From Bacteroidia bacterium (lineage in GTDB: Bacteria; Bacteroidota; Bacteroidia; 2-12-FULL-35-15), in NCBI GenBank assembly GCA_030654175.1, contig JAURXZ010000008.1:427426-491425 (forward strand): a DNA stretch of 64,000 nucleotides, given 5' to 3'. Made by a program: the position numbers and the translations under genes. Below, one piece after another: positions 1 to 64,000 of this stretch. The number at the start of each line of letters is the position of its first letter. The stretch's first letter is position 1. The notes under the pieces were generated by a model. It was not told where the DNA came from. It ran no database searches and saw nothing but the letters and a program-made list of their open reading frames with translations.

Positions 1-2065
1 CATAATAAGTATAGGTTGCAGCCGCTGAATAAGCATGGTGTGCATTACCCTGACTACTTGAAATGCTATCTCCATCTCCAAATTTCCAGAAATAGTTTGA
101 GTATCCCCATGGAGCATTAAAGTTTACCTGGTCATTTGGACAAGAAGGATTAGGACCTGCCTCCACTTTGAACCATGAATCGGTAGAAAAACCAACATTG
201 TTTTTTATTTCCAGGATGGTGTATAAGGTAGTATCCTGTCCGCAGCCATTCGTAATTTTCACCGATACAGTATATACTTGTAAAGAGGTTCCGTAAGTAT
301 GATTGTAATGTCTGTCATTAGAAGTTACCAGAGCTGTACCATCTCCAAAATTCCAAAGATAATTAGTGTAGCCTCCAGGTGCTTCAAAGCCTACATTTGA
401 GTTTGGACAAGCAGGGGAGTTTACGTTTAATCTAAAATCGGGGTAATTTGGGAAAGGGGCACTGTTAATTATCTGTATGGCTTTATATAAAATTGTATCA
501 TTTCCACATCCATTGATAATTTTTACTGAAACAGTAAAAGTTCCAATATTGGCGAATATATGTGTATTAAAATTATCCGTTGTATTGGCCACAAAACCAT
601 CTCCAAAATTCCACTGATAATTTGAATATCCACCGGGTGCATTAAATCCAACATTATCGCTTGGACATGCAGTATTTAATCCTGTTTCTAATTTAAACCA
701 CGATTGATTTGGAAAAGGAGCAGAGTTAGTTATTGCCAATGTAGAATATAAAGTGGTATCGTTTCCACAAGAGCTGGTTATTTTTACAGAAACATTGTAA
801 GTTGAAAGCGAGCTATTGTAAAAATGGTTATTCTGATTATTATTTGTTGTTACAACTGGAGAACCATCTCCGAAATTCCATTGATAATTGCTATATCCGG
901 CCGGTGCATTTAAGCCAACGTATGAATTCGGGCAAGAAGGAGAATTAACATTTAAATTAAAATTGTTGTTTGGCCAGGGAGCAGTACTGCTAATAAGTAC
1001 CGTTGAGGTTAACGTTGTATCGTTTCCACAAGGGCTGGTTATTTTTACGGAAGCGGTATATGTTGTTAGTGTATTGTCGTAGGTGTGATTCGTAAAATTA
1101 TTAGTAGTTGTTACCAAAGGGGTACCGTCACCGAAATTCCATACATAATTATTGTACCCCCCCGGTGCATTAAATCCTAAATTTGAATTAGGGCACGATA
1201 ATGATGGATTTTGTAGTTTAAAATCAGGATAATTTGGGAATGCAGGCGTGTTTGAGATAACAACTGTCATGTTTGTGGTGCCTGATTTGCCGCAGCCATT
1301 TGTTACTGTTAAGGATACATTTTTTGTTCCGTTAGTAGTGTATAAATGCTGTGGATTCTGAACGTTTGAAGTTCCTCCATCACCAAAATTCCATGAATAA
1401 GTAGAATAAGCATTTGTGCTAAAATTGATCGGAACTGCAGTACATGAAACGTTGCTATTTGTCCAGGCATTAGGATGAGGATAAACACCAGTAGCAACAT
1501 AAATGTTTTTAGTTAATGTTTGATTTCCACATTGACCTCCGTTTGTCACGAGTGTTATCGTTTTTGTTCCTATTGAAGCATATGCATGGCTTGGGTTAAA
1601 ATCATTTGAGATTGGACTGCCATCGCCAAAATTCCATATTGCTGAATTAGGCATTCCTTGACCATTCACATTAAAACTAATGATATCATTCACACAAGCG
1701 GAATCAGCAGCATTAATTGAAAAACCGTTAACCTGAACGTTACAGTTGTTGCAGTTAGAAGGAGAAATCGGATTATTATTAGCATCAAAAACGTTTATGA
1801 CTGCATTATAATACCCAGCGTTAAAAAATTGGTGCGTTATTGTAGTTGAAAAAGGCACAGTATCACGAAATATGGGACTTCCGTCTTGGAAATTCCATTC
1901 ATATCGGTATTCACCAGCGTAGTTACCGGTAAGATTATACGTTACCGTAAGGGGAGCACATCCTTGAGTGGGACTGGCATTTAAAAAAAGCTGTGCAAAC
2001 GAGTTAACATTACTGACTAAAAGCAGAAGTGCAACAAAAATAAATTTAAATGTAATTTTTTTCAT
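1..2065 (-). CDS. PKD-repeat secreted/surface protein, C-terminus beyond window
   Basis: An open frame of 688 codons runs from an ATG at 2063-2065 (minus) off the left edge, so the C-terminus is missing. It begins with a Bacteroidota-type signal peptide (MKKITFKFIFVALLLLVS, then SFAQ). After it come tandem PKD-type beta-sandwich repeats of about 85 residues, each containing a W-N-F-G-D-G core followed by an H-x-Y-type strand; at least seven such cores (YSNYQWNFGDGSP and variants) are visible. Conserved paired cysteines (CPNS...CGNDT) recur in each repeat. PKD domains mediate adhesion or structural packing in large surface proteins. A T9SS or gliding-related C-terminal domain is expected beyond the edge, but cannot be seen. 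No enzymatic domain is visible in this part. Confidence 0.9.
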   Translation of the reverse strand, partial: MKKITFKFIFVALLLLVSNVNSFAQLFLNASPTQGCAPLTVTYNLTGNYAGEYRYEWNFQDGSPIFRDTVPFSTTITHQFFNAGYYNAVINVFDANNNPISPSNCNNCNVQVNGFSINAADSACVNDIISFNVNGQGMPNSAIWNFGDGSPISNDFNPSHAYASIGTKTITLVTNGGQCGNQTLTKNIYVATGVYPHPNAWTNSNVSCTAVPINFSTNAYSTYSWNFGDGGTSNVQNPQHLYTTNGTKNVSLTVTNGCGKSGTTNMTVVISNTPAFPNYPDFKLQNPSLSCPNSNLGFNAPGGYNNYVWNFGDGTPLVTTTNNFTNHTYDNTLTTYTASVKITSPCGNDTTLTSTVLISSTAPWPNNNFNLNVNSPSCPNSYVGLNAPAGYSNYQWNFGDGSPVVTTNNNQNNHFYNSSLSTYNVSVKITSSCGNDTTLYSTLAITNSAPFPNQSWFKLETGLNTACPSDNVGFNAPGGYSNYQWNFGDGFVANTTDNFNTHIFANIGTFTVSVKIINGCGNDTILYKAIQIINSAPFPNYPDFRLNVNSPACPNSNVGFEAPGGYTNYLWNFGDGTALVTSNDRHYNHTYGTSLQVYTVSVKITNGCGQDTTLYTILEIKNNVGFSTDSWFKVEAGPNPSCPNDQVNFNAPWGYSNYFWKFGDGDSISSSQGNAHHAYSAAATYTYY

Positions 2066-2438
2066 ATTTGGTTGGTTTTTATATTTCGTTGGCTAATTTA
2101 TATTATTTTTTCAAATAGTGAATCAAATGTTGAAAAGTATTTTTTTGAAATATGATTGATTAATACTTATATATTAACGACTAACTTGAGTTTTTTAGTT
2201 GTAAACTCTTTATTTTATTGATATTTTTAGAGTAATAAAAAATATTAATAAACAAACAAAACCTGAAAACTAGATTTTCAGAGAACTTAACATTATAATT
2301 GGTAAAAGTGTAATATGCTAGATGTTAGATTAATGCATTTTTTAATATTTTCCAATCTACTAAAAAACAATTTGATTAAATCAACTCCTAAACTTGAGTG
2401 AATAATTAGTCTCACATTAACACACAGGTGCAGAATTG
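2066..2438. other. Gene-free spacer, AT-rich
   Basis: This 373-bp gap lies upstream of the PKD gene and downstream of the collagen-like gene, both on the minus strand. It is very AT-rich with homopolymer tracts. I see no ORF, tRNA, strong hairpin or convincing TAnnTTTG box in it. Confidence 0.5.
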
Positions 2439-3758
2439 TTAAAAAGTCCGAACTGCACGCACATAACCTGAAACGAACTTATTGTCGGTGAGCGCGTTAC
2501 CATTGTAGAAGGCGTGTCCCCAGAAGGTGTTGTTATTGTTCTCGCTGGAACTAAAATAGAAGTTGCTAGCAAAACCGCCAATTGCTACCCGGTTTATGTA
2601 AAGCTTATTCAATTCATCTTTACTCGGTAAATACCAATCGCTATAACCGTTTAAAATTAAATCGCCACAAAGCCTTGCTGCGATGCCTGCTGTTGCACAG
2701 CCCGTCATAATGTCTATTGTGTTCTGATTTCCAGTTCCTATTGCTGTTCCATCTGCCCCTGTTAGTAATGTTCCCCAACAACCCCAAGGTGCATTTATGC
2801 TTTGGTCACTTGATGCGGCAATCAGACCATGCTCTTGACCAGCTATATATCCAGGATCACCAACCTGTAAAATGTAGGCAATAATACCTCCTTCATAGCT
2901 TTCACCAATTGTTAATGGGGGACATGCCCCCCAGGTAGGAAAACCGTTACAATACGTTAAGTTTTGGCCTCTAATTCCAGGAGTAACAGCAATCCAATTG
3001 CTGCCATTCCAATACAACATTTCACCAGGGGTAATGCCGCTTTGGAAAGTGCCTGTTGCTCCAGTGGAACCAACAATTCCATCAACCCCTGTTGCTCCCG
3101 TAGAACCGACAATTCCATCAGCCCCCGTTGTTCCTGTGGCTCCAACTATTCCGTCAGCACCGGTTGCTCCTGTGGCTCCAACTATTCCGTCAGCGCCTGT
3201 CGTACCTGTTGCACCTATAGTTCCATCAGCACCAGTAGCCCCGGTTTGACCGATAGCACCTGTTAATCCATCTGCTCCATTCAGACCATTAGGTCCCGCT
3301 ATACCTGTTGCACCTGTAGTACCTGCCACTCCCGTGGTGCCACTAGTTTCTGCATAAAGCGCATAGGGAACACTCAATAATTGTGAAGTTCCTGTGATAG
3401 AATAAGTGGTTCCACCGGAAGGATCTGTTTCAGTCTTTATAAAATAGAGGCCACTTGCCCAGTTAATAGTGGCAAAACTACCCGAAACAACCGTTCCTGC
3501 ACCTATTTCTAAGGTTACTAATCCATTAGCATTGGAAGTTGGCGTTTGGGTTTCGGTATAAACGTTTGTACCTGTTGCAGAGCCTTGTAAGATGCTTATT
3601 TGCATCCCTACAGCAGTTGAAGTAATCAATGCATTGCTGTTGTTCCTGATTACGGCCTGATAACTCATTTTTTGAGGAGCCTGAGCGAAGGAGTTGAAAG
3701 TTAAAAGTTGAAAGTTAAAAGTTAAAACTGTTGTGATAAATAGAATTACTTTTTTCAT
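2439..3758 (-). CDS. Collagen-like repeat protein with C-terminal DUF1566/Lcl-type domain
   Basis: 439 aa. Residues 1-26 form a signal peptide ending SFAQ. Residues ~27-135 form a beta-rich N-terminal region ([12 protein letters not shown]...) found in many Bacteroidota secreted proteins. Residues ~140-240 are a Gly-x-y collagen-like tract with a repeated GATGADGIV unit. The C-terminal ~160 residues ([10 protein letters not shown]..., [19 protein letters not shown]) match the DUF1566/Legionella collagen-like C-terminal fold, which is lectin-like. The collagen tract is expected to trimerise a fibre presenting the C-terminal domain outside the cell. There is no T9SS CTD. The 27-bp DNA repeats encoding the tract make length variation by slippage likely (inference). 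The gene sits 15 bp downstream of the T9SS-sorted protein on the same strand, so co-transcription is likely. Confidence 0.85.
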
Positions 3759-3773
3759 GGATTTAATTGTTTT

Positions 3774-4256
3774 TTAATTTTTAATGATTTTAAATGTTTT
3801 TACTTCTTTACTGTTGCCGGTTATTTTTAGAAAATAAATTGCATTAACAAAATTGCTCATGACAATGTTTGTTTCGTTACTCTCAATTTTTTTATTTTCT
3901 AAGAGTTTTCCATTGATGTCGTAAAGTTGATACGTTAGATTTTCTGTTTTGTCTGCTTTCAACTTTATATATTCTGTTACTGGATTTGGATAAGCCGAGA
4001 GGATGAGGTTTATCCCATTTGCATCTGCAATTCCGGCAACAACTGAAATTTCGTAGGGTTGTTGAACTCCTTGAGCTATAGAACCATTTGTATCAGTGTT
4101 GGTAGTGTAAATAACCTGTCCAACGGTATAGCTCATAGTACCTCCATTGCCAGAAGCATTACTTCCAGAGGCGGGTATAGCTTCCTGTGCAATCAGCACT
4201 GTCATTCCAAAACCTAACAGGAATAAAGCACTTAATTTCATTTTTCTATATCTCAT
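3774..4256 (-). CDS. Small secreted protein with T9SS type A sorting domain
   Basis: About 160 aa from the ATG at 4254-4256; a start at 4283 is also open but would put nine charged residues before the signal peptide. The order is signal peptide (KLSALFLLGFGMTVLIAQ), a short region ~25-75 with GGTMSYTVGQVIY and GVQQPYEI motifs recurrent in Bacteroidota surface proteins, then a T9SS type A C-terminal domain (LSAYPNPVTEYIKL, YQLYDINGKLL, YFLKI, ending KTFKIIKN). There is almost no protein between signal and CTD, so it is a minimal T9SS cargo of unknown role. It precedes the collagen-like gene with only 15 bp between them. Confidence 0.85.
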   Translation of the reverse strand: MRYRKMKLSALFLLGFGMTVLIAQEAIPASGSNASGNGGTMSYTVGQVIYTTNTDTNGSIAQGVQQPYEISVVAGIADANGINLILSAYPNPVTEYIKLKADKTENLTYQLYDINGKLLENKKIESNETNIVMSNFVNAIYFLKITGNSKEVKTFKIIKN

Positions 4257-4586
4257 ATTTGTAATTTTTTTTTTATTTTTCAAAATTTCACACAGTAGTT
4301 TTTAGTAAAACTGTTTTAATATAAGTTTGCAAAGTAAAACTATTTTTTTTTAAGTTTTACTATTTTTGATTATTTAGAAACTAAATTTTGAAATTTTTCA
4401 AACAGTTAAAAAAAACGTTTGTTTTTAATCTTTTTTTCGTTTGAATTATTTAAAAAAATAGTTCAATGAAAAAATCTATTCAATTGATTCGTTCATTGAT
4501 ACAGTTCTTTGTAGTTGCTTACAATTGGGTATTTTAAATACTGTTATCAGATTAATCGTAGTTTTGCATAAACATTTTTAAAATTG
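4257..4586. other. Divergent AT-rich intergenic region
   Basis: About 330 bp between divergently transcribed genes, with long A/T runs. Apart from the tadA -7 box near its right end, I see no ORF or stable hairpin. Confidence 0.5.
4559..4566 (+). promoter_or_regulatory. Putative -7 box of tadA
   Basis: TAGTTTTG matches the Bacteroidota TAnnTTTG consensus, 21 bp before the tadA ATG. No TTG is present at the ideal upstream spacing, so this is a one-element match. Confidence 0.45.
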
Positions 4587-5036
4587 ATGGAATCGACTGT
4601 TTTTTCGGATGAATACTTTATGCAGGAAGCAATAAAAGAGGCTAAAAAAGCTTTTGCTGCTGATGAAGTTCCGGTAGGAGCAGTAATTGTTTGTAATAAT
4701 AAGATCATTGCAAGGGCCCATAATTTAACGGAACGATTAAATGATGTAACTGCACATGCCGAAATGCAAGCCATTACATCAGCATCAAATTTTTTGAATG
4801 GGAAATACCTCGATGGATGTACTCTTTATGTAACTCTGGAGCCTTGTGTAATGTGCGCAGGTGCTATTGCCTGGGCACAATTTGGAAAACTGGTTTATGG
4901 AGCTTCGGATACCAAACGCGGATTTAATTTATTGAGCGAAAAAAAAATACTTCACCCTAAAACAGATGTAATATCAGGAATATTAAAAGAGGAATGTGCT
5001 TTATTAATTAAAACATTTTTTCAACAAAAAAGGTGA
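4587..5036 (+). CDS. tadA: tRNA-specific adenosine deaminase TadA
   Basis: 149 aa from ATG 4587; an in-frame TTG lies one codon earlier. The enzyme deaminates A34 to inosine in tRNA-Arg(ACG) in the cytoplasm, allowing decoding of CGN codons. The zinc-dependent cytidine/deoxycytidylate deaminase fold is clear. HAE is at residues 57-59 (zinc ligand and catalytic Glu) and PCVMC at 86-90 (two zinc cysteines). The motif DEVPVGAVIV at ~26-35 is typical of TadA. Length is normal for the family. The stop codon lies inside the left arm of the terminator shared with the convergent M16 protease. Confidence 0.97.
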   Translation: MESTVFSDEYFMQEAIKEAKKAFAADEVPVGAVIVCNNKIIARAHNLTERLNDVTAHAEMQAITSASNFLNGKYLDGCTLYVTLEPCVMCAGAIAWAQFGKLVYGASDTKRGFNLLSEKKILHPKTDVISGILKEECALLIKTFFQQKR

Positions 5037-5058
5037 TTGAAATTCAATCACCTTTTTT
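5026..5058. terminator. Bidirectional rho-independent terminator
   Basis: Perfect 11-bp arms (5031-5041 and 5043-5053, AGGTGATTGAA / TTCAATCACCT) are flanked by A-run and T-run, so both the tadA transcript (+) and the convergent M16 protease transcript (-) can end here. Confidence 0.85.
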
Positions 5059-5064
5059 GTTTCT

Positions 5065-8016
5065 TTACTTTGTTTGCTTATCAATGACAACTTTTGCTTT
5101 TTTCTTTTCTCCGGTTTGAGGTTGAGTGGCAGGTTTTAATTCTTCTTTTTTCAAGTCTTCTTTCTTGGTCTCTTTCAGCTCTTGTTTTAAAACATTTCCA
5201 TCGGTATCCAACTCAATTAATTCATAGCCTAATTTTGCTAAGCCATCATTGATCTTTGCTTTATCGCCTACAACTAAAATTGTCATATTATTATAAGGTA
5301 ATTGTTTTTTTGCAAGCAGATCTATTTCTTGCTTGGTAATTGATTTTAGTATGTTGTTTTGTTTGTCAACAAAATTTTTATCCAAATTATAATCCAAAAT
5401 ACGCTTAATAAAACCAGCTTTTTGCCCTGCTGTTTCATATTTTAAGGCTTCACTTTGTCCCATAGAGCTTTTAGTAAAAGAAAGCTCTTCATTTGTGATT
5501 CCTTTATCGGCATAGTTTTTTATTTCTTTCATAAATTCAACCACAGAACTATCAGAAGCATTTGCTCTAACGCCTGAGGCAGCCATAAAGGGGCCGACAA
5601 ACTGATTACCTGAAAAGCCAGAACGGGCACCGTATGAATAACCATGCGCTTCACGTAAATTCAAATTAATGCGACTGTTGAATGCCCCACCTAATACAAA
5701 ATTCATGATACCTGATCTGTAATATTCTCCGGTAGCATCATAAGGCATTGCCATATAGCCAATTCTGATTTCTGATTGAGGTGCTTTTTCTTTATTAACG
5801 ATATATATTTTTGTTTTACCAATTGCCGGCAAAGGAGGTTCTGTATTATGTACTATTTTATTGCCTTTCCAGTTATTCAAAAATGTTAATTTAGGAACAA
5901 TGGCTTCCTGAGAAATATCACCAACAATTACAGCTGACGAAATGGAAGGAGAAAAATAATCGGAATAGTATTTTTTCACATCATCTAATACGATCCCATT
6001 TACTGTTTCTGTTGTTCCCAAAGCAGATATACCCATAATGTGCGAATCTCCATACATCAGTTTTGAAAAAACATTATTGGCAATAGTTGGTGCCTGTGTT
6101 GTTTGATTAGCAATAGATTCAAGCTTTTGTTTTTTTAGACGATCAAATTCTGCCTGATCAAATTTAGGATGAAATAATTTTTCTTCAGCAATAGCTAAAG
6201 TTGAATCGATATTTTTAGTTAACGTGGAGATATACAAAATAATATCCTGCCCATTACTACTGATAGTAACACTACTTCCTAATCGTTCCAGCTTCTCAGA
6301 AATTTCTTCGGCTGTATGTAAAGTGGTGGATTCATTTAACAGGCTGGACAGCAATAGTGAAATGCCTGCTTTATCCTTGTTTTCATAACGATGGCCGGCT
6401 TCAATATTTAATTGGATCGTAACATTAGGCACTTCAGTACTTTTTGCTCCTATCATTTTTAGTCCGTTATCAAAATTTTGTAACCAATAGTCAGGCGCTT
6501 TTACTGAAACTGCTGCACTTGTTAAAGGCTTTTTATTTCTATCGAATGTTTCTTTTGCTTTATTGTAAACTATGTTTTTATATTCGGCAGCTTCAGTAGT
6601 ATTAATATTGCGAACAGGGGGCTTGAAATTATCAGGTTTTGCTATTACTTCCGGTTTACCTTTTGGATATACACTCAAAACAACCGCATGTTTGTTTTTA
6701 ATATATGTATTATAAACTCTCAGCACATCTTCTTTTGTTACATTATTATAACGCTCAATTTCTTTAGTAATAAAATTTGGGTTATCTGTAAATGTTTGAT
6801 AAGCAGCCAGCATGCCACCTTTACCCTGAACACTTGATAATGAGTTAACTACTTGCGTTTCAAATCCGGCTTTGAATTTTTTTAAGTCATCATCTGTTAC
6901 GCCACGTTTTTCAAATTCCTTAAGCGATGCGCGCACAATAGAATCCATTTGTTTCAGTGTTTTATCAGGAAATGTTCGAACAGAAATGATAAATTCTCCA
7001 GCCAATTCTTTGGTATTAAGGCCAACATCAGCTGATTGAGCTAATTGAGATTTTACAAAATTTTGATAAAAAATGGACGATTTACTTCCGGCTAAAATAT
7101 CCGACAATACATCAAGTGGAGCCTCATCAGCATTTCGTTCGGCAATAACCGGGTAAGTAAAGGTAATTTGAGGTGCCCTGATATTATCTTCGTAAGAAAT
7201 ATATCGGTCTTCGTTTAATATAACAGGAGCAAAGTTTTGGCTTTTTACTTCAATACCGCGTGGTATAGGCCCAAAATATTTTTCAGCAAGCTTGATGACA
7301 TCACTTACACTTACATCTCCCGACACTGTTAAGGTTGCATTATTGGGGCCATACCAACGTTTGAAAAAGTTTTTTAGATCAGTTACATCCACACGATTCA
7401 AATCTTCAATATACCCAATCGTTAGCCATGAATAGGGATGTTCCATAGGATATAATGCAGCTCCGGTTTTTTCACGGGCCAGGCCATAAGGTTTGTTATC
7501 ATAATTTTGTCCACGTTCATTTTTAACGGTTGCGCGTTGAACTTCAAATTTTTTCTGAGTAACGGAATCAAGCAAAAAGCCCATTCTATCGGACTCTAAC
7601 CACAAAGCAGTTTCCAACTGATTTGATGGGAGCACTTCAAAATAATTTGTTCTGTCAGTATTGGTTGATCCGTTTAATGTACCACCTGCTTCGGAAACAA
7701 TTTTAAAATGCTGCTCATCACCAACATGTTCGGAGCCCTGAAACATCATGTGTTCAAAAAAGTGAGCAAAGCCTGATCGGCCTTCCTGTTCACGCGCAGA
7801 ACCAACATGATAGGTTAGATCAACATATACAATAGGGTCGGAGTGATCTTCGTGAATTACGATGGTTAATCCATTCGACAACTTATATTTTTCGTAAGAA
7901 ATTACCAATTCACTTCCTTTACGATTTACTTTTTCAATAAATGTGGTTTGAGAAAATAGTGAAGTGCAGATAGGGGCAATAGCTATCGTTAGGGCAAAAA
8001 TATTTTTTAAATTCAT
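5065..8016 (-). CDS. M16 family zinc metallopeptidase (two-domain insulinase/PqqL type), secreted
   Basis: 983 aa from the ATG at 8014-8016, which begins a signal peptide (MNLKNIFALTIAIAP...SLFSQ). A start 48 bp upstream is open, but a TAAATTTG promoter box at 8043-8050 lies inside that extension and argues against it. The N-terminal M16 half carries the inverted zinc motif HFFEH (H85, E88, H89). A further Glu ligand is expected ~75 residues on, around VKNERGQNYD. The second half (from ~residue 490, LKMIGAKSTEVP...) lacks HxxEH and is the usual inactive partner domain that closes the clam-shell chamber. A charged Lys/Glu-rich tail ends the protein. It is likely a periplasmic peptidase degrading peptides; substrates are unknown. 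Confidence 0.93.
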   Translation of the reverse strand: MNLKNIFALTIAIAPICTSLFSQTTFIEKVNRKGSELVISYEKYKLSNGLTIVIHEDHSDPIVYVDLTYHVGSAREQEGRSGFAHFFEHMMFQGSEHVGDEQHFKIVSEAGGTLNGSTNTDRTNYFEVLPSNQLETALWLESDRMGFLLDSVTQKKFEVQRATVKNERGQNYDNKPYGLAREKTGAALYPMEHPYSWLTIGYIEDLNRVDVTDLKNFFKRWYGPNNATLTVSGDVSVSDVIKLAEKYFGPIPRGIEVKSQNFAPVILNEDRYISYEDNIRAPQITFTYPVIAERNADEAPLDVLSDILAGSKSSIFYQNFVKSQLAQSADVGLNTKELAGEFIISVRTFPDKTLKQMDSIVRASLKEFEKRGVTDDDLKKFKAGFETQVVNSLSSVQGKGGMLAAYQTFTDNPNFITKEIERYNNVTKEDVLRVYNTYIKNKHAVVLSVYPKGKPEVIAKPDNFKPPVRNINTTEAAEYKNIVYNKAKETFDRNKKPLTSAAVSVKAPDYWLQNFDNGLKMIGAKSTEVPNVTIQLNIEAGHRYENKDKAGISLLLSSLLNESTTLHTAEEISEKLERLGSSVTISSNGQDIILYISTLTKNIDSTLAIAEEKLFHPKFDQAEFDRLKKQKLESIANQTTQAPTIANNVFSKLMYGDSHIMGISALGTTETVNGIVLDDVKKYYSDYFSPSISSAVIVGDISQEAIVPKLTFLNNWKGNKIVHNTEPPLPAIGKTKIYIVNKEKAPQSEIRIGYMAMPYDATGEYYRSGIMNFVLGGAFNSRINLNLREAHGYSYGARSGFSGNQFVGPFMAASGVRANASDSSVVEFMKEIKNYADKGITNEELSFTKSSMGQSEALKYETAGQKAGFIKRILDYNLDKNFVDKQNNILKSITKQEIDLLAKKQLPYNNMTILVVGDKAKINDGLAKLGYELIELDTDGNVLKQELKETKKEDLKKEELKPATQPQTGEKKKAKVVIDKQTK

Positions 8017-8042
8017 TATTAAAAATTTTGTATGATTTATCA

Positions 8043-8050
8043 CAAATTTA
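8043..8050 (-). promoter_or_regulatory. Putative -7 box of the M16 protease gene
   Basis: Read on the minus strand, TAAATTTG fits TAnnTTTG and lies 27 bp before the ATG at 8016. It supports the shorter start. Confidence 0.45.
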
Positions 8051-8132
8051 AAAAAATATTTCATAGCAGAAAGTCATTTATGATATTGTAATGCTTTAAT
8101 TTAAGGATGTTTAGCTAAGAATTGTTAAAATC

Positions 8133-8162
8133 TCATAGGTAATCGAATGTTTTGTAACTTTG
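8133..8162 (+). promoter_or_regulatory. Putative promoter of the bacilliredoxin gene
   Basis: TTG (8133-8135) and TAACTTTG (8155-8162) are separated by 19 bp, matching the Bacteroidota -33/-7 pattern, 40 bp before the ATG at 8203. Confidence 0.6.
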
Positions 8163-8202
8163 TGTGAAATTTTAAACATCATTAACTAAAATATATAATA
8201 TT

Positions 8203-8613
8203 ATGTATCCAGAAAGTATAGTAAAACCAATGAAAGCAGAGCTTACAACAGTTGGTTTCGAAGATCTAACTACTCCCGATGAAGTAAATGCAGCTATTAA
8301 CAGTAAAGGTTCTGTTTTGGTTGTTGTAAATTCTGTTTGCGGTTGTGCTGCCGGTGCTGCTCGCCCTGGAGTAAAATTGGCTGTTTCAGGCGCTAAACGC
8401 CCCGATAGAATAACAACCGTTTTTGCAGGGTTTGATACAGAAGCTGTTGCAGAAGCTCGTAAACATTTTGCACCATATCCACCATCATCACCTGCTTTGG
8501 CTTTATTCAAAGATGGTAAATTGGTTCATTTTGTAGAACGCCATCATATTGAAGGACGCAATGCACAAATGATCGCTGAAAATTTACAAATGGCTTTTAA
8601 TGAATATTGTTAA
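8203..8613 (+). CDS. BrxA/BrxB family bacilliredoxin
   Basis: 136 aa, a full-length member of the YphP/YqiW (DUF1094) thioredoxin-like family. The active-site motif C46-G-C48 sits in NSVCGCAAG, as in Bacillus BrxA/BrxB. The tail KDGKLVHFVERHHIEGR is family-typical. These proteins remove bacillithiol from S-bacillithiolated protein cysteines in the cytoplasm. The presence of bshB1 at 52 kb in the same window makes a bacillithiol role consistent (inference). The gene is monocistronic, with a TTG/TAACTTTG promoter upstream and a hairpin terminator downstream. BrxA versus BrxB cannot be resolved from sequence alone. Confidence 0.94.
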   Translation: MYPESIVKPMKAELTTVGFEDLTTPDEVNAAINSKGSVLVVVNSVCGCAAGAARPGVKLAVSGAKRPDRITTVFAGFDTEAVAEARKHFAPYPPSSPALALFKDGKLVHFVERHHIEGRNAQMIAENLQMAFNEYC

Positions 8614-8636
8614 TTCAAATAAATAGTATGTATTTG

Positions 8637-8675
8637 AAAACTCTCGTCCCGATAACTATCAGGCCGGGAGTTTTT
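8637..8675 (+). terminator. Imperfect terminator after bacilliredoxin
   Basis: AAAACTC ... GAGTTTTT arms with an internal CCCG/CGGG pairing, 23 bp after the stop codon and ending in a T-run. Confidence 0.55.
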
Positions 8676-8749
8676 GTTTGACTTTATATATTTAAAAAAC
8701 AATTTTAATGTTTACAACGAAATTGAAGGTTAAAAAGCTTACACACCAT

Positions 8750-8805
8750 TTTCTCGACAAGCTCGAAATGACCTTGCGCGTGGTCATTTCGAGCTTGTCG
8801 AGAAA
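8750..8805. repeat. Perfect 24-bp inverted repeat (family A, dispersed)
   Basis: Arms 8750-8773 and 8782-8805 are exact reverse complements around an 8-nt loop; the core is CTCGACAAGCTCGAAATGAC. Variants of one arm recur four times around the GIY-YIG gene at 61.2-61.8 kb. It lies between the bacilliredoxin terminator and the S8 protease, so it is a REP-like intergenic element and not a gene-specific terminator. Confidence 0.9.
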
Positions 8806-8863
8806 GTTGGGCTGATTACCTGTAACGATTTAACTTAATTTTAATTTCAAAAAAAAAAATCAA

Positions 8864-10438
8864 ATGACTAAATATTTCATCATCGGAAGTCTGTTTATTT
8901 CAACTGCTTTATTCGCTCAAAAAAAAGCCCCCGAAAACTGGCTGTTGCTGAGTCCTAAATCTGATAAAGTTTATGGTACAGGAGTAGAAAATGCTTATGT
9001 AACATTAACAGGTAAAAAAACGAAAACCGTTATTGTGGCTGTAATAGATAGCGGCACTGATATTGAGCATGAAGATCTGAAAGAGGTTATCTGGACAAAT
9101 GCCGGTGAAATTGCCGACAATGGAATTGATGACGACAAAAATGGTTATGTTGATGATGTTCATGGCTGGAGTTTTTTAGGAGGAAAAAATGGTGATATCA
9201 ATTATGAAGCTAGTGAACTAGCAAGAATGTATCAGCGTATGAGCAAAAAATTCGAAAACGCAGATACTACAAAATTGATTGGAGCTGAGGTAAAAGAATT
9301 TCAGGAGTACAAAAAAATAAAAACCACCTTTTTAAAAGAGCAAGAGGAAAATGAGCAGCAGTTAGCTGGGATCCAAATGTTTTCTGACTTTTTGGACAGA
9401 GCAAAAAAACAAAACAATGGTGTGCTTTCTAAATCAGGTTTGAAAAATTATGTTCCTGAAAATAAAACAGATGAGAAAATTCAAAAGCGGATGAAACTTT
9501 TGTTTATGCTTGGTATAAAGCCTGAGGAGTTGGAAGGACAGATCACGGAAGGCAAAAAAGCCATCGAAAATATGGTAAAATATAATAAAATGAATGCTGA
9601 TTCTATTCGTCAATATGTGGTTGGCGACAATGTATATAATGTAAATGAGCGTTTTTATGGTTGCAACAGGGTTAAAGGACCTGATGCTTTGCATGGTACA
9701 CATGTTTCGGGGATCATTGCCGCAATAAGAAACAATAAAATTGGAATTAATGGTATTGTAACTGATGTAAAGATAATGCCGGTAAGAGCAGTTCCCAATG
9801 GTGATGAAAGAGATAAAGATATTGCAAATGCTATACGCTATGCTGTTGATAATGGAGCAACAATTATTAATATGAGTTTTGGGAAATATTATTCTCCTGA
9901 TAAAAAAATGGTGGATGATGCTGTACAATATGCATTATCAAAAGATGTTTTATTGATACATGCAGCGGGTAATGATTCAAAAAATAGCGACAAAGAACTT
10001 TCTTTTCCTAATCGTGAATTATTATCAGGTACACTTGTGCCAAACTGGCTTGAAGTGGGCGCAAACTCATACAAAGGAGGCAAAAATTTAATTGGAACAT
10101 TCTCCAACTATGGAAAAACCAAAGTGGATCTGTTTGCTCCCGGAGTTGATATTTATTCTACCGTGCCCGATAATAAATACCTGAATGAATCAGGAACAAG
10201 CATGGCTTCACCAACCACTGCCGGAGTTGCAGCACTTATCAGATGTTATTTTCCTGAATTAAAGGCAGAAGAAGTAAAGGCCCTGTTAATGAAAACGGTG
10301 GTTCCTTACAAAAAGAAAGTTATTAAACCAGGAACAAAGAAAAGTAAAGTGAAAATGACTGAACTTTGTATCTCCGGTGGCTTTGTTAATGCTAATAATG
10401 CGGTTGAAGATTTGATGGGATTGAATAAAAAGAAATAA
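8864..10438 (+). CDS. S8 family subtilisin-like serine protease, secreted
   Basis: 524 aa with a signal peptide (MTKYFIIGSLFISTALFAQ). The catalytic triad is readable: D62 in VIDSGTD, H277 in LHGTHVSG and S446 in GTSMASP, with oxyanion N370 in HAAGND. The Asp-His spacing is ~215 residues, against ~30 in classic subtilisins. A charged, helical segment (~110-265, rich in K/E, with KEFQEYKK and EEELEGQITEGKK-like stretches) is inserted between the Asp and His. Similar insert-bearing S8 proteins are common in Bacteroidota. There is no T9SS CTD, so it is probably periplasmic or outer-membrane associated. A perfect palindrome precedes it and no clear promoter is seen. Confidence 0.93.
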   Translation: MTKYFIIGSLFISTALFAQKKAPENWLLLSPKSDKVYGTGVENAYVTLTGKKTKTVIVAVIDSGTDIEHEDLKEVIWTNAGEIADNGIDDDKNGYVDDVHGWSFLGGKNGDINYEASELARMYQRMSKKFENADTTKLIGAEVKEFQEYKKIKTTFLKEQEENEQQLAGIQMFSDFLDRAKKQNNGVLSKSGLKNYVPENKTDEKIQKRMKLLFMLGIKPEELEGQITEGKKAIENMVKYNKMNADSIRQYVVGDNVYNVNERFYGCNRVKGPDALHGTHVSGIIAAIRNNKIGINGIVTDVKIMPVRAVPNGDERDKDIANAIRYAVDNGATIINMSFGKYYSPDKKMVDDAVQYALSKDVLLIHAAGNDSKNSDKELSFPNRELLSGTLVPNWLEVGANSYKGGKNLIGTFSNYGKTKVDLFAPGVDIYSTVPDNKYLNESGTSMASPTTAGVAALIRCYFPELKAEEVKALLMKTVVPYKKKVIKPGTKKSKVKMTELCISGGFVNANNAVEDLMGLNKKK

Positions 10439-10609
10439 AAATCGGAGTTGGATAAAACTTCAATTTAAGGATATTGGGGAAGATTATTCTCAGAATTGGA
10501 AAAATATTTTCTCAAAAAACTAATAAAGACTACACTAAATGATTGGCTATAATATTGTTTGTAATAAATTATAATTAATAATTTAAAAACAATTAAAAAA
10601 GCAAATCAA

Positions 10610-10927
10610 ATGAAAAAAATAGTAGTAGTATTTTCAGCGCTTACAATCTCTTTAGGAGCAATGGCACAAAATGGCACAATGGAAAAAAAGCACGATTGTG
10701 TAATGATGAAAGATGGGAAAATGGTTGAAATGAAAGATGGCAAAACAATGCCGATGGAAAAAGACTGGACCCTGAAAAACGGTACCATTATTATGAAGGA
10801 TGGTAAGATGAAAACCAAAGATGGGAAAATAATGCCAATGAAAGAAGGCGAATGTATGAACATGGATGGAAAAATGGAAATGAAGAAAAGCGAAAAAAAA
10901 GAAACAAAAATGAAGTCAGGGTATTAA
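10610..10927 (+). CDS. Small secreted Met/Lys-rich repeat protein (DUF6799-like)
   Basis: 105 aa. The signal peptide is residues 1-19 (SLGAMAQ), followed by tandem beta-hairpin-like repeats built on M-K-D-G-K (six or so DGK units) with abundant methionine and single cysteines C29 and C84. It resembles small Bacteroidota proteins annotated DUF6799 (from memory, not searched). Met-rich periplasmic repeats often suggest soft-metal (Cu/Ag) binding or methionine sacrificial oxidation, but nothing here proves either. It is monocistronic with a strong terminator 30 bp downstream. Confidence 0.75.
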   Translation: MKKIVVVFSALTISLGAMAQNGTMEKKHDCVMMKDGKMVEMKDGKTMPMEKDWTLKNGTIIMKDGKMKTKDGKIMPMKEGECMNMDGKMEMKKSEKKETKMKSGY

Positions 10928-10956
10928 AATAAATTTTGATTTTTTTCTCCTAATTT

Positions 10957-10987
10957 AAAATGTCCCGCTATGATGCGGGACATTTTT
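10957..10987 (+). terminator. Rho-independent terminator
   Basis: The stem AATGTCCCGC / GCGGGACATT has a short loop and a T-run, 30 bp after the DUF6799-like gene. An A-run on the left makes it potentially bidirectional. Confidence 0.85.
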
Positions 10988-11194
10988 ATTTTATATGCTC
11001 TTTCACTCCACGTTTAGTGTCTGCCAAATCATAAATATTTTACTGTCAAGATTGCTTTTAAAAATGATAAATATCACTCAATTGAATGATATTGTTCACG
11101 CTTTTTTTTTAAATATAATCTGAATTTTGAACCAGACTATTTTTAACTATTAATTAATTTTTATAAATGTAAAAAAAATCAATTGTAAGTAATA

Positions 11195-11455
11195 ATGAAA
11201 ACAATAAAAGATAATGAATTGTTAACCGAAAGCGAAAAGTTAAAAACTATAAAGCTAGCAAAAGGCGGGACTTGGTATAATGATTGGAAGCCATATTGTT
11301 TAAATTGTTCCTGTAACTTAAGAATGCAACAAAAGCCCTATGGCTTTATATGTTCAAGTTGTAAAGATATTATCGGATGGGATTTAACAAGATTACAAGA
11401 ATCTCCTATAAATTTTCAAATAGTCACCGAAAATCAAGGATTTAGCGGAAATTAA
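11195..11455 (+). CDS. Hypothetical 86-aa protein with zinc-ribbon-like cysteines
   Basis: 86 aa. The central region reads YCLNCSCNLRMQ ... FICSSCKDIIGWD, giving two C-x2-C knuckles spaced 16 residues apart, a treble-clef/zinc-ribbon pattern. The N-terminus is basic and helical. No known family is recognised. Its TAA (11453-11455) directly abuts the dtcC stop codon on the other strand, with no spacer and no terminator, so both genes probably arrived together or share tight packing in the island. A role in the Detocs system is speculative. Upstream ~260 bp is AT-rich with no clear promoter. Confidence 0.6.
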   Translation: MKTIKDNELLTESEKLKTIKLAKGGTWYNDWKPYCLNCSCNLRMQQKPYGFICSSCKDIIGWDLTRLQESPINFQIVTENQGFSGN

Positions 11456-12682
11456 CTACAGCATATTAAAAATAAACGAATAAAGGAATCGTGCACTTGT
11501 ATATGCAGAATATTTTTGATAATCATCATCTTTCTTTTCATCACCAAAATCACAAACAGATTTGATATAAAGAGCTTTTGTTTGATTGAAATAATGGCAA
11601 GCTAAATAAAGACCATAACCTTCCATATCAATTGCTAAGAGTTTTCTGTTGGGTTCTATAATATTTGCAACCATAGATTTACTTGCCACAACATAAGATC
11701 CAGAAGCAACTGGGCCTATTTTAGCTTTTAAAATTGTTTTACTAGAATTGCCTTTGTAGCTCGTTTGAATTTTGAGTATTTCAGCCTCTTTATTGATAAA
11801 ATTATTAAGTTTAGAAATAAGATTTTGATCCGTAGGAAATTGATGGGGTTCTGGTTTGAAAATAAAACCGCCAGACTCATTTTCCGTCATTTTTCCAGAC
11901 CCTAAATCAATCGCATTTTCAGCTATAACTATATCTCCAAAGTTTAGTCCCCTTTCTTTTATGCCAGCGCAAATGCCAGTCATGAAAATGTATTTTACTT
12001 TGAACTTTGAAATTATCATTGAAGAAACAGAAGCTGTAGCTTGCATCCCCATCCTATTAATTGAACAAGCTATTATCCTATAGGTATTACCATTTAAAGT
12101 ATTAATGACCCCTTCATGATAAATTATGGGATCATTTTCACCATCAAAAATTTTCCAATTGTATGGCAAATCAAGGACTTCGTTTAATTCAGGGTTTTCT
12201 AAAGCACAAATTATAGCAAAATCAAACTTGTTTTTTGTTTCAATGGATTCTTTGAACCTATTTTTTACGGCAATTAAATGACAAATTTTATTTTTGAGTT
12301 TATCCTTCCAATTATTGTTAATATAACTAAAAGTTATTAAGTGCCAAAGTTTATCTTCAAATCTATCGCTATGTAATTCTATTAATTCATCATGTTGTGA
12401 AAAACCAATTATATGAACTGGGATGTGAATATCGCTGTTGTAATATATTTCATCTAGAAATTTTATACTCTCCTCTGCAGATGCTTCTGATTCGGAATCA
12501 CGAGGCATAACAAGGTCAAGAAGTAATAAATCGTAATCATTTTCATAAAGAGCCTTTCTTCCTTCTTTTATAGTATATTTTTCATCAATAAATTGAACAT
12601 CTACCTTACATTCCTCTTCCAAAAATCTCTTTGTAATATCAATTTTTTCCTTAGAGTCATCTAGTATTAAAATTTTTATCAT
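11456..12682 (-). CDS. dtcC: Detocs effector DtcC: receiver domain fused to PNP-fold ATP nucleosidase
   Basis: 408 aa. Residues 1-~125 are a response-regulator receiver with the acidic pair D8-D9 and phospho-acceptor D56 in LLLLDLVMP. Residues ~152-408 are a nucleoside phosphorylase/nucleosidase (MTAN/PNP) fold: FAIICALENPE at the N-strand, TGICAGI at 235-241, the AIDMEGYG signature with E354, and KSVCDFGD with D378/D381 as likely catalytic Asp. In characterised Detocs, phosphorylated DtcC cleaves ATP to adenine and ribose-5'-triphosphate, stopping phage replication. The start overlaps the dtcB stop by 4 bp (ATGA), so the genes are translationally coupled. The assignment rests on domain fusion plus operon order; nucleotide specificity is inferred. 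Confidence 0.88.
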   Translation of the reverse strand: MIKILILDDSKEKIDITKRFLEEECKVDVQFIDEKYTIKEGRKALYENDYDLLLLDLVMPRDSESEASAEESIKFLDEIYYNSDIHIPVHIIGFSQHDELIELHSDRFEDKLWHLITFSYINNNWKDKLKNKICHLIAVKNRFKESIETKNKFDFAIICALENPELNEVLDLPYNWKIFDGENDPIIYHEGVINTLNGNTYRIIACSINRMGMQATASVSSMIISKFKVKYIFMTGICAGIKERGLNFGDIVIAENAIDLGSGKMTENESGGFIFKPEPHQFPTDQNLISKLNNFINKEAEILKIQTSYKGNSSKTILKAKIGPVASGSYVVASKSMVANIIEPNRKLLAIDMEGYGLYLACHYFNQTKALYIKSVCDFGDEKKDDDYQKYSAYTSARFLYSFIFNML

Positions 12683-13128
12683 AATAGTTTATTTATTGAT
12701 TCCTTTAAATTTAGTGCCCAATCAAAATTTTTATGGGAGAAAAATATGTATCCAAAATAGTTCTCTGGGTAATCTAAAGTCAATTCTTCATCTAATTGCT
12801 TTATTCTTGTTCCATCAACGTAGTTTTCATACATTGTAACAACTATTACTTTTGTTGAGATTTCTCTTAAATACATTTGTTTTAAAATATTCTTCCCCGC
12901 TAATGGCTCAGGTTCACCTCCCGACTCTTCACTCGAAATATCATAGGTTTGCATACTCATATCTAACAAAATTAAATCATAATCTGCATGATTTAAAGCT
13001 ATCTCCTTTGAGGCAGAGTTATAAGATGTTCTTTCTTCAAGTTTAATATGTGGATATTCACCCTCTAGAAATGCCCGCAATTTCTCAAGTTTTTTTTGGT
13101 TATCTTCAACTATTAGAATTCGTTTCAT
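12679..13128 (-). CDS. dtcB: Detocs stand-alone receiver DtcB (phosphate buffer)
   Basis: 149 aa, a single receiver domain with no output domain. Key residues are the E8-D9 acidic pocket, D56 in LILLDMSM and T98 in VIVVTMY. A long acidic loop (residues ~62-76, SSEESGGEPEP) follows the phosphorylation strand, similar to the loop in DtcC. In the described Detocs system DtcB accepts leaked phosphate from DtcA and so prevents accidental activation of the ATP-degrading effector. Both ends overlap neighbours by 4 bp, so expression is locked to dtcA and dtcC. Confidence 0.87.
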   Translation of the reverse strand: MKRILIVEDNQKKLEKLRAFLEGEYPHIKLEERTSYNSASKEIALNHADYDLILLDMSMQTYDISSEESGGEPEPLAGKNILKQMYLREISTKVIVVTMYENYVDGTRIKQLDEELTLDYPENYFGYIFFSHKNFDWALNLKESINKLL

Positions 13129-16100
13129 TTTTGAATAAGATTCTTTATTTCAATAGCAACATCTAAAATAAATTTTTCAGAATTATCTGTCTCAATTCGA
13201 ATAAAATTATTTTCATTATCTAAGTCGTATTTTACAATCTTTATCGCTTTACTAATTCCAGATTTGCTTTCAGAAATTAGCTTATTGGTATTAATAATCA
13301 ATTGGCCGTCTTTTGATTCTAAAGGTAAAGGGTCTGAATCATTTTCTTTCAAATTTATAAAACTACAAATTAAAAAACCATTCTCTTCTTTAGAAAAAAA
13401 ATCAAATTGTTTTTTTTCATTTTTGCTTGCACCATATTTGAACATGTTATCTAGTAATATTCTAAATAAATCTGTGAAATGTAAATAATAAGTTGATTTT
13501 ATTGTAGGATTTATATCAAGTTTAATATTGCATTCAGCAGAGATTTTAGGATAACACCTTACTGTATTTAACCAAACAATATTGAACAGTTTTTGAATAT
13601 CAAAATCATTTATTGATGAACCTGATCTTCTAAACCATGAACTTATTTTGTTTAATTTAGTTTCTATTATGGTGGTACACTCCACAACATTGGTAAATAT
13701 TTGTGGTAATTGATTGTTTCGAAATGCGAATCCCAATTCGCTGTCCAAATTATTTAACTCTTCTGAAAATTGATTTTTAATATCGTTATCAATATACGAA
13801 CGTATTACTTCTAAATTAGCATCTGTTCGTTTCCATATTAAATCTATCACTTTTTGACAAAATAATTTTGCATCAGTTTCCGTTGCGAGTTCATTAGCGA
13901 ATGAATACAATTCAGTTTTATCAAATTCATAATTAAACAACCCATAAATATTTTTTCCGTCTTTTTTAATTTGAATTTTTTCTCTAATAATATCCTCTAT
14001 AATAGTGTCTATTTTTAGAGAAAATTTGCTTAAAATATCATGTAATTTATTTTTCTGAATTTCAGATAGATTAAAAAAAGTTTTATTCCAAAATTTGCTT
14101 TTTTCATATTCAGAAGAGCTACCTATTCTACTTAAAATTAAATTTTGCTTTTCAATTTCAGGTCTGATTTCTCCTAATAAAACTCCGTGTCGAATTCTTG
14201 TACTTAAATAAGCAACAATTCCAAATTTACTAAATAGATATTTATCTAATATTAAATCATATAATTCTGAAAACACCTCCAATAAAGCGCTATCAGAATA
14301 CTTTACGTCCGTTTCATTATATTTATTTTTATCATCAAATTTGTAAAGAGCATATGAACTTTTTGTAATTACTAATATCTTTTTATCCCTTAAAGAAAGG
14401 TTATAAATAGTTTTATATCTTTTAAAAAGACCATCAATGTCATTAAGTTCATAATTTATTATTGCTTGATCATTGGCATAAATTTTACTTTCCTCGAGTT
14501 TCTGCGTTCCTTCATAAATAATAAGTTCATTTGAAACAAGATTTAGTTCTTCTTGAAAATATTTTTTCTTTAATGGATTAATCTCTATAAGATGATTAAT
14601 TATTTTCTGTCTTTCTGTTAGACGGTCAATAGTGGTATTAATATAGATTGAGTGTTTTAAAGTTTCTAGAGTACAAATATCATTATAAAAAAGTTCAACC
14701 TTACCCAGATTACTATCTAAATTATCCTCAAATAACTCAGAAGGTGTCTTTTTAAAAAAAATTTTGCAATATTGTTCAAGAATAAAGCTTTTTTCTAAGT
14801 CATCATTTGAATTTAATCCAACAAAAATTGGTAGCTCAATAGTTCTTTTAATTCCTTTATATTTTTGTTTTCTTAAAAGCATTACTAATTCTATGGAATT
14901 AATTTTATTAATAGAATTTGTATCTTTTAGATATTCATCAACAAAAAATTGAATTGCATCATTATAGTTCTCCAACTTAACCAAGCTTTCAAACCAATAT
15001 TTTAAAGCAGTTTGAAGAATAGGGGCATTCCCAGAAAAGAATGAAACTATTTTATTCCACTCAATTATTGATTCTTCATATTTGTTTTGTTTAAACAGAA
15101 TTTTCGCGTTATCAATAAGTGATATTTCATTACTTATTTCGCTATCGTTAGATATTTCATTGTTAATAAGTGTTTTCCAATATTTAATAGAAATGGAGTT
15201 AGCAAAATGAACTGTTCCATTCTGCAAATATTGAAGTGCAGTATCTTCCGTTTTATAAAAAACTGAAAAATAAGGGTCGAATAAAAAATTAGATAACAAT
15301 TTTAAATTCTTATTTGCGATAAAATTTTGCTCTTTTTTAAGAAAGTAATTTAAACCTGTTGCTATATCAAAGGATAAAATGTTCTTGTTAATTTGATATA
15401 AATTGTAAAGAAGATCCTTTCTGTTTGCTTTATTAGATATTAAGTTGAATATTTTTAAGCCAAGTTGATTTATAAGAGTTCCTTGGTCTAAAGTAATATT
15501 TAAAAATTCACGCTTTAAATTAACATGACATTTGGAATAAATAATTAATAAATCAAAGTGTTTTGTATTTTTTAACAAATATTTAGAGCATTCAGATATT
15601 GCATCCTCATAGAATCCCGAATAGTATAAGTCTAAGATTCTAATGTATTTTTCATCGAAATATTCTTTGTTATTTAGTTGGGGGGAGACACCGTATAGTA
15701 TAGGTAATAAGGAATTATCGTTTGTTTTGCGATATATATATCTTGATTTTAGAAAAACAAATTCTTTGCGGTCATCTTGTAAAAATAATATTTTAAGAAC
15801 ACTTACTAGGATTAAGTATCTATCTATTATAGAGTTTTTGTTTTCGAACAAAACTATAAAAGAATAATCGTTTAGTTGGTAACTTTCGAAAAAATTTAAC
15901 CTAAATCGATACCTAGCTCTTCCGTCATTTTCTTCCTTATTTTTGTTAAATCTGAATAAATTATCAATATCGTAATCATATTTATAAGCAGATAGATTTC
16001 TTTCTGTCCTTTGAGATAAAAAATGAGAAAGGGTTCCAATTAAGCCATTTTTGTTTATTTCGTAAATTTCTGATAAAAACAACTTTTGCTCTTCAGATTT

Positions 16101-16550
16101 ATTTTGATATTCTAAAAGCAAAAATTTAGCCTCAATATACCAAAGAGAAAATCCTGTTTCCTTTAAGATTACTTCTAAAATCTGCTCTGCTTTTTCGTAA
16201 TTACCTAGCAAAAAAGCATTTTCAAAATCATTTTTTAAAATAAGAAATAAGGATAGTTCTTTCGCATATTTTTTAATTGACAAAAGAACCCATTTAACTT
16301 CGTTTTCAAGCGATTCTGGTTTATACAATAAATCACATTTGCCTAGATCCTCCAATTTATCCGGCAATGCACTGCCATAAATAGTAAAAGAAAGTGGCTT
16401 AACAGTTTTATCTAATGCTTCTACTACTTGACTTAAAATATTATAACTAAGTTCGTTTTTTAAAGAATGGACCGCATTCTTCTTTTCTTTTGAAGAAAGA
16501 ACCTTGCCTATTCCATAATGCTGCATAGATATTTCGTCTATTTTCTTCAT
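13125..16550 (-). CDS. dtcA: Detocs sensor DtcA: TPR-like repeats plus divergent histidine-kinase ATPase
   Basis: 1141 aa, first gene of the operon. Most of the protein (~60-750) is alpha-helical, with TPR-like pairs such as AENFLLGNYEKAEQILEVIL-type and ILFKQNKYEESIIEWNKIV segments, the presumed infection-sensing region. A candidate phospho-acceptor is H788 in STRIRHGVLLGEIR. Near the C-terminus a HATPase-like domain shows an N-box (DLFRILLDNMFKYG, N1035) and a degenerate G-box (SKSGISKAIKIVK, ~1095-1107). No transmembrane segment is seen, so it is cytoplasmic. In known Detocs DtcA phosphorylates DtcB and DtcC. The coding region is visibly more AT-rich than neighbouring housekeeping genes, consistent with transfer. 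The assignment depends mainly on the operon; the kinase half is divergent. Confidence 0.85.
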   Translation of the reverse strand: MKKIDEISMQHYGIGKVLSSKEKKNAVHSLKNELSYNILSQVVEALDKTVKPLSFTIYGSALPDKLEDLGKCDLLYKPESLENEVKWVLLSIKKYAKELSLFLILKNDFENAFLLGNYEKAEQILEVILKETGFSLWYIEAKFLLLEYQNKSEEQKLFLSEIYEINKNGLIGTLSHFLSQRTERNLSAYKYDYDIDNLFRFNKNKEENDGRARYRFRLNFFESYQLNDYSFIVLFENKNSIIDRYLILVSVLKILFLQDDRKEFVFLKSRYIYRKTNDNSLLPILYGVSPQLNNKEYFDEKYIRILDLYYSGFYEDAISECSKYLLKNTKHFDLLIIYSKCHVNLKREFLNITLDQGTLINQLGLKIFNLISNKANRKDLLYNLYQINKNILSFDIATGLNYFLKKEQNFIANKNLKLLSNFLFDPYFSVFYKTEDTALQYLQNGTVHFANSISIKYWKTLINNEISNDSEISNEISLIDNAKILFKQNKYEESIIEWNKIVSFFSGNAPILQTALKYWFESLVKLENYNDAIQFFVDEYLKDTNSINKINSIELVMLLRKQKYKGIKRTIELPIFVGLNSNDDLEKSFILEQYCKIFFKKTPSELFEDNLDSNLGKVELFYNDICTLETLKHSIYINTTIDRLTERQKIINHLIEINPLKKKYFQEELNLVSNELIIYEGTQKLEESKIYANDQAIINYELNDIDGLFKRYKTIYNLSLRDKKILVITKSSYALYKFDDKNKYNETDVKYSDSALLEVFSELYDLILDKYLFSKFGIVAYLSTRIRHGVLLGEIRPEIEKQNLILSRIGSSSEYEKSKFWNKTFFNLSEIQKNKLHDILSKFSLKIDTIIEDIIREKIQIKKDGKNIYGLFNYEFDKTELYSFANELATETDAKLFCQKVIDLIWKRTDANLEVIRSYIDNDIKNQFSEELNNLDSELGFAFRNNQLPQIFTNVVECTTIIETKLNKISSWFRRSGSSINDFDIQKLFNIVWLNTVRCYPKISAECNIKLDINPTIKSTYYLHFTDLFRILLDNMFKYGASKNEKKQFDFFSKEENGFLICSFINLKENDSDPLPLESKDGQLIINTNKLISESKSGISKAIKIVKYDLDNENNFIRIETDNSEKFILDVAIEIKNLIQK

Positions 16551-17137
16551 TAATTATTTTCAGTTACAGATATGGTAGAAAGAAGTATTTCTACACATGG
16601 TGAATGTTTTTCTTTTTAATTTAATGCCTTTGATGTATTTTTAGCTAAATGTAACATTATTATTCTTGAATCAAATTAACAATATACTTTTCAACATTTA
16701 TAAAAGTCATTAGTTATTTATTATACAAACTATGTATTATTTCTTTACAATAACATGACAAAAACTAAATGTTTTCCATCTTTGGTGTCATATATTATAA
16801 CTTGCACATATTAACTAATTATTTATTCTTTAAGAATAGATATGGAAAATAAAATTGAGGATAAGAAACTTGAGATAAAAGAACTTATTGAATTAAGAAA
16901 ATCAAATAAGTATAAAGATAATAAGTTGATTACAAAAGAATTTGGAAAATCTTGGATGTAAGGTTAAAACGATTAATTGTGATGAATTGGCAAAATGGGG
17001 AGGAGCGATCAGATGTGCCAGTTTTACTAATTAGTTTAAATTAAGAGAAGTTCTGAATTTTCGTCAACTTAATATTAAAATAATGGAAAAAATGAAAAAT
17101 TCGTGGATTCGTAAACTAATCCGTCAACCAAAGAAAA
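16551..17137. other. AT-rich spacer between dtcA and tRNA-Arg
   Basis: A long non-coding gap upstream of dtcA. It contains a 39-codon ORF at 16842-16961 (MENKIEDKKLEIKEL..., probably fortuitous or a remnant) and the gene fragment at 16930-17034. No canonical TAnnTTTG promoter for dtcA was recognised. Confidence 0.5.
16930..17034 (+). pseudogene. Remnant of an amidinotransferase/arginine deiminase-family C-terminus
   Basis: The frame ending at TAG 17032-17034 reads KNLENLGCKVKTINCDELAK followed by WGGAIRCASFTN. The GG-x-x-R-C motif, following a strand-Cys-Asp-Glu-Leu segment, resembles the C-terminal catalytic Cys motif (GGGxRCxT/S) of the guanidino-modifying superfamily. Upstream in this frame a TGA stops it at once, so the rest of the gene is gone. 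Recognition is from motif alone. Confidence 0.4.
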
Positions 17138-17173
17138 AAGACCGCTGCAAATACGAGGATTAGCAGCGGTCTT
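17138..17173 (-). terminator. Terminator of the tRNA-Arg transcript
   Basis: Perfect 11-bp arms AAGACCGCTGC / GCAGCGGTCTT around a 14-nt loop. Read on the minus strand it is followed by a T-run, 13 bp after the tRNA 3' end. Confidence 0.85.
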
Positions 17174-17185
17174 AAAATTTTTGTG

Positions 17186-17259
17186 TGACCTCGAGAGGGT
17201 TCGAACCTCCAACCTTTGGTTTCGGAAACCAACACTCTATCCAGTTGAGCTACGAAGTC
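17186..17259 (-). tRNA. tRNA-Arg (anticodon CCG)
   Basis: 74 nt on the minus strand. The 7-bp acceptor stem GACTTCG / CGAGGTC contains one G-U pair. The D arm is AGCTCAACTGGATAGAG, the anticodon loop TTCCGAA gives CCG, and the T arm is GGAGG-TTCGAAC-CTCT. The CCA end is not encoded (ACAC follows). It decodes CGG. Its 3' end faces the Detocs island, the side where integrases commonly insert, but I found no second copy of the 3' segment in the window. Confidence 0.95.
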
Positions 17260-17396
17260 ATTTATTTTTGCAAAGATAAGGTAAAATCAATGTGTTAATT
17301 TGAAAATCTGTTGATTTGATACTGAAAGATCGTATTTATGATCTAAAGATCACACATTATCAAATTACTGATCCAATACAATAAAATCAGTACTTT

Positions 17397-17404
17397 TATG
17401 TTTG
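17397..17404 (+). promoter_or_regulatory. Putative -7 box of porZ
   Basis: TATGTTTG matches TAnnTTTG, 28 bp before the porZ ATG. No clear -33 TTG at the ideal spacing. Confidence 0.4.
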
Positions 17405-17432
17405 AATTACGCAAATCAACATTATTTTAAGC

Positions 17433-19760
17433 ATGAAGAAAAGTTTTTTATTTTTTATAATCTTATTATTTGCTAAATTTTCGGTTGCTCAAAACGTTGG
17501 TATCGGGCAATGGAAAGATTATTTATCCTATAAAAACGGGGTTTCAGTAGCTGAAGGTGGCAACATGGTTTATTGCGCTACGGTAAGTGGGCTATTTAAG
17601 TATAACAAGGATGACAACTCGGTAGAGCGTTTATCAAAAGTGAATGGTTTGGCCGATGTGGAAGCAACTGTTCTTAATTTTAATAAATTCAGTAATAAAT
17701 TGCTTATTGCCTATAAAAATTCAAACATCGATATTATTGATAACGGTACCATTATAAATCTTGCTGATATAAAGCGTAAATCCATCCTTGGAAATAAATC
17801 CATCAATAATATTTATTTTATCAATCAGTACGCTTATTTGTCGTGTGGTTTTGGCATTGTAGTTATTGATATGAATAAAGTGGAAGTGAGTGATACCTAT
17901 TATATCGGGCCTAATGGAAGTTCAATAAATGTGAGGGATATTACTTCAGATGGTACTTATTTTTATGTTGCTACTGATATGGGTATTTACAGGGCTTTAC
18001 AGAACAATCCTAATTTAGCAAACTACTCCGCATGGTCATTAATGAGCGGTTTGCCTACTGGTGTTTATAATACCATCACCGAATTTAATGGTAAGATATA
18101 TACCAATTACTCAGCGGTTTTGACGAGTGGATTAAATCAAAAGGATACTATGTTTGTTTATGATAACCTTTCGTGGAATTATTTTGGAGGTAATGGATAT
18201 ATTGTAAATACCATAAAATCTTATAACAATCAATTGGTGGTTGTTTTTAATAATACCATTTCAAAATACGATATAAATTTATCCCTTACCGCCAGTTATA
18301 CCACCTATTTTTTTCCGAATTCAGGTGACTACGTGAATGCAAAACAGGCTGTTTTAGATAATAATGGCGCTTTATGGATCGCAGACAGTCAATATGGATT
18401 AGTTTCGCTTAAATCCGGAAACGCATTTAATTATTGGTATCCTGATGGTCCAACCAGTGCAAACGTTGTAGCTATGAGTGTTAAGGGCGATAATTTAGCT
18501 GTTGCACCAGGTGGTGGTGGAGATGGGTATTATTCAGATGGGGTTTATTTTTTTAATGGAACAAGTTGGACCAATACCAAAGGAAACCATCCTCCGGTTG
18601 TGAATTTAGATACTGTATTTGATATTAAAAATGTATTGGTTGACCCTAACAATTCAAAGCGAGTATATGCAACAACAGGGGCATTTGGAGTAATTGAATT
18701 TTATGATGGAGTACCCGTTAAAAATTACAATCAAAATAATAGCTCTTTACAAACACTTCAAAATATACCCGGGTTTGCACCTATTTGGACATCGGGTATG
18801 GCATTTGATGCTGCATTTAATTTATGGGTTTCGAATTCTGGTATCCCATCTTCCGTTTCTGTCAAAAAAACGGATAACAGCTGGCAGGCACTAAATTTTT
18901 CTCCAATTTTAGGTAATAATCCCGATCTGGGTCAAATATTGGTGGATAAAACCGATCAAAAATGGGTAGTGATAACTCGAGGCGGAGGACTAATGGTTTA
19001 CAATGGGGCAGCAACTGTTCCAAACACAACTAATACAAAAAAATTATCTACTGCCGTTGGGAACGGAGCTTTACCAAGTACAAATGTTTTTTGCCTTGCG
19101 GAAGATCTGGATGGAGAAATTTGGGTAGGTACTGATAAAGGAATTGCTGTTTTTTATTCCCCTTCAGCAGTATTTTCAGGTGATAATTTTGATGCACAGC
19201 AAATCTTAATTGAACAGGATGGGCATGTTCAAATATTACTTGAAACGGAACTTATTCAATCCATTGCGGTGGATGATGCTAATCGTAAATGGATAGCTAC
19301 AGTTAATTCCGGAGTGTTTTTAATGTCAGCTGATGGCACAAAACAAATCTATCATTTTGATGAAAGCAACAGCCCTTTATTTAGTAATGATGTAAAAAGC
19401 GTGGTTATCAATCACAAAACAGGTGAAGTTTTTTTTGGAACCACAAAAGGTTTGGTCTCATTCAGAGGTACAGCAACAGAAGGTTTTGAATTTTATACCG
19501 ATGTGTATTCATTCCCCAATCCTGTAAAGCCAGATTATGAAGGGCCAATTGCAATAAAAGGCCTGGTCGCTAATTCAACCTTGAAAATTACCGACATAAG
19601 CGGAACCTTAGTATACGAAACAGTTTCGGAAGGCGGGCAAGCGATATGGTATGGCAAAAATTTTAATGGAGAACGTGTTAATACAGGTGTTTACATGGTG
19701 TTTTGTACAAACGAAGACGGTTCAAAAAAAATAGTAACCAAAATTTTATTTGTCAACTAA
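17433..19760 (+). CDS. porZ: Type IX secretion system protein PorZ (two beta-propellers plus CTD)
   Basis: 775 aa, matching the length of characterised PorZ. The signal peptide ends SVAQ. The mature N-terminus GIGQWKDYLSYKNG and the repeated blades (VYCATVSGLFKYN, LWIADSQYGLVSL, IWVGTDKGIAVFY, VFFGTTKGLVSF) are the two-component-regulator-type propellers of PorZ. The C-terminus (FPNPVKPDYEGPIAIKG...GVYMVF...KIVTKILFVN) is a T9SS-type CTD. PorZ works at the cell surface in the attachment complex with the sortase PorU, coupling CTD cleavage to A-LPS attachment. It lies upstream of recO in the same direction. Confidence 0.92.
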   Translation: MKKSFLFFIILLFAKFSVAQNVGIGQWKDYLSYKNGVSVAEGGNMVYCATVSGLFKYNKDDNSVERLSKVNGLADVEATVLNFNKFSNKLLIAYKNSNIDIIDNGTIINLADIKRKSILGNKSINNIYFINQYAYLSCGFGIVVIDMNKVEVSDTYYIGPNGSSINVRDITSDGTYFYVATDMGIYRALQNNPNLANYSAWSLMSGLPTGVYNTITEFNGKIYTNYSAVLTSGLNQKDTMFVYDNLSWNYFGGNGYIVNTIKSYNNQLVVVFNNTISKYDINLSLTASYTTYFFPNSGDYVNAKQAVLDNNGALWIADSQYGLVSLKSGNAFNYWYPDGPTSANVVAMSVKGDNLAVAPGGGGDGYYSDGVYFFNGTSWTNTKGNHPPVVNLDTVFDIKNVLVDPNNSKRVYATTGAFGVIEFYDGVPVKNYNQNNSSLQTLQNIPGFAPIWTSGMAFDAAFNLWVSNSGIPSSVSVKKTDNSWQALNFSPILGNNPDLGQILVDKTDQKWVVITRGGGLMVYNGAATVPNTTNTKKLSTAVGNGALPSTNVFCLAEDLDGEIWVGTDKGIAVFYSPSAVFSGDNFDAQQILIEQDGHVQILLETELIQSIAVDDANRKWIATVNSGVFLMSADGTKQIYHFDESNSPLFSNDVKSVVINHKTGEVFFGTTKGLVSFRGTATEGFEFYTDVYSFPNPVKPDYEGPIAIKGLVANSTLKITDISGTLVYETVSEGGQAIWYGKNFNGERVNTGVYMVFCTNEDGSKKIVTKILFVN

Positions 19761-19858
19761 CAAAATAAGTTTCAAGTTTCAAGTTAAAAAGTTTCAAGTT
19801 CTGGGTATAAGATCTTAAATGAAAATGAAATTCAACAATCAATTTAAAATTTAAAAAC

Positions 19859-20587
19859 TTGAATCTTGAAAAAACAAGTGGTATCATACTTCACACTACC
19901 AAATACTCCGAAACAAGCTTAATAGTAAAGATCATTACCCCTGATTTTGGTGTTCAGTCATATATTGTTAATGGTGTACGAGGCAAAAAATCTAAATTTA
20001 AAGCCCCTGTTTTTCAACCACTAACATTAGTGGATATGGTTGTATCACATACTGATAAGGCCAAACTGCAACGTATTTCTGAAATAAACATTCATTATCC
20101 TTACAATGATATTCCCTATAATATCATCAAAAGTTCGATCGCACTTTTTTTAAATGAGGTTTTATACAAAGCAATAAAGGAGCAGCATTCCGATGAAAAT
20201 TTATTTGAATTTTTGAAAAATTCATTGCAATTGTTGGATCTGAATCATCACAACTGTTCAAATTTTCATGTTTTTTTTATGGTTCAGTTAAGCCGTTATC
20301 TGGGTTTTTTTCCCGAAGGCCAGTGTACAGTAACCGCTCCGCTTTTTGATCTGCTTGAAGGGCGTTTTGTGGGCTCTTTGCCCAATCATCCAAATTACAT
20401 GGATCCAGTGCAAAGTAAATTATTTAACCAATTAATAAATGGCGAGTATGGCTCTATTCATCAATTAGAGATCGATAAACACCAACGAAGACAACTATTG
20501 CAATCTCTGATCAAATTTTATCAATTGCACATCACCTCATTTGGAGAAATAAAATCGCTGGAGGTACTGGAGCAGGTTATTGCCTGA
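19859..20587 (+). CDS. recO: DNA repair protein RecO
   Basis: 242 aa using a TTG start at 19859; no ATG exists in the open stretch upstream. The N-terminal OB fold (SGIILHTTKYSETSLIVKI, YIVNGVRGKKSKF) and C-terminal helical domain match RecO. RecO loads RecA onto SSB-coated DNA with RecR during gap repair. The zinc-finger cysteines of some RecO proteins are absent, as in other Bacteroidota homologues. The 98-bp spacer after porZ holds tandem TTTCAAG words. It faces the TMTC-like gene convergently. Confidence 0.93.
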   Translation: MNLEKTSGIILHTTKYSETSLIVKIITPDFGVQSYIVNGVRGKKSKFKAPVFQPLTLVDMVVSHTDKAKLQRISEINIHYPYNDIPYNIIKSSIALFLNEVLYKAIKEQHSDENLFEFLKNSLQLLDLNHHNCSNFHVFFMVQLSRYLGFFPEGQCTVTAPLFDLLEGRFVGSLPNHPNYMDPVQSKLFNQLINGEYGSIHQLEIDKHQRRQLLQSLIKFYQLHITSFGEIKSLEVLEQVIA

Positions 20588-20589
20588 TG

Positions 20590-20648
20590 AGCCTAACAGC
20601 GAGGAGCAATTGTCAAATTATCAAATTGCTAAATTGTCAAATTGTTAA
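20590..20648. repeat. Low-complexity CAAATTG tandem words between convergent genes
   Basis: A short run of near-repeats (TTGTCAAATTATCAAATTGC and similar) between the recO and TMTC-like stop codons. It is self-complementary enough to fold and may serve as a terminator. It is one of many such spacers in this window. Confidence 0.6.
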
Positions 20649-22745
20649 TTACTTCCCTTCTATCTCTCTTATCTTTTGTAAATACTCCTCCGATTTTTTC
20701 GCATCCCCCAATATATTATACACAACCGCCATATTTTTTAAAGCGAAGGTATTTTTAGGATTCTTCGCAAGTAGTTGATTGGAAATTGAAAGCGCCTTAT
20801 CATACTGTTTTAGCATGCCGTAACAATTCGCCAGGTTGATGTATGGTTGTTCGTTATTAGGATCCAATTCAATGGATTTTATAAAATGTTTAGCGGCCTG
20901 GTTGTAATCACCTTGTGAAGCATGATAATTTCCCAGTTCGAAATAATATCGTGTATCTTTATTTGCAGTGGTTGTATCAACCATGGAGGTCAAGGGGTTT
21001 ATGAATACATCTATACCCACAGCTTTAAGATCAGCAGCAGCTTTTTTAGGTTCCAGGTATTGAGGATTGTATTTAATGGCTTCGTTATAAAAGTAGGAAG
21101 CCACATTATTTTTACCAAGATTTTGATAAACTATTCCTAAATGGTAATAGCTGTCGGCATGGCCAGGCGCAGTTTCTATGGCCTTATTGTAATAATAAAT
21201 GGCTGAATCACTATTCGGTATTATTATCTGATAAGCAAGTCCGAGCAGGTAATAACTTTCTCCAAATCTGGGATGGGTAACCAATGATTGCCGTAATGCA
21301 GCAATTGCGGTGTTTACATACTGTTGCTTTTTAAGAGAATCCTTTTCAATAGAAGCGAGGTAAATATATTGATTCCCAAAATGATTTTGATTTTGTGCAC
21401 TGTTTTTTCCTGTTTTCACATCCTCGCTAAATAGCGTGAAATTGTCTTTCCATGCAGTGTTTCGGCTTACAGTCTTAATAGAATATAAAACAAAAGGAAC
21501 AGTTAAAATAAGAACAAATTTAGCATTGGATCTCAACCAAACCATTGTTGAATCTGTAGCGCTCAAAACGTCCGTTTTAAATAGCAGCCCGGCACCATAA
21601 ACTAAAGCAATACAGAATCCAAGAGATGGGAAAAACAAAAAACGTTCGGCAAAAATACCTCCACGTAAAATGGTAAATGCCAAAGCAGGGATAAGGGTAA
21701 TGTAAAATAGACTAAAGGCAAAACCCCAGGTAGTTTTTTTTAATGTTTGTTTAAAAGCAAAAATGGCACCTGCTATAAATAAAGCAATGCCTAGTAATGC
21801 CCATATATTGCTCATGTGTACTGCCGGTATCTGGTTGAACGAATAATCGTAACGCAAAGGATGAGGCACGATCAACAGACGCAAACAAAAAGCAAACAAC
21901 ATAAAAGTGGTAGGTAACTTTATATTACTTTGAGTGTATGGATAATTTATAATATCGGAAGGGATAATACCACTCAGTGTTCCTAATAAATATTTTTTTT
22001 GTATGAAAAACAGGATGACAACAAGTGCGAATGGAATACTTTTTTTCAAACATTCGAGCACCTTATAATCCTTGTAATAAAATAAAAAAACAGGAAGGAG
22101 CATCACTCCCGTAAGCGCTGTTTCCTTAGATAACATTCCCAAATAACAGAACAACAAACTTAGTATCAGGTAAAATATCTTTTTTGTATCCGTAAATTTC
22201 AATGCAAACCAAAGCATGAGCATCACATTGAAAAAACTCAATAATTCATCACGGCCTTTGATGTTAGCCACAATTTCGGTGTGAATAGGATGTGCAACAA
22301 ATAACAAAGCAATGAAGAAAGGAAATAATGCATTGTAGGCATTAAATATTTTATTCAGTACGATGAAAAGCATGAATCCTGAAAAGGCAAAGATCAAACA
22401 ATTTACAAAATGGCTGATGTGCGGGTTGCCATGAAAAAACTGATGCTCTATTGCAAATGTGATGAGTGCTAACGGACGATAATATCCTAAATGTACATTG
22501 GCAAAATGCCAGAACTCTACTTTCAATAATTTAAAGATCCCGCCAAAACCTTCCTGTACATAACGATTTCCGGTGATCGCTCCTGAATCATCCAATGCAT
22601 ATTCATGTCCAATGGTATTGGAGTACAATAAAAAAGCAATAACAGCAATAACAAGGGCCCATCCATATTTAATGGGTGAGAGCACTTTTTGAGTCTCGCT
22701 TTTTTGCTTAATGTGAGGAGTATGTTTTTTATTTTGTTTTGACAT
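20649..22745 (-). CDS. TMTC-like GT-C membrane glycosyltransferase with TPR tail
   Basis: 698 aa. Residues ~25-430 hold ten or so transmembrane helices. The first periplasmic loop carries the acidic motif YALDDSGAI, and VAHPIHTEIVANIKGRDELL is the signature shared with eukaryotic TMTC O-mannosyltransferases. The C-terminal ~260 residues are TPRs (SYYLLGLAYQ, DSYYHLGIVYQNLGK, YFELGNYHASQGDYNQAAKHF, PYINLANCYGMLKQYDKAL). GT-C enzymes transfer sugars from polyprenyl-phosphate donors outside the cytoplasmic membrane. The acceptor protein or glycan is unknown; protein O-glycosylation is the most economical guess in Bacteroidota. It is downstream of rlmI on the same strand. Confidence 0.82.
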   Translation of the reverse strand: MSKQNKKHTPHIKQKSETQKVLSPIKYGWALVIAVIAFLLYSNTIGHEYALDDSGAITGNRYVQEGFGGIFKLLKVEFWHFANVHLGYYRPLALITFAIEHQFFHGNPHISHFVNCLIFAFSGFMLFIVLNKIFNAYNALFPFFIALLFVAHPIHTEIVANIKGRDELLSFFNVMLMLWFALKFTDTKKIFYLILSLLFCYLGMLSKETALTGVMLLPVFLFYYKDYKVLECLKKSIPFALVVILFFIQKKYLLGTLSGIIPSDIINYPYTQSNIKLPTTFMLFAFCLRLLIVPHPLRYDYSFNQIPAVHMSNIWALLGIALFIAGAIFAFKQTLKKTTWGFAFSLFYITLIPALAFTILRGGIFAERFLFFPSLGFCIALVYGAGLLFKTDVLSATDSTMVWLRSNAKFVLILTVPFVLYSIKTVSRNTAWKDNFTLFSEDVKTGKNSAQNQNHFGNQYIYLASIEKDSLKKQQYVNTAIAALRQSLVTHPRFGESYYLLGLAYQIIIPNSDSAIYYYNKAIETAPGHADSYYHLGIVYQNLGKNNVASYFYNEAIKYNPQYLEPKKAAADLKAVGIDVFINPLTSMVDTTTANKDTRYYFELGNYHASQGDYNQAAKHFIKSIELDPNNEQPYINLANCYGMLKQYDKALSISNQLLAKNPKNTFALKNMAVVYNILGDAKKSEEYLQKIREIEGK

Positions 22746-22819
22746 ATTTCCAAATTTTCAACGAATACCGAATTTTAATATTTATTCGTTATTCGTTAAG
22801 ATTCGTTATTCGTTGAGAT

Positions 22820-24004
22820 CTACTCTACATGCACTACCAACCCTTTTAAATATTCACCTTCCGGATGAAAAATATTTACACAATGATCGGGAGGTTGAGA
22901 AAGATGATGTAATACCCGTACATTACGGCCGGCTTCAATTGCAGCTGCCATAACGGTACTGTTAAACGTGTTTTTATCAACCACCTGAGAACAGGAAAAC
23001 GTAAATAATAATCCGCCCGGCTTAATTTGTTTGATAGCCTCGTAGTTTAAACGTTTATAACCCATGATGGCATTGTGTTTTACATTTTGATGTTTTGCAA
23101 ATGCCGGAGGATCAAGCACTATAATGTCATACGTATTCTCTTTGTGTTTTAAAAACTCAAAAGTGTCAACAGCAAAGGATTGATGATTTTGGATATTATT
23201 TAATTCAATATTTCTATCGGTAAGTTCAATCGCTTTTTTTGAAATGTCAGTGGAGTGAACCTCTTTAGCTCCTGCATTGGCAGCATAAACAGAGAATCCA
23301 CCGGTATAACAAAAAGTATTTAAAACTACTTTGTCTTTAGAATAACTTCCAAGCAGTTCACGGTTTTCGCGCTGGTCCAGAAAGAAACCTGTTTTTTGGC
23401 CGCCTTCCCAATCAACGTAAAATTTATTATTGTTCTCTAAAGCAATTGTATTAATTGGAATTGACTCATCTCTTTTATACAGATAACCATTGGTTGCTTT
23501 CACAGGAGCTTGTTTGGGCATCGTATCTTCACTTTTATCAAATACGGCTACCAGTGAATCGCCCATTATTTCCTGCAAGGCTTTTACAAACTGATCTTTT
23601 ATCAAATGCATTCCAATTGAATAGGATTGAAAAACCGCTGTTCCATTATAAAAATCAATAATAAATCCGGGTAAACCATCGCCTTCAGCAAAAAACAAAC
23701 GATAACAGTTGGTCGCAGGATTGTTTACTAAATTCAATTGTTTCCGAAAGTTGTATGCAGCCTGTATTTTACTTTTCCAAAAATTATAATCAGGAGAAAC
23801 TTCTTTAAAGGAGAACATCCGAACTGCGATAGAACCAATTTGAAAGTGCCCCATTCCCAAAAATTCGTTTTGCGCAGAATAAACTTCCACCACATCGCCT
23901 TCCTTCACATCAGCACTAAATTTTTTTATTGCCCCCGAAAATACCCAAGGGTGGAACCTGTGTAAACTGTGGTCTTTTCCACTGGTTAAAGTTATTTTTA
24001 TCAT
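22820..24004 (-). CDS. rlmI: 23S rRNA (cytosine-C5) methyltransferase, RlmI family
   Basis: 394 aa, full length. The N-terminal PUA domain begins with the HPWVFSGAI motif (residues ~18-26), followed by an EEHUD-like linker and a class I SAM methyltransferase: VLNTFCYTGGFSVYAA (SAM motif I), IIVLDPPAFAK (motif IV) and LLFTFSCSQ with the catalytic Cys (motif VI). In E. coli RlmI makes m5C1962; the exact target here is inferred. A TAAATTTG -7 box at 24043-24050 lies 39 bp upstream. The TMTC-like gene follows after a 74-bp spacer filled with TTCGTTATTCG words. Confidence 0.92.
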   Translation of the reverse strand: MIKITLTSGKDHSLHRFHPWVFSGAIKKFSADVKEGDVVEVYSAQNEFLGMGHFQIGSIAVRMFSFKEVSPDYNFWKSKIQAAYNFRKQLNLVNNPATNCYRLFFAEGDGLPGFIIDFYNGTAVFQSYSIGMHLIKDQFVKALQEIMGDSLVAVFDKSEDTMPKQAPVKATNGYLYKRDESIPINTIALENNNKFYVDWEGGQKTGFFLDQRENRELLGSYSKDKVVLNTFCYTGGFSVYAANAGAKEVHSTDISKKAIELTDRNIELNNIQNHQSFAVDTFEFLKHKENTYDIIVLDPPAFAKHQNVKHNAIMGYKRLNYEAIKQIKPGGLLFTFSCSQVVDKNTFNSTVMAAAIEAGRNVRVLHHLSQPPDHCVNIFHPEGEYLKGLVVHVE

Positions 24005-24042
24005 ATATGGTAATTAATATTCTGCCTGAATTGATTTTTACG

Positions 24043-24050
24043 CAAATTTA
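24043..24050 (-). promoter_or_regulatory. Putative -7 box of rlmI
   Basis: TAAATTTG on the minus strand, 39 bp before the rlmI ATG. Confidence 0.4.
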
Positions 24051-24104
24051 CGAATAAGAGTTGAGAGGGGATTAATTATAATCTTAACATCAGTCCTATT
24101 GTTC

Positions 24105-24225
24105 ATTTGGGCGTTCCAATTCTTGAAAAAGAATTGGCGGGCTTGGAGTATATCCTGAGCGAAGTCGAAGGGCTTCAATCTTTTCTAAAGAGAAAAGGAT
24201 TTACGCTGCAATCCCTAACGCAGCA
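24105..24225 (+). repeat. Family B structured repeat, copy 1
   Basis: Begins ATTTGGGCGTT and ends CTAACGCAGCATT. Three hairpins are visible: CCAATTCTT/AAGAATTGG (24116-24137), AATCTTTTC/GAAAAGGATT (24177-24201) and GCTGC/GCAGC (24205-24224). A CCTGAGCGAAGTCGAAGGG insert separates the first two. The sequence is related to copies at 34461, 38587 and 49083. This copy fills the otherwise gene-free 321-bp gap 24005-24325. Confidence 0.85.
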
Positions 24226-24325
24226 TTAAACAATGAAAGAGCACCCTTGCTGTATACTTTGCTTTTTTTATGATTTAGGTCTAAATCTTTACCGAAAGGA
24301 TTTACTTACGTTCAATTGTAATAAA

Positions 24326-25474
24326 TTATTTTTTTACAACAACTTTCCTAACCACATTTTTTTCAGTTGAAACCACATTAATAAGATAAGTTCCAGCTGC
24401 CAGGTGCTCTGTTGAAATTTGAATATTATTATTGCCAACTTGCACCTCTTTGTTAATGTTAACGAAGGTTTTTGAAAGCAGGTCAGTTATAACTATTTTT
24501 ATATTTTGCTGTTTTTTAGAATAAAAATCAAGTGAAATACTTTCCGATACAGGATTTTGGAAAAGGTTAAGAATTTCACTTTTTTCTGCGTTTTTTATTC
24601 CTGTTGGATTCGCTATCCAGCAATCAGTAATAGGAATTGACGTGGCACTGCTACCTGCATAAGGAAGTCCATACATATCCTCAAGAGTGCGTAAAATAGA
24701 GTAGTGATCAATCGTTTCGGGATATTGGCCTTGCACAACATTTTCACCAACAAATACCGTTGCAATATGGTTGGAATTAAAATTATCATCTTCATCAAAT
24801 GTCAGGATAAATAAACTGTTGTTTGTTTTGGCCCATTGAATATAACCATCAAGATTGTTTTGAAGCCAGGTGTCTCCATTCACCACAGCACTTGGAAGAA
24901 AGAGAGGATCGTGCATATCATGAATAAGATTTGGAATCACAAATGAAACGGTTGGCAAAGTTGAAAAATCGGAAGGGAAACTTGTGAACGGTTGATTATT
25001 GATAGCAGGGATACCATTTGTTGGCGCATCCTGCCAGTTTATCCATGGACTGTGTTTCCTTGCATAATCGCCTGAAGTTGTTCCATTAAAACCAACCGAT
25101 GGAAGGTCTTCCGAGTATCCGATAAATGTAAATGAATTGGCCAATAAACTTGCCCCAAGATTAGGCGTTGTAAATGGAAAAGTGGAAGGGTCGGAATCTG
25201 TTAAAACGCCCTGCTTGGAACCAGAAAACAGCATAATGTAATTTGGCTGACTGGGATGTGTGAGCCCATAGGATTGTGTGAAATTAGCAGATGACGTACC
25301 ATTAATAAGTGAATTGATATAGGGGGCATTGGCTGAGCCAATTATGGAGGAAGATGCGTGATTTTCCATAACAACTATCACCACATGATCGTGTTGAGGA
25401 ACAGTTTGAGCCGTGATAGTATTACTGCAGAATGCAATTATAATAAGAGGAATGGAGTAAATATTTTTTTTCAT
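24326..25474 (-). CDS. Secreted acid phosphatase/phosphoesterase (AcpA-like) with T9SS sorting domain
   Basis: About 382 aa from the ATG at 25472-25474, which begins a normal signal peptide (MKKNIYSIPLIIIAFCSN...ITAQ); an earlier start would add 18 residues before it. The body matches the phosphoesterase family PF04185. HVVIVVMENHASSS supplies the N-terminal metal/nucleophile region, GLTHPSQPNYIMLFSGS follows, and FILTFDEDD plus HIATVFVGENV give the C-terminal metal ligands. This family includes acid phosphatases and phospholipase C. The last ~75 residues (ILNLFQNPVSESISLDFY ... GTYLINVV...VVRKVVVKK) are a T9SS type A domain, so the enzyme is exported to the surface or medium. Confidence 0.87.
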   Translation of the reverse strand: MKKNIYSIPLIIIAFCSNTITAQTVPQHDHVVIVVMENHASSSIIGSANAPYINSLINGTSSANFTQSYGLTHPSQPNYIMLFSGSKQGVLTDSDPSTFPFTTPNLGASLLANSFTFIGYSEDLPSVGFNGTTSGDYARKHSPWINWQDAPTNGIPAINNQPFTSFPSDFSTLPTVSFVIPNLIHDMHDPLFLPSAVVNGDTWLQNNLDGYIQWAKTNNSLFILTFDEDDNFNSNHIATVFVGENVVQGQYPETIDHYSILRTLEDMYGLPYAGSSATSIPITDCWIANPTGIKNAEKSEILNLFQNPVSESISLDFYSKKQQNIKIVITDLLSKTFVNINKEVQVGNNNIQISTEHLAAGTYLINVVSTEKNVVRKVVVKK

Positions 25475-25769
25475 TTTAGGTGGTTTTAATTTAACGAATT
25501 TATAAAAAAATATAGTAGCAATCAACAATTCAAGGATTCTAAATTATAAATTAATGTTTTTTTTTTAGGATATGAAACGAATACATTTTACGTATTCAAG
25601 GTTTTATGTAATGCTTAAACTGGCCTCTTACCTTATTAACTATCGTATGGTTTAAGAATTTATTTGGCAATAATTTTCCTTAACTAATCGACATTGTTAT
25701 GCCGATTAACAAATAATTAATATTCAAGTCAAAGTTTTTGCTACTTTCACAGCCTCAAAATAAATAAAT

Positions 25770-26213
25770 ATGTACGAAGACTTAGCAGTAAAAAAATCAA
25801 ACATTCCGGGTGCAGGTAAAGGCTTATTCATCAAACGTGATGTTAAAAAAGGTGAACGGATCGTTGAATATCTTGGAGAGATAATTAGTTGGAAAGAATG
25901 CGATATCCGCGCAGAACGTGATGAAGGAGGTTATGTGTTTTATGTGAGCCGTAATAAATGTATTGATGCATTTAATACACCTGAGGAATTGGCAAGGTTC
26001 GCAAACGATGCAAAAGGGTTAACTAAAATACCAGGGATCACAAATAATTGTAAATACGAGATCTACAAAAATTCTGGCTGGATAGCTGCAACTAAAAATA
26101 TTAAAGCAGGTTCAGAAATTTTTGTAAGCTACGGAGCCGAATACTGGCGCGATATACGCTACAATATTAAATTAGAACAGGAAAAACAAAAAGAGGCTAA
26201 AAAGAAAAAGTAA
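25770..26213 (+). CDS. SET-domain protein (lysine methyltransferase fold)
   Basis: 147 aa. The SET signature is complete: IPGAGKGLFIKRDVKKGERIVEYLGEI at the N-terminus, RFANDAKG and NNCKYEIY in place of the eukaryotic RFINHSC motif, then IKAGSEIFVSYGAEYW (the catalytic tyrosine region). Small stand-alone SET proteins are common in Bacteroidota; substrates are mostly unknown. A TACTTTCA box 21 bp upstream is a near match to TAnnTTTG. It converges with folD across a palindromic spacer. Confidence 0.88.
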   Translation: MYEDLAVKKSNIPGAGKGLFIKRDVKKGERIVEYLGEIISWKECDIRAERDEGGYVFYVSRNKCIDAFNTPEELARFANDAKGLTKIPGITNNCKYEIYKNSGWIAATKNIKAGSEIFVSYGAEYWRDIRYNIKLEQEKQKEAKKKK

Positions 26214-26234
26214 TTTACCAATTGGTCAATTTTT

Positions 26235-26278
26235 CAGTAGGCAATTTAACAATTTAACGAATCATAAATTGCCTACTG
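26235..26278. repeat. Perfect 13-bp inverted repeat CAGTAGGCAATTT / AAATTGCCTACTG (family E)
   Basis: Arms 26235-26247 and 26266-26278, between convergent SET and folD genes. A degenerate pair recurs at 55903-55933 and single arms near 52820 and 59808, so it is a dispersed intergenic element that may act as a terminator. Confidence 0.8.
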
Positions 26279-26299
26279 TACAATTGCAAAATTGCAAAA

Positions 26300-27184
26300 T
26301 TAGAAATAAACCTCTTTCTTACTTGCCTTTAAAGTATTGATCAATAGCGATGCAATGGTCATTGGTCCTATTCCTCCCGGTACCGGGGTAATAAAAGAAG
26401 CTTTGGGAGCTACCTCCTCATAATTCACATCACCAACTAATTTAAAACCACTTTTTGTTTTATCAGATTTTATTCTTGTAATTCCTACATCGATCACTAC
26501 CACTCCATCTTTCACCATATCAGCAGTAACAAATTCGGATCTGCCGAGTGCAACAATTAATATATCGGCTTTTAGCGTGTGTTCTTTTAAATTGGCCGTC
26601 CGGCTGTGACAAAGTGTTACGGTACAATTTCCGGGAACTGCGTTACGCGCCATTAAAATGCTTATTGGTGAACCTACAATATGACTTCGGCCAATAACCA
26701 CACAATGTTTACCTGCTGTTTCAATTTTATAGCGCTCCAGCAATTGCATGATACCATAAGGGGTTGCAGGCAAATAGGTGGGTAAATTCAAAGCCATTCT
26801 ACCCACATTTTGAGGATGAAATCCATCAACATCTTTTTGCGGTGAAATGGCTTCCATTATTTTATGCTCATGAATATGTTTTGGAAGTGGCAACTGAACA
26901 ATGTATCCGTCAATACTTGTGTTATTATTCAGCTCATTAATTTTTGTCAACAGTTCTTGCTCAGTAGCGGTTTCAGGTAATCTAACCAATGAGGATATAA
27001 ATCCTGCTTTCTCACATGCTTTTACTTTTGCCGCAACGTAGGTTTCGCTAGCCCCATCATTACCCACTAAAATAGCTGCTAAATGAGGCGTTTTGCCGCC
27101 TTGCGCTTTTAAGGTGTTAACCTCTAGAAGTATTTCAGACTGAATTTGCTCTGATATTAATTTGCCGTCAAGGATGGTAGTCAT
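26300..27184 (-). CDS. folD: Bifunctional methylenetetrahydrofolate dehydrogenase/cyclohydrolase FolD
   Basis: 294 aa, normal length. Signatures: [12 protein letters not shown], the catalytic-domain motif with conserved [27 protein letters not shown]; and [12 protein letters not shown] for NADP binding. GDVNYEEV and [15 protein letters not shown] end the protein. It interconverts 5,10-methylene-THF and 10-formyl-THF in the cytoplasm, feeding purine and formyl-Met synthesis. It lies downstream of ffh on the same strand, with a 100-bp spacer of repeated AGATTTAGGATT words. Confidence 0.97.
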
Positions 27185-27284
27185 TGTTAAATAAGAGAAT
27201 TAGAGATTTAGGATTTGGAGATTTAGGATTTAGGTATGAATTATTCACATTTCTATAATCCTTAATCCAAAAATCCTTATTTTT

Positions 27285-28625
27285 TTATTTCATTCCAGGC
27301 ATATTTTTCATTTGCGACATCAACTTCGCCATGTCCTGCTTATTATTCATCATCTTCATCATCTTGCGTGTATCTTCAAATTGCTTGATCAAACGGTTTA
27401 CATCCTGTGAAGTTCTTCCGCTGCCTTTTGCTATTCTGTCTCTTCGTTTACCATTCAATAATTCAGGGTTCTCGCGTTCAGCAGGGGTCATGGATGAAAT
27501 AATAGATTCAATGCTTACAAAAGCATTATCATCAATATCAACATCTTTCAATGCTTTACCAACACCCGGGATCATTCCTACCAGATCCTTAATGTTACCC
27601 ATTTTTTTGATTTGTTGTAACTGATCTAAAAAGTCATTAAAGCTGAATTGATTTTTAGCGATCTTCTTTTGAAGTTTTCTTGCCGCTTCAACATTAAATT
27701 GTTCTTCGGCACGTTCCACGAATGTTACAACATCGCCCATGCCTAAAATACGATCGGCCATACGACTCGGATGGAATACATCCAAAGCGTCCATTTTTTC
27801 ACCGGTACCAACAAACTTAATAGGTTTATTTACCACCGATTTAATAGAAAGAGCAGCACCACCGCGTGTATCACCATCTAATTTTGTTAAAACTACACCA
27901 TCAAAATCAAGAACATCGTTAAATGCTTTAGCTGTGTTTACAGCATCCTGACCGGTCATAGCATCCACCACAAATAAAATCTCATCGGGCTCCACTGCTT
28001 TTTTCACAGCAGCAATCTCATTCATCATCGCTTCATCAATCGCCAAACGACCGGCAGTATCTATAATTACAACAGTGTTGCCATTATCTTTTGCATGTTG
28101 GATTGCACGTTTTGCAATAGAAACTGCATCTTTATTTTCAGGATCAGCATAAACATCAACGCCTATTTGTGCCCCTAATACCTGCAATTGCTGAATAGCA
28201 GCAGGACGGTATATGTCGCAGGCCACTAATAAAGGCTTTTTACCGCGTTTTGTTTTTAAATAATTCGCCAGTTTACCCGAAAATGTGGTTTTACCGGAAC
28301 CTTGCAAACCACTCATTAATATGATGGTTGGATTGCGGATCAATTTAATATCTGCTGTTTCACCACCCATTAAATTGGTAAGTTCCTGTTGAGTGATTTT
28401 CACCATTAATTGCCCTGGTGAAATAGCCGTTAGTACGTTTTGTCCTAATGCCTTTTCTTTTACTGTATCAGTAAATTGTTTGGCAACTTTATAGTTAACG
28501 TCAGCATCCAATAAGGCTTTACGAATTTCCTTAATGGTTTCGGATACGTTTATTTCAGTGATTTTTCCCTGGCCTTTTAATAATTTAAAGGCGCGTTCTA
28601 GTTTGTTACTTAAATTATCAAACAT
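27285..28625 (-). CDS. ffh: Signal recognition particle protein Ffh
   Basis: 446 aa. It has the N domain, then G domain motifs LMSGLQGSGKTTFSGKLA (P-loop, ~105-122), DTAGRL and LTKLDGDTRGG, and a methionine-rich M domain ending MMKMMNNKQDMAKLMSQMK. This M domain binds 4.5S RNA and signal sequences. It is cytoplasmic and targets inner-membrane proteins to FtsY/SecYEG. A TAAATTTG -7 box lies 26 bp upstream (28651-28658). Confidence 0.98.
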   Translation of the reverse strand: MFDNLSNKLERAFKLLKGQGKITEINVSETIKEIRKALLDADVNYKVAKQFTDTVKEKALGQNVLTAISPGQLMVKITQQELTNLMGGETADIKLIRNPTIILMSGLQGSGKTTFSGKLANYLKTKRGKKPLLVACDIYRPAAIQQLQVLGAQIGVDVYADPENKDAVSIAKRAIQHAKDNGNTVVIIDTAGRLAIDEAMMNEIAAVKKAVEPDEILFVVDAMTGQDAVNTAKAFNDVLDFDGVVLTKLDGDTRGGAALSIKSVVNKPIKFVGTGEKMDALDVFHPSRMADRILGMGDVVTFVERAEEQFNVEAARKLQKKIAKNQFSFNDFLDQLQQIKKMGNIKDLVGMIPGVGKALKDVDIDDNAFVSIESIISSMTPAERENPELLNGKRRDRIAKGSGRTSQDVNRLIKQFEDTRKMMKMMNNKQDMAKLMSQMKNMPGMK

Positions 28626-28650
28626 GTTTGTTTTTTAAAAATATGAACTG

Positions 28651-28658
28651 CAAATTTA
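28651..28658 (-). promoter_or_regulatory. Putative -7 box of ffh
   Basis: TAAATTTG on the minus strand, 26 bp before the ffh ATG. Confidence 0.45.
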
Positions 28659-28866
28659 GCAATTTAAGAGAGAAAATAGAAATTTTTCACCGAAATGCAA
28701 TAGGAGAGGGGTTTTTAATTCGTTCGAAAGAGGATCTACTTCCAACCCCTGACGCAATTTCAGCACAATTTCTGATAAGGAATTACTGTTCATGATTTGA
28801 TTTCCAAAAAAATAAATGTATTTTAACCGAGGCGAAAACTGAAAATATTTCAAACAATTTTATGAT

Positions 28867-29637
28867 ATGGATCAAAGTTCCCCTATAAAAAATATGCTAA
28901 AAGCAATATTATTTTTGCTTGGTTTTTTTCTTTGTTTTCAAGCCTCAGCACAAACATTTAAGGCAGGTCAGCAGAAATGTGAGCGTGTAAAAGCTGCCTA
29001 TGCGGAAAAATGGGAGGGGCTGAAAGAAGAAATGCAAAAGCAAGGAATTAACAGTGTAGGTTTTGAAACATATATACAAATTTTTAAGAAAGATAAAATA
29101 GTAGAAGTATGGCTTAGATCAAAAGGGAAAAACGAATTCAAACTATTTAAAACATATGCCATCTGTTCCTCTTCTGGCATGTTAGGTCCCAAACGAAAGC
29201 AAGGCGATATCCAGGTTCCGGAGGGGTTTTATCACATTGCTGTATTTAATGCTTATAGCAGTTACCACTTATCATTAGGCGTTAACTACCCCAATGCAAG
29301 CGATAAAATAATAGGCAGCGGAAATTTGGGCGGTGATATCATGATCCACGGAAATTGTGTTACAATTGGCTGTGTACCTCTCACCGATAATTTTATTAAA
29401 GAAGTGTATATACTTGCTGTGGAAGGTCGTAATAACGGACAACAAAATGTTCCTGTTCATATTTTTCCAGCTAAACTGGATGGAAAAGGAATGGAAATAT
29501 TAGCAGATAAATATTCCAAAAATACTAACCTGGTGGAGTTCTGGAGAAATCTTAAAGTCGGTTATGACTACTTTGATAAGTACAAGAAATTACCAAAGGT
29601 TAGTGTTGATAAATCCGGGAAGTATATTTTTAAATGA
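28867..29637 (+). CDS. L,D-transpeptidase-family protein (YafK-like, YkuD fold)
   Basis: 256 aa. The N-terminus is a signal peptide ending QASAQ (start could also be M10 at 28894). The YkuD domain occupies ~65-215; the active-site segment IMIHGNCVTIGCVPLTD places H161 and the catalytic C169 in the standard H-G-x-x-x-x-x-G-C arrangement. The longer YafK/DpaA-like architecture fits an enzyme acting on meso-DAP of periplasmic peptidoglycan, either crosslinking or cleaving protein-peptidoglycan links. It is a single gene, closed by a shared terminator. Confidence 0.88.
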   Translation: MDQSSPIKNMLKAILFLLGFFLCFQASAQTFKAGQQKCERVKAAYAEKWEGLKEEMQKQGINSVGFETYIQIFKKDKIVEVWLRSKGKNEFKLFKTYAICSSSGMLGPKRKQGDIQVPEGFYHIAVFNAYSSYHLSLGVNYPNASDKIIGSGNLGGDIMIHGNCVTIGCVPLTDNFIKEVYILAVEGRNNGQQNVPVHIFPAKLDGKGMEILADKYSKNTNLVEFWRNLKVGYDYFDKYKKLPKVSVDKSGKYIFK

Positions 29638-29722
29638 GAAAAATGGAGTATCACCATTTACTCAATTAAAAAAATCATATATTTTAATAATTTAAAAAAG
29701 ACACCCGGATTTTACATATAAA

Positions 29723-29756
29723 AAAAGGCCCCAATACAAAGAGTATTGGGGCCTTT
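29723..29756. terminator. Bidirectional terminator
   Basis: 15-bp perfect arms (AAAAGGCCCCAATAC / GTATTGGGGCCTTTT) between the convergent L,D-transpeptidase and cupredoxin genes. Confidence 0.93.
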
Positions 29757-29772
29757 TAAATAATTAAAAAAA

Positions 29773-30363
29773 TTATTTTGTTTTAACAATTCTCTTTGTT
29801 TCAACAATTGCTCCTTCTTTGTAAGTGCGGTAGAAATACATTCCTGAAGGTAAGTTAGAAAAATCAATTTCTACTTTACTTTCTGTTGCATCTAACGCAA
29901 TAGTTTGTATTTTTTCACCAATTACGTTTAACACTTCAATTAATTCTAAACCATCGTATTTTACAGTTAATTTGTCTTTTACAGGATTAGGATACGCTGT
30001 AGTTAATAAATTAGTGGATGGTGCCAATATACCTGTTGTTCCGGTCGCTTGAAAGCCTCCTACCATCGTTTGATGGATTCCACATTTATATCCATAATTA
30101 CCTGCTACCAAAACTGTATAATTATACGGTGTACCAATAGTCATTGCACCTGAATTAATTGCTGTTGCACCGCTAGGCACAGATAGACCAACAACAGTAT
30201 GTGTTCCTTCAATCAGGTTAAATACGATCACATCGTTAACCATTACATTGGTAACAGTAGAGAATGCGTTGTTGGTAATGTCAACATTAATATTAGCGGC
30301 ATTTGCATTTAAAGTAAATAACACCATTAATGTTGCACAGATAAGAGAGTAACTTTTTTTCAT
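29773..30363 (-). CDS. Secreted cupredoxin (plastocyanin-like) with T9SS sorting domain
   Basis: 196 aa. The signal peptide ends NANA. A single type-1 copper domain follows (~23-108). The four ligands are readable: H55 in GTHTVVG, then C94, H97 and M100 in YKCGIHQTMVG. The C-terminal ~75 residues (TTAYPNPVKDKLTVKYDG...SGMYFYRTYKEG...TKRIVKTK) are a T9SS type A domain, so this electron carrier should end up on the surface or outside. The partner is unknown. A TATTTTTG -7 box lies at 30393-30400. Confidence 0.9.
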   Translation of the reverse strand: MKKSYSLICATLMVLFTLNANAANINVDITNNAFSTVTNVMVNDVIVFNLIEGTHTVVGLSVPSGATAINSGAMTIGTPYNYTVLVAGNYGYKCGIHQTMVGGFQATGTTGILAPSTNLLTTAYPNPVKDKLTVKYDGLELIEVLNVIGEKIQTIALDATESKVEIDFSNLPSGMYFYRTYKEGAIVETKRIVKTK

Positions 30364-30392
30364 ATTATTTGATTTTAGGGTTTATATATAAT

Positions 30393-30400
30393 CAAAAATA
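30393..30400 (-). promoter_or_regulatory. Putative -7 box of the cupredoxin gene
   Basis: TATTTTTG on the minus strand, 30 bp before the ATG at 30363. Confidence 0.35.
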
Positions 30401-30574
30401 CATTATTTTTTAAAAATAAAAAATTTAAGCCCTCTTATTTTTCAACAATGCAATTGTTTATACTCGTCAAAAAAAGGTTGAATTTACTTTGCCAATAATT
30501 TCTATTTCTGCTATTTATTAGAAAGGTCCTGTCGAAAAGGTATCAATTCTGTCATGAAGTGCTTTTTCACAATT

Positions 30575-31237
30575 CTATGTTGAAGGGATTTTTATTCCCT
30601 TAGCAGAATTTAATTTTGAAATGATCATAAAAACCACACTACTAATGATTGCAGCAAAAAAGCACCAGACAGAAATTGTATATACCTCAAAAAATAATTT
30701 TGAAATAATAAGTGAAAAAAGCAGCAAACTCCCCAGTAATACCATTCTTTTAATACTCGAAATAAATGGAGATATAATCGTTGGTAAAATATAAAAAAGA
30801 GCAGCAAAAGGCATTATAGGGCTTGAAATATTAAAATCATATTTAATATGATGATTTTCAATTAGAGCAACTACATCATAAAATAAGATGCGATAAGCAC
30901 CAAAAGTAGATAAAACCGCACCTATAACAAGGAATAGCAATAATATTCTTTGTCGTATTTTTTCCTTTTCCATTAATAAAATTGAAAGAGGTACCAATAC
31001 AGGCCAGATCACCTGGGCAATTAGTATAAAAACATAAGTTGCAATTTTTTGCGTTTCTATCTCATCAGGTTGTTTCAAAGCCAACCATAAAATACCTTCC
31101 ACAAATTGCTGAATGGCAAAAAGTAAAGGGATACTGGCAAAAGCATATTGTGGAGTTTTTGCTTTTCTTATGGTAGCAATACCAATAATCCCAATAACAA
31201 CACTGGCTCCAAAACTTACATTTGCATTAAAACACAT
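30575..31237 (-). CDS. Seven-helix membrane protein, DUF6629-like
   Basis: 220 aa with about seven hydrophobic helices. The N-terminus MCFNANVSFGASVVIGIIG, the IQQFVEGILWLAL segment and an N-H-H-I-x-Y loop match a small family of integral membrane proteins annotated DUF6629 (recognised from memory). Function unknown. It is a single gene on the minus strand with ~210 bp of featureless sequence downstream. Confidence 0.7.
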   Translation of the reverse strand: MCFNANVSFGASVVIGIIGIATIRKAKTPQYAFASIPLLFAIQQFVEGILWLALKQPDEIETQKIATYVFILIAQVIWPVLVPLSILLMEKEKIRQRILLLFLVIGAVLSTFGAYRILFYDVVALIENHHIKYDFNISSPIMPFAALFYILPTIISPFISSIKRMVLLGSLLLFSLIISKLFFEVYTISVWCFFAAIISSVVFMIISKLNSAKGIKIPST

Positions 31238-31512
31238 AATTATTGCTTCTCCTTATTTTAAATATTAAATTGTACGGTTTTTATAAGAAAGTCGAAGCTA
31301 TTGGGTTAGCAGGCTTTTTTTAAGGTTTTTTCTTTAAGAACCGATTTTTAATAGCCGAGAGCAGTTTTAATATCGTTTGTATTATTAAGGAATGCAATAA
31401 TAAAAGGATAGAAATTTTAAATAATTTTTAAGACTGGATAATAAATAGCCTAAGTAAATGGATCAATTTATAATACAAAATTACTGATAACGAAAGTTCT
31501 TCAGAAGGCGTA

Positions 31513-31659
31513 TTAACCTAACGATTGAGTAGTGACCCAGTACTTATAGCCCACAATAGCTTTTTCCCAGGTTTTAAGTTTATTTAAATCCCGTTTATAA
31601 TATTTTGGCAAAAAATGCTTGTTAAATTTTGCTAATATTTTGAAAGTTTTCTTTTTCAT
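31513..31659 (-). CDS. Conserved small basic protein (48 aa)
   Basis: The ATG at 31657-31659 opens a 48-codon frame beginning MKKKTFKILAKFNKHFLPKY and ending YKYWVTTQSLG before TAA. The K-x-L-A-K-x-N-K...LPKY...K-W-x-x-A-I-x-x-Y-x-Y pattern recurs in small uncharacterised Bacteroidota proteins I have seen; this was not searched. It is strongly basic and helical, suggesting nucleic-acid or membrane contact. No function is assignable. Confidence 0.6.
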   Translation of the reverse strand: MKKKTFKILAKFNKHFLPKYYKRDLNKLKTWEKAIVGYKYWVTTQSLG

Positions 31660-31871
31660 TACACAAGGATAGTTTAAAAAAATGTAAATTTAGGTAATAC
31701 TAATTTTATTTTTTTTGAAAGTAACTCTGAACATAGCCTTGATTATTTTCTTATTATTGTTCTTTCTAAATTGCTTATATAACAAAGGGAGGAGATGAAT
31801 TTTTTATTTTTTTTCAATCCTGATGCCTGTTTTTTAATAAAATATCAATCTAATTTTTAAACATTATATTT

Positions 31872-32684
31872 ATGATCCAACCCAATTTAACCTGTCCTAT
31901 TGCTTTTTTTGATTTGGAAACAACAGGCGTAAATGTAGCTTCTGACCGTATTGTAGAAATTTCTATTTTAAAGATCTGGCCTGACGGAACCAAAGAAATT
32001 AAGACCAAACGCATCAATCCAACAATTCCAATTCCCAAGCAATCATCGGAGATACACGGTATTTACGATAAAGATGTTATTAATGAGCCTACTTTTAAAG
32101 GCATCGCTAAAAGCCTTGCCGAATTTTTGAAAGATTGTGATCTGGCCGGCTATAACTCCAATAGATTTGATATCCCGGTATTGGTGGAAGAATTTATGCG
32201 TGCGGAAGTAGATTTTGATTTAAAAGGCAGACGTTTCGTAGATATTCAAAATATCTTTCATCAAATGGAACAGCGCACACTTAAAGCAGCATACAAATTT
32301 TACTGCGGGAAAGAAATTATTAACGCCCACAGTGCCCAGGCAGATATTGAAGCTACTTATGAAGTGTTTATGGCTCAGCTTGAACGCTATGATGGTGTTG
32401 AATTTGAAGATAAAAAGGGAATTAAATCCATTCCTATAAAAAATGACATCAATGCCTTGCATAGTTTTACGAATATCAATAAGAATGCGGATCTGGCGGG
32501 TCGTATTATTTTTAATGAGCAAGGGGTGGAGGTATTTAATTTTGGTAAGCATACAGGAAAATCGGTAGAGCAAGTGTTACGAGATGAGCCATCTTATTAT
32601 TCATGGATGTTGAATGGTGATTTCCCTTTATACACCAAAAAAGTATTAACTGATATTAAACTACGATTGGCTTTTAATAAATAA
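31872..32684 (+). CDS. DEDDh 3'-5' exonuclease (DNA pol III epsilon-like) with DUF3820-type tail
   Basis: 270 aa. Exo I is FFDLETTG (D14, E16). Exo II lies around CDLAGYNSNRFDIPVL, and exo III is NAHSAQADIEATYEV with the catalytic His. The C-terminal ~60 residues (VFNFGKHTGKSVEQVLRDEPSYYSWML) form the small domain seen at the end of many Bacteroidota DnaQ-like exonucleases (DUF3820-like). It is probably a repair or RNA/DNA-processing exonuclease; there is no evidence for polymerase association. Downstream spacer holds repeated AAATCTCTAAATCAAC words. Confidence 0.9.
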   Translation: MIQPNLTCPIAFFDLETTGVNVASDRIVEISILKIWPDGTKEIKTKRINPTIPIPKQSSEIHGIYDKDVINEPTFKGIAKSLAEFLKDCDLAGYNSNRFDIPVLVEEFMRAEVDFDLKGRRFVDIQNIFHQMEQRTLKAAYKFYCGKEIINAHSAQADIEATYEVFMAQLERYDGVEFEDKKGIKSIPIKNDINALHSFTNINKNADLAGRIIFNEQGVEVFNFGKHTGKSVEQVLRDEPSYYSWMLNGDFPLYTKKVLTDIKLRLAFNK

Positions 32685-32685
32685 A

Positions 32686-32846
32686 CGAGAGAAATAGAGA
32701 TTTAGAGAAATGGAGGTTTGTTGATCTGGAGAATCAGAAAATAGATAATTTCCTACTTCTCCCGATTCACTAAATCTCTAAATCAACAAATCTCTAAATC
32801 AACAATTCTCTAAATCAACAAATCTCCATTTCTCTAATTCATTTAA
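32686..32846. repeat. Low-complexity direct and inverted words (ATCTCTAAATCAACA)
   Basis: AATCTCTAAATCAACA-type words occur four or five times in tandem at 32765-32840. Their reverse complements (GAGATTTAGAGAAATGGAG) at 32693-32712 let the spacer fold into a long hairpin. It lies between the exonuclease and FAH-family genes. Confidence 0.75.
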
Positions 32847-32847
32847 A

Positions 32848-33459
32848 ATGAAAATAATTTGCATAGGTCGTAATTACGCTGAACATGCCAAAGAAATGAA
32901 CTCGGCAATACCATCCGAACCTGTGTTTTTTTTAAAGCCGGACACCTCATTAATAAAGGATAATCAGCCATTTTATTATCCGGATTTTTCAAAAGAAATA
33001 CATCATGAAGTTGAATTGGTTTTAAAGATCAATAAACCGGGTAAAAATATTCAAACTCAATTTGCAAATAAGTATTATAATGAAATTGGCATAGGAATTG
33101 ATTTCACCGCTCGTGACATTCAGGCGGAATGTAAAAAAAATGGTTTGCCCTGGGAAAAAGCAAAAGCATTTGATGGAGCAGCACCTATCGGAAAGTTCAT
33201 TGATAAAAAGCAGTTCACTGACGAAAAAAATATTAACTTCCATTTAAAGATTAATGGAAATAATGTTCAGGAAGGAAATACAAAAGATCTCTTGTTTTCA
33301 TTTGATACAATAATTGCATACATTTCAAAATATTTCACACTTAGAACAGGAGATTTAATTTATACAGGAACCCCGGAAGGTGTCGGACCTGTTCAGATAG
33401 GAGACAGACTGGAAGCTTTTATTGAAGATCAAAAACTGCTTGATTTTGAAATAAAATAA
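32848..33459 (+). CDS. Fumarylacetoacetate hydrolase (FAH) family enzyme
   Basis: 203 aa, the compact FAHD1/YcgM-like form. IICIGRNYAEHAKEM opens the fold. HHEVELVLKI supplies metal ligands E54 and E56, with the third acidic ligand in GIGIDFTARDIQ. KAFDGAAPIGKF and TGDLIYTGTPEGVGPV complete the active-site lid and base motifs. Family members are acylpyruvate hydrolases or oxaloacetate decarboxylases/tautomerases; the substrate cannot be read from sequence. Confidence 0.9.
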   Translation: MKIICIGRNYAEHAKEMNSAIPSEPVFFLKPDTSLIKDNQPFYYPDFSKEIHHEVELVLKINKPGKNIQTQFANKYYNEIGIGIDFTARDIQAECKKNGLPWEKAKAFDGAAPIGKFIDKKQFTDEKNINFHLKINGNNVQEGNTKDLLFSFDTIIAYISKYFTLRTGDLIYTGTPEGVGPVQIGDRLEAFIEDQKLLDFEIK

Positions 33460-33562
33460 TACCTCTCCCATTCAATCTCTCCCCTTAGGAAGGGATGCAA
33501 GACGGAAAGAAATAACTAACAACTAACAACTATTAACTATCAACCATTAACTATAAAACAAA

Positions 33563-34315
33563 ATGAAAAAAAACATTATTCCAACCATAGCATTGATAAT
33601 CATGTCAATCACTGCATGTACAAGCCAAAGTTTGCAGCAAAGAGCTGCTGCTGCAAAAGCTGCTGCCGATAAAGCCCTAAAGGATAGTAAGGGAACGGGT
33701 ACTAAACCTTTAAGTAATGATGAAGTAATAAAAGGGTTAAAAGACGCATTAACTGTTGGGACCAATAATTCTACAGGGATCGCATCTAAAGTGGATGGCT
33801 ACTATAAAAATCCTAAGTTGTTAATCCCTTTTCCTCCGGAAGCAAAACAGGTTAAAGATAAGATGGATGCATTAGGTATGAAACCGCAAACAGATAAGTT
33901 TGTGATGACTTTAAATCGTGCTGCTGAAGAAGCTGCTAAAAATGCTGCACCTGTGTTTATTAATGCTGTTAAAGGAATGAGCATTGGAGACGGTTTTGGA
34001 ATATTAAAAGGGGCTGATAATGCCGCAACACAATATCTAAAAGATAAAACTACAGCGGAATTGAAACAAAAATTCACCCCAATTGTAAAAGCTGCAATAG
34101 ATAAAGTGGAAGTGACCAAATACTGGAATCCTATTATTACTAAATACAACAAGATACCAATGGTTCAAAAGCAAAATCCAGATCTTACTGCATACGTTAC
34201 AGAAAGAGCTATGGCGGGTTTGTTTCTGCTTTTAGCTGAAGAAGAATTGAAAATAAGAAAAGATCCTTTGGCACGTGTTAATGACATTTTAAAACGTGTA
34301 TTTGGCAGTCTTTAA
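33563..34315 (+). CDS. DUF4197 lipoprotein
   Basis: 250 aa. Signal peptide with a lipobox-like ITAC (Cys19), then a mostly alpha-helical DUF4197 domain (SNDEVIKGLKDALTVGTNNS, GMSIGDGFGILKGADNAATQYL, ITKYNKIPMVQ). Function unknown; the family is widespread in Gram-negative bacteria as a periplasmic or outer-membrane lipoprotein. The upstream spacer contains TAACTAACAACTA tandem words, and a perfect terminator follows. Confidence 0.88.
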   Translation: MKKNIIPTIALIIMSITACTSQSLQQRAAAAKAAADKALKDSKGTGTKPLSNDEVIKGLKDALTVGTNNSTGIASKVDGYYKNPKLLIPFPPEAKQVKDKMDALGMKPQTDKFVMTLNRAAEEAAKNAAPVFINAVKGMSIGDGFGILKGADNAATQYLKDKTTAELKQKFTPIVKAAIDKVEVTKYWNPIITKYNKIPMVQKQNPDLTAYVTERAMAGLFLLLAEEELKIRKDPLARVNDILKRVFGSL

Positions 34316-34336
34316 TTAATTGAGTTTGGTGTAAAT

Positions 34337-34373
34337 AAAAAATCCGTTACGTATAATACGTAACGGATTTTTT
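34337..34373 (+). terminator. Rho-independent terminator (bidirectional form)
   Basis: 17-bp perfect arms (34337-34353, 34357-34373; core ATCCGTTACGTA) with a 3-nt loop, A-run left and T-run right, 22 bp after the DUF4197 gene. Confidence 0.92.
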
Positions 34374-34460
34374 GTGTCGATAAGTTCCTGTTAATTTGCT
34401 TTCGATTGTTAATTTGGGCTAAAGTCCAATAAATGCTGACAAGTTTTCTTTCATCGTATT

Positions 34461-34560
34461 GCTGCGTTAGGGATTGCAACGTAAATCCTTTTCTGTTTAG
34501 AAAAGATTGAAGTGGAAAGCCCGCCCCTTTCTTTTTTCAAAGAAAGGGGAAGGCCCGAAT
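34461..34560 (-). repeat. Family B structured repeat, copy 2
   Basis: Reverse orientation of copy 1. GCTGCGTTAGGGATTGCAAC and AATCCTTTTCTGTTTAGAAAAGATT are followed by a CCCCTTTCTTT/AAAGAAAGGGG hairpin and GGCCCGAAT. It lies 45 bp downstream of the minus-strand USP gene at 34605. Confidence 0.85.
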
Positions 34561-34604
34561 AAAATTTTTAGGCAATATTATTTTATCAATAGAAATCAGT
34601 TTTA

Positions 34605-35483
34605 TTAATAAGCCCAGGAAGAGGTAGTTCCAATAAATGGCTGAACGCTCATTACCGGGATTTTTGAATGATTTACTATCTGTTGAGCATAAGGCCCAAG
34701 TAAACGGCCTGTTATATTTTCATCCTGATCGGTCATTATAATGATCAGATCAGCACCTGTGGCTTGAGCATAATCAGCAGTCATTTTAGCTTGATTTTTG
34801 CCGTGAATGATTTCTTTTGTACAAGTCAGATCACATTTTTTAACGTACTCTTCAATTTGCTCCAGTTTAATTTCAAATTTATGAAGTTCTGTTTCCTCTT
34901 CAAAATCAGCTAAACCAACAATATGAAGTTTTGCTTGAAACTGTCGTGCTAACACAATTGCATGATTGATCTTTTGACGGGAATGAGCCGAATTATCAAT
35001 TGGCACCAGTATATCTTTAAAACCTAATTTTTGAGAATGTGTTTGAACAGAAATTACCGGGCATTCTGCGCTTGTAACTACTTTGTAAGCATTGCTTCCA
35101 ACAAAAAATTCAGCAAAGCCTGAAGTACCATGGGTTCCCAGTATTATCAGATCAACATTATGTTCTTTTGATACCGAAATAATTTCACTGAAAATAGTTC
35201 CATTTGCAGTAATACAAATTGATTTTATCCCATGTTCCGAACGAATAGTTGCAGCCAGCGCCTCTAATCTTTTTTCTATAGCATTTATTATATCATCCGG
35301 TGGTGCAATGCGCATTTCAGGAACTACAATACTGAATTTTTCCCAATGTTTTTCTACCACATGCAAAAGCACCAACTCTGCTTTAAACAATTTTGCAGTA
35401 AACGTTGCATGCTCAATTGCGAGCATAGAAGTTTCTGAAAAATCAATTGGAATTAGAATTTTTTCAATTTTAAATGGTTGCAT
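34605..35483 (-). CDS. Universal stress protein, tandem two-domain
   Basis: 292 aa, two USP domains (~1-145 and ~155-285). The first has KILIPIDFSETSMLAIEHA and LIILGTHGTSGFAEFFVGSNAYKVV, the G-x2-G-x9-G-S ATP-binding signature. The second begins DILVPIDNSAHSRQKINHA and keeps LIIIMTDQDE...GPYAQQIV with a weaker ATP motif. Cytoplasmic stress/nucleotide-sensing protein of unspecified role. It is paired with a paralogue 115 bp upstream on the same strand. Confidence 0.93.
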   Translation of the reverse strand: MQPFKIEKILIPIDFSETSMLAIEHATFTAKLFKAELVLLHVVEKHWEKFSIVVPEMRIAPPDDIINAIEKRLEALAATIRSEHGIKSICITANGTIFSEIISVSKEHNVDLIILGTHGTSGFAEFFVGSNAYKVVTSAECPVISVQTHSQKLGFKDILVPIDNSAHSRQKINHAIVLARQFQAKLHIVGLADFEEETELHKFEIKLEQIEEYVKKCDLTCTKEIIHGKNQAKMTADYAQATGADLIIIMTDQDENITGRLLGPYAQQIVNHSKIPVMSVQPFIGTTSSWAY

Positions 35484-35598
35484 AGGTTGAATTATTTTGA
35501 ATGTTCAATTTTAAATGTTGAATTTTTTTGAATGTTAAATTTAAAATGTTGAATTATTTATTTCATTAAAAATTCAGCATTTAACATTTAATATTTCT

Positions 35599-36486
35599 TT
35601 AATACGGATTTGCAAAAAGTGTTGTATCTTTTCTCTCAATTGGTGTTATGCTCATTACCGGAATGGTTGAGTGGTGGATGATTTCCTGTGCCGCTGAACC
35701 AATAAAATATTTTGTAAAATCTACCTCTTGCTGAGTCATGATCATTATCAGATCGCCATCTACCTGGGTAGCATATTCCAGAATATTTTGGGCAAGCGTT
35801 TCATTGCTTTTTATACTTTTAATAATTTCGGCAGTGCATTCAACACCTTCTTTTTCTAAAAATGCTTTAACCTGTCCTAATTGACGTGTAAGACGATTTA
35901 CTAAAAACTCATCTGTAGTAAATAATACCGAAACCACACGAACAGCAGCACCATTAAATAATCTTGAAAGTTCTATTGCTTTACCTACTTTTTCACGTGT
36001 TTGTTTTGTAAGATCGAGTGGTAACACAATGTTTTTACAACCATTGCGGTGATGTTTTCCTCTGATCGTGATCACAGGTATTTTTGATTCCCTTGCAACA
36101 CGTAACGCATTTGAACCAATAAATCGTTTTTTTAATCCTTCTCCACCATTAGTACCCATTATTATCATGGTTGCATTGATAAGGTCGGCAACTTCAGCGA
36201 TCTTTTCATAGATAACGCCTTTTGCAATAAGGGTGTTTACGGTTATTTTACTTTTCTTTTCAACAGCAGCCGCCAATAGATCCAATTGATACTGAACATT
36301 TTTTCTGTGATCCTCATGTTGTTCACTGGAAAACAATTTTACCAGCATCCCACTATCTTCAATCACATAAAGCAAGGTGATTTCAGCATGGTATTCCCTT
36401 GCTAAAGTATAAGATTGTTCCAAAGCGATATTTGATTGTTCCGAAAAATCGGTAGGTACTAATATTATATTGGTATGTTGAATCAT
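35599..36486 (-). CDS. Universal stress protein, tandem two-domain (paralogue)
   Basis: 295 aa, two USP domains. The N-terminal domain has IILVPTDFSEQSNIALEQ and MIIMGTNGGEGLKKRFIGSNALRVA (ATP motif). The C-terminal domain begins NIVLPLDLTKQTREKVGKA and ends FIGSAAQEIIHHSTIPVMSI. Similar length and layout to the gene at 34605, so a local duplication. A TAAATTTG box at 36544-36551 lies 58 bp upstream and may drive the pair. Confidence 0.93.
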   Translation of the reverse strand: MIQHTNIILVPTDFSEQSNIALEQSYTLAREYHAEITLLYVIEDSGMLVKLFSSEQHEDHRKNVQYQLDLLAAAVEKKSKITVNTLIAKGVIYEKIAEVADLINATMIIMGTNGGEGLKKRFIGSNALRVARESKIPVITIRGKHHRNGCKNIVLPLDLTKQTREKVGKAIELSRLFNGAAVRVVSVLFTTDEFLVNRLTRQLGQVKAFLEKEGVECTAEIIKSIKSNETLAQNILEYATQVDGDLIMIMTQQEVDFTKYFIGSAAQEIIHHSTIPVMSITPIERKDTTLFANPY

Positions 36487-36578
36487 AAATTTTGAATACT
36501 TTTGGTGATATTTTAATAATTAAACCAGTTGTTTAATAAAAAACAAATTTACAAAATCCTTTTTAAAAAGCTAACAAA

Positions 36579-37454
36579 ATGAACAATATCATTCCCGAAA
36601 CAGAGCTTATCCTTAATCCGAATGGAAGCGTTTACCATTTAAAATTATTACCAGAAAATATTGCTGACAATATTATCATTGTTGGTGATCAAGGCCGTGT
36701 TGAAGCCGTTTCTAAGTTTTTTGATATCATCGATTTTAAAATGCAAAATCGTGAATTCATCACTCATGCAGGAACTTACAAAGGCAAACGTGTGATGGTA
36801 TTGTCGTCCGGTATCGGTACCGACAATATTGATATTTTGGTGAATGAACTGGATGCGGCCGTAAATATCGATTTGAAAACACGCACCGTAAAAGAGCAAA
36901 AAAGAAGTTTAAATATAGTACGTATCGGTACATCCGGAGCTTTGCAACAGGATATTCCGGTGGATAGCTTTGTGGTTTCAACCCACGGTTTGGGTTTTGA
37001 TGGTTTAATGAATTATTATCTCGACCTGCCATCAATTAACGATAATGAAATTTCTGAGGCATTTATTAAACAAACCAACTGGAATAAAAATTTACCTTAC
37101 CCTTATGTTGTTAAAGGTTCCGAAACACTGATCAATAAGATCGGGTTCGACCTAATAAAGGGCGTAACTGCTACAGCACCAGGGTTTTATGGTCCGCAAG
37201 GACGTAAATTACGTCTCAGCCCATGGGTTGAAGATTTTAATCAGCAATTAACAGATTTTAAATTCAAGGAAAATCGTATCACAAACTTCGAAATGGAGAC
37301 TTCTGCACTCTATGGTCTGGGTGGATTACTTGGCCACCAAACCTGCACCGTTTGTGCCATTATAGCAAACAGGGTTGCCAAGCAGTACAGCAAAAATTAT
37401 CATGTGGCTGTGGAGCAATTAATACAACTTGTATTAGAGAGATTAACAAAGTAA
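36579..37454 (+). CDS. Nucleoside phosphorylase (uridine phosphorylase-like)
   Basis: 291 aa. PNP/UDP phosphorylase superfamily: IIIVGDQGRVEAVSKFFD (phosphate-binding loop), VMVLSSGIGTDNIDILVNEL, IVRIGTSGALQ (core glycine motif) and FEMETSALYGLGGLLGH (ribose/base-binding Met-Glu pair). It cleaves nucleosides with phosphate for salvage; pyrimidine versus purine preference is not resolved. Divergent from the USP genes. Distinct in sequence and context from the DtcC nucleosidase domain. Confidence 0.9.
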   Translation: MNNIIPETELILNPNGSVYHLKLLPENIADNIIIVGDQGRVEAVSKFFDIIDFKMQNREFITHAGTYKGKRVMVLSSGIGTDNIDILVNELDAAVNIDLKTRTVKEQKRSLNIVRIGTSGALQQDIPVDSFVVSTHGLGFDGLMNYYLDLPSINDNEISEAFIKQTNWNKNLPYPYVVKGSETLINKIGFDLIKGVTATAPGFYGPQGRKLRLSPWVEDFNQQLTDFKFKENRITNFEMETSALYGLGGLLGHQTCTVCAIIANRVAKQYSKNYHVAVEQLIQLVLERLTK

Positions 37455-37501
37455 CGTTGAAATCTTCTTGATTTTGTAACAAATACCCTGAATATCCGGT
37501 A

Positions 37502-37509
37502 TACTTTTG
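37502..37509 (+). promoter_or_regulatory. Putative -7 box for the SirB1-like gene
   Basis: TACTTTTG matches TAnnTTTG, with TTTTG at 37472-37476. It would leave a ~120-nt leader before the ATG at 37637. Confidence 0.35.
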
Positions 37510-37636
37510 CAATAAGATTCCTGCGAATTAGAAAAAAGAACGAGTGCTGAGTCCTTCAGTGAAAGGTGGGTACAAATTTTGTATTTTTTTAATTAGTAAG
37601 GAATAATAATTAGTTTGCATTCGTAATTCTCAGGAT

Positions 37637-38509
37637 ATGAAAAAAAAGGAACTAAATGCGCTTATCAGCTTACTTGACGATCCTGATGAAAAGGTTTTTG
37701 AACAAGTGAGCATGAAGTTTTTATCTCTTGGAGAAGAGATAATTCCTGTATTGGAAGATGCCTGGGAACACTCCTTTGATACCCTTATTCAGAATCGCAT
37801 CGAAAACATCATTCATCAGATACAATTTGATCTGATGAAAGATGCTTTAAAAGAATGGTCGCACCCTGAACAACAAAACCTGCTTGAAGGTGCATTGCTT
37901 ATTGCAAGATATCAATATCCGGATATTGATATCTCAAAAATTAAAAAGCAGGTTGACCAGATCAAACAGGATATCTGGTTGGAGTTAAATGAAAATTTAA
38001 CTGCTCTCGAAAAAGTGAAGATCATAAATCACATTATATTTGATGTTCATAATTTCAGCGGAAACACTACTAATTACCACGCCCCTCAAAATTCATACAT
38101 CAATAATGTTTTGGAAAGTAAAAAAGGCAACCCGCTTTTACTTGCCATAATTTATACCATTGTAGCGCAAAGCCTTGATATTCCTATTTATGGAGTAAAC
38201 CTGCCCGAACATTTTATTTTATGTTATGTAGATGTAGAGCACATGGGAGTGCCTTCTACGCCAGGTAATGAGGGAAGCAATGTATTGTTTTACATTAATC
38301 CTTTTAGTAAGGGAACAGTGTTTGGCCAAAAAGAAATTGATGCCTTTTTGAAACAATTAAAATTAGAACAAAGCCCTGGCTTTTACGAGCCCTGCTCTAA
38401 CCTCGAAATTGTAAGAAGACTTCTGCGCAATCTTATTTCGTCCTACGAAAAATTAGGTTACCCCGATAAAAGCGCTGAGTTGAAAATATTGCTGGACTCA
38501 TTAGGATAA
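37637..38509 (+). CDS. SirB1/transglutaminase-like family protein
   Basis: 290 aa. The N-terminal helical region is HEAT-like (LLDDPDEKVFEQVSMKFLSLGEEIIPVLEDAWE). It is followed by the SirB1 transglutaminase-like core: VFDVHNFSGNTTNYHAPQNS, LESKKGNPLLLAIIYTIVAQSL, and LPEHFILCY with the conserved His. The catalytic Cys of true transglutaminases is replaced, as usual in SirB1 proteins. The C-terminus is TPR-like. Exact role unknown. Confidence 0.85.
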   Translation: MKKKELNALISLLDDPDEKVFEQVSMKFLSLGEEIIPVLEDAWEHSFDTLIQNRIENIIHQIQFDLMKDALKEWSHPEQQNLLEGALLIARYQYPDIDISKIKKQVDQIKQDIWLELNENLTALEKVKIINHIIFDVHNFSGNTTNYHAPQNSYINNVLESKKGNPLLLAIIYTIVAQSLDIPIYGVNLPEHFILCYVDVEHMGVPSTPGNEGSNVLFYINPFSKGTVFGQKEIDAFLKQLKLEQSPGFYEPCSNLEIVRRLLRNLISSYEKLGYPDKSAELKILLDSLG

Positions 38510-38586
38510 CATAGTTCCTGTTTTTTAGAATTGGATCTTCATTTGCTTCGATTAATAAAAGAAAATACTATCTCTAAACCTTTTTC

Positions 38587-38725
38587 ATTTGGGCGTTCCC
38601 CTTTTTACCTCAACCTTCTCCCTCTCCGATTAGAGAGGGAGAAGGTTGAGGTAAAAAGGGGCGGGCTTTCCGCTTCAATCTTTTCTAAAGAGAAAAGGAT
38701 TTACGCTGCAATCCCTAACGCAGCA
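38587..38725 (+). repeat. Family B structured repeat, copy 3, with nested family C palindrome
   Basis: ATTTGGGCGTT then CCCCTTTTT/AAAAAGGGG pairing around a long inner palindrome (ACCTCAACCTTCTCCCTCT at 38607-38625 with its complement at 38634-38652). The GGCGGGCTTTCCGCTTC linker, AATCTTTTC/GAAAAGGATT hairpin and GCTGC...GCAGC hairpin follow. It lies 78 bp after the SirB1-like stop and explains the gene-free region 38510-38894. Confidence 0.88.
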
Positions 38726-38865
38726 TTTGCCAAAATGATGATGGTTTTATCATTCCAATACCGGTTTCAGGCAATTATTATCTGAATTTTTTACACATCT
38801 CCTGTTTTTTTCTGAAAACACTAAAGGAAATAGCCTCTTTATTAAATAATTTGTTTTTTTTTAGA

Positions 38866-38873
38866 TACATTTG
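38866..38873 (+). promoter_or_regulatory. Putative -7 box of porP/sprF
   Basis: TACATTTG matches TAnnTTTG, 22 bp before the ATG at 38895. It overlaps the alternative TTG start at 38871, supporting the ATG. Confidence 0.45.
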
Positions 38874-38894
38874 TTATTCTGTAAAAACAAAAAA

Positions 38895-39986
38895 ATGAAG
38901 GGTGCCTATCGCTTATTCTTATTGCTGATTTTTAATATTTCATCAGTAATTTCTTATTCACAGGATTTCCATTTTTCGCAATACACGCAAACCCCTGCTC
39001 TGATAAACCCTGCGCTTACCGGTGCCGGACATACCTTAAGAGCTTCATTAATCTATAAAGACCAGTGGGGTGGGGTTACAGTGCCTTATAAAACCTTTGG
39101 TGCCTCATTGGAATTAAAATTCAAAGCCAGTAACTGGGAAAAGGCCAAAATGAAAATGTCGAAAGCCTATAATAAATCGGTTAGCAAAATGGCAGGCGGT
39201 ATTTCTTTTTTTAGTGATAAGGCCGGAGATGGAAATATGGGAACATCCCAGGTAAATTTATCTTTATCCAGTTTTGTACCCATCAGTAAAAAAAATATAC
39301 TTTCTTTTGGTCTACAGACCAGTGTCGTTCAACGAAAAATAGATTTTTCAAAACTTATTTTTACCGATCAGTACAATGGCAAAACCTATGATCCTAATGT
39401 TATTAGTGGAGAGAATGAAAGTGCTCAAAATTATATTTATCCGGATGTTGGTGCCGGTGTAAATTGGAATTTCAGTTCTAATGAAAAATCCTTAGGTACA
39501 AGAAGAATGATTAAAACGAATGTAGGAGTTTCTATGTTTCATATTAATCAGCCAAAGCAAAAATTTCTAGTGGCGAGCGACCAAAAGTTGAATACCAGAT
39601 TCCTTTTCCACGGTGATTTTTTGATCGGTATAAAAAACACAAATCTGGCCCTGGTACCAAGTTACCTGTTACAATTTCAAGGTGCTTCAAAAGAGATCAT
39701 GTTTGGGATGATCTGCCGATATTCATATGATCAGGAGTCAAAATATACCGGAATTCTTAAACAGTCGGCTTATGGTTTTGGTGCAGCATTAAGAAACAGG
39801 GATGCTCTTATAATATCAGCTTATGTTGAATCAGGGCAGTATACCCTGGGGTTTAGTTATGATCTTAACACATCAAAACTTACCTATGCAAGTACAGGAC
39901 GTGGCGGACCGGAAATATTTCTTCGTTTCATAACTCCGAATCCTTTTTTGTATCAAATGAAAACAAAGTCCAGGTATAAATTATAA
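38895..39986 (+). CDS. PorP/SprF family T9SS membrane protein
   Basis: 363 aa from the ATG at 38895. The signal peptide ends ISYSQ. The mature start DFHFSQYTQTPALINPALTG is the family hallmark, then repeated beta strands of an outer-membrane barrel (GFGAALRNRDALIISAYVESGQYTLGFSYDLNTSKL). PorP/SprF proteins are outer-membrane partners for T9SS type B cargo or anchor the gliding apparatus. Orphan copies, without a large adjacent cargo gene as here, may serve PorK/N-associated functions (inference). An Omp28-like gene follows 34 bp downstream. Confidence 0.92.
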   Translation: MKGAYRLFLLLIFNISSVISYSQDFHFSQYTQTPALINPALTGAGHTLRASLIYKDQWGGVTVPYKTFGASLELKFKASNWEKAKMKMSKAYNKSVSKMAGGISFFSDKAGDGNMGTSQVNLSLSSFVPISKKNILSFGLQTSVVQRKIDFSKLIFTDQYNGKTYDPNVISGENESAQNYIYPDVGAGVNWNFSSNEKSLGTRRMIKTNVGVSMFHINQPKQKFLVASDQKLNTRFLFHGDFLIGIKNTNLALVPSYLLQFQGASKEIMFGMICRYSYDQESKYTGILKQSAYGFGAALRNRDALIISAYVESGQYTLGFSYDLNTSKLTYASTGRGGPEIFLRFITPNPFLYQMKTKSRYKL

Positions 39987-40020
39987 CTTTTGTTCCAATT
40001 GTTTTTTAATGTCAGGTATA

Positions 40021-40935
40021 ATGAAAAAAGTTTTATATAGCATAGGTTTAATTGCAGGTTTTACTTTTACAGCCTGTGATTATGTCAATGATCCATATCC
40101 CGAAACAAATGCAAATGTGAGTGATACCACAACATGCTCCGCACCTGTATTTCCGGCTCTTACCAGTCATATAAAAAAAATATTAATAGAAGATTTTACA
40201 GGGCACACCTGTGGCAATTGCCCTAAGGCTGCTAAACAGTTACATGAGATCGATTCAATTTACCCCGGCAAAATTATCGGACTCGGATTACATGTGGGAG
40301 GGTATGCTGCACCAACACCCGGGTACAACGGCTCTGTTTCAACATCCTATACGGAGGATTACAGAACCACTGTTGGCGAACTGTACGATGCAACATTTGG
40401 TGCCAGTGAATTCGGTTTGCCACAAGGCATGTTCAACAGAAAAGATTATGATGCTGTAAATAAAACACATTTGCAATTTTATCCTAACTGGAAAACTTAT
40501 GTAGCCGGCATTATAGCCGAACCTTCCGTAGTCGATCTTCAAATTAGTTCCGATTATACGAGCGCTACCAGAAAGATGTGTACTGCTGTTCGCGATTCAT
40601 TTTTAACTACAATGAGCGGTACATTCAACTTAGTTGTTCTATTAACTCAGGATAGCATTATTGATTGGCAAGATTATATTGGAGTGAACAAATCAGATTA
40701 TGTTCATCGCCATGTTTTACGTGATGCTATAACACCTTTAGGTGCTTTGGGTGAACTGATTGGAACTGTTAGCATAGCTGCAGGAGCAACTCATATAAAA
40801 CGCTTTGCCTATACTATTCCGGCAAGCTATAAAGGATCAGCCTGTGATGTTAGTAAATGTCACATAATTGCATTCCTATATAATACTGCCACTTACGAAA
40901 TAATACAATGTGAGGAAGTTAAAGTTATTCCTTAA
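40021..40935 (+). CDS. Omp28-related thioredoxin-fold outer-membrane lipoprotein
   Basis: 304 aa from the ATG at 40021 (an ATG four codons earlier is also open). Lipobox FTFTAC places Cys19 as lipid-anchored. The Omp28 family core is clear: KILIEDFTGHTCGNCPKAAKQL carries the thioredoxin-like C-G-N-C pair, and GLHVGGYAAPTPG and FGLPQGMFNRKDY follow. Named after P. gingivalis Omp28; biochemical function is not settled, with redox or adhesion roles proposed. It probably forms an operon with porP/sprF and the following porT-like gene. Confidence 0.9.
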   Translation: MKKVLYSIGLIAGFTFTACDYVNDPYPETNANVSDTTTCSAPVFPALTSHIKKILIEDFTGHTCGNCPKAAKQLHEIDSIYPGKIIGLGLHVGGYAAPTPGYNGSVSTSYTEDYRTTVGELYDATFGASEFGLPQGMFNRKDYDAVNKTHLQFYPNWKTYVAGIIAEPSVVDLQISSDYTSATRKMCTAVRDSFLTTMSGTFNLVVLLTQDSIIDWQDYIGVNKSDYVHRHVLRDAITPLGALGELIGTVSIAAGATHIKRFAYTIPASYKGSACDVSKCHIIAFLYNTATYEIIQCEEVKVIP

Positions 40936-40944
40936 TAGGTTACG

Positions 40945-41050
40945 GATAAACAAATTATGGTTACGGATAAACGAATAAAAAACGAATTTACGAAACAAGA
41001 TATGAATACACAGTTTCGTAAATTTGTAACCATTCGTTTATCCGTAACCT
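40945..41050. repeat. Inverted repeat built on GGTTACGGATAAACGAA
   Basis: GGTTACGGATAAACGAATAA near 40955-40980 is mirrored by ATTCGTTTATCCGTAACC at 41033-41050; an inner ACGAATTTACGAAAC / GTTTCGTAAATTTG pair nests inside. It sits across the annotated 5' end of the porT-like ORF, where it could form a 5'-UTR hairpin. Confidence 0.75.
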
Positions 41051-41667
41051 GGAAATTGGTTTTTTATTCGTTATTCTTAACCTTTATTTCTTTCGAAGTA
41101 ATTGCCCAGCAACGTTTTAATGCAGGAATAAAAGCCGGATTAAGTACCAGTCAGGTAGCGGGAGATAATTACAGTGGTTTCGATAAAGCAGGCTTTGCTG
41201 GTGGTTTTTTTGTCAGAGTATTATTCAACGAAAAGTGGACAGGTCAATTTGAGATCATCTACATCCAGAAAGGCAGCAGGCACAATGCAAATCCCGAAAA
41301 AGGCGATTTTAACTATTATTATCTTGGATTAGATTATATAGAAGTTCCTGTGCTATTTCAGTATCATCAAAAAAAATTCACATACGAGCTTGGCCCGGGT
41401 TTTAGTTATTTGATGAGGGAAAGAGAGTTTTTAGACTGGCAGGATCTGACAGGAATGAGGCCCTTCAATAAAAATGAAATAAGTATTAATATGGGAATCA
41501 GTTATACTGTTTTTAACAATTTTGATATCAATTGGCGTTATTCCAATTCAGTTTCTTCAATAAGGGATCATGCTTCCGGAGCCAGCCGATGGTACAACCC
41601 CGGACAAACAAATAGTGTGATCGCGTTTACTTTAACTTATCAATTTGCTGGTGGAAAAACGGAATAA
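40957..41667 (+). CDS. porT: PorT-like outer-membrane beta-barrel protein
   Basis: Up to 236 aa. The reliable part starts at the signal peptide LVFYSLFLTFISFEVIAQ, followed by QRFNAGIKAGLSTSQVAGDNYSG-type strands and the barrel ending IAFTLTYQF, matching the PorT family of T9SS assembly proteins. The 35 residues before it (from ATG 40957) are encoded by an inverted repeat (GGTTACGGATAAACGAA and its complement at ~41029-41048). They are unlikely to be native, so a TTG at 41056 may be the real start. The 3' end overlaps ubiX by 23 bp. Confidence 0.78.
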   Translation: MVTDKRIKNEFTKQDMNTQFRKFVTIRLSVTWKLVFYSLFLTFISFEVIAQQRFNAGIKAGLSTSQVAGDNYSGFDKAGFAGGFFVRVLFNEKWTGQFEIIYIQKGSRHNANPEKGDFNYYYLGLDYIEVPVLFQYHQKKFTYELGPGFSYLMREREFLDWQDLTGMRPFNKNEISINMGISYTVFNNFDINWRYSNSVSSIRDHASGASRWYNPGQTNSVIAFTLTYQFAGGKTE

Positions 41668-42229
41668 ACATAAAATAGTAGTAGCAGTAACAGGTGCAAG
41701 TGGAGCTATTTATGCAAAAGTATTGTTGCGTAAGCTTCAGGAATTGCACGAACAGATCGAGGCGGTTGGTATCATCATGTCCGACAATGCAAAAGATGTT
41801 TGGAAATTTGAATTGGGAAATACTGATTATGAAAAGTTCTCCTTTCCTGTTTATAGCAAAACTGATTTTTTTGCTCCTTTTGCCTCCGGTTCTGCTAAAT
41901 ATGATAGTATGATCGTTTGCCCTTGTTCTATGGGCACCTTAGCGCGTATTGCAAGTGGTATTTCCAATGATCTTACCACCCGTGCTGCTGATGTAATATT
42001 AAAAGAAAGAAGAAAACTAATTCTAATAACACGTGATACCCCTTTGAGTCTGATCCATATCAACAATATGAAAACGATTACCGAAGCTGGCGGGATCATT
42101 TGTCCTGCAAGTCCATCCTTTTATAGCAAACCCACTGATTTTGATGCGCTCGCTGCAACTGTAATTGATAGAGCGCTTGATCTCTGCGGCTTTGATCAAA
42201 CTTCCTTTCGCTGGGGCGATAATTCCTGA
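41645..42229 (+). CDS. ubiX: UbiX family flavin prenyltransferase
   Basis: 194 aa from TTG 41645, or 192 from GTG 41651; no ATG is available, so a non-ATG start is required. IVVAVTGASGAIYAKVLL is the FMN-binding loop. IVCPCSMGTLARIASG and LILITRDTPLSLIHINNM are the family signatures. UbiX makes prenylated FMN for UbiD-type decarboxylases in the cytoplasm. A UbiD partner is not in this window. The 23-bp overlap with the porT-like gene suggests coupled translation. Confidence 0.95.
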   Translation: MLVEKRNKHKIVVAVTGASGAIYAKVLLRKLQELHEQIEAVGIIMSDNAKDVWKFELGNTDYEKFSFPVYSKTDFFAPFASGSAKYDSMIVCPCSMGTLARIASGISNDLTTRAADVILKERRKLILITRDTPLSLIHINNMKTITEAGGIICPASPSFYSKPTDFDALAATVIDRALDLCGFDQTSFRWGDNS

Positions 42230-42591
42230 TTTTTTTCTCAAAAAAGTGTATTGTTTTTTACCTAAAAATACATGAACGTTTTTTGAATTTTTACAGCAAT
42301 AATTTACGTTTTTTTTGCCTGTTCATAAAATCAGGTAGATGTTCATAATCCATAATCGATTGATTATGTTTGATTTACAGGTTTTGGGTTTGATTGTTTT
42401 TGCAGAATAAAAAACCGAATACTTAGATTATAGTGGCTTGGTAATCATGTTATTAATTCGTTGATAAGTATCTTTTTTTTTAACATTAGTTGTGACAATG
42501 ATTTAGATCATAGAAGTAACTTTATGTTTTAATTAACGTTGTAATCACCGTTCTAATTGCTGAAATTTATTAACCTTAAATACTTCAAGTC
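42230..42591. other. Long leader/intergenic region upstream of 64-aa gene
   Basis: A 362-bp AT-rich gap. It holds a CATAATCGATTGATTATG palindrome (~42352-42369) and the FNR-like site at 42498-42511. No ORF is seen. Confidence 0.5.
42498..42511. promoter_or_regulatory. Candidate Crp/Fnr-family site
   Basis: ATGAT-TTAG-ATCAT is a perfect dyad with the TGAT-N4-ATCA core of FNR-type operators. It is followed 5 bp later by TAACTTTA, one mismatch from TAnnTTTG, upstream of the 64-aa gene. A dyad this short can occur by chance in AT-rich DNA. Confidence 0.35.
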
Positions 42592-42786
42592 ATGTATGAA
42601 TTAAGTAAAAATATATTAGAAAAAGTAAGTTTTGATAAAACACTGTTCCGGAAAGAATTGACAAAAGCTGTTAAGTGGCTTAAACCGGATGAAAAAATGC
42701 TATTAATGGTTTGGTGCATTGGCACATTCGGACACAAATATAAAGATGTGATCAATGAAGTTTACAAAAATATTACCAAGTCTTAA
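42592..42786 (+). CDS. Small conserved helical protein (64 aa), function unknown
   Basis: 64 aa, MYELSKNILEKVSFDKTLFR then KELTKAVKWLKPDEK and CIGTFGHKYKD. It is all helical with no signal peptide and a single cysteine. Proteins with this look occur in other Bacteroidota (memory, not searched). It is real rather than chance: it is followed closely by a perfect terminator and preceded by a promoter-like segment with an Fnr-type dyad. Confidence 0.7.
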   Translation: MYELSKNILEKVSFDKTLFRKELTKAVKWLKPDEKMLLMVWCIGTFGHKYKDVINEVYKNITKS

Positions 42787-42827
42787 TAGCTGGCTATATT
42801 AGGTATTACAACAAATTTTCTTTGCAG

Positions 42828-42865
42828 ACCTGTCAGGTGTTTAAACACCTGACAGGTTTTTTTTT
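42828..42865 (+). terminator. Perfect 15-bp palindromic terminator
   Basis: ACCTGTCAGGTGTTT / AAACACCTGACAGGT with no loop and a 9-T tract, 41 bp after the 64-aa gene. It shares the CCTGACAGG word with the palindrome at 53668-53698. Confidence 0.9.
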
Positions 42866-42886
42866 GTTCCACAAAAAGGAGATAAA

Positions 42887-43816
42887 TTATTTTAGAAATT
42901 CCAAGTTCCTTTTTAATCCGGTGAATTTAGTGCGCTTTACAGCAGAGTTTTTAAATACGCGTTTAAAGGTTTCTTCTGTTAATTCCTCCCAATCGCTTTT
43001 CGTCATTCCCAGCAGGCCATCCTTAGGTTGAAAGAGCTTTTCTGTATGAGGTTTCGAGAATCGGTTCCAGGGACATACATCCTGACAAATATCACAGCCA
43101 AATGTCCAATTATCAAATTTACCTTTTACTTCGTTTGGTATGTTTTCTTTCAGTTCAATAGTAAAATACGAAATACATTTACTTCCATCCACCACATAAG
43201 GTGCAACAATAGCATCTGTTGGGCAGGCATCCATGCAGCGTGTGCATGTTCCGCAATAATCTTTTACAGGGCCATCCTGTTCTAATTCCAGGTCAATGAT
43301 CAATTCAGCAATGAAATAAAATGATCCGCTGTTTTTATTGATCAGATTACTGTTTTTCCCGATCCAACCCAAACCACTTTTTTTTGCCCAGGCTTTATCC
43401 ATAACAGGTGCAGAGTCAACAAATACGCGTCCATCCACTTCACCAATGTTTTCTCTGATGAATTCCAGCAGCTGGTTTAATTTTTCTTTTATCACAAAAT
43501 GATAATCCTCTCCAAAAGCGTATTTACTAATTTTGGGAGCTGTTTCATCTTTTTGTTTTTCGGAAGGATAATAATTGAGTAACAATGAGATCACTGATTT
43601 TGCCCCGGGAACAAGTAATCGGGGATCTAATCGTTTATCAAAATGATTTTGCATGTAGCTCATTTGCCCATGCATATTATTATTGAGCCAATTCTCTAAA
43701 CGTGGTGCTTCTTCTTCTAAAAAATCAGCTTTTGAAATACCGCAATAATCAAATCCCAAACGTTTGGATTCGGATTTAATTTGTTGAGCATAATTAGCTT
43801 TTGCGGATAAATTCAT
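42887..43816 (-). CDS. queG: Epoxyqueuosine reductase QueG
   Basis: 309 aa, normal size. The N-terminal cobalamin-binding reductase domain includes [13 protein letters not shown] and [21 protein letters not shown]. Two [4Fe-4S] motifs follow: [16 protein letters not shown] and [13 protein letters not shown]. It performs the last step of queuosine synthesis, reducing oQ34 to Q34 in GUN tRNAs in the cytoplasm. It converges on the 64-aa gene. Confidence 0.97.
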
Positions 43817-43980
43817 GGCTTCAAAAAAGTATCATTTTGGTGTTCTGTGTAAGAAATGCTAATTGAATATTTTGTGCTGTGTATACCATACTATTAGTGA
43901 CAATAAGAAAACCCATGTAAAGGAAAGGCTAAGCAGATAACGCAGATCCTTTATGATCAAGTATGATCTTGAAAAAAATA

Positions 43981-44018
43981 AAAAACGCCCCGCAAGTATT
44001 GGCGAGACGTTTTTTTTA
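43981..44018 (-). terminator. Terminator of the His/Ala-rich membrane protein gene
   Basis: An AAAAACG...CGTTTTTT stem with GC-rich centre (two mismatches), 15 bp after the stop codon at 44033; homopolymer runs on both sides. Confidence 0.65.
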
Positions 44019-44032
44019 GATAATTCAAAAAA

Positions 44033-44677
44033 TTAGTGCGTTGCTGCAGAATCTGCAGTAACTGCATGTGCTGAATCAACTGCAACAGTTTTTGTGGTAT
44101 CCACAACTTCAACTTTTGGAGCAACTTCTTTCTTAGGTTCTGCAGCATGGCCAGCGGCTCCTGCTTCAGCACCATGTTCTGTTGCATGGCCACCCATACC
44201 GGTCATAGCCATTAGTTTATCTTTCATCATAAAACCAGTAACACCTAATCCGGCAACTACCACTCCAATTATAATAAACATAATTAGTTTCTTTTTGGAT
44301 TTTGGTTTTTCCTCAGAATGTGATTCTATATTTTTAGGATGCTCTTCATGTGCGTCATGTCCATGTCCTGCAGCTTTGTGTGCTACCTTTTTTTGAACTT
44401 TTTCAGGAGCTAAACCAAGCACATATTTGCGGTTCAAATGTTCGAGTACAAAAGCTTCTTGTCCTTTGAATTCAAAAGCAATGCGTGATACAAGTTTAAG
44501 TTTGGAAGACTTGTGTTTCGTGAAAAAATCAGTAAGTTTTGCTTCAAACTCTTCGCTGCTCATTTTTACATGCGTGTGCTGGTTTTCGTTCGTTTCTTCT
44601 ATTCTACCAGAATTTTCAATTTCTGAATTGTCCATTGTAGCATCATCGCTTATCATGTCGTTTGTATCTTCACTCAT
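44033..44677 (-). CDS. Hypothetical single-TM protein with His/Ala-rich tail
   Basis: 214 aa. The N-terminal 40 residues are acidic. A compact region ~40-100 (EEFEAKLTDFFTKHKSSKLKLVSRIAFEFKGQEAFVLEHLNRKY) precedes a His-rich linker (HKAAGHGHDAHEEHPK). One TM helix (LIMFIIIGVVVAGLGVTGFM, ~130-150) leads to a tail rich in H/A/E/T. There is no signal peptide, so the N-terminus is cytoplasmic and the tail periplasmic. Histidines suggest possible metal binding. Family not recognised. Confidence 0.7.
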   Translation of the reverse strand: MSEDTNDMISDDATMDNSEIENSGRIEETNENQHTHVKMSSEEFEAKLTDFFTKHKSSKLKLVSRIAFEFKGQEAFVLEHLNRKYVLGLAPEKVQKKVAHKAAGHGHDAHEEHPKNIESHSEEKPKSKKKLIMFIIIGVVVAGLGVTGFMMKDKLMAMTGMGGHATEHGAEAGAAGHAAEPKKEVAPKVEVVDTTKTVAVDSAHAVTADSAATH

Positions 44678-44845
44678 AATCTTCCGTATTTAAGTATTAA
44701 GAATTTTTATTATTGTTTATTTGTTAAAGATATAAATATTTTTTTTGTTTTGGAAAGGCCTGATAATTAAAACAGGGATTAATTATTTTATTTTATCAAC
44801 ATCGTTAAAAAGAGTGTTCAACAAAAAAAAAATACGCTAGTTCAG

Positions 44846-44954
44846 ACCACATAGATTCATAGTGTTTTGAAAAAAAGCATACGCAAAAGAAGAAGAAAAC
44901 TATGTAATGCTTTTTTTCTCCATAACACTTTGTTTTTCTATCTCTCTATGTGGT
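44846..44954. repeat. Long imperfect palindrome between hypothetical gene and ruvB
   Basis: ACCACATAG at 44846-44854 is mirrored by CTATGTGGT at 44946-44954. Nested AGTGTTTT...AACACT and AAAAAAGCAT...ATGCTTTTTT pairs extend the hairpin. It lies 23 bp after the ruvB stop, so it may terminate that transcript. The rest of 44678-44976 is AT-rich and empty. Confidence 0.7.
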
Positions 44955-44976
44955 TAATTTTGCTGCTCGAAACAAC

Positions 44977-46008
44977 TTATTCCGTATCAAATAAACTTCC
45001 TTTATGAGCACGTGGAATTTTTCCAAGATGTTTGTATGCAAGATCTGTAGCCTCACGTCCGCGGGGAGTACGCATCAGATAACCTTCCTGAATTAAAAAA
45101 GGTTCATATACTTCCTCTATCGTTCCGGCCTCTTCACCTACTGCGGTGGATATCGTAGTGATACCAACAGGTCCACCTTTAAACTTTTCGATCAATGTAG
45201 AAAGTATGCGGATGTCCATTTCATCCAATCCGTTTTTGTCAACATTTAATGCTGAAAGACTGATGTGTGCAATTTCAATATCGATTGAACCATTGCCTTT
45301 TATTTGAGCAAAATCACGGATACGTCTTAACAATGCATTTGCGATACGTGGGGTACCTCTGCTTCTGCGAGCTATTTCATGAGCGGCCTCATCCGTTATC
45401 GCAACATTTAAAATGCTGGCGGCACGTATGATGATTTTTTTTAATAATGCAGAATTGTAATAATTCAGGCGGGAATTAATTCCAAAACGTGCACGTAAAG
45501 GTGCTGTCAATAGTCCACTACGTGTGGTGGCACCCACTAATGTGAAGGGGTTTAATTTGATCTGAACACTGCGTGCATTGGGCCCGCTATCGATCATAAT
45601 ATCGATCTTGTAATCCTCCATAGCAGAGTATAAGTATTCTTCTACTATCGGACTCAAACGGTGGATCTCATCAATAAACAAAACATCGTACTCTTCTAAA
45701 TTAGTCAGCAAACCCGCCAGATCACCCGGTTTATCGAGTACGGGACCGGAAGTGATCTTTATGTTCACACCTAATTCAGAGGCAATGATATTTGCTAAAG
45801 TAGTTTTACCTAATCCCGGAGGACCATGTAACAATACATGATCGAGTGCTTCGCTACGAAGTTTTGCTGCTTGTACAAATATTTTTAAATTCTCCACCAC
45901 CTCGTGTTGACCAGTAAAGTCAGAGAATTCGGCAGGACGCAATACTTTTTCAAACTCTTTTTCTGCAGAGCTTAAATTTTCGCCTTCGGGATCTATATTC
46001 GGATTCAT
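44977..46008 (-). CDS. ruvB: Holliday junction branch-migration helicase RuvB
   Basis: 343 aa, normal length. AAA+ motifs: [18 protein letters not shown] (Walker A), [11 protein letters not shown] (Walker B), [18 protein letters not shown] (sensor 1 and arginine finger) and [18 protein letters not shown]. The C-terminal winged helix ends [14 protein letters not shown]. With RuvA it drives branch migration of Holliday junctions. RuvA is not adjacent. Confidence 0.98.
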
Positions 46009-46103
46009 TAAGTAGGTTGATTTGGTAATATGTTAATTTGAAAATTTAATAATTTGATAATTACATTAACGAATTTTCAAATTTGCACATTTTCAAATTA
46101 GAT

Positions 46104-48197
46104 TTATTTTACAATTAATTTTTTTGTGAAACGTTGACGGTCAACACAAAGTGTTACTACATAAACACCAGGCGAAAGATCACTTTTTTCCGCAATTGAA
46201 TATTGGTGGTCGCCAGCGTTCAAATAACCATTAAATAGTGATGACGCTTCACGCCCGAGTATGTCGTAAATTTTAAGTTCTACTTTTTGTTTATTAAGAA
46301 TATTGAAAGAAATGATAGAGTTTTCTTCTACAGGATTTGGATACACATTAAAATCAATTGTGCTTGCAAGGCCATCCTCAATACTGTTAGCTCCGCCTAA
46401 ATTGATATCATCAATAAATACATTATTACCGCCATTGCTGGTAAAGCGGAACATGATATATAAATTTGTTTGAGCTGAATAACCCGAAAGTGAAACGAGA
46501 TGTTCAGTCCATTGGCTTGCATTAGGCGTAAATGCTGAGCTTTGAATGCCTGCTGTTGAAAGCGCAGCTCCCGATTTAGTATATCGTAATGTCCAGTTAA
46601 TCCCGCAATTAGTTGATACATATACCTGTAATTTATCCACTGAGGTAGATGCTTTTTGTGCAAAAGCAACTTTAAAAGTTAAATTATGGTTGACTGTGAT
46701 AGCAGTCATATTGATGGAGGGACTGATCAATTCATCAATATAGGTATCGGATGTAGATGTGTTGGTTATCATTACTGATTTAGAGCCGGTAGCAGCTGCA
46801 CTTGTAGTTGTCACCCATGTATTTCCACCGGGAGTTTGGTTGCGGATATTCCAATCCGTATTAGGAATTGAAGTGCCTTCAAATCCTTCGGAATAAAACG
46901 TATTGCTATAACTTGCAGTAGTTGAATTAACAGTTACAAAACTTGTTTTGCTTGTGTTTACTGAACCCGAACCATTGGTTACTGTGAGTCCAACATCATA
47001 AACACCGGGTGTATTATATTGTATTACCGGAACAGAATCGGTTGATGTAGCCGGAGTGCCACCCGGGAAGGTCCAGTTCCAGGAGGTTGGGACGCCATTC
47101 CAGGATAGATCTGTAAAGGTTAACGAATTACCCTGGCAAACAGTATTTGCTAAATTGTTAGATTGAAAATCTGCTTTGCACAATACCGCTGCTAAACTCA
47201 CTCCTGTTGCAGCAAGATTTGAACTTGTCCATAAACTGCTTCTTTGACCCGTTGAACTTGTTAAGGCATTGCGCATTCTTGTTTTCTGACCTGCGGTGTA
47301 CATGGTAGGGCAGTAGGCATATTCCATAAAATTCTGCACATTATCCAATGCACTTCCACAGGTAGCACCTGCAAGATTACACGAGGTCCAACCTTCTGTA
47401 GGGGGCGTGTCTGTTACATTATCCGATCCGCTACAGTCAACCCCCGGATCATTGGTATTGCCCCATGGATGCAAAAGATTAAGAAAATGGCCTATTTCAT
47501 GCGTTAAGGCATGTGATCGGGTAGGGGTGCCTGTTCCGATACTACCAATATAAGTGGATAAAATAATTATTCCATCTACTGTAGTAGGAAAAGCGGATCC
47601 CGGTAAATATGCATATCCTGCAGCACCACTGCTCATGGCTTTTACCACCCAAATGTTCAAATATTTACTTCGTGGCCAGGGGTTTAGTTTCGACCCATCA
47701 TCACCTACAGTAGTTTCTGTGGATAAGATACGATCGATCCCATTGGTACAAATTCCGTTAGGGTCTTTTTGTGCTAAACGAAATTCGATCTCACAATCGG
47801 CAGCATCTGCTTGAAATGCACTAACTGTATTTGCCGCTGTTGAATTCAGCATTCGAAAGTCTTCATCTAAAATGCGCATGGCATCAAAAACCTGGGCGTC
47901 AGAAATATTTTCGTTTCCTCCCTGATGAATAATATGAAATACTACAGGAATGGTATATATAGGGAGCAATTGTTTTCCAACATTGTTGGAATAACCTGTT
48001 GCAAAGGCTTGTTGATCCTGCAATGCCGATACAGCTTCACGTTCAAGAAATGCTTTCTTTAATTCCGGATTTGCAATAAAAATTTTGTTCATTGCCTCGG
48101 TGCTGCCACAATGTAAATAGTCGTCTTGCGAATAAATAAATTGACTGAACAAACAAAAGAAAAATGTAGCTAAACCAATTGTAATATTTTTTTTCAT
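46104..48197 (-). CDS. M43 family (pappalysin/cytophagalysin) metalloprotease with PKD domain and T9SS CTD
   Basis: 697 aa. The signal peptide ends YSQ. The protease domain (~80-335) has the zinc motif HEIGHFLNLLH (H233, E234, H237, H243) and Met-turn NFMEYAYCPTMYTAGQ. A PKD-like domain follows (~345-430, WNWTFPGGTPATS). Next is a MAM/jelly-roll-like module (~435-605, SEGFEGTSIPNTDW...VFIDDINLGG). The T9SS type A domain ends the protein (NVYPNPVEENSIISFN...YVVTLCVDRQRFTKKLIVK). It is a secreted gelatinase/collagenase-type protease. The gene ends 21 bp from the SDR stop region on the same strand. Confidence 0.95.
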   Translation of the reverse strand: MKKNITIGLATFFFCLFSQFIYSQDDYLHCGSTEAMNKIFIANPELKKAFLEREAVSALQDQQAFATGYSNNVGKQLLPIYTIPVVFHIIHQGGNENISDAQVFDAMRILDEDFRMLNSTAANTVSAFQADAADCEIEFRLAQKDPNGICTNGIDRILSTETTVGDDGSKLNPWPRSKYLNIWVVKAMSSGAAGYAYLPGSAFPTTVDGIIILSTYIGSIGTGTPTRSHALTHEIGHFLNLLHPWGNTNDPGVDCSGSDNVTDTPPTEGWTSCNLAGATCGSALDNVQNFMEYAYCPTMYTAGQKTRMRNALTSSTGQRSSLWTSSNLAATGVSLAAVLCKADFQSNNLANTVCQGNSLTFTDLSWNGVPTSWNWTFPGGTPATSTDSVPVIQYNTPGVYDVGLTVTNGSGSVNTSKTSFVTVNSTTASYSNTFYSEGFEGTSIPNTDWNIRNQTPGGNTWVTTTSAAATGSKSVMITNTSTSDTYIDELISPSINMTAITVNHNLTFKVAFAQKASTSVDKLQVYVSTNCGINWTLRYTKSGAALSTAGIQSSAFTPNASQWTEHLVSLSGYSAQTNLYIMFRFTSNGGNNVFIDDINLGGANSIEDGLASTIDFNVYPNPVEENSIISFNILNKQKVELKIYDILGREASSLFNGYLNAGDHQYSIAEKSDLSPGVYVVTLCVDRQRFTKKLIVK

Positions 48198-48218
48198 GAG
48201 CTAATGATTTAATTTTTT

Positions 48219-48962
48219 TTATTCGTAATCTTTTAAAGACGACAGCACAGTTTTAATGCCGGTTGCATTTTCTAAAATATTAAAAAATTTTCTAGAAACA
48301 GTTGCTGGCTCAAGAAGTTGATTATTTGCTTTGTATTCTATAAAATTTTCTAAACGGCTGAAATCCTCTTTTGATGCACTTCTTATCTCGTCCTGCATAT
48401 CCGTATTTACAACTCCGGGAGCAATAGAAAATATTTTGAATCCTTTATGAATAGATGATGAAGGATGTTGAGCCCTTATTTTTTGTTCTTCGTCCACCAC
48501 TCGGCTAAACATGTCAAGCCCTGCTTTTGATGCGCAGTATACCGCCCACCCGTCAATAGGGGTTTTGCCGGCACCTGAACTCATATTTACAATTACTTTT
48601 TCGGCATCGGTAGTGTCATAACAATTAATAAAAGAATTTGTTAAAACACTTGGTGCAATTAAATTAAGTGTATAATTTTTTATAATAATAGATGCTTCTA
48701 ATTTCCCAACAGGTTTTATAAAACCCAATGAACCTGCATTGTTTATCAGGTATATTTTTTTTGCATCGGTATGCAATTCAAATTTAAAATCGGCAATTAA
48801 ATCTACATCTGTCAAATCTAAATTATAATGCCTGTAATTAGGGTGGTTGATACTACGCTGACGGGAAATGCCAATAACTTTGTTAGATGGGTTTTCCAGT
48901 AAATGTTCGGCAAATGCTTTGCCGATCCCTCTGCTTGTTCCGGTTATATAATAGTAATTCAC
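48219..48962 (-). CDS. Short-chain dehydrogenase/reductase (sepiapterin/benzil reductase-like)
   Basis: 247 aa. NAD(P)-binding YYITGTSRGIGKAFAEHLL (TGxxxGIG), YLINNAGSLG (NNAG) and catalytic S-Y-K in VNMSSGAGKTPIDGWAVYCASKAG (Ser, Tyr and Lys present). The C-terminal segment IAPGVVNTDMQDEIR is typical of sepiapterin-reductase-like SDRs. Substrate unknown. It lies downstream of the trans-sulfuration gene but is separated from it by a strong terminator, so it is probably independent. Confidence 0.9.
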   Translation of the reverse strand: MNYYYITGTSRGIGKAFAEHLLENPSNKVIGISRQRSINHPNYRHYNLDLTDVDLIADFKFELHTDAKKIYLINNAGSLGFIKPVGKLEASIIIKNYTLNLIAPSVLTNSFINCYDTTDAEKVIVNMSSGAGKTPIDGWAVYCASKAGLDMFSRVVDEEQKIRAQHPSSSIHKGFKIFSIAPGVVNTDMQDEIRSASKEDFSRLENFIEYKANNQLLEPATVSRKFFNILENATGIKTVLSSLKDYE

Positions 48963-49004
48963 GGGCTCTTTGTATTTTGTTAAGTATAAAACTAATCATT
49001 TTAA

Positions 49005-49045
49005 ACAAAGAAAGCAAAAGGTTATTGACCTTTTGCTTTCTTTGT
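49005..49045 (-). terminator. 18-bp perfect hairpin terminator
   Basis: Arms 49005-49022 and 49028-49045 (core AAGAAAGCAAAAGG) with a 5-nt loop, downstream of the trans-sulfuration gene on the minus strand and upstream of the SDR. Confidence 0.85.
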
Positions 49046-49082
49046 AAAATTGGTTGGAGTAGTATTGATCTTGTATTGCTAA

Positions 49083-49187
49083 TGCTTGCGTTAGGGATTG
49101 CAGCGTAAATCCTTTTTGTTCTTCACAAAAAGATTGCAGCGAAAAGCCCGCCCCCTTTCTTGTTTAAGAAAGGGGAAACGCCCAAAT
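49083..49187 (-). repeat. Family B structured repeat, copy 4
   Basis: On the minus strand it begins ATTTGGGCG 5 bp after the trans-sulfuration stop codon. A CCCCTTTCTT/AAGAAAGGGG hairpin, the GGCGGGCTTTTCGCTGCAATC linker, an AATCTTTTT/AAAAAGGATT hairpin and a final CTAACGCAAGC follow. Confidence 0.85.
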
Positions 49188-49192
49188 GAAGC

Positions 49193-50350
49193 TTATCCCA
49201 ATGCCTGTTTTAAATCAGCGATCAGATCCTCAATATCTTCAATTCCAACGCTAAGGCGAAGCAGCGATTCCACAACACCTGCTTTATCACGTTCCTCTTT
49301 AGGAATAGATGCATGCGTCATAGTAGCAGGGTGATTGATCAATGATTCCACACCACCCAATGATTCAGCCAAAGAAAAAACTTTCATGCTCGAAGCAATT
49401 TTAAAAGCATCTTCCTGTTTGTTGCCTTTTAATGAAAAGGAGATCATTCCACCGAAATCACGCATTTGCTTTTTAGCAATATCATGGTTAGGACTGTCAG
49501 GAAACCCCGGCCAATACAGTTTATCAATTTTAGGATGTGTTTTTAAAAACTCAGCAACTTTACGTCCATTATAACAATGGCGCTCCATGCGGATGTGTAA
49601 GGTTTTAATTCCACGTAGTACTAAAAAACTGTCTTGTGGGCCAGGAGTGGCACCACAGCTGTTATGGATAAATGCCAATTGCTGATATAAATTATCATCA
49701 CTCAAACACAAAGCACCCATGATCACATCACTATGTCCGCCTAAATATTTAGTAACCGAATGCATAACGATATCAGCCCCAAGTGCCAAAGGATTTTGTA
49801 AAAAAGGAGAAGCAAATGTATTGTCAACAGCACAAATCAACTTATTTGCTTTTGCAATTTTTGCGCAAGCTTCAATATCAATAATTTGCATGGTAGGATT
49901 GGTAGGTGTTTCCAGCCATATCATTTTTGTATTTGCATTGATGTATTTCGAAATGTTACTCGCATCTTTCATATCGATGAAATGAAATTTGATCCCAAAA
50001 TTTGCAAATACCTTCGTGAACATGCGGTAAGTACCGCCATACAAGTCATCACCTGTAATTACCTCATCACCCGGACGAAGTAATTTAGCAACTGCATCAA
50101 TAGCGCCCATTCCACTTGAAAAACACAAACCATATTTAGCACCTTCCAAAGCCGCTAAACAATTTTCGAGTGCAGTACGTGTAGGGTTTTTACCACGGGC
50201 ATAGGCATAACCTTTGTGACTTCCGGGGCTTACCTGCGTATACGTTGATGTTTGATAAATTGGAGTCATGATCGCTCCTGTAGTTGGGTCAGGTTCCTGA
50301 CCAGCATGTATTGCTTTGGTACCAAAGCCTAAATTTTTTGAATCTGCCAT
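49193..50350 (-). CDS. Trans-sulfuration PLP enzyme (cystathionine gamma-synthase/lyase)
   Basis: 385 aa, full-length Cys/Met metabolism PLP enzyme. Motifs: TPIYQTSTY, YAYARGKNPTRTALE, CFSSGMGAID, DDLYGGTYRMF and the PLP lysine in HSVTKYLGGHSDV. RLSVGIEDIEDLIADL closes the protein. It catalyses either gamma-replacement (Met synthesis) or gamma-elimination (Cys synthesis); the sequence does not decide. A TACCTTTG -7 box lies 24 bp upstream (50374-50381). Confidence 0.95.
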   Translation of the reverse strand: MADSKNLGFGTKAIHAGQEPDPTTGAIMTPIYQTSTYTQVSPGSHKGYAYARGKNPTRTALENCLAALEGAKYGLCFSSGMGAIDAVAKLLRPGDEVITGDDLYGGTYRMFTKVFANFGIKFHFIDMKDASNISKYINANTKMIWLETPTNPTMQIIDIEACAKIAKANKLICAVDNTFASPFLQNPLALGADIVMHSVTKYLGGHSDVIMGALCLSDDNLYQQLAFIHNSCGATPGPQDSFLVLRGIKTLHIRMERHCYNGRKVAEFLKTHPKIDKLYWPGFPDSPNHDIAKKQMRDFGGMISFSLKGNKQEDAFKIASSMKVFSLAESLGGVESLINHPATMTHASIPKEERDKAGVVESLLRLSVGIEDIEDLIADLKQALG

Positions 50351-50373
50351 GTTTGAATTTTAATTTTGTGGCG

Positions 50374-50381
50374 CAAAGGTA
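50374..50381 (-). promoter_or_regulatory. Putative -7 box of the trans-sulfuration gene
   Basis: TACCTTTG on the minus strand, 24 bp before the ATG at 50350. Confidence 0.5.
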
Positions 50382-50522
50382 ATTGTTTTAAAAATGTAGG
50401 GAGATTTTTTTTAATAAATAGGGAAATAGCTATAAAAGGCTTTGTCGAGAGTTTTTTTACAGTCTAATATGCTCGTTTGTCCGCATGAGGTCTGCCATGT
50501 AACTTAGGTGCTTTTTTGTAAA

Positions 50523-50697
50523 TAACGTTTCGCAGCTAAAAGAAGTGCGGATTTACTTGCACAAAAATGTCTTAACCGATAAACTTTATTAAATGTACTG
50601 AACTAAATTGCAAATGCAAAATATTCCGCGCTTCGCGCCCCGATAAAAGCCGCATTTGCAGCTAGCAAAATTTCCGCATTTATTTTAGGTGCTGTTA
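50523..50697. repeat. Cassette-like structured repeat R1 (175 bp)
   Basis: TAAC at the left pairs with GTTA at the right. The 19-nt arms (50532-50550 GCAGCTAAAAGAAGTGCGG, 50674-50692 CCGCATTTATTTTAGGTGC) are complementary apart from two mismatches and one G-T wobble. A core (50589-50620) is identical in 31 of 32 positions to R2. It lies just downstream of the 98-aa orphan gene and fills the 392-bp gap before the trans-sulfuration gene. Confidence 0.85.
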
Positions 50698-50742
50698 TAA
50701 GCTGGCTGTTACACTTAGTATCACAATGCTCAAGTGTCCGCC

Positions 50743-51039
50743 TTACTTTTTCGAACAGTATCTACCAATTGCTCTAGAACCAAGCAGTCTAATATAGATG
50801 ACGTTGTCAGCAAACCAACGCTTTTCTGTTTTGAAAATTACTGCGATTGCTGTGTCTCTTTTGTCTATAGTTCGTCCGTAAACAGTGTCATTTCTTAAAT
50901 TACTGTCTGTAAATTCTGGAAAGTCTCTCAACACAGGATTGTCGCCACAACATTTCCACCTGCCTTTTATTTCATCATTGTCTAAGGTACAGCCTTGAAA
51001 CACAATTAAAATAATTAATATGGAGGAAAATTTTCTCAT
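50743..51039 (-). CDS. Orphan 98-aa lipoprotein in cassette-like unit
   Basis: 98 aa. N-terminal MRKFSSILIILIVFQGC is a lipoprotein signal with Cys17. The mature part (LDNDEIKGRWKCCGDNP... VIYIRLLGSRAIGRYCSKK) has further cysteines and lipocalin-like GRW wording but no family I recognise. It lies alone between repeats R1 and R2, same strand as the next orphan gene, without its own visible promoter or terminator. Confidence 0.65.
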   Translation of the reverse strand: MRKFSSILIILIVFQGCTLDNDEIKGRWKCCGDNPVLRDFPEFTDSNLRNDTVYGRTIDKRDTAIAVIFKTEKRWFADNVIYIRLLGSRAIGRYCSKK

Positions 51040-51065
51040 TTATTAGTGTCTGTCAAACAGCTTGC

Positions 51066-51237
51066 TTACGTTTTGCAGCTAAGCGAGATGCGGTAAAAGC
51101 ACTCACCTGTCTTGCCGCACAAAATTGATTAAATGTACTGAACTAAATGGCAAATGCAAAAAATATTGCGCGGAGCGCACCTTTGAAAAAGAATTTGCAA
51201 CTAGCACAATCTTCCGCATCTTGCTTAGGTGCTGTTA
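51066..51237. repeat. Cassette-like structured repeat R2 (172 bp)
   Basis: Arms 51075-51093 (GCAGCTAAGCGAGATGCGG) and 51214-51232 (CCGCATCTTGCTTAGGTGC) pair with one mismatch and one wobble. Core 51129-51160 matches R1. The right end (GCTGTTA) contains the stop codon of the 229-aa orphan gene. Relative to R1, three stem positions (9, 10 and 13 of the arm) change on both sides so that pairing is kept. Confidence 0.87.
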
Positions 51238-51924
51238 GCTGCTGCTTTTTTTCTTGTCTGTCATTGTTATCTGTCCAAGTATTCTATTTCCGCTTTTGTC
51301 AAAATAAAATGTAGTTGATTTTTTATTCTGTCGGTGGGATAAATGCAAACTTATTAAGGGTTCGTCTTCCTTTAAATTTTTAATATTTGATTTTAGTTCG
51401 TCCCAACCTTCAACTAACCAGTCGTTTTGCTTATTCGAAGTAAGTCCATTGTGAATTTGAAGTGTAAGCCCAACGTTGTTTGAGCCAATTGATTTACTAT
51501 ACTCATTATTTTTATCGAATTTTTCTACGGTAGCTTTAATTAATGGCAAACTTAATTTTGGGTCAACATATAGGTCTTCCCTTTTTAAATACCCTTGCAA
51601 GATTCTTAATAGAAGAGTTTTGTCAAATTCTACATCTGTACTACTATATTGGTCTGTAACACGATTAACATAAAACTTCTTTAAATAAACATGGTCACCG
51701 AATTTTTCGAATGGAATCTTATAAATGCAAATATTTGTCCAACTGCGAGCTAAATATAAATTGTTTGAATTAACAAAAATATGCCATTTGCTATCCATGT
51801 TTGGAGCAAAAACTCCCTTTTCAAACAATTCAAATTCGCCTGAAGAAATGACTACTGAGATGTTGTCTTCAACAAATTTGTCAGGAAATGAATTCGCAAT
51901 TGTATTTTTCTTTTCGTCTGTCAT
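51235..51924 (-). CDS. Orphan 229-aa hypothetical protein in cassette-like unit
   Basis: 229 aa, no signal peptide or TM. Central strands KWHIFVNSNNLYLARSWTNICIYKIP and YLKKFYVNRV suggest a mixed alpha/beta fold; family not recognised. The stop codon overlaps the right end of R2, and only 9 bp separate the start codon from a GCAGCTAAC word like the left arm of R1/R2. The ORF therefore fits its repeat-bounded unit tightly, as gene cassettes do. Confidence 0.65.
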   Translation of the reverse strand: MTDEKKNTIANSFPDKFVEDNISVVISSGEFELFEKGVFAPNMDSKWHIFVNSNNLYLARSWTNICIYKIPFEKFGDHVYLKKFYVNRVTDQYSSTDVEFDKTLLLRILQGYLKREDLYVDPKLSLPLIKATVEKFDKNNEYSKSIGSNNVGLTLQIHNGLTSNKQNDWLVEGWDELKSNIKNLKEDEPLISLHLSHRQNKKSTTFYFDKSGNRILGQITMTDKKKSSS

Positions 51925-51929
51925 AAAGT

Positions 51930-52030
51930 TGCAGCTAACATGTTTATAAGCGCAACTAGTTGCGCTTATTTGTCTTATTTGGAATATATGCGCAACTGGT
52001 TGCGTATATTTCCTATTATACGCAATTATT
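51930..52030. repeat. End of cassette-like array: tandem 24-bp palindromes
   Basis: GCAGCTAAC (51931-51939), then a perfect palindrome 51946-51969 (ATAAGCGCAACT and mirror) and a near-copy 51986-52009 (ATATGCGCAACT and mirror), 40 bp apart, with a half copy at ~52018. It lies between the orphan gene start and the bshB1 stop. Confidence 0.8.
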
Positions 52031-52052
52031 TTTGTATTATTTTTTGTTTTGC

Positions 52053-52769
52053 TTAGGTAAGTTCAAAAAGATTCTCAACCCCAATAGTTCGCTCAACAGT
52101 AAATCCTTCTGCATATTCAAAACCGGCATCACGACCAAAAACATGCATTTTACCTTTAACTACATCTAAAAAATTTTTCATTGAAATAGGTGATTCCGGC
52201 TCTGTTGAATCAGGATTATAGAATTGAGATTTGAATGCTTGAATAGCCTCCATTTTCTTTTCTACAAATGCTGTTATATCTACTACAAAATCAGGTTTTA
52301 ATTGCCTGTCTTGTATATAGTGATATACGGCTTTTGGTCTCCATGCTTTCTGGTTAACAGAATTAAGCTGTGTTTCAACTCGCATTAATCCACTGTAAAA
52401 ACAAGCCTCCGAAACCAATGCGGATGCACGTCCATGATCGGGGTGACGGTCACTTGCGGCATTGCAAAGAATAATTTCGGGCTGGTATTCACGTATTTTT
52501 TTTATGATCTCGAGTTGATGCTCCTTATCATTTTTAAAAAATCCATCTGCCATACCTAAATTATCACGGACGCTTACACCCAGTATTTTAGCAGCATTGG
52601 CAGCTTCCACCAAACGTAATTCTCCGCTGCCACGTGTACCCAGCTCACCGGAAGTTAGATCAACAATTCCGCATTTTTTTCCTAAAGCGATATGTTTTAA
52701 GATTGTTCCTGAGCACGACAATTCAACATCATCAGGGTGTACACCTATTGCAAGTATGTCTAATTTCAT
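52053..52769 (-). CDS. bshB1: Bacillithiol biosynthesis deacetylase BshB1
   Basis: 238 aa. PIG-L/LmbE zinc deacetylase: AIGVHPDDVELSCSGT (H-P-D-D metal motif), DLTSGELGTRGSGELRL (BshB signature) and SDRHPDHGRAS (second metal histidine). It removes acetate from GlcNAc-malate to give GlcN-malate in bacillithiol synthesis. The bacilliredoxin at 8.2 kb supports bacillithiol use. Its neighbour upstream is a glutathione peroxidase-family gene. Confidence 0.95.
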   Translation of the reverse strand: MKLDILAIGVHPDDVELSCSGTILKHIALGKKCGIVDLTSGELGTRGSGELRLVEAANAAKILGVSVRDNLGMADGFFKNDKEHQLEIIKKIREYQPEIILCNAASDRHPDHGRASALVSEACFYSGLMRVETQLNSVNQKAWRPKAVYHYIQDRQLKPDFVVDITAFVEKKMEAIQAFKSQFYNPDSTEPESPISMKNFLDVVKGKMHVFGRDAGFEYAEGFTVERTIGVENLFELT

Positions 52770-52854
52770 CGGTTATAGATAATGAATTTATACGATTTTA
52801 TGAATCCGGTTTATAAAATTGCCTACTGTTAAATTGAAAAATTGCCCAATTATT

Positions 52855-53400
52855 TTATTTAACTATCCAATTTACAATTTTATCATCCATTGGTTTTTCT
52901 TTAGAATAGGCCACATCCACCAGGTTCCCTTTTTCATCGATCATGTATTTCTGAAAGTTCCACTTTACTTCCGAATCCATTTTCCCATTTTTTGCTTTTT
53001 GAGTAAGCCATTGATAAACAGGATTGATATCGTCACCTTTTACCGAAACTTTTTCCATGATCTGAAAAGTAACACCATAATTTTTGGTACAGAACTCTTT
53101 TATATCAGCATTTGTTCCCGGTTCCTGGTGCATGAAGTTATTGGCAGGGAAACCAATAATAACAAAGTTTTTGTCTTTATACGCTTGAAATAACTTCTCA
53201 AGGTCCTCATATTGTGGTGTATAGCCGCATTTAGAGGCCGTATTCACTATCAGCACTTTTTTACCTTTTAATGATGAAAAATCAAAATCATTTCCTTCAA
53301 TGGTTTTGGCTTTCAGGTCATAAAATGATGTTTGTGCCTGAGCTATACCAGCGCTTATCAGGATAAAAGCAAGTAATAAAATATTCTTTTTTGTTTGCAT
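52855..53400 (-). CDS. Glutathione peroxidase-family thiol peroxidase, exported
   Basis: 181 aa. Signal peptide (LLLAFILISAGIAQAQ), then a GPx fold: NTASKCGYTPQYEDLEKLF with the peroxidatic Cys, GFPANNFMHQEPGTN (Gln/Asn of the catalytic tetrad) and VKWNFQKYMID (Trp). The resolving-Cys helix motif resembles thioredoxin-dependent GPx. It reduces peroxides, probably in the periplasm. A 45-bp-plus AT-rich spacer with GCCTACTG word separates it from bshB1. Confidence 0.92.
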   Translation of the reverse strand: MQTKKNILLLAFILISAGIAQAQTSFYDLKAKTIEGNDFDFSSLKGKKVLIVNTASKCGYTPQYEDLEKLFQAYKDKNFVIIGFPANNFMHQEPGTNADIKEFCTKNYGVTFQIMEKVSVKGDDINPVYQWLTQKAKNGKMDSEVKWNFQKYMIDEKGNLVDVAYSKEKPMDDKIVNWIVK

Positions 53401-53512
53401 GGATCAAGGTTTATATTTAGGTTTTTACTCTTAAATTATTGTTCATTTATAAGGCTGGTAAATGTACGAAAAAGTATAGGTTGGTGAAATTAAACAAATT
53501 TAAAGCAAGAGG

Positions 53513-53545
53513 TTGATAGTATTATCGAATAGAGCGTTACCTTTG
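53513..53545 (+). promoter_or_regulatory. Putative promoter of the ccm operon
   Basis: TTG (53513-53515) and TACCTTTG (53538-53545) with a 22-bp spacer match the Bacteroidota promoter pattern loosely; ~200 bp before the preferred ccmB start, with the palindrome at 53668-53698 in the leader. Confidence 0.5.
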
Positions 53546-53667
53546 TGAAGTTTATTGATCTGATTTGAATACTATCATAGACTTTATCCAAGGTTTAATG
53601 GATATTAGATAAATGCAGATTTTTTATTCAATAGATGGTAATGAGGGGGAATTCGTAGTGTGTTATA

Positions 53668-53698
53668 ACCCTAACAGGGTTTGGAACCCTGTCAGGGT
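53668..53698. repeat. Family D palindrome in the ccm leader
   Basis: ACCCTAACAGGGTT / AACCCTGTCAGGGT, 14-bp arms with one mismatch and a 3-nt loop. It falls in the would-be N-terminal extension of ccmB, so that extension is probably untranslated. Confidence 0.85.
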
Positions 53699-53741
53699 GG
53701 AGGGGAAGGCGTTTTTGTTAGGTATATTTCAAATTAATTGT

Positions 53742-54398
53742 ATGTTATTTCTTCAGGTAAAATATCTTGTTGCAAAAGAAGTGAAGCTTGAAATGCGTAA
53801 TAAATATGCCTTAGGAGGTATTTTATTATATGTGGTTTCAACCATATTTGTGAGTTATTTGTCTTTTAAACAAATTATCAATCCTGCCACCTGGAACGCT
53901 TTGTTCTGGATCATTTTGCTTTTTGCCTCTATTAATGGTGTTGCTAAAAGTTTTTTAAATGAAACACGCGGTAAGTTGTTGTATCTCTATACATTGGTGA
54001 GCCCCCAGGCGGTTATCCTTTCTAAAATTATTTATAATTCCTTATTGCTCATTGTTTTATCAGGATTATGTTTATTTGTGTACTCGGTATTCATTGGCAA
54101 CATTATTCAAGATCTATCCTTATTTTTACTTACGCTTTTATTGGGAAGTATTGGTTTTTCATCACTGTTAACAATGGTTTCGGCAATTGCATCCAAAACA
54201 AGCAATAACTTTACATTAATGGCCATCTTAAGTTTTCCGATAATGGTTCCATTGTTGATGGTACTGATCAAACTTTCAAGAAATGCCATTGATGGTTTGG
54301 AGAATTGGGACTTAAACTATTTGATGGTTTTGGTGTTTTTAAATATTATAATTATCGCTTTATCTTATTTATTATTTCGTTATCTTTGGCGTGATTAA
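53742..54398 (+). CDS. ccmB: Heme exporter permease CcmB
   Basis: 218 aa from the ATG at 53742. The frame is open from 53613, but the extra 43 residues cover a dispersed palindrome and lack homology. Six transmembrane helices. Family motifs: EVKLEMRNKYALGGILLYVVSTIFVSYLSF, WNALFWIILLFASING and NETRGKLLYLYTLVSPQ. In System I cytochrome c maturation CcmB is the membrane part of the CcmAB ABC transporter; a ccmA is not adjacent here. First gene of ccmBCDEF. Confidence 0.92.
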   Translation: MLFLQVKYLVAKEVKLEMRNKYALGGILLYVVSTIFVSYLSFKQIINPATWNALFWIILLFASINGVAKSFLNETRGKLLYLYTLVSPQAVILSKIIYNSLLLIVLSGLCLFVYSVFIGNIIQDLSLFLLTLLLGSIGFSSLLTMVSAIASKTSNNFTLMAILSFPIMVPLLMVLIKLSRNAIDGLENWDLNYLMVLVFLNIIIIALSYLLFRYLWRD

Positions 54399-54525
54399 AA
54401 GCCCCTCAAATCTTCATTTTTGTGGAGAATTTAAATGATAAAAAAATCAGAGGGCGTACAAAATTTTTAAATAAATCAATCAAAATTTCTTCCCGCCAAT
54501 TGGCTGGAGGTTTTAAGGCTTTCAA

Positions 54526-55191
54526 ATGAAAAAAAATTGGTGGAAAATAATTGCGGTACTGTTTGTACTGTACACCATTATTGCAGGATTTCTCTTTAAA
54601 GTACCGGCCCAGCCTATTCTTCACGAAACCATTCGTAATTTATATTTTCATGTGCCCATGTGGTTTAGCATGATGACCATCCTGTTTGTTTCTCTTTGGC
54701 ATAGTATTAAAGGCCTGAGTAATTCTAATATTGAAAGCGATATTGTGGCTTCACAGGCTGCTCATACAGGAATGTTAGTTGGAGCGCTTGGACTCATCAC
54801 TGGTTCGTTATGGGCGAAATACACCTGGGGTGCCTGGTGGGTAGCGGATACCAAATTAAACGGTGCCGCCATTACAATGCTCATTTATCTGGCCTATTTT
54901 GTATTACGTGGTTCTATTGATGAAGAACAAAAACGTGCCCGTATTGCAGCTGTTTACAACATATTTGCCTATGTAATGCTTATCGTATTTTTAATGATCT
55001 TACCGCGCCTTAGTGATTCACTGCACCCTGGAAATGGTGGTAATCCGGGTTTTAACCAGTACGATCTGGATAGTAACATGCGCCTGGTATTTTATCCTGC
55101 AGTAATTGGTTGGATTTTACTTACTGTGTGGATATTTACGTTGCGTGTACGTCTTGAAAAAATAAAACGAAAAACTTTAATAGATGAATAG
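54526..55191 (+). CDS. ccmC: Cytochrome c maturation protein CcmC
   Basis: 221 aa with six TM helices. The tryptophan-rich heme-handling motif WGAWWVADTKL lies between helices 3 and 4, with the conserved periplasmic histidines in YFHVPMWFSM and SDSLHPG. CcmC presents heme to CcmE on the periplasmic side. The start of ccmD overlaps its stop by 8 bp. Confidence 0.95.
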   Translation: MKKNWWKIIAVLFVLYTIIAGFLFKVPAQPILHETIRNLYFHVPMWFSMMTILFVSLWHSIKGLSNSNIESDIVASQAAHTGMLVGALGLITGSLWAKYTWGAWWVADTKLNGAAITMLIYLAYFVLRGSIDEEQKRARIAAVYNIFAYVMLIVFLMILPRLSDSLHPGNGGNPGFNQYDLDSNMRLVFYPAVIGWILLTVWIFTLRVRLEKIKRKTLIDE

Positions 55192-55417
55192 CTTGTATAA
55201 AAAAATCGTAACAGTATTGGGTATGTTGATTTTATCCGTTACTGCATTTGCACAGGATAAATGTGAAAGGGTTGAAATGGCGGAAGGCCTTTATCAATCT
55301 GGTAAAATTTATGTAGTTGTTACAGTTCTTTCTATAATATTTACCGGAATTGTGGGTTATTTAATTATGCTGGACAGGAAGATCAGTAAACTGGAGAAAG
55401 AGATCAAAAATAAGTAA
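55184..55417 (+). CDS. ccmD: CcmD-like small membrane protein
   Basis: 77 aa. A signal-like N-terminal segment (TVLGMLILSVTAFAQ) is followed by a single TM helix (VYVVVTVLSIIFTGIVGYLI-type, ~42-62) and a charged tail DRKISKLEKEIKNK. Position directly after ccmC with an 8-bp overlap identifies it; sequence alone would not. CcmD helps release holo-CcmE from CcmC. Confidence 0.8.
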   Translation: MNSLYKKIVTVLGMLILSVTAFAQDKCERVEMAEGLYQSGKIYVVVTVLSIIFTGIVGYLIMLDRKISKLEKEIKNK

Positions 55418-55462
55418 CCTCACCCCTTCCCCTCTCCAATTGGAGAGGGGAAGGGGTGAGGT
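55417..55462. repeat. 46-bp perfect loopless palindrome (family C) between ccmD and ccmE
   Basis: Arms 55417-55439 and 55440-55462 (core CACCCCTTCCCCTCTCC) are exact complements. It starts at the ccmD stop. A related palindrome is nested in the family B copy at 38.6 kb and a degenerate arm lies near 33466. It is very stable as an RNA hairpin, inside an operon. Confidence 0.92.
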
Positions 55463-55494
55463 AGAAAACGCATTTAAGAAAGAATAATAAAAAA

Positions 55495-55890
55495 ATGAAA
55501 AAGATACACATTGTCGGGATTGTAATTATTGCTGTTGCTATTGGAGCCATATTTACAACAATAAATAATACCAGTACTTATGCAAGTTTTACTGAAGCAG
55601 CAAAAGAACCAGGCAACGAATTTCACGTTGTTGGTAAATTAAATAAGGAAAAAGAAGCTGTTTATGAACCCAAAGTAAATGCAAACCTATTTACCTTTTA
55701 TATGATCGATAATAAAGGAGAAGAACGTAAAGTGATATTACACAAAAATAAACCTCAGGATTTTGAACGTTCCGAGCAGATCGTATTGATCGGCAAAATG
55801 GAAGGTGAAGAATTTGTGGCATCTGATATTTTAATGAAATGTCCATCAAAATACAACGATGGAAAACCACAGGAAACAGCATCAAAATAA
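55495..55890 (+). CDS. ccmE: Heme chaperone CcmE, CxxxY variant
   Basis: 131 aa. N-terminal TM anchor (IVGIVIIAVAIGAIFTTI), then the OB-fold core (FHVVGKLNKE, FTFYMIDNKGEERKV, FERSEQIVLIGKMEGEEFVA). The heme-binding motif is C-P-S-K-Y (~117-121) in place of the H-x-x-x-Y of proteobacterial CcmE, as in the variant System I of some archaea and sulfate reducers. It would attach heme through Cys. It is the fourth gene in the operon; a family C palindrome precedes it. Confidence 0.93.
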   Translation: MKKIHIVGIVIIAVAIGAIFTTINNTSTYASFTEAAKEPGNEFHVVGKLNKEKEAVYEPKVNANLFTFYMIDNKGEERKVILHKNKPQDFERSEQIVLIGKMEGEEFVASDILMKCPSKYNDGKPQETASK

Positions 55891-55902
55891 TTATCAATTT
55901 TG

Positions 55903-55933
55903 CAGTAAGCAATTCAAAAACCATTGCCTACTG
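55903..55933. repeat. Family E inverted repeat between ccmE and ccmF
   Basis: CAGTAAGCAAT / ATTGCCTACTG arms (one mismatch), degenerate copy of the element at 26235-26278. Confidence 0.7.
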
Positions 55934-55962
55934 TTTAATTGCCTATTGAATTAATTTAAATT

Positions 55963-58383
55963 ATGGAGTACATCGGTGAGCATTTATTGATCGGAAAAGT
56001 TGGAAATGTATTCGTTATTCTTTCCTTTGTTTTTGCACTTATAGCAAGCATCAGCTATTTTTTCGCTGCCCGCGATAATGAAGAGGCAGCATCATGGAAA
56101 CGTATTGCACGCATTTCTTTCCGGGTTCATGGATTATCGGTTATAGGTGTTGTTGCCACCTTATTTATCATGCTTCAAAATCACTATTTTGAGTATGAAT
56201 ACGTATGGCATCACAGCAATAAGGAAATGCCAATGCGTTATATTTTATCCTGCTTTTGGGAAGGGCAGGAGGGAAGCTTTTTACTTTGGAGCTTCTGGCA
56301 TGTGATCCTTGGTTTTATTTTACAACGTACCTCAAAAAATTGGGAAGCTCCTGTAATGGCCACCATTTCAATTGTACAGGCATTCCTGGCTTCAATGCTT
56401 TTAGGGATCTTTGTTTTTGAATATCGTATCGGAAGCAATCCTTTTACTGTTTTACTTCGTCAACACCCCGATTTTGCTAATATTCCTCTTTTTGACAACC
56501 CCAATTATTTAGAAAAATTAGATGGACGTGGTTTAAATCCTTTGCTTCAAAACTATTGGATGACCATACATCCGCCAACTCTGTTTTTAGGTTTTGCTTT
56601 AACTGTTGTTCCTTTTGCTTATGCCATTGCGGGTTTATGGAAAAAGCAGTTCAGCGAATGGTTGAAACCTGCATTACCCTGGACATTTTTTGGGATCATG
56701 GTTTTAGGAACCGGTGTATTAATGGGTGGCGCATGGGCTTATGAAGCATTGAGTTTTGGTGGCTTTTGGGCCTGGGATCCTGTAGAGAACGCATCATTGG
56801 TTCCCTGGTTAACATTAGTAGGTGCAGGGCACGTAATGCTTATCAGCCGCAACAATCCTCAATCCTTATTTATCACATTTCTATTATCCATACTTAGTTT
56901 TATACTGATATTATATTCTACATTCCTTACCCGTAGTGGTATTTTAGGTGAATCATCAGTTCATGCTTTTACTGATCTGGGTATGTCGGGCCAATTACTG
57001 ATCTATCTTTTTTTCTTTTTAATATTAGGAGTAGTTCTTATAACGATCAATTTTAAACACTTTCCAAAACAAAAAGAAGAAGAAGGTATTTGGTCCCGTG
57101 AATTCTGGATGTTCATTGGTGCCGTGGTACTGCTTGTTTCTTCCTTCCAGATCATGTTTTATACCTCCATGCCGGTATGGAACAAATTATTTAATTTGAA
57201 CAAGGCTCCTGCAAAGGATGTAATAGATTTTTACAATACATGGCAATTACCATTTGCCTTTTTAGTGACCTTATTAATTGCGGTTGGGCAGTATTTCAAA
57301 TATAAAAATACGGACATTAAATTTTTTGTGAAAAAGATCTCATTGTCATTTATAAGCGCATTATTGATCTCCGCAATAATGGGTTATTTCCTGAATTTCA
57401 GTAAACTGTTTTATTACCTGTTGCTCTTCTCATCGATATTTGCTGTTGCTGCAAATGCTGATTATATGATCCGCATATTAAAAGGCAATGTTAAAAAAGC
57501 AGGGGCATCTGTTTCGCATATCGGTTTTGCCCTGATATTGCTGGGAGCGTTGATTTCTACTTCTAAAAAAGATATTATTTCTCAGAATAGTTCAGGCCGC
57601 AGCATTGAAAGTTTGGGTGATAAAATGTCGAACAATGATAATATTTTATTGACCCAGGGAGATACACTACCAATGGGTAAATATTTTGTAACTTATACAG
57701 GAAAGCGCTTTGAGGGTATCAATATCTATTTTGATGTAATTTATTTCAGTAAAAATACGGATGGTAGTTTCAAAAAAGAATTTTCATTGGCCCCTCTTGT
57801 TCAAACCAATCCCCGCATGGGAAATGTTGCTGAGCCCGATACCCGCCACTTTTTAACTTTTGATGTGTATACCCATGTTACCTATGCTGATCTGGAAAGC
57901 TTAAAAGAAAAAAAGGCTGAAACCAAAGATGAATATTCCCTTGCTAAAAACTATACATTGAAAAAGGGCGATACTATTTATTCTTCCAATGCCATTATTA
58001 TTTTTGATTCACTTTCAACTTCTTTCGACAAAACTCCTTATAATTTAGAAAAGGATGATATTGCTGTAATGGCCCATCTTAGGGTGTTAGATGTTACTAA
58101 AAAACATCAGGCTAAGCCTTTATTTGTAATTCATAATAATATGATACAACCAATTGGATCAAAGGTTGATGAACTTGGATTACAATTTATGTTCTGGAAA
58201 CTCAATCCGAAAGACGGAAATATTGAGATCTCCGTGCAGGAAAAAAAGGAAAATGTTCGTGATTTTATTGTGATGCAGGCAATGATCTTCCCTTACATAA
58301 ATGTTTTGTGGATAGGTTGCATCATAATGGTAATTGGTACTGTACTTGCTATTTTGGAAAGATTAAAAAGAAGTTCAAATTAA
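55963..58383 (+). CDS. ccmF: Cytochrome c heme lyase CcmF
   Basis: 806 aa, about 14 TM helices. The CcmF/CcsA signature is GGFWAWDPVENASLVPWL (WWD-type, ~265-282), with heme-ligand histidines in NYWMTIHPPTLFLGF and SHIGFALILLGA. It also has the large periplasmic loop near the C-terminus (ISQNSSGRSIESLGDK...). It ligates heme from CcmE to CxxCH of apocytochromes. No ccmG/ccmH follows, so thiol-redox partners lie elsewhere or are replaced, as in the CxxxY CcmE variant system. Confidence 0.95.
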   Translation: MEYIGEHLLIGKVGNVFVILSFVFALIASISYFFAARDNEEAASWKRIARISFRVHGLSVIGVVATLFIMLQNHYFEYEYVWHHSNKEMPMRYILSCFWEGQEGSFLLWSFWHVILGFILQRTSKNWEAPVMATISIVQAFLASMLLGIFVFEYRIGSNPFTVLLRQHPDFANIPLFDNPNYLEKLDGRGLNPLLQNYWMTIHPPTLFLGFALTVVPFAYAIAGLWKKQFSEWLKPALPWTFFGIMVLGTGVLMGGAWAYEALSFGGFWAWDPVENASLVPWLTLVGAGHVMLISRNNPQSLFITFLLSILSFILILYSTFLTRSGILGESSVHAFTDLGMSGQLLIYLFFFLILGVVLITINFKHFPKQKEEEGIWSREFWMFIGAVVLLVSSFQIMFYTSMPVWNKLFNLNKAPAKDVIDFYNTWQLPFAFLVTLLIAVGQYFKYKNTDIKFFVKKISLSFISALLISAIMGYFLNFSKLFYYLLLFSSIFAVAANADYMIRILKGNVKKAGASVSHIGFALILLGALISTSKKDIISQNSSGRSIESLGDKMSNNDNILLTQGDTLPMGKYFVTYTGKRFEGINIYFDVIYFSKNTDGSFKKEFSLAPLVQTNPRMGNVAEPDTRHFLTFDVYTHVTYADLESLKEKKAETKDEYSLAKNYTLKKGDTIYSSNAIIIFDSLSTSFDKTPYNLEKDDIAVMAHLRVLDVTKKHQAKPLFVIHNNMIQPIGSKVDELGLQFMFWKLNPKDGNIEISVQEKKENVRDFIVMQAMIFPYINVLWIGCIIMVIGTVLAILERLKRSSN

Positions 58384-58475
58384 AATTTACTGCATAGACG
58401 CCTGGGCGCAGAGAAAATAAAAAAATCTTAGATTGTCCGTTATTGCTGTTAAAATATTTTTATTATTTATTTTTA

Positions 58476-59273
58476 ATGGAATTATCAAAATATAAAATAG
58501 TAATTATTGGTGCCGGGAATGTGGCCACACAGCTTGGTTTAGCATTAAAAAAATCAAAACATTCAATTGTTCAGGTTTATAGTAAACGTAAATCTTCTGC
58601 AAGTAAATTAGCACGATCCCTGAACTGCGATTTCACAAATTCTCCCGAAAAAATAGATACATCTGCTGATATTTATATTATTGCCGTAAACGATGATTCC
58701 ATCATTGAAGTGGCAAACCTGTTAAGATTAAAGGATAAAATCGTTGTACATACTTCAGGAAGTGTGGAAATGAATGTTTTAAAACCAATATCCAAAAACA
58801 TAGGAGTGTTTTATCCACTGCAAACATTTTCAAAAAATAAGATCGTTGATTTTAATGTTATCCCTGTTTGTCTGGAGGCCAATAATAGTGCTACGTTTAA
58901 AGTGCTTCAAACCCTTGCAAAAAGTATTAGCAGCAATGTGCAAAAAATAAATTCGGAACAGCGAAAAAACATTCATCTTGCTGCTGTGTTTGCATGTAAT
59001 TTCAGCAATCACTTATATACAATTGCTTCCTCTATTTTAGGATCCGCGAATATATCATTTGATGTTTTGAAACCTTTGATAGACGAAACCGCTAAAAAGA
59101 TAAAAAACACTGATCCCGTTGAAGCGCAAACCGGTCCTGCGGTGCGTAGTGATGTAAAAACGATCAATAACCATTTGAAAATGCTTTCGGGTAATAAAGA
59201 ATATCGTCAACTTTATAAGTTGATCAGTAAAAGTATAAGTGATTCAAATAAGAGTAAAAATGCTGTAAATTAG
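58476..59273 (+). CDS. Rossmann-fold oxidoreductase with DUF2520 domain
   Basis: 265 aa from the ATG at 58476; a TTG 33 bp upstream would add a hydrophobic stretch. IVIIGAGNVATQLGLALKKS is the NADP-binding loop. The C-terminal domain (FYPLQTFSKNKIVDFNVIPVCLE, NHLYTIASSILGSANISFDVLKPLIDETAKKI, AQTGPAVRSD) is DUF2520, structurally like ketopantoate reductase/F420-dependent reductases. Substrate unknown. kdsC follows 5 bp later in a common operon. Confidence 0.88.
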   Translation: MELSKYKIVIIGAGNVATQLGLALKKSKHSIVQVYSKRKSSASKLARSLNCDFTNSPEKIDTSADIYIIAVNDDSIIEVANLLRLKDKIVVHTSGSVEMNVLKPISKNIGVFYPLQTFSKNKIVDFNVIPVCLEANNSATFKVLQTLAKSISSNVQKINSEQRKNIHLAAVFACNFSNHLYTIASSILGSANISFDVLKPLIDETAKKIKNTDPVEAQTGPAVRSDVKTINNHLKMLSGNKEYRQLYKLISKSISDSNKSKNAVN

Positions 59274-59278
59274 TAGCC

Positions 59279-59776
59279 ATGGAAAATTTTAAAACCAAAT
59301 TAACACGTGTAACAACTTTTATTTTTGATATTGATGGCGTGCTTACTGATGGCTCTGTAACACTTATGCCTGATGGTGAACAATTACGCACCATGAATAT
59401 TAAAGATGGTTACGCCTTACAGCTGGCTATAAAAAAAGGATATAGAATTGCTATTATTTCCGGTGGAAAATCAGAAAGTGTCCGTAAACGACTTAATGGA
59501 TTAGGTGTTTTTGATGTGTATTTGGGGTGCGATAATAAAATAGAGACGTATGATGAATTCCTACTTACATACGAGATCGATCCTGATGAAATACTTTACA
59601 TGGGGGATGATGTGCCGGATTATGAAGTAATGAAACGCATTGGAGTACCCACCTGCCCGAAAGATTCTTCTCAGGAGATCATAGATATCTCCATTTATGT
59701 ATCTCATAAAAATGGTGGCAAAGGTTGTGTGCGTGATGTAATAGAACAAGTGATGCGGGTGCAGGGTAAGTGGTAA
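59279..59776 (+). CDS. kdsC: KdsC-type HAD phosphatase
   Basis: 165 aa. The HAD motif I is FIFDIDGVLTDGS with two Asp residues. Motif II is AIISGGKS, and motif IV is ILYMGDDVPDYEVMKRIG. Size and lack of a cap match tetrameric KdsC (3-deoxy-D-manno-octulosonate 8-phosphate phosphatase), which supplies Kdo for LPS. A related role on N-acylneuraminate-9-P cannot be excluded. Operon with the DUF2520 gene. Confidence 0.92.
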   Translation: MENFKTKLTRVTTFIFDIDGVLTDGSVTLMPDGEQLRTMNIKDGYALQLAIKKGYRIAIISGGKSESVRKRLNGLGVFDVYLGCDNKIETYDEFLLTYEIDPDEILYMGDDVPDYEVMKRIGVPTCPKDSSQEIIDISIYVSHKNGGKGCVRDVIEQVMRVQGKW

Positions 59777-59878
59777 AGAAGAAGTTATCAATGAGAGAAT
59801 TTAAGAATTTATCGTAGGCAATTTAGCAAACGCAGTTTCGTAAATTCGAAACGATTAGCTATTTATAACCAAAAAGGC

Positions 59879-61207
59879 ATGAAAAATATTTTAGTAATAG
59901 GCGCTGGGCGCTCCGCATCATCTTTAATTAAATATCTTTTAGATAATTCTATAAAGGAAAGCTGGAATGTGACTGTTGGTGATATTTCCCTTGATCTGGT
60001 AAAACAAAAAACGGCAAATCATCCGAATGCTCGTGCAATTGTTTTTGATATCACTAATGATAGTCAACGTGAAGAAGAGATAAAGCGCGCTGACATTGTA
60101 GTTTCAATGTTGCCTGCATCCATGCATCTTGATGTAGCAAAAGATTGTGTTCGTTTCAAAAAACATTTAGCAACAGCATCCTATGTTTCAAAAGAGATGG
60201 CAGAACTGGACGCGGAAGCAAAAGCTGCCGGTATTATTTTAATGAATGAAATTGGTCTGGATCCGGGCATCGATCATGCTTCTGCTATGAAAGTGATTGA
60301 CCATATTCATGCACAAGGTGGGGAATTAACTTCTTTCAAATCTTATTGCGGAGGCTTGGTTGCCCCCGAAAATAATGATAATCCATGGGGTTATAAATTT
60401 TCATGGAATCCACGTAATGTGGTACTTGCCGGACAAGGTACCGCTCAGTATATTGAGAATAATGAATATAAATATATTCCATATAACCGTTTGTTCACAC
60501 AAACAAATACCATTGAAATCGATGGCTATGGTGCTTTTGAAGCGTATGCAAATCGTGATTCATTATCCTATCGTAAATTTTATAATATTCCTGCTATTCC
60601 AACCATGCTGCGAGGAACCTTACGTATGCCGGGATACTGCAAAGCATGGAATGTATTTGTGAAATTAGGTTTTACAGATGATACTTATAAAATAGAAGCA
60701 TCCGATAAATTAACTTATAGGCAACTTTTAGAAGCTTTTTTACCTGCCGGCAAAAAATCCACAAAAGAAAAACTGATCGTATTTATGGGTCCTGAAGCAG
60801 ATGCCGAAATAATGAGCAAAATAGAATGGCTTGGTGTATTCGAAGAAAAAAAAATACGACTGGCCAATGCAAGCCCTGCACAAATACTTCAGGATCTATT
60901 GGAAGAAAAATGGAAATTACAAGAGCATGATAAAGACATGATCGTAATGCAGCATCAGTTTGAGATCCGAAACGCAAAATCCGAAATCAGAAACATCACA
61001 TCTTCATTAGTAGTAAAAGGTGAAGATCAAACATACACTGCAATGGCAAAAACAGTAGGTTTGCCATTGGCCATCACTACTAAATTAATTTTGCAAGGCA
61101 AGATAAATGCACGAGGTGTGGTTATACCAACCACTAAAGATATTTACGAACCATTATTGGCAGAATTAGAATCCTTCGGAATTAAATTTGTGGAGGTTGA
61201 GTTGTAA
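59879..61207 (+). CDS. Saccharopine dehydrogenase-like enzyme
   Basis: 442 aa. Rossmann N-terminus ILVIGAGRSASSLIKYLLD, then IVVSMLPASMHLDVAKDC and LATASYVSKEMAELDAEA. GLDPGIDHASAMKVID and FKSYCGGLVAPENNDNPWGYKFSWNPRNVVLAGQGTA, given here in parts, are the saccharopine dehydrogenase (LYS9/LKR-SDH) core. It may act in lysine degradation via saccharopine, or as carboxynorspermidine dehydrogenase-like; lysine is the better fit. No LKR partner is adjacent. Confidence 0.88.
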   Translation: MKNILVIGAGRSASSLIKYLLDNSIKESWNVTVGDISLDLVKQKTANHPNARAIVFDITNDSQREEEIKRADIVVSMLPASMHLDVAKDCVRFKKHLATASYVSKEMAELDAEAKAAGIILMNEIGLDPGIDHASAMKVIDHIHAQGGELTSFKSYCGGLVAPENNDNPWGYKFSWNPRNVVLAGQGTAQYIENNEYKYIPYNRLFTQTNTIEIDGYGAFEAYANRDSLSYRKFYNIPAIPTMLRGTLRMPGYCKAWNVFVKLGFTDDTYKIEASDKLTYRQLLEAFLPAGKKSTKEKLIVFMGPEADAEIMSKIEWLGVFEEKKIRLANASPAQILQDLLEEKWKLQEHDKDMIVMQHQFEIRNAKSEIRNITSSLVVKGEDQTYTAMAKTVGLPLAITTKLILQGKINARGVVIPTTKDIYEPLLAELESFGIKFVEVEL

Positions 61208-61224
61208 GCAATTCTGCGTGTGTA

Positions 61225-61354
61225 GGTCATTTCGAGTTTATCGAGAAACGTGGGCAGGCAATTGATGTTGCAATTATTAAGAAGAACGATTACGTTTGCC
61301 AATTGAAACTGATAAATCTATGTGGGTTGGTCATTTCGAGTTTATCGAGAAACG
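61225..61354 (+). repeat. Two family A repeats upstream of the GIY-YIG gene
   Basis: Two identical 26-bp copies (GGTCATTTCGAGTTTATCGA plus GAAACG) at 61225-61250 and 61329-61354, 104 bp apart, same orientation. Confidence 0.92.
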
Positions 61355-61385
61355 AGCGCAAGCAATAACAGGCTATAATTATTAA

Positions 61386-61676
61386 ATGAACTATTATGTT
61401 TATATACTTAAATGTGCTGATAGCAAATATTACACAGGTATTACCAATAATTTAGAAAGGCGATTCGAAGAACATCAACAAGGAATAAATAAAAATTGTT
61501 ATACGTTTGCCAGAAGGCCATTAGAATTAGTGTATAAAATAAACTTCACAAAACCGGAAGAGGCCATAAAGTGGGAGAAAAAAATAAAAGATTGGAGTAG
61601 AAAAAAGAAGGAAGCGTTAATGATGGAGAATTGGAATGATTTAATAGAATTTTCAAAGAAAAAAACAAAAATATAA
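61386..61676 (+). CDS. Small GIY-YIG endonuclease-domain protein
   Basis: 96 aa, essentially one GIY-YIG domain. YYVYILKCADSKYYTGITNN supplies the two Tyr strands (the G-I-Y triplet is diverged to Y-V-Y, then Y-T-G), followed by LERRFEEHQQG with catalytic Arg, an Asn in NKNC and the Glu in KINFTKPEEAIKWEKKIKDW. The C-terminus is basic. Belongs to the YhbQ/URI-type single-domain group (excinuclease-like). It is flanked by two pairs of family A repeats in opposite orientation, pointing to a mobile or multicopy unit. Confidence 0.9.
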   Translation: MNYYVYILKCADSKYYTGITNNLERRFEEHQQGINKNCYTFARRPLELVYKINFTKPEEAIKWEKKIKDWSRKKKEALMMENWNDLIEFSKKKTKI

Positions 61677-61805
61677 GCATCATCGCATGCTCTCCCACGT
61701 TTCTCGATAAACTCGAAATGACCCGCGCACATTGAAAAAATAAGCATCATCCCACGCTCTCCCACGTTTCTCGATAAACTCGAAATGACCCGCCCGCATT
61801 GAATA
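61675..61805 (-). repeat. Tandem 67-bp repeat containing two family A copies, downstream of GIY-YIG
   Basis: Two inverted family A copies at 61698-61723 and 61765-61790, 67 bp apart. The flanking words GCATCATC, GCTCTCCCACG and CCCGC also repeat, so a 67-bp unit was duplicated in tandem. Orientation is opposite to the upstream pair. Confidence 0.9.
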
Positions 61806-61818
61806 AATTTTGCATCAA

Positions 61819-61862
61819 AAAAAAGAGTCCCGTTCTTCTCATGAAGAACGGGACTCTTTTTT
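61819..61862. terminator. Bidirectional terminator
   Basis: 19-bp perfect arms (core GAGTCCCGTTCTT) with a 6-nt loop, A-run and T-run at the ends, 16 bp past the esterase stop (minus strand). Confidence 0.93.
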
Positions 61863-61877
61863 ATAGAAAAACAACGA

Positions 61878-63452
61878 TTACTCTAAAATGATCTTTTTAG
61901 AAATAGAACCTTTGTTCAACTGAATTTTAGTAATATATAATCCTGTAGAAAGTCCTTCACGTTGAACAGTATATTTTTGAGTGTTCAACCCAACAATTTG
62001 TTTAACCATTCTTCCGGTTACATCATATAATTCAACACTTTTAATAGTAGTTGAACCATTTACTGAAAAATTAATTTCAGTTGAAGATGGGTTAGGGAAA
62101 ATAGTAATGTCAGATACATTAACGTTTTCGTTAACTCCGGCAGGGTTAGGAACACAACCAGCTAAACCTAAAGCACAAACCATACGTGGATTTAAATAAC
62201 CCTGGATGGTATCAATGTACATTCTACCTTTTGTTGCTGATTGATCAGGATTGCTCAATAATTGCATACAATTAACAACACTTCCGTTAGTTGTACCTGA
62301 ATATCCATTGTATTGTGCAATGAAAGTAGCTTCACTCCACCAATCCCAAGGACTTCCTTGTTCTTTTTGTGCATTAGCACCAGGACCAGTACAACTCAAG
62401 TTCGCACCTGGAGCCGGTGTTATAAAAGGAAATAAACCTTCTATTCCATCATTTACAAGGTTAGCTTTGGTTGTAAATGGATCGGTATAAAGTGAGTTTT
62501 TGAAAATTAAATTGTTGTTAATAGTATCACTGTTAACATAAGCAAGAACATCATAACTACCGCTTGCCTCAACAACAAAGTCTCCTGTAGTTGGAACAAT
62601 AACAGCACCTGTTTTGTATGGTGCGTTAGGATCTTTATAGCAATGTAAACCTACAATTGGCACTTCCAATGAATCGATCCATGAAGTATCTCCAATAGCA
62701 CCACCAACATTGAATGCCATGTTAATGGTAGAAGTATGAGATGGGTAGTTAGCAATATTTAAACCAGTTGTATTTGTTCCATCAAAATTACCCGATAGTG
62801 ATTGATCAATATATGGTACTGGTGGACTTGCTGAGTTATCTAAGAATTTAGCTAATTGAATTTCAGCAACCTGGTTCAATGATGCATAAGCAAGAGCAAT
62901 GTATCCACCTGAACCTAAACCACCTACCGCAATTTTGGTAGTATCAATTTTATAAACATTGGCAGTAGCTTTGTCTTCTTTGAAATAACGAACACAATTT
63001 TTAGCATCTTGTATAGAACGGTAAACTGCGTTTAACAATGTTCCTGTTCTTACATCTAAACTAGTTGAAAGAGCATTCCATCCCAAACGGTAATCAGCAG
63101 CAACTGCAACATATCCTCTTTTTGCGAATCTGTTACACATTTCTACTACTGCACTGTCTGTTTTTGAACCTGTAGGTTGTCCGTTCGCAATAGCCGGAAG
63201 AAAACTTCCAGTATGTAGAACAATAACCAATGGTCTTGCAGTTAATACATCTCCTGTTGGTTCGTAAACATCCATTTTTAGATCGGATGGTGCTGGTGTT
63301 CCTGTTAAAACTGAAAGGTTATTTCCGTAAGTAACATTTGAGGTAACTGTTACCGAAGTGAAAATTTCGGTTAAATACCTTTGTGAAAAGCCATTGAAAG
63401 AAAAGGCTAAAAGGCATAATGTTGCGACTAATTGTAATTTTTTTCTCATCAT
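61878..63452 (-). CDS. Secreted alpha/beta hydrolase (esterase-like) with T9SS sorting domain
   Basis: 524 aa. The signal peptide ends GFSQ. The hydrolase core has RPLVIVLHTGSFLP (oxyanion region), YVAVAADYRLGW and SIQDAKNCVRYFKED. The nucleophile elbow KIAVGGLGSGGYIAL has G-L-G-S-G, with Ser as likely nucleophile. VPIVGLHCYKDPNAPYKTG may supply acid residues. The C-terminal ~80 residues (TIFPNPSSTEINFSVNG...SVELYDVTGRMVKQIVG...ISKKIILE) are a T9SS type A domain. It resembles BD-FAE/carboxylesterase-type enzymes; substrate unknown. A TATCTTTG -7 box at 63482-63489 lies 30 bp upstream. Confidence 0.9.
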   Translation of the reverse strand: MMRKKLQLVATLCLLAFSFNGFSQRYLTEIFTSVTVTSNVTYGNNLSVLTGTPAPSDLKMDVYEPTGDVLTARPLVIVLHTGSFLPAIANGQPTGSKTDSAVVEMCNRFAKRGYVAVAADYRLGWNALSTSLDVRTGTLLNAVYRSIQDAKNCVRYFKEDKATANVYKIDTTKIAVGGLGSGGYIALAYASLNQVAEIQLAKFLDNSASPPVPYIDQSLSGNFDGTNTTGLNIANYPSHTSTINMAFNVGGAIGDTSWIDSLEVPIVGLHCYKDPNAPYKTGAVIVPTTGDFVVEASGSYDVLAYVNSDTINNNLIFKNSLYTDPFTTKANLVNDGIEGLFPFITPAPGANLSCTGPGANAQKEQGSPWDWWSEATFIAQYNGYSGTTNGSVVNCMQLLSNPDQSATKGRMYIDTIQGYLNPRMVCALGLAGCVPNPAGVNENVNVSDITIFPNPSSTEINFSVNGSTTIKSVELYDVTGRMVKQIVGLNTQKYTVQREGLSTGLYITKIQLNKGSISKKIILE

Positions 63453-63481
63453 TTAGGTTTTTTTAGTGATTAAATTTTTTG

Positions 63482-63489
63482 CAAAGATA
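63482..63489 (-). promoter_or_regulatory. Putative -7 box of the esterase gene
   Basis: TATCTTTG on the minus strand, 30 bp before the ATG at 63452. Confidence 0.45.
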
Positions 63490-63715
63490 GTTTTTTTTTT
63501 AGTTTGACAGTAATTGTGGGAAAATTTTGCGAAATGTATTTTGGCCCGGAAAAGTGGAAAATTGAAAAAATTGAAATATTGAGTTCACTCCCCCCTTAAA
63601 TTTTATTTGACACTAATTTTACTGATTTAATACGTTGATTATCAATACTGTTTTGAAAAACAATTCGTGCAATTCGTGTCAAAAATTTTTTCGGAGGAGA
63701 CTCAATAATCAAATA

Positions 63716-64000
63716 TTATTTCAAATCCTCCGCATCACATTTTAGAAGAAAAGGTTCAAATACCTGGGAAATATAAAGTTTACCATTATAATATAAAGCA
63801 GTTGAACCACCACTAATGTCAGAACCATCATTTGAATAAACAGCTTTGTATTCTCCTGTAATTTTGTTTACACGATAAACAACGGTGGGGGAGTTGTTCT
63901 TAACGTCTTTATAATGTTTTAAAAAAGCTATTTGATTGAGATGAGCAGTTACAAGTATCTCATTGTCATTGATAAAAGTAATATTGTCGAGTCCCTTCAG
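63716..64000 (-). CDS. C-terminus of a six-bladed-propeller-like protein (SMP-30/arylesterase-type), partial
   Basis: 94 codons plus TAA; the N-terminal part lies beyond the right edge. It reads LKGLDNITFINDNEILVTAH, then VYRVNKITGEYKAVYSNDG and a final blade GSTALYYNGKLYISQVFEPFLLKC. The D-N-I...E-I-L-V-T-A-H-x-N pattern and the closing blade with L-Y-I-S-Q-V-F are typical of strictosidine synthase/SMP-30/paraoxonase-like propellers. Only the last blades are visible, so the call is tentative. Confidence 0.6.
   Translation of the reverse strand: MKGLDNITFINDNEILVTAHLNQIAFLKHYKDVKNNSPTVVYRVNKITGEYKAVYSNDGSDISGGSTALYYNGKLYISQVFEPFLLKCDAEDLK

Follow-up and report, generated by a model that had tools for sequence, protein, structure and literature searches.

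Integrons are the described systems that stand closest to the locus analysed here. A recombinase gene lies beside a landing site (attI), and cassettes, all in one direction and each ended by an imperfect hairpin (attC), follow. The two ends of a cassette are complementary to each other, recombination takes place at G|TT, and the strand opposite the gene is favoured. The consensus of the attC R' box is GTTRRRY. Clusters of cassettes without any recombinase are also found, as they are in the system described below. A length of 57-142 nt and use of the bottom strand are given for classical attC sites in the available part of PMC2727003. The single-strand ability of the integrase IntI is thought to come from its I2 region, an additional helix; this role is without direct proof, as deletion of I2 kills IntI1 (PMC7790495, in the part accessible). 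In the accessible portion of PMC9024848, one Bacteroidetes genome, that of Salinibacter ruber M1, is recorded as having a complete classical integron, and a large survey has one complete integron in the phylum.

Here we analysed a window, that is, a whole stretch of 64,000 nucleotides of a Bacteroidota genome. It very probably contains a short array of cassettes belonging to a gene-capture system that resembles integrons; recombination is inferred from sequence, and none was observed. Judged by the same kind of evidence, the system is widespread among Bacteroidota, including the plasmids and phages of these bacteria. The literature searched, which covered no preprints and few subscription papers, gave no account of such a system, and prior work may exist.

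Anatomy of the locus

The array occupies the minus strand at 50523-52052, where an attI-like site is followed by cassette A (a 229 aa gene and its repeat) and cassette B (a 98 aa gene and its repeat).

51940..52052, minus strand: attI-like landing site, 113 bp, from the bshB1 stop codon to cassette A; AT-rich, with inverted repeats ATATACGCAACCAGTTGCGCATATAT and ATAAGCGCAACTAGTTGCGCTTAT, ending in AAACAT|GTTAG
51234..51939, minus strand: cassette A, 706 bp; start GTTAGCTGC complementary to end GCAGCTAAC
51235..51924, minus strand: gene 2, in cassette A, 229 aa, no known family
51067..51237, minus strand: attC-like hairpin repeat of cassette A, TAACA...CGTAA, 171 nt; TAACAGCACCTAAGCAAGATGCGG ... 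CCGCATCTCGCTTAGCTGCAAAACGTAA
50694..51069, minus strand: cassette B, 376 bp, with a degenerate start
50743..51039, minus strand: gene 1, in cassette B, 98 aa, no known family
50523..50697, minus strand: attC-like hairpin repeat of cassette B, TAACA...CGTTA, 175 nt; TAACAGCACCTAAAATAAATGCGG ... CCGCACTTCTTTTAGCTGCGAAACGTTA
50496..50522, minus strand: probably what is left of another cassette or repeat, after the last CGTTA; AGCACCTAAGTTACATGGC

A sequence-only reading of this DNA had noticed two repeats with a shared 32-bp core around same-strand orphan genes. The repeats (175 and 171 nt) were found at about the places and sizes proposed, and the core lies at 50589-50620 and 51129-51160 with 31 of 32 bases equal. 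The ends described as TAAC/GTTA-like are TAACA...CGTTA and TAACA...CGTAA on the minus strand. Both genes are indeed on that strand, and neither matches any Pfam or NCBIfam family. The stop codon seen inside a repeat end is that of gene 2, formed by the TAA of the repeat's TAACA, and the supposed third partial boundary GCAGCTAAC (51931-51939) proved to be the first nucleotides of the cassette that holds gene 2, which are complementary to the other end of the same cassette. It was also correct that the window contains no integrase, or indeed any recombinase, and that the R box consensus is not fitted.

In the unit-rule scan described below, the ends of cassette A were complementary at 9/9 and 13/16 positions, with A.C at position 11. 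The start of cassette B, GTAAGCAAGCTG, is degenerate, being 3 nt shorter than predicted from its complementary end. The N terminus of gene 1 appears lipoprotein-like in our reading, and a stretch similar to the terminal remnant occurs near L043:10172-10192. Two near-perfect palindromes at 51946-52009, within the attI-like site, are possible recombinase binding sites. An Rfam scan of 49500-53500 gave no match.

A repeat family with sharp ends

Recurrence of the repeat is far above chance. A genome search matched it in 25 of the 36 genomes of the genus and in 2 of 63 other genomes, one of these two matches being weak (G039, E 8.8e-4); matched copies were 67-93% alike. Further copies lie in the window's own genome, on contigs C44 and C32. 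When 55 copies were aligned, their ends were sharp (TAACA on the left, CGTTA on the right), with little conservation outside. The arms could be measured in 51 of these copies, four being skipped, and the distance between boxes was 158-176 nt in 46 of them and 118-120 nt in 5. Shorter sites also turned up in a further scan. Searches for both repeats and gene 1 in plasmids, and for the conserved middle of the repeat in viral contigs, gave no match.

Complementarity between the two ends of a cassette

In arrays, the start of a cassette (GTTAnnnGCAAg..., directly behind one repeat) is complementary to the other end of that cassette, directly ahead of the following repeat. Over 32 cassettes, a mean of 4.38 of 6 positions were complementary, against only 2.42 of 6 when the left flank of a repeat was compared with its right flank (n=52) and 2.32 of 6 in shuffles; none of 5000 shuffles reached the observed mean. 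Complementarity of this kind makes sense only in a circle, because only there do the two ends meet. The circles themselves are inferred.

A scan based on this rule returned 68 units in 47 sequences, cassette A among them, and 0 in one shuffle of each sequence; a few of the 68 overlap or resemble chance. As the rule includes the A.C position, the occurrence of A.C in 68/68 units reflects selection. Without the A.C rule, A/G and its mirror image made up 129 of 173 pairs at position 11. The longest ORF of the unit was in sense direction in 61 cases and antisense in 2, with none in 5 (n=68). This orientation speaks against the repeat occurring irrespective of orphan ORFs, an outcome that would have refuted the sequence-only reading. 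Genes shared between cassettes were mostly distant matches. GTTRRRY was matched by only 7 of the 68 starts, indicating that the sites are analogous to attC rather than canonical. The earlier inference of a Bacteroidota array of recombination sites, either attC-like or analogous to attC, is supported in this form.

Covariation and strand bias of the hairpin

The arms of the two window repeats had been said to differ with compensation on the opposite arm, and compensation holds family-wide. In the 19-pair stem, compared across 32 copies, 76 cells had changes on both sides versus 26.7 in shuffles, a number reached by 0 of 500 shuffles; 6-19 such cells were counted when the stem was slid. The number of stem pairs showing a double change was not unusual (10 versus 8.6 in shuffles, reached in 58 of 500). 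The inner arms covary as well (27 distinct arm pairs, 2.07 of 3 versus 1.22, 0/20000). Single copies, including those of the window, folded overall no better than shuffled sequences (z 0.08, -0.81, -1.60), so the evidence for structure is comparative.

On the gene strand, 60 mismatched cells were of the A.C or C.A type, 44 of these in two stem columns, and 13 were of the G.T or T.G type. Since the mismatches are mostly A.C, the opposite strand has G.T wobbles and pairs better. We modelled the circle form for 45 of the 68 units, the remainder being without a clean right end. The opposite strand in this predicted form was more stable than the array form in 45/45 units and more stable than its own complement in 41/45. 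That this single strand is the substrate is inferred.

attI-like sites with and without a recombinase

In two genomes (G006 and G030), the attI-like region of the window aligns with an attI-like stretch some 200-220 bp beyond a long-type recombinase, and in a third (G024) with one that lies 1.0 kb beyond such a recombinase. The window holds an orphan attI site, away from any recombinase; its array consists of sites and cassettes only, yet it has kept an attI-like site homologous to recombinase-linked ones. GCG at -14 to -12 is common to most of 25 junctions compared. As a possible sign of a cassette promoter (Pc) at attI, TAnnTTTG, the Bacteroidota -7 box, was present within 160 bp upstream of 11 of the 25 (antisense, 4 of 25; shuffled mean 2.3, maximum 6), and none was found at the window junction.

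Similar orphan sites lie, by our reading of the ORFs, behind metF (C44) and behind adenosine-deaminase-, ThiF-, Fic- and MazG-like genes. Two genomes (G008 and G063) have two similar attI copies each, one beside a recombinase and one elsewhere. In the stretches fetched, no family recombinase was found beside orphan sites, except for a weak match far from the site (L059). It is inferred that orphan copies are probably served in trans.

The neighbouring gene, bshB1, was found in 28 of the 36 genus genomes. The order bshB1-cgl of the window recurs in three relatives (L220, L227 and L230), but there cgl lies 668-911 bp on, beyond an intervening gene; G017, the relative closest in bshB1 (94% aa), has other genes at that place. 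Among the stretches examined, a repeat or unit near bshB1 was found only at the window's own locus, the three cgl-bearing loci being without a repeat. No clean empty site corresponding to the window was found among the relatives' bshB1 loci.

Recombinases related to IntI and XerA

The IntI model TIGR02249 was not matched above its cut-off in any of 99 genomes. Its best matches there include tyrosine recombinases of about 360-560 aa, and four recombinases scored 190-225 bits against a cut-off of 265. Among the matches listed, alignments end near position 180 and restart near 238; in the L050 recombinase, 21 residues stand opposite 64 residues (179-242) of IntI4. In the AlphaFold prediction for a related core encoded on a viral contig (L103, pLDDT 88), a helix at 162-175 is followed by a loop and a helix at 193-207, and the closest structures to this modelled core were IntI4 and XerA (Foldseek, VIA). 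Catalytic fold and sequence are alike for IntI4, also called VchIntIA (PDB 2a3v; phmmer 6.5e-36, Foldseek 2.4e-17), which has an SP..kL-like C-terminal tail in common with these recombinases, and for XerA (PDB 5hxy; phmmer 2e-39). The best or second-best NCBIfam model was XerA (NF040815), named 'site-specific tyrosine recombinase/integron integrase', whose threshold was exceeded by L050; one plasmid copy is annotated likewise. By sequence, the recombinases beside the arrays resemble IntI and XerA and are without the IntI-specific I2 region.

Many members of the family have between one and three domains at the N terminus whose fold is unknown, a description made partly by eye. Compared with solved structures, the N-terminal domain gave nothing below E 0.12, and its AlphaFold region was low in confidence. 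In L086, L088, L091 and L092, the N-terminal 260 aa contain a WS..W domain of no known family, with up to three repeats before the catalytic domains. A likeness of the N-terminal domain to HARP domains was considered and dropped for lack of Pfam support.

The resemblance to XerA raises the possibility that the recombinase moves cassettes on double-stranded sites, in the manner of Xer or lambda, and that the hairpin has another use such as transcription termination. Both the rank of the XerA model and its placement beside IntI4 by Foldseek and VIA fit this explanation, as does the absence of I2, the thought source of single-strand ability in IntI (PMC7790495, accessible part). We consider it unlikely, because the complementarity links the start of a cassette to its own end, two sites in contact only once a circle has formed, and does not link repeat flanks in the array, and because the placement of mismatches favours folding of one strand. 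Termination would need neither cassette-end complementarity nor strand-biased mismatches.

Cassette arrays beside recombinases

Absence of any recombinase would also have told against the sequence-only reading; in fact a recombinase family adjoins the arrays. We examined 21 recombinases for adjoining cassette junctions. A 9/9-paired cassette start was present within about 420 bp in 10 of them, and in 6 of 110 shuffled regions; another (L083) had an 8/9 pair at the expected place. Nine of the other 10 had less than 1.6 kb of contig left, and the junction of the last (L087) lay 1.0 kb on. Pairs of 8/9 also obtained for L087 and L089 were taken for chance. A chain of 5 cassettes follows the L050 recombinase; the chain scan also picked up chance pairs, with a chain of at least 2 in 4 of 47 shuffled sequences.

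The window's own genome has a complete element on contig C32, in which a recombinase and a divergent attI-like site are accompanied by cassettes; plus-strand repeats were matched there up to 187 kb. A second recombinase, of the long type, lies on another contig (L211:1902-3755, G000:C16) and is broken by an IS1-like insertion, so the window array may have lost its own enzyme.

The N-terminal domain was found in 21 of the 36 genus genomes and in 45 of 247 sampled Bacteroidota genomes. Within the genus it was present in 17 of 25 genomes with repeats (one, G020, by a weak 35-aa match) versus 4 of 11 without, which is not decisive. The eight repeat-bearing genomes in which it was not detected must be seen with the incompleteness of several genomes in mind, and two of the four repeat-less genomes that have it do so only in short frames. 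Eleven recombinase regions from the phylum sample, chosen by us, were also scanned: 8 had units and 3 were at contig ends, with 1 unit in all shuffles together. Single-contig genomes are among the 8, making an assembly artefact unlikely. One of the sampled genomes (G150, L264; one contig, 2.8 Mb) has an array of six units, with gene matches to the LinB-like nucleotidyltransferase, GmrSD, dihydropteroate synthase, GmrSD C-terminal, HNH and AlbA families. Cassette cargo includes restriction enzymes, a methylase and many genes of no known function.

Related recombinases were present at 80 viral-contig loci, several with arrays (L103, L104, L106, L114, L146, L166 and L177). These loci gave 37 units versus 2 after shuffling, the upper length being slightly different in the shuffles. 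The recombinases read there were mostly without the N-terminal domain. In four IMG/VR contigs (L104, L106, L103 and L177), cassette-like arrays adjoin small recombinases, and many of these arrays have very short cassettes.

An array without its enzyme could also be an ordinary integron remnant (CALIN), whose canonical attC sites were formerly used by a classical IntI encoded elsewhere. The overall anatomy is alike, and the complete classical integron of Salinibacter ruber M1 (PMC9024848, available part) would provide a precedent. This origin is nevertheless very improbable: TIGR02249 remained below its cut-off in all 99 genomes, GTTRRRY is rare at cassette starts (7/68), the longer repeat class exceeds 57-142 nt, and a different recombinase repeatedly adjoins the arrays.

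Different content behind a fixed junction

Identical gene content in all relatives would likewise have been damaging to the sequence-only reading, whereas plasmids and phages differ in content behind one fixed junction. The Chryseobacterium plasmids NZ_CP041688 and NZ_CP094530 have 90% identity over 2.6 kb through the recombinase and attI; identity ends at ACATATAAACAAGTT (G|TT; ACAAGTT), with different genes beyond. The unit rule found 1 and 0 units on them.

The records of ten Freya isolates of Polaribacter phages from one host strain (L271-L279) vary in length by as much as 4.9 kb, and in the pairs compared the differences adjoin the recombinase. In the stretch compared, Freya_9/10 and Freya_5/6 are pairs told apart by a single inserted block each (307 and 472 bp, respectively); both blocks sit at one and the same point of attI, 46 nt ahead of the recombinase gene. 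When positioned within their slide of 3 or 7 nt, the blocks start with GTT and end with AAC. Six isolates have a common ...ATAGGGGT|GTT followed by six different sequences, and in Freya_1/2 a difference of about 842 bp adjoins this point and is bounded by a longer direct repeat. In our reading the Freya blocks are without full end complementarity. They support change at the site without proving its mechanism, and other means of movement could be involved. The paper describing the Freya phages (PMC8776804, as far as its accessible part goes) states that an integrase is encoded by them and that they may therefore be temperate; the word 'integron' is absent from its main text.

Content could in principle have been changed by homologous recombination between dispersed hairpin repeats (MITE, REP-like or terminators) that happen to lie by unrelated genes, and matched copies are alike enough to make such exchange possible. 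We find this scarcely credible in view of the sharp GTT/AAC boundaries, a complementarity that is specific to the cassette and not to the repeat, and gene directions of 61 to 2; moreover, arrays begin at a recombinase-linked attI, and content switches exactly at the G|TT behind it.

Discussion

The arrays have several integron features, namely an attI beside the recombinase gene and cassettes in one direction, and several attC features, namely complementary R'' and R' ends and imperfect L'/L'' inverted repeats with strand asymmetry. They also differ from integrons. IntI has I2, whereas the recombinase here is without it and often has one to three N-terminal 'WS..W' domains. In place of GTTRRRY, most R boxes read GTTAnnnGC and have an A.C mismatch at position 11. 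Long repeats, mostly 158-176 nt between boxes, exist besides a class of 118-120 nt, attI copies are also found behind other genes, and the recombinase may be divergent or co-directional. The system appears to work like an integron, yet we do not class it as one, because the IntI score, the I2 domain and the GTTRRRY consensus were tested and not met.

We propose that the tyrosine recombinase, whose role as the agent is inferred, would excise a gene with its terminal repeat as a circle. The circle would then be inserted at G|TT, either in an attI-like site or in a different repeat. In the circle, the two ends of the cassette may pair over about 16 nt, extending the hairpin of the repeat, and the presumed substrate would be the folded strand opposite the gene strand. 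G.T wobbles, seen as A.C on the gene strand, would mark this strand and fix the direction of insertion, so that genes are read away from attI. Arrays could grow in this way next to the recombinase and, probably through service in trans, at orphan attI copies elsewhere.

We think it likely that these arrays represent a second, phylum-wide kind of integron on chromosomes, plasmids and phages, with single-strand recombination without I2, a G.T strand code and one recombinase for several attI sites. As part of this joint reading, the tyrosine recombinase would either never have had I2 or have lost it. A natural system without I2 and with the same cassette logic makes the question of the role of I2 (PMC7790495, in its available part) testable. 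If our reading is true, a phylum with one complete integron in a large survey (PMC9024848, accessible portion) has its own widespread cassette platform, one that, we infer, IntI-based tools would probably miss.
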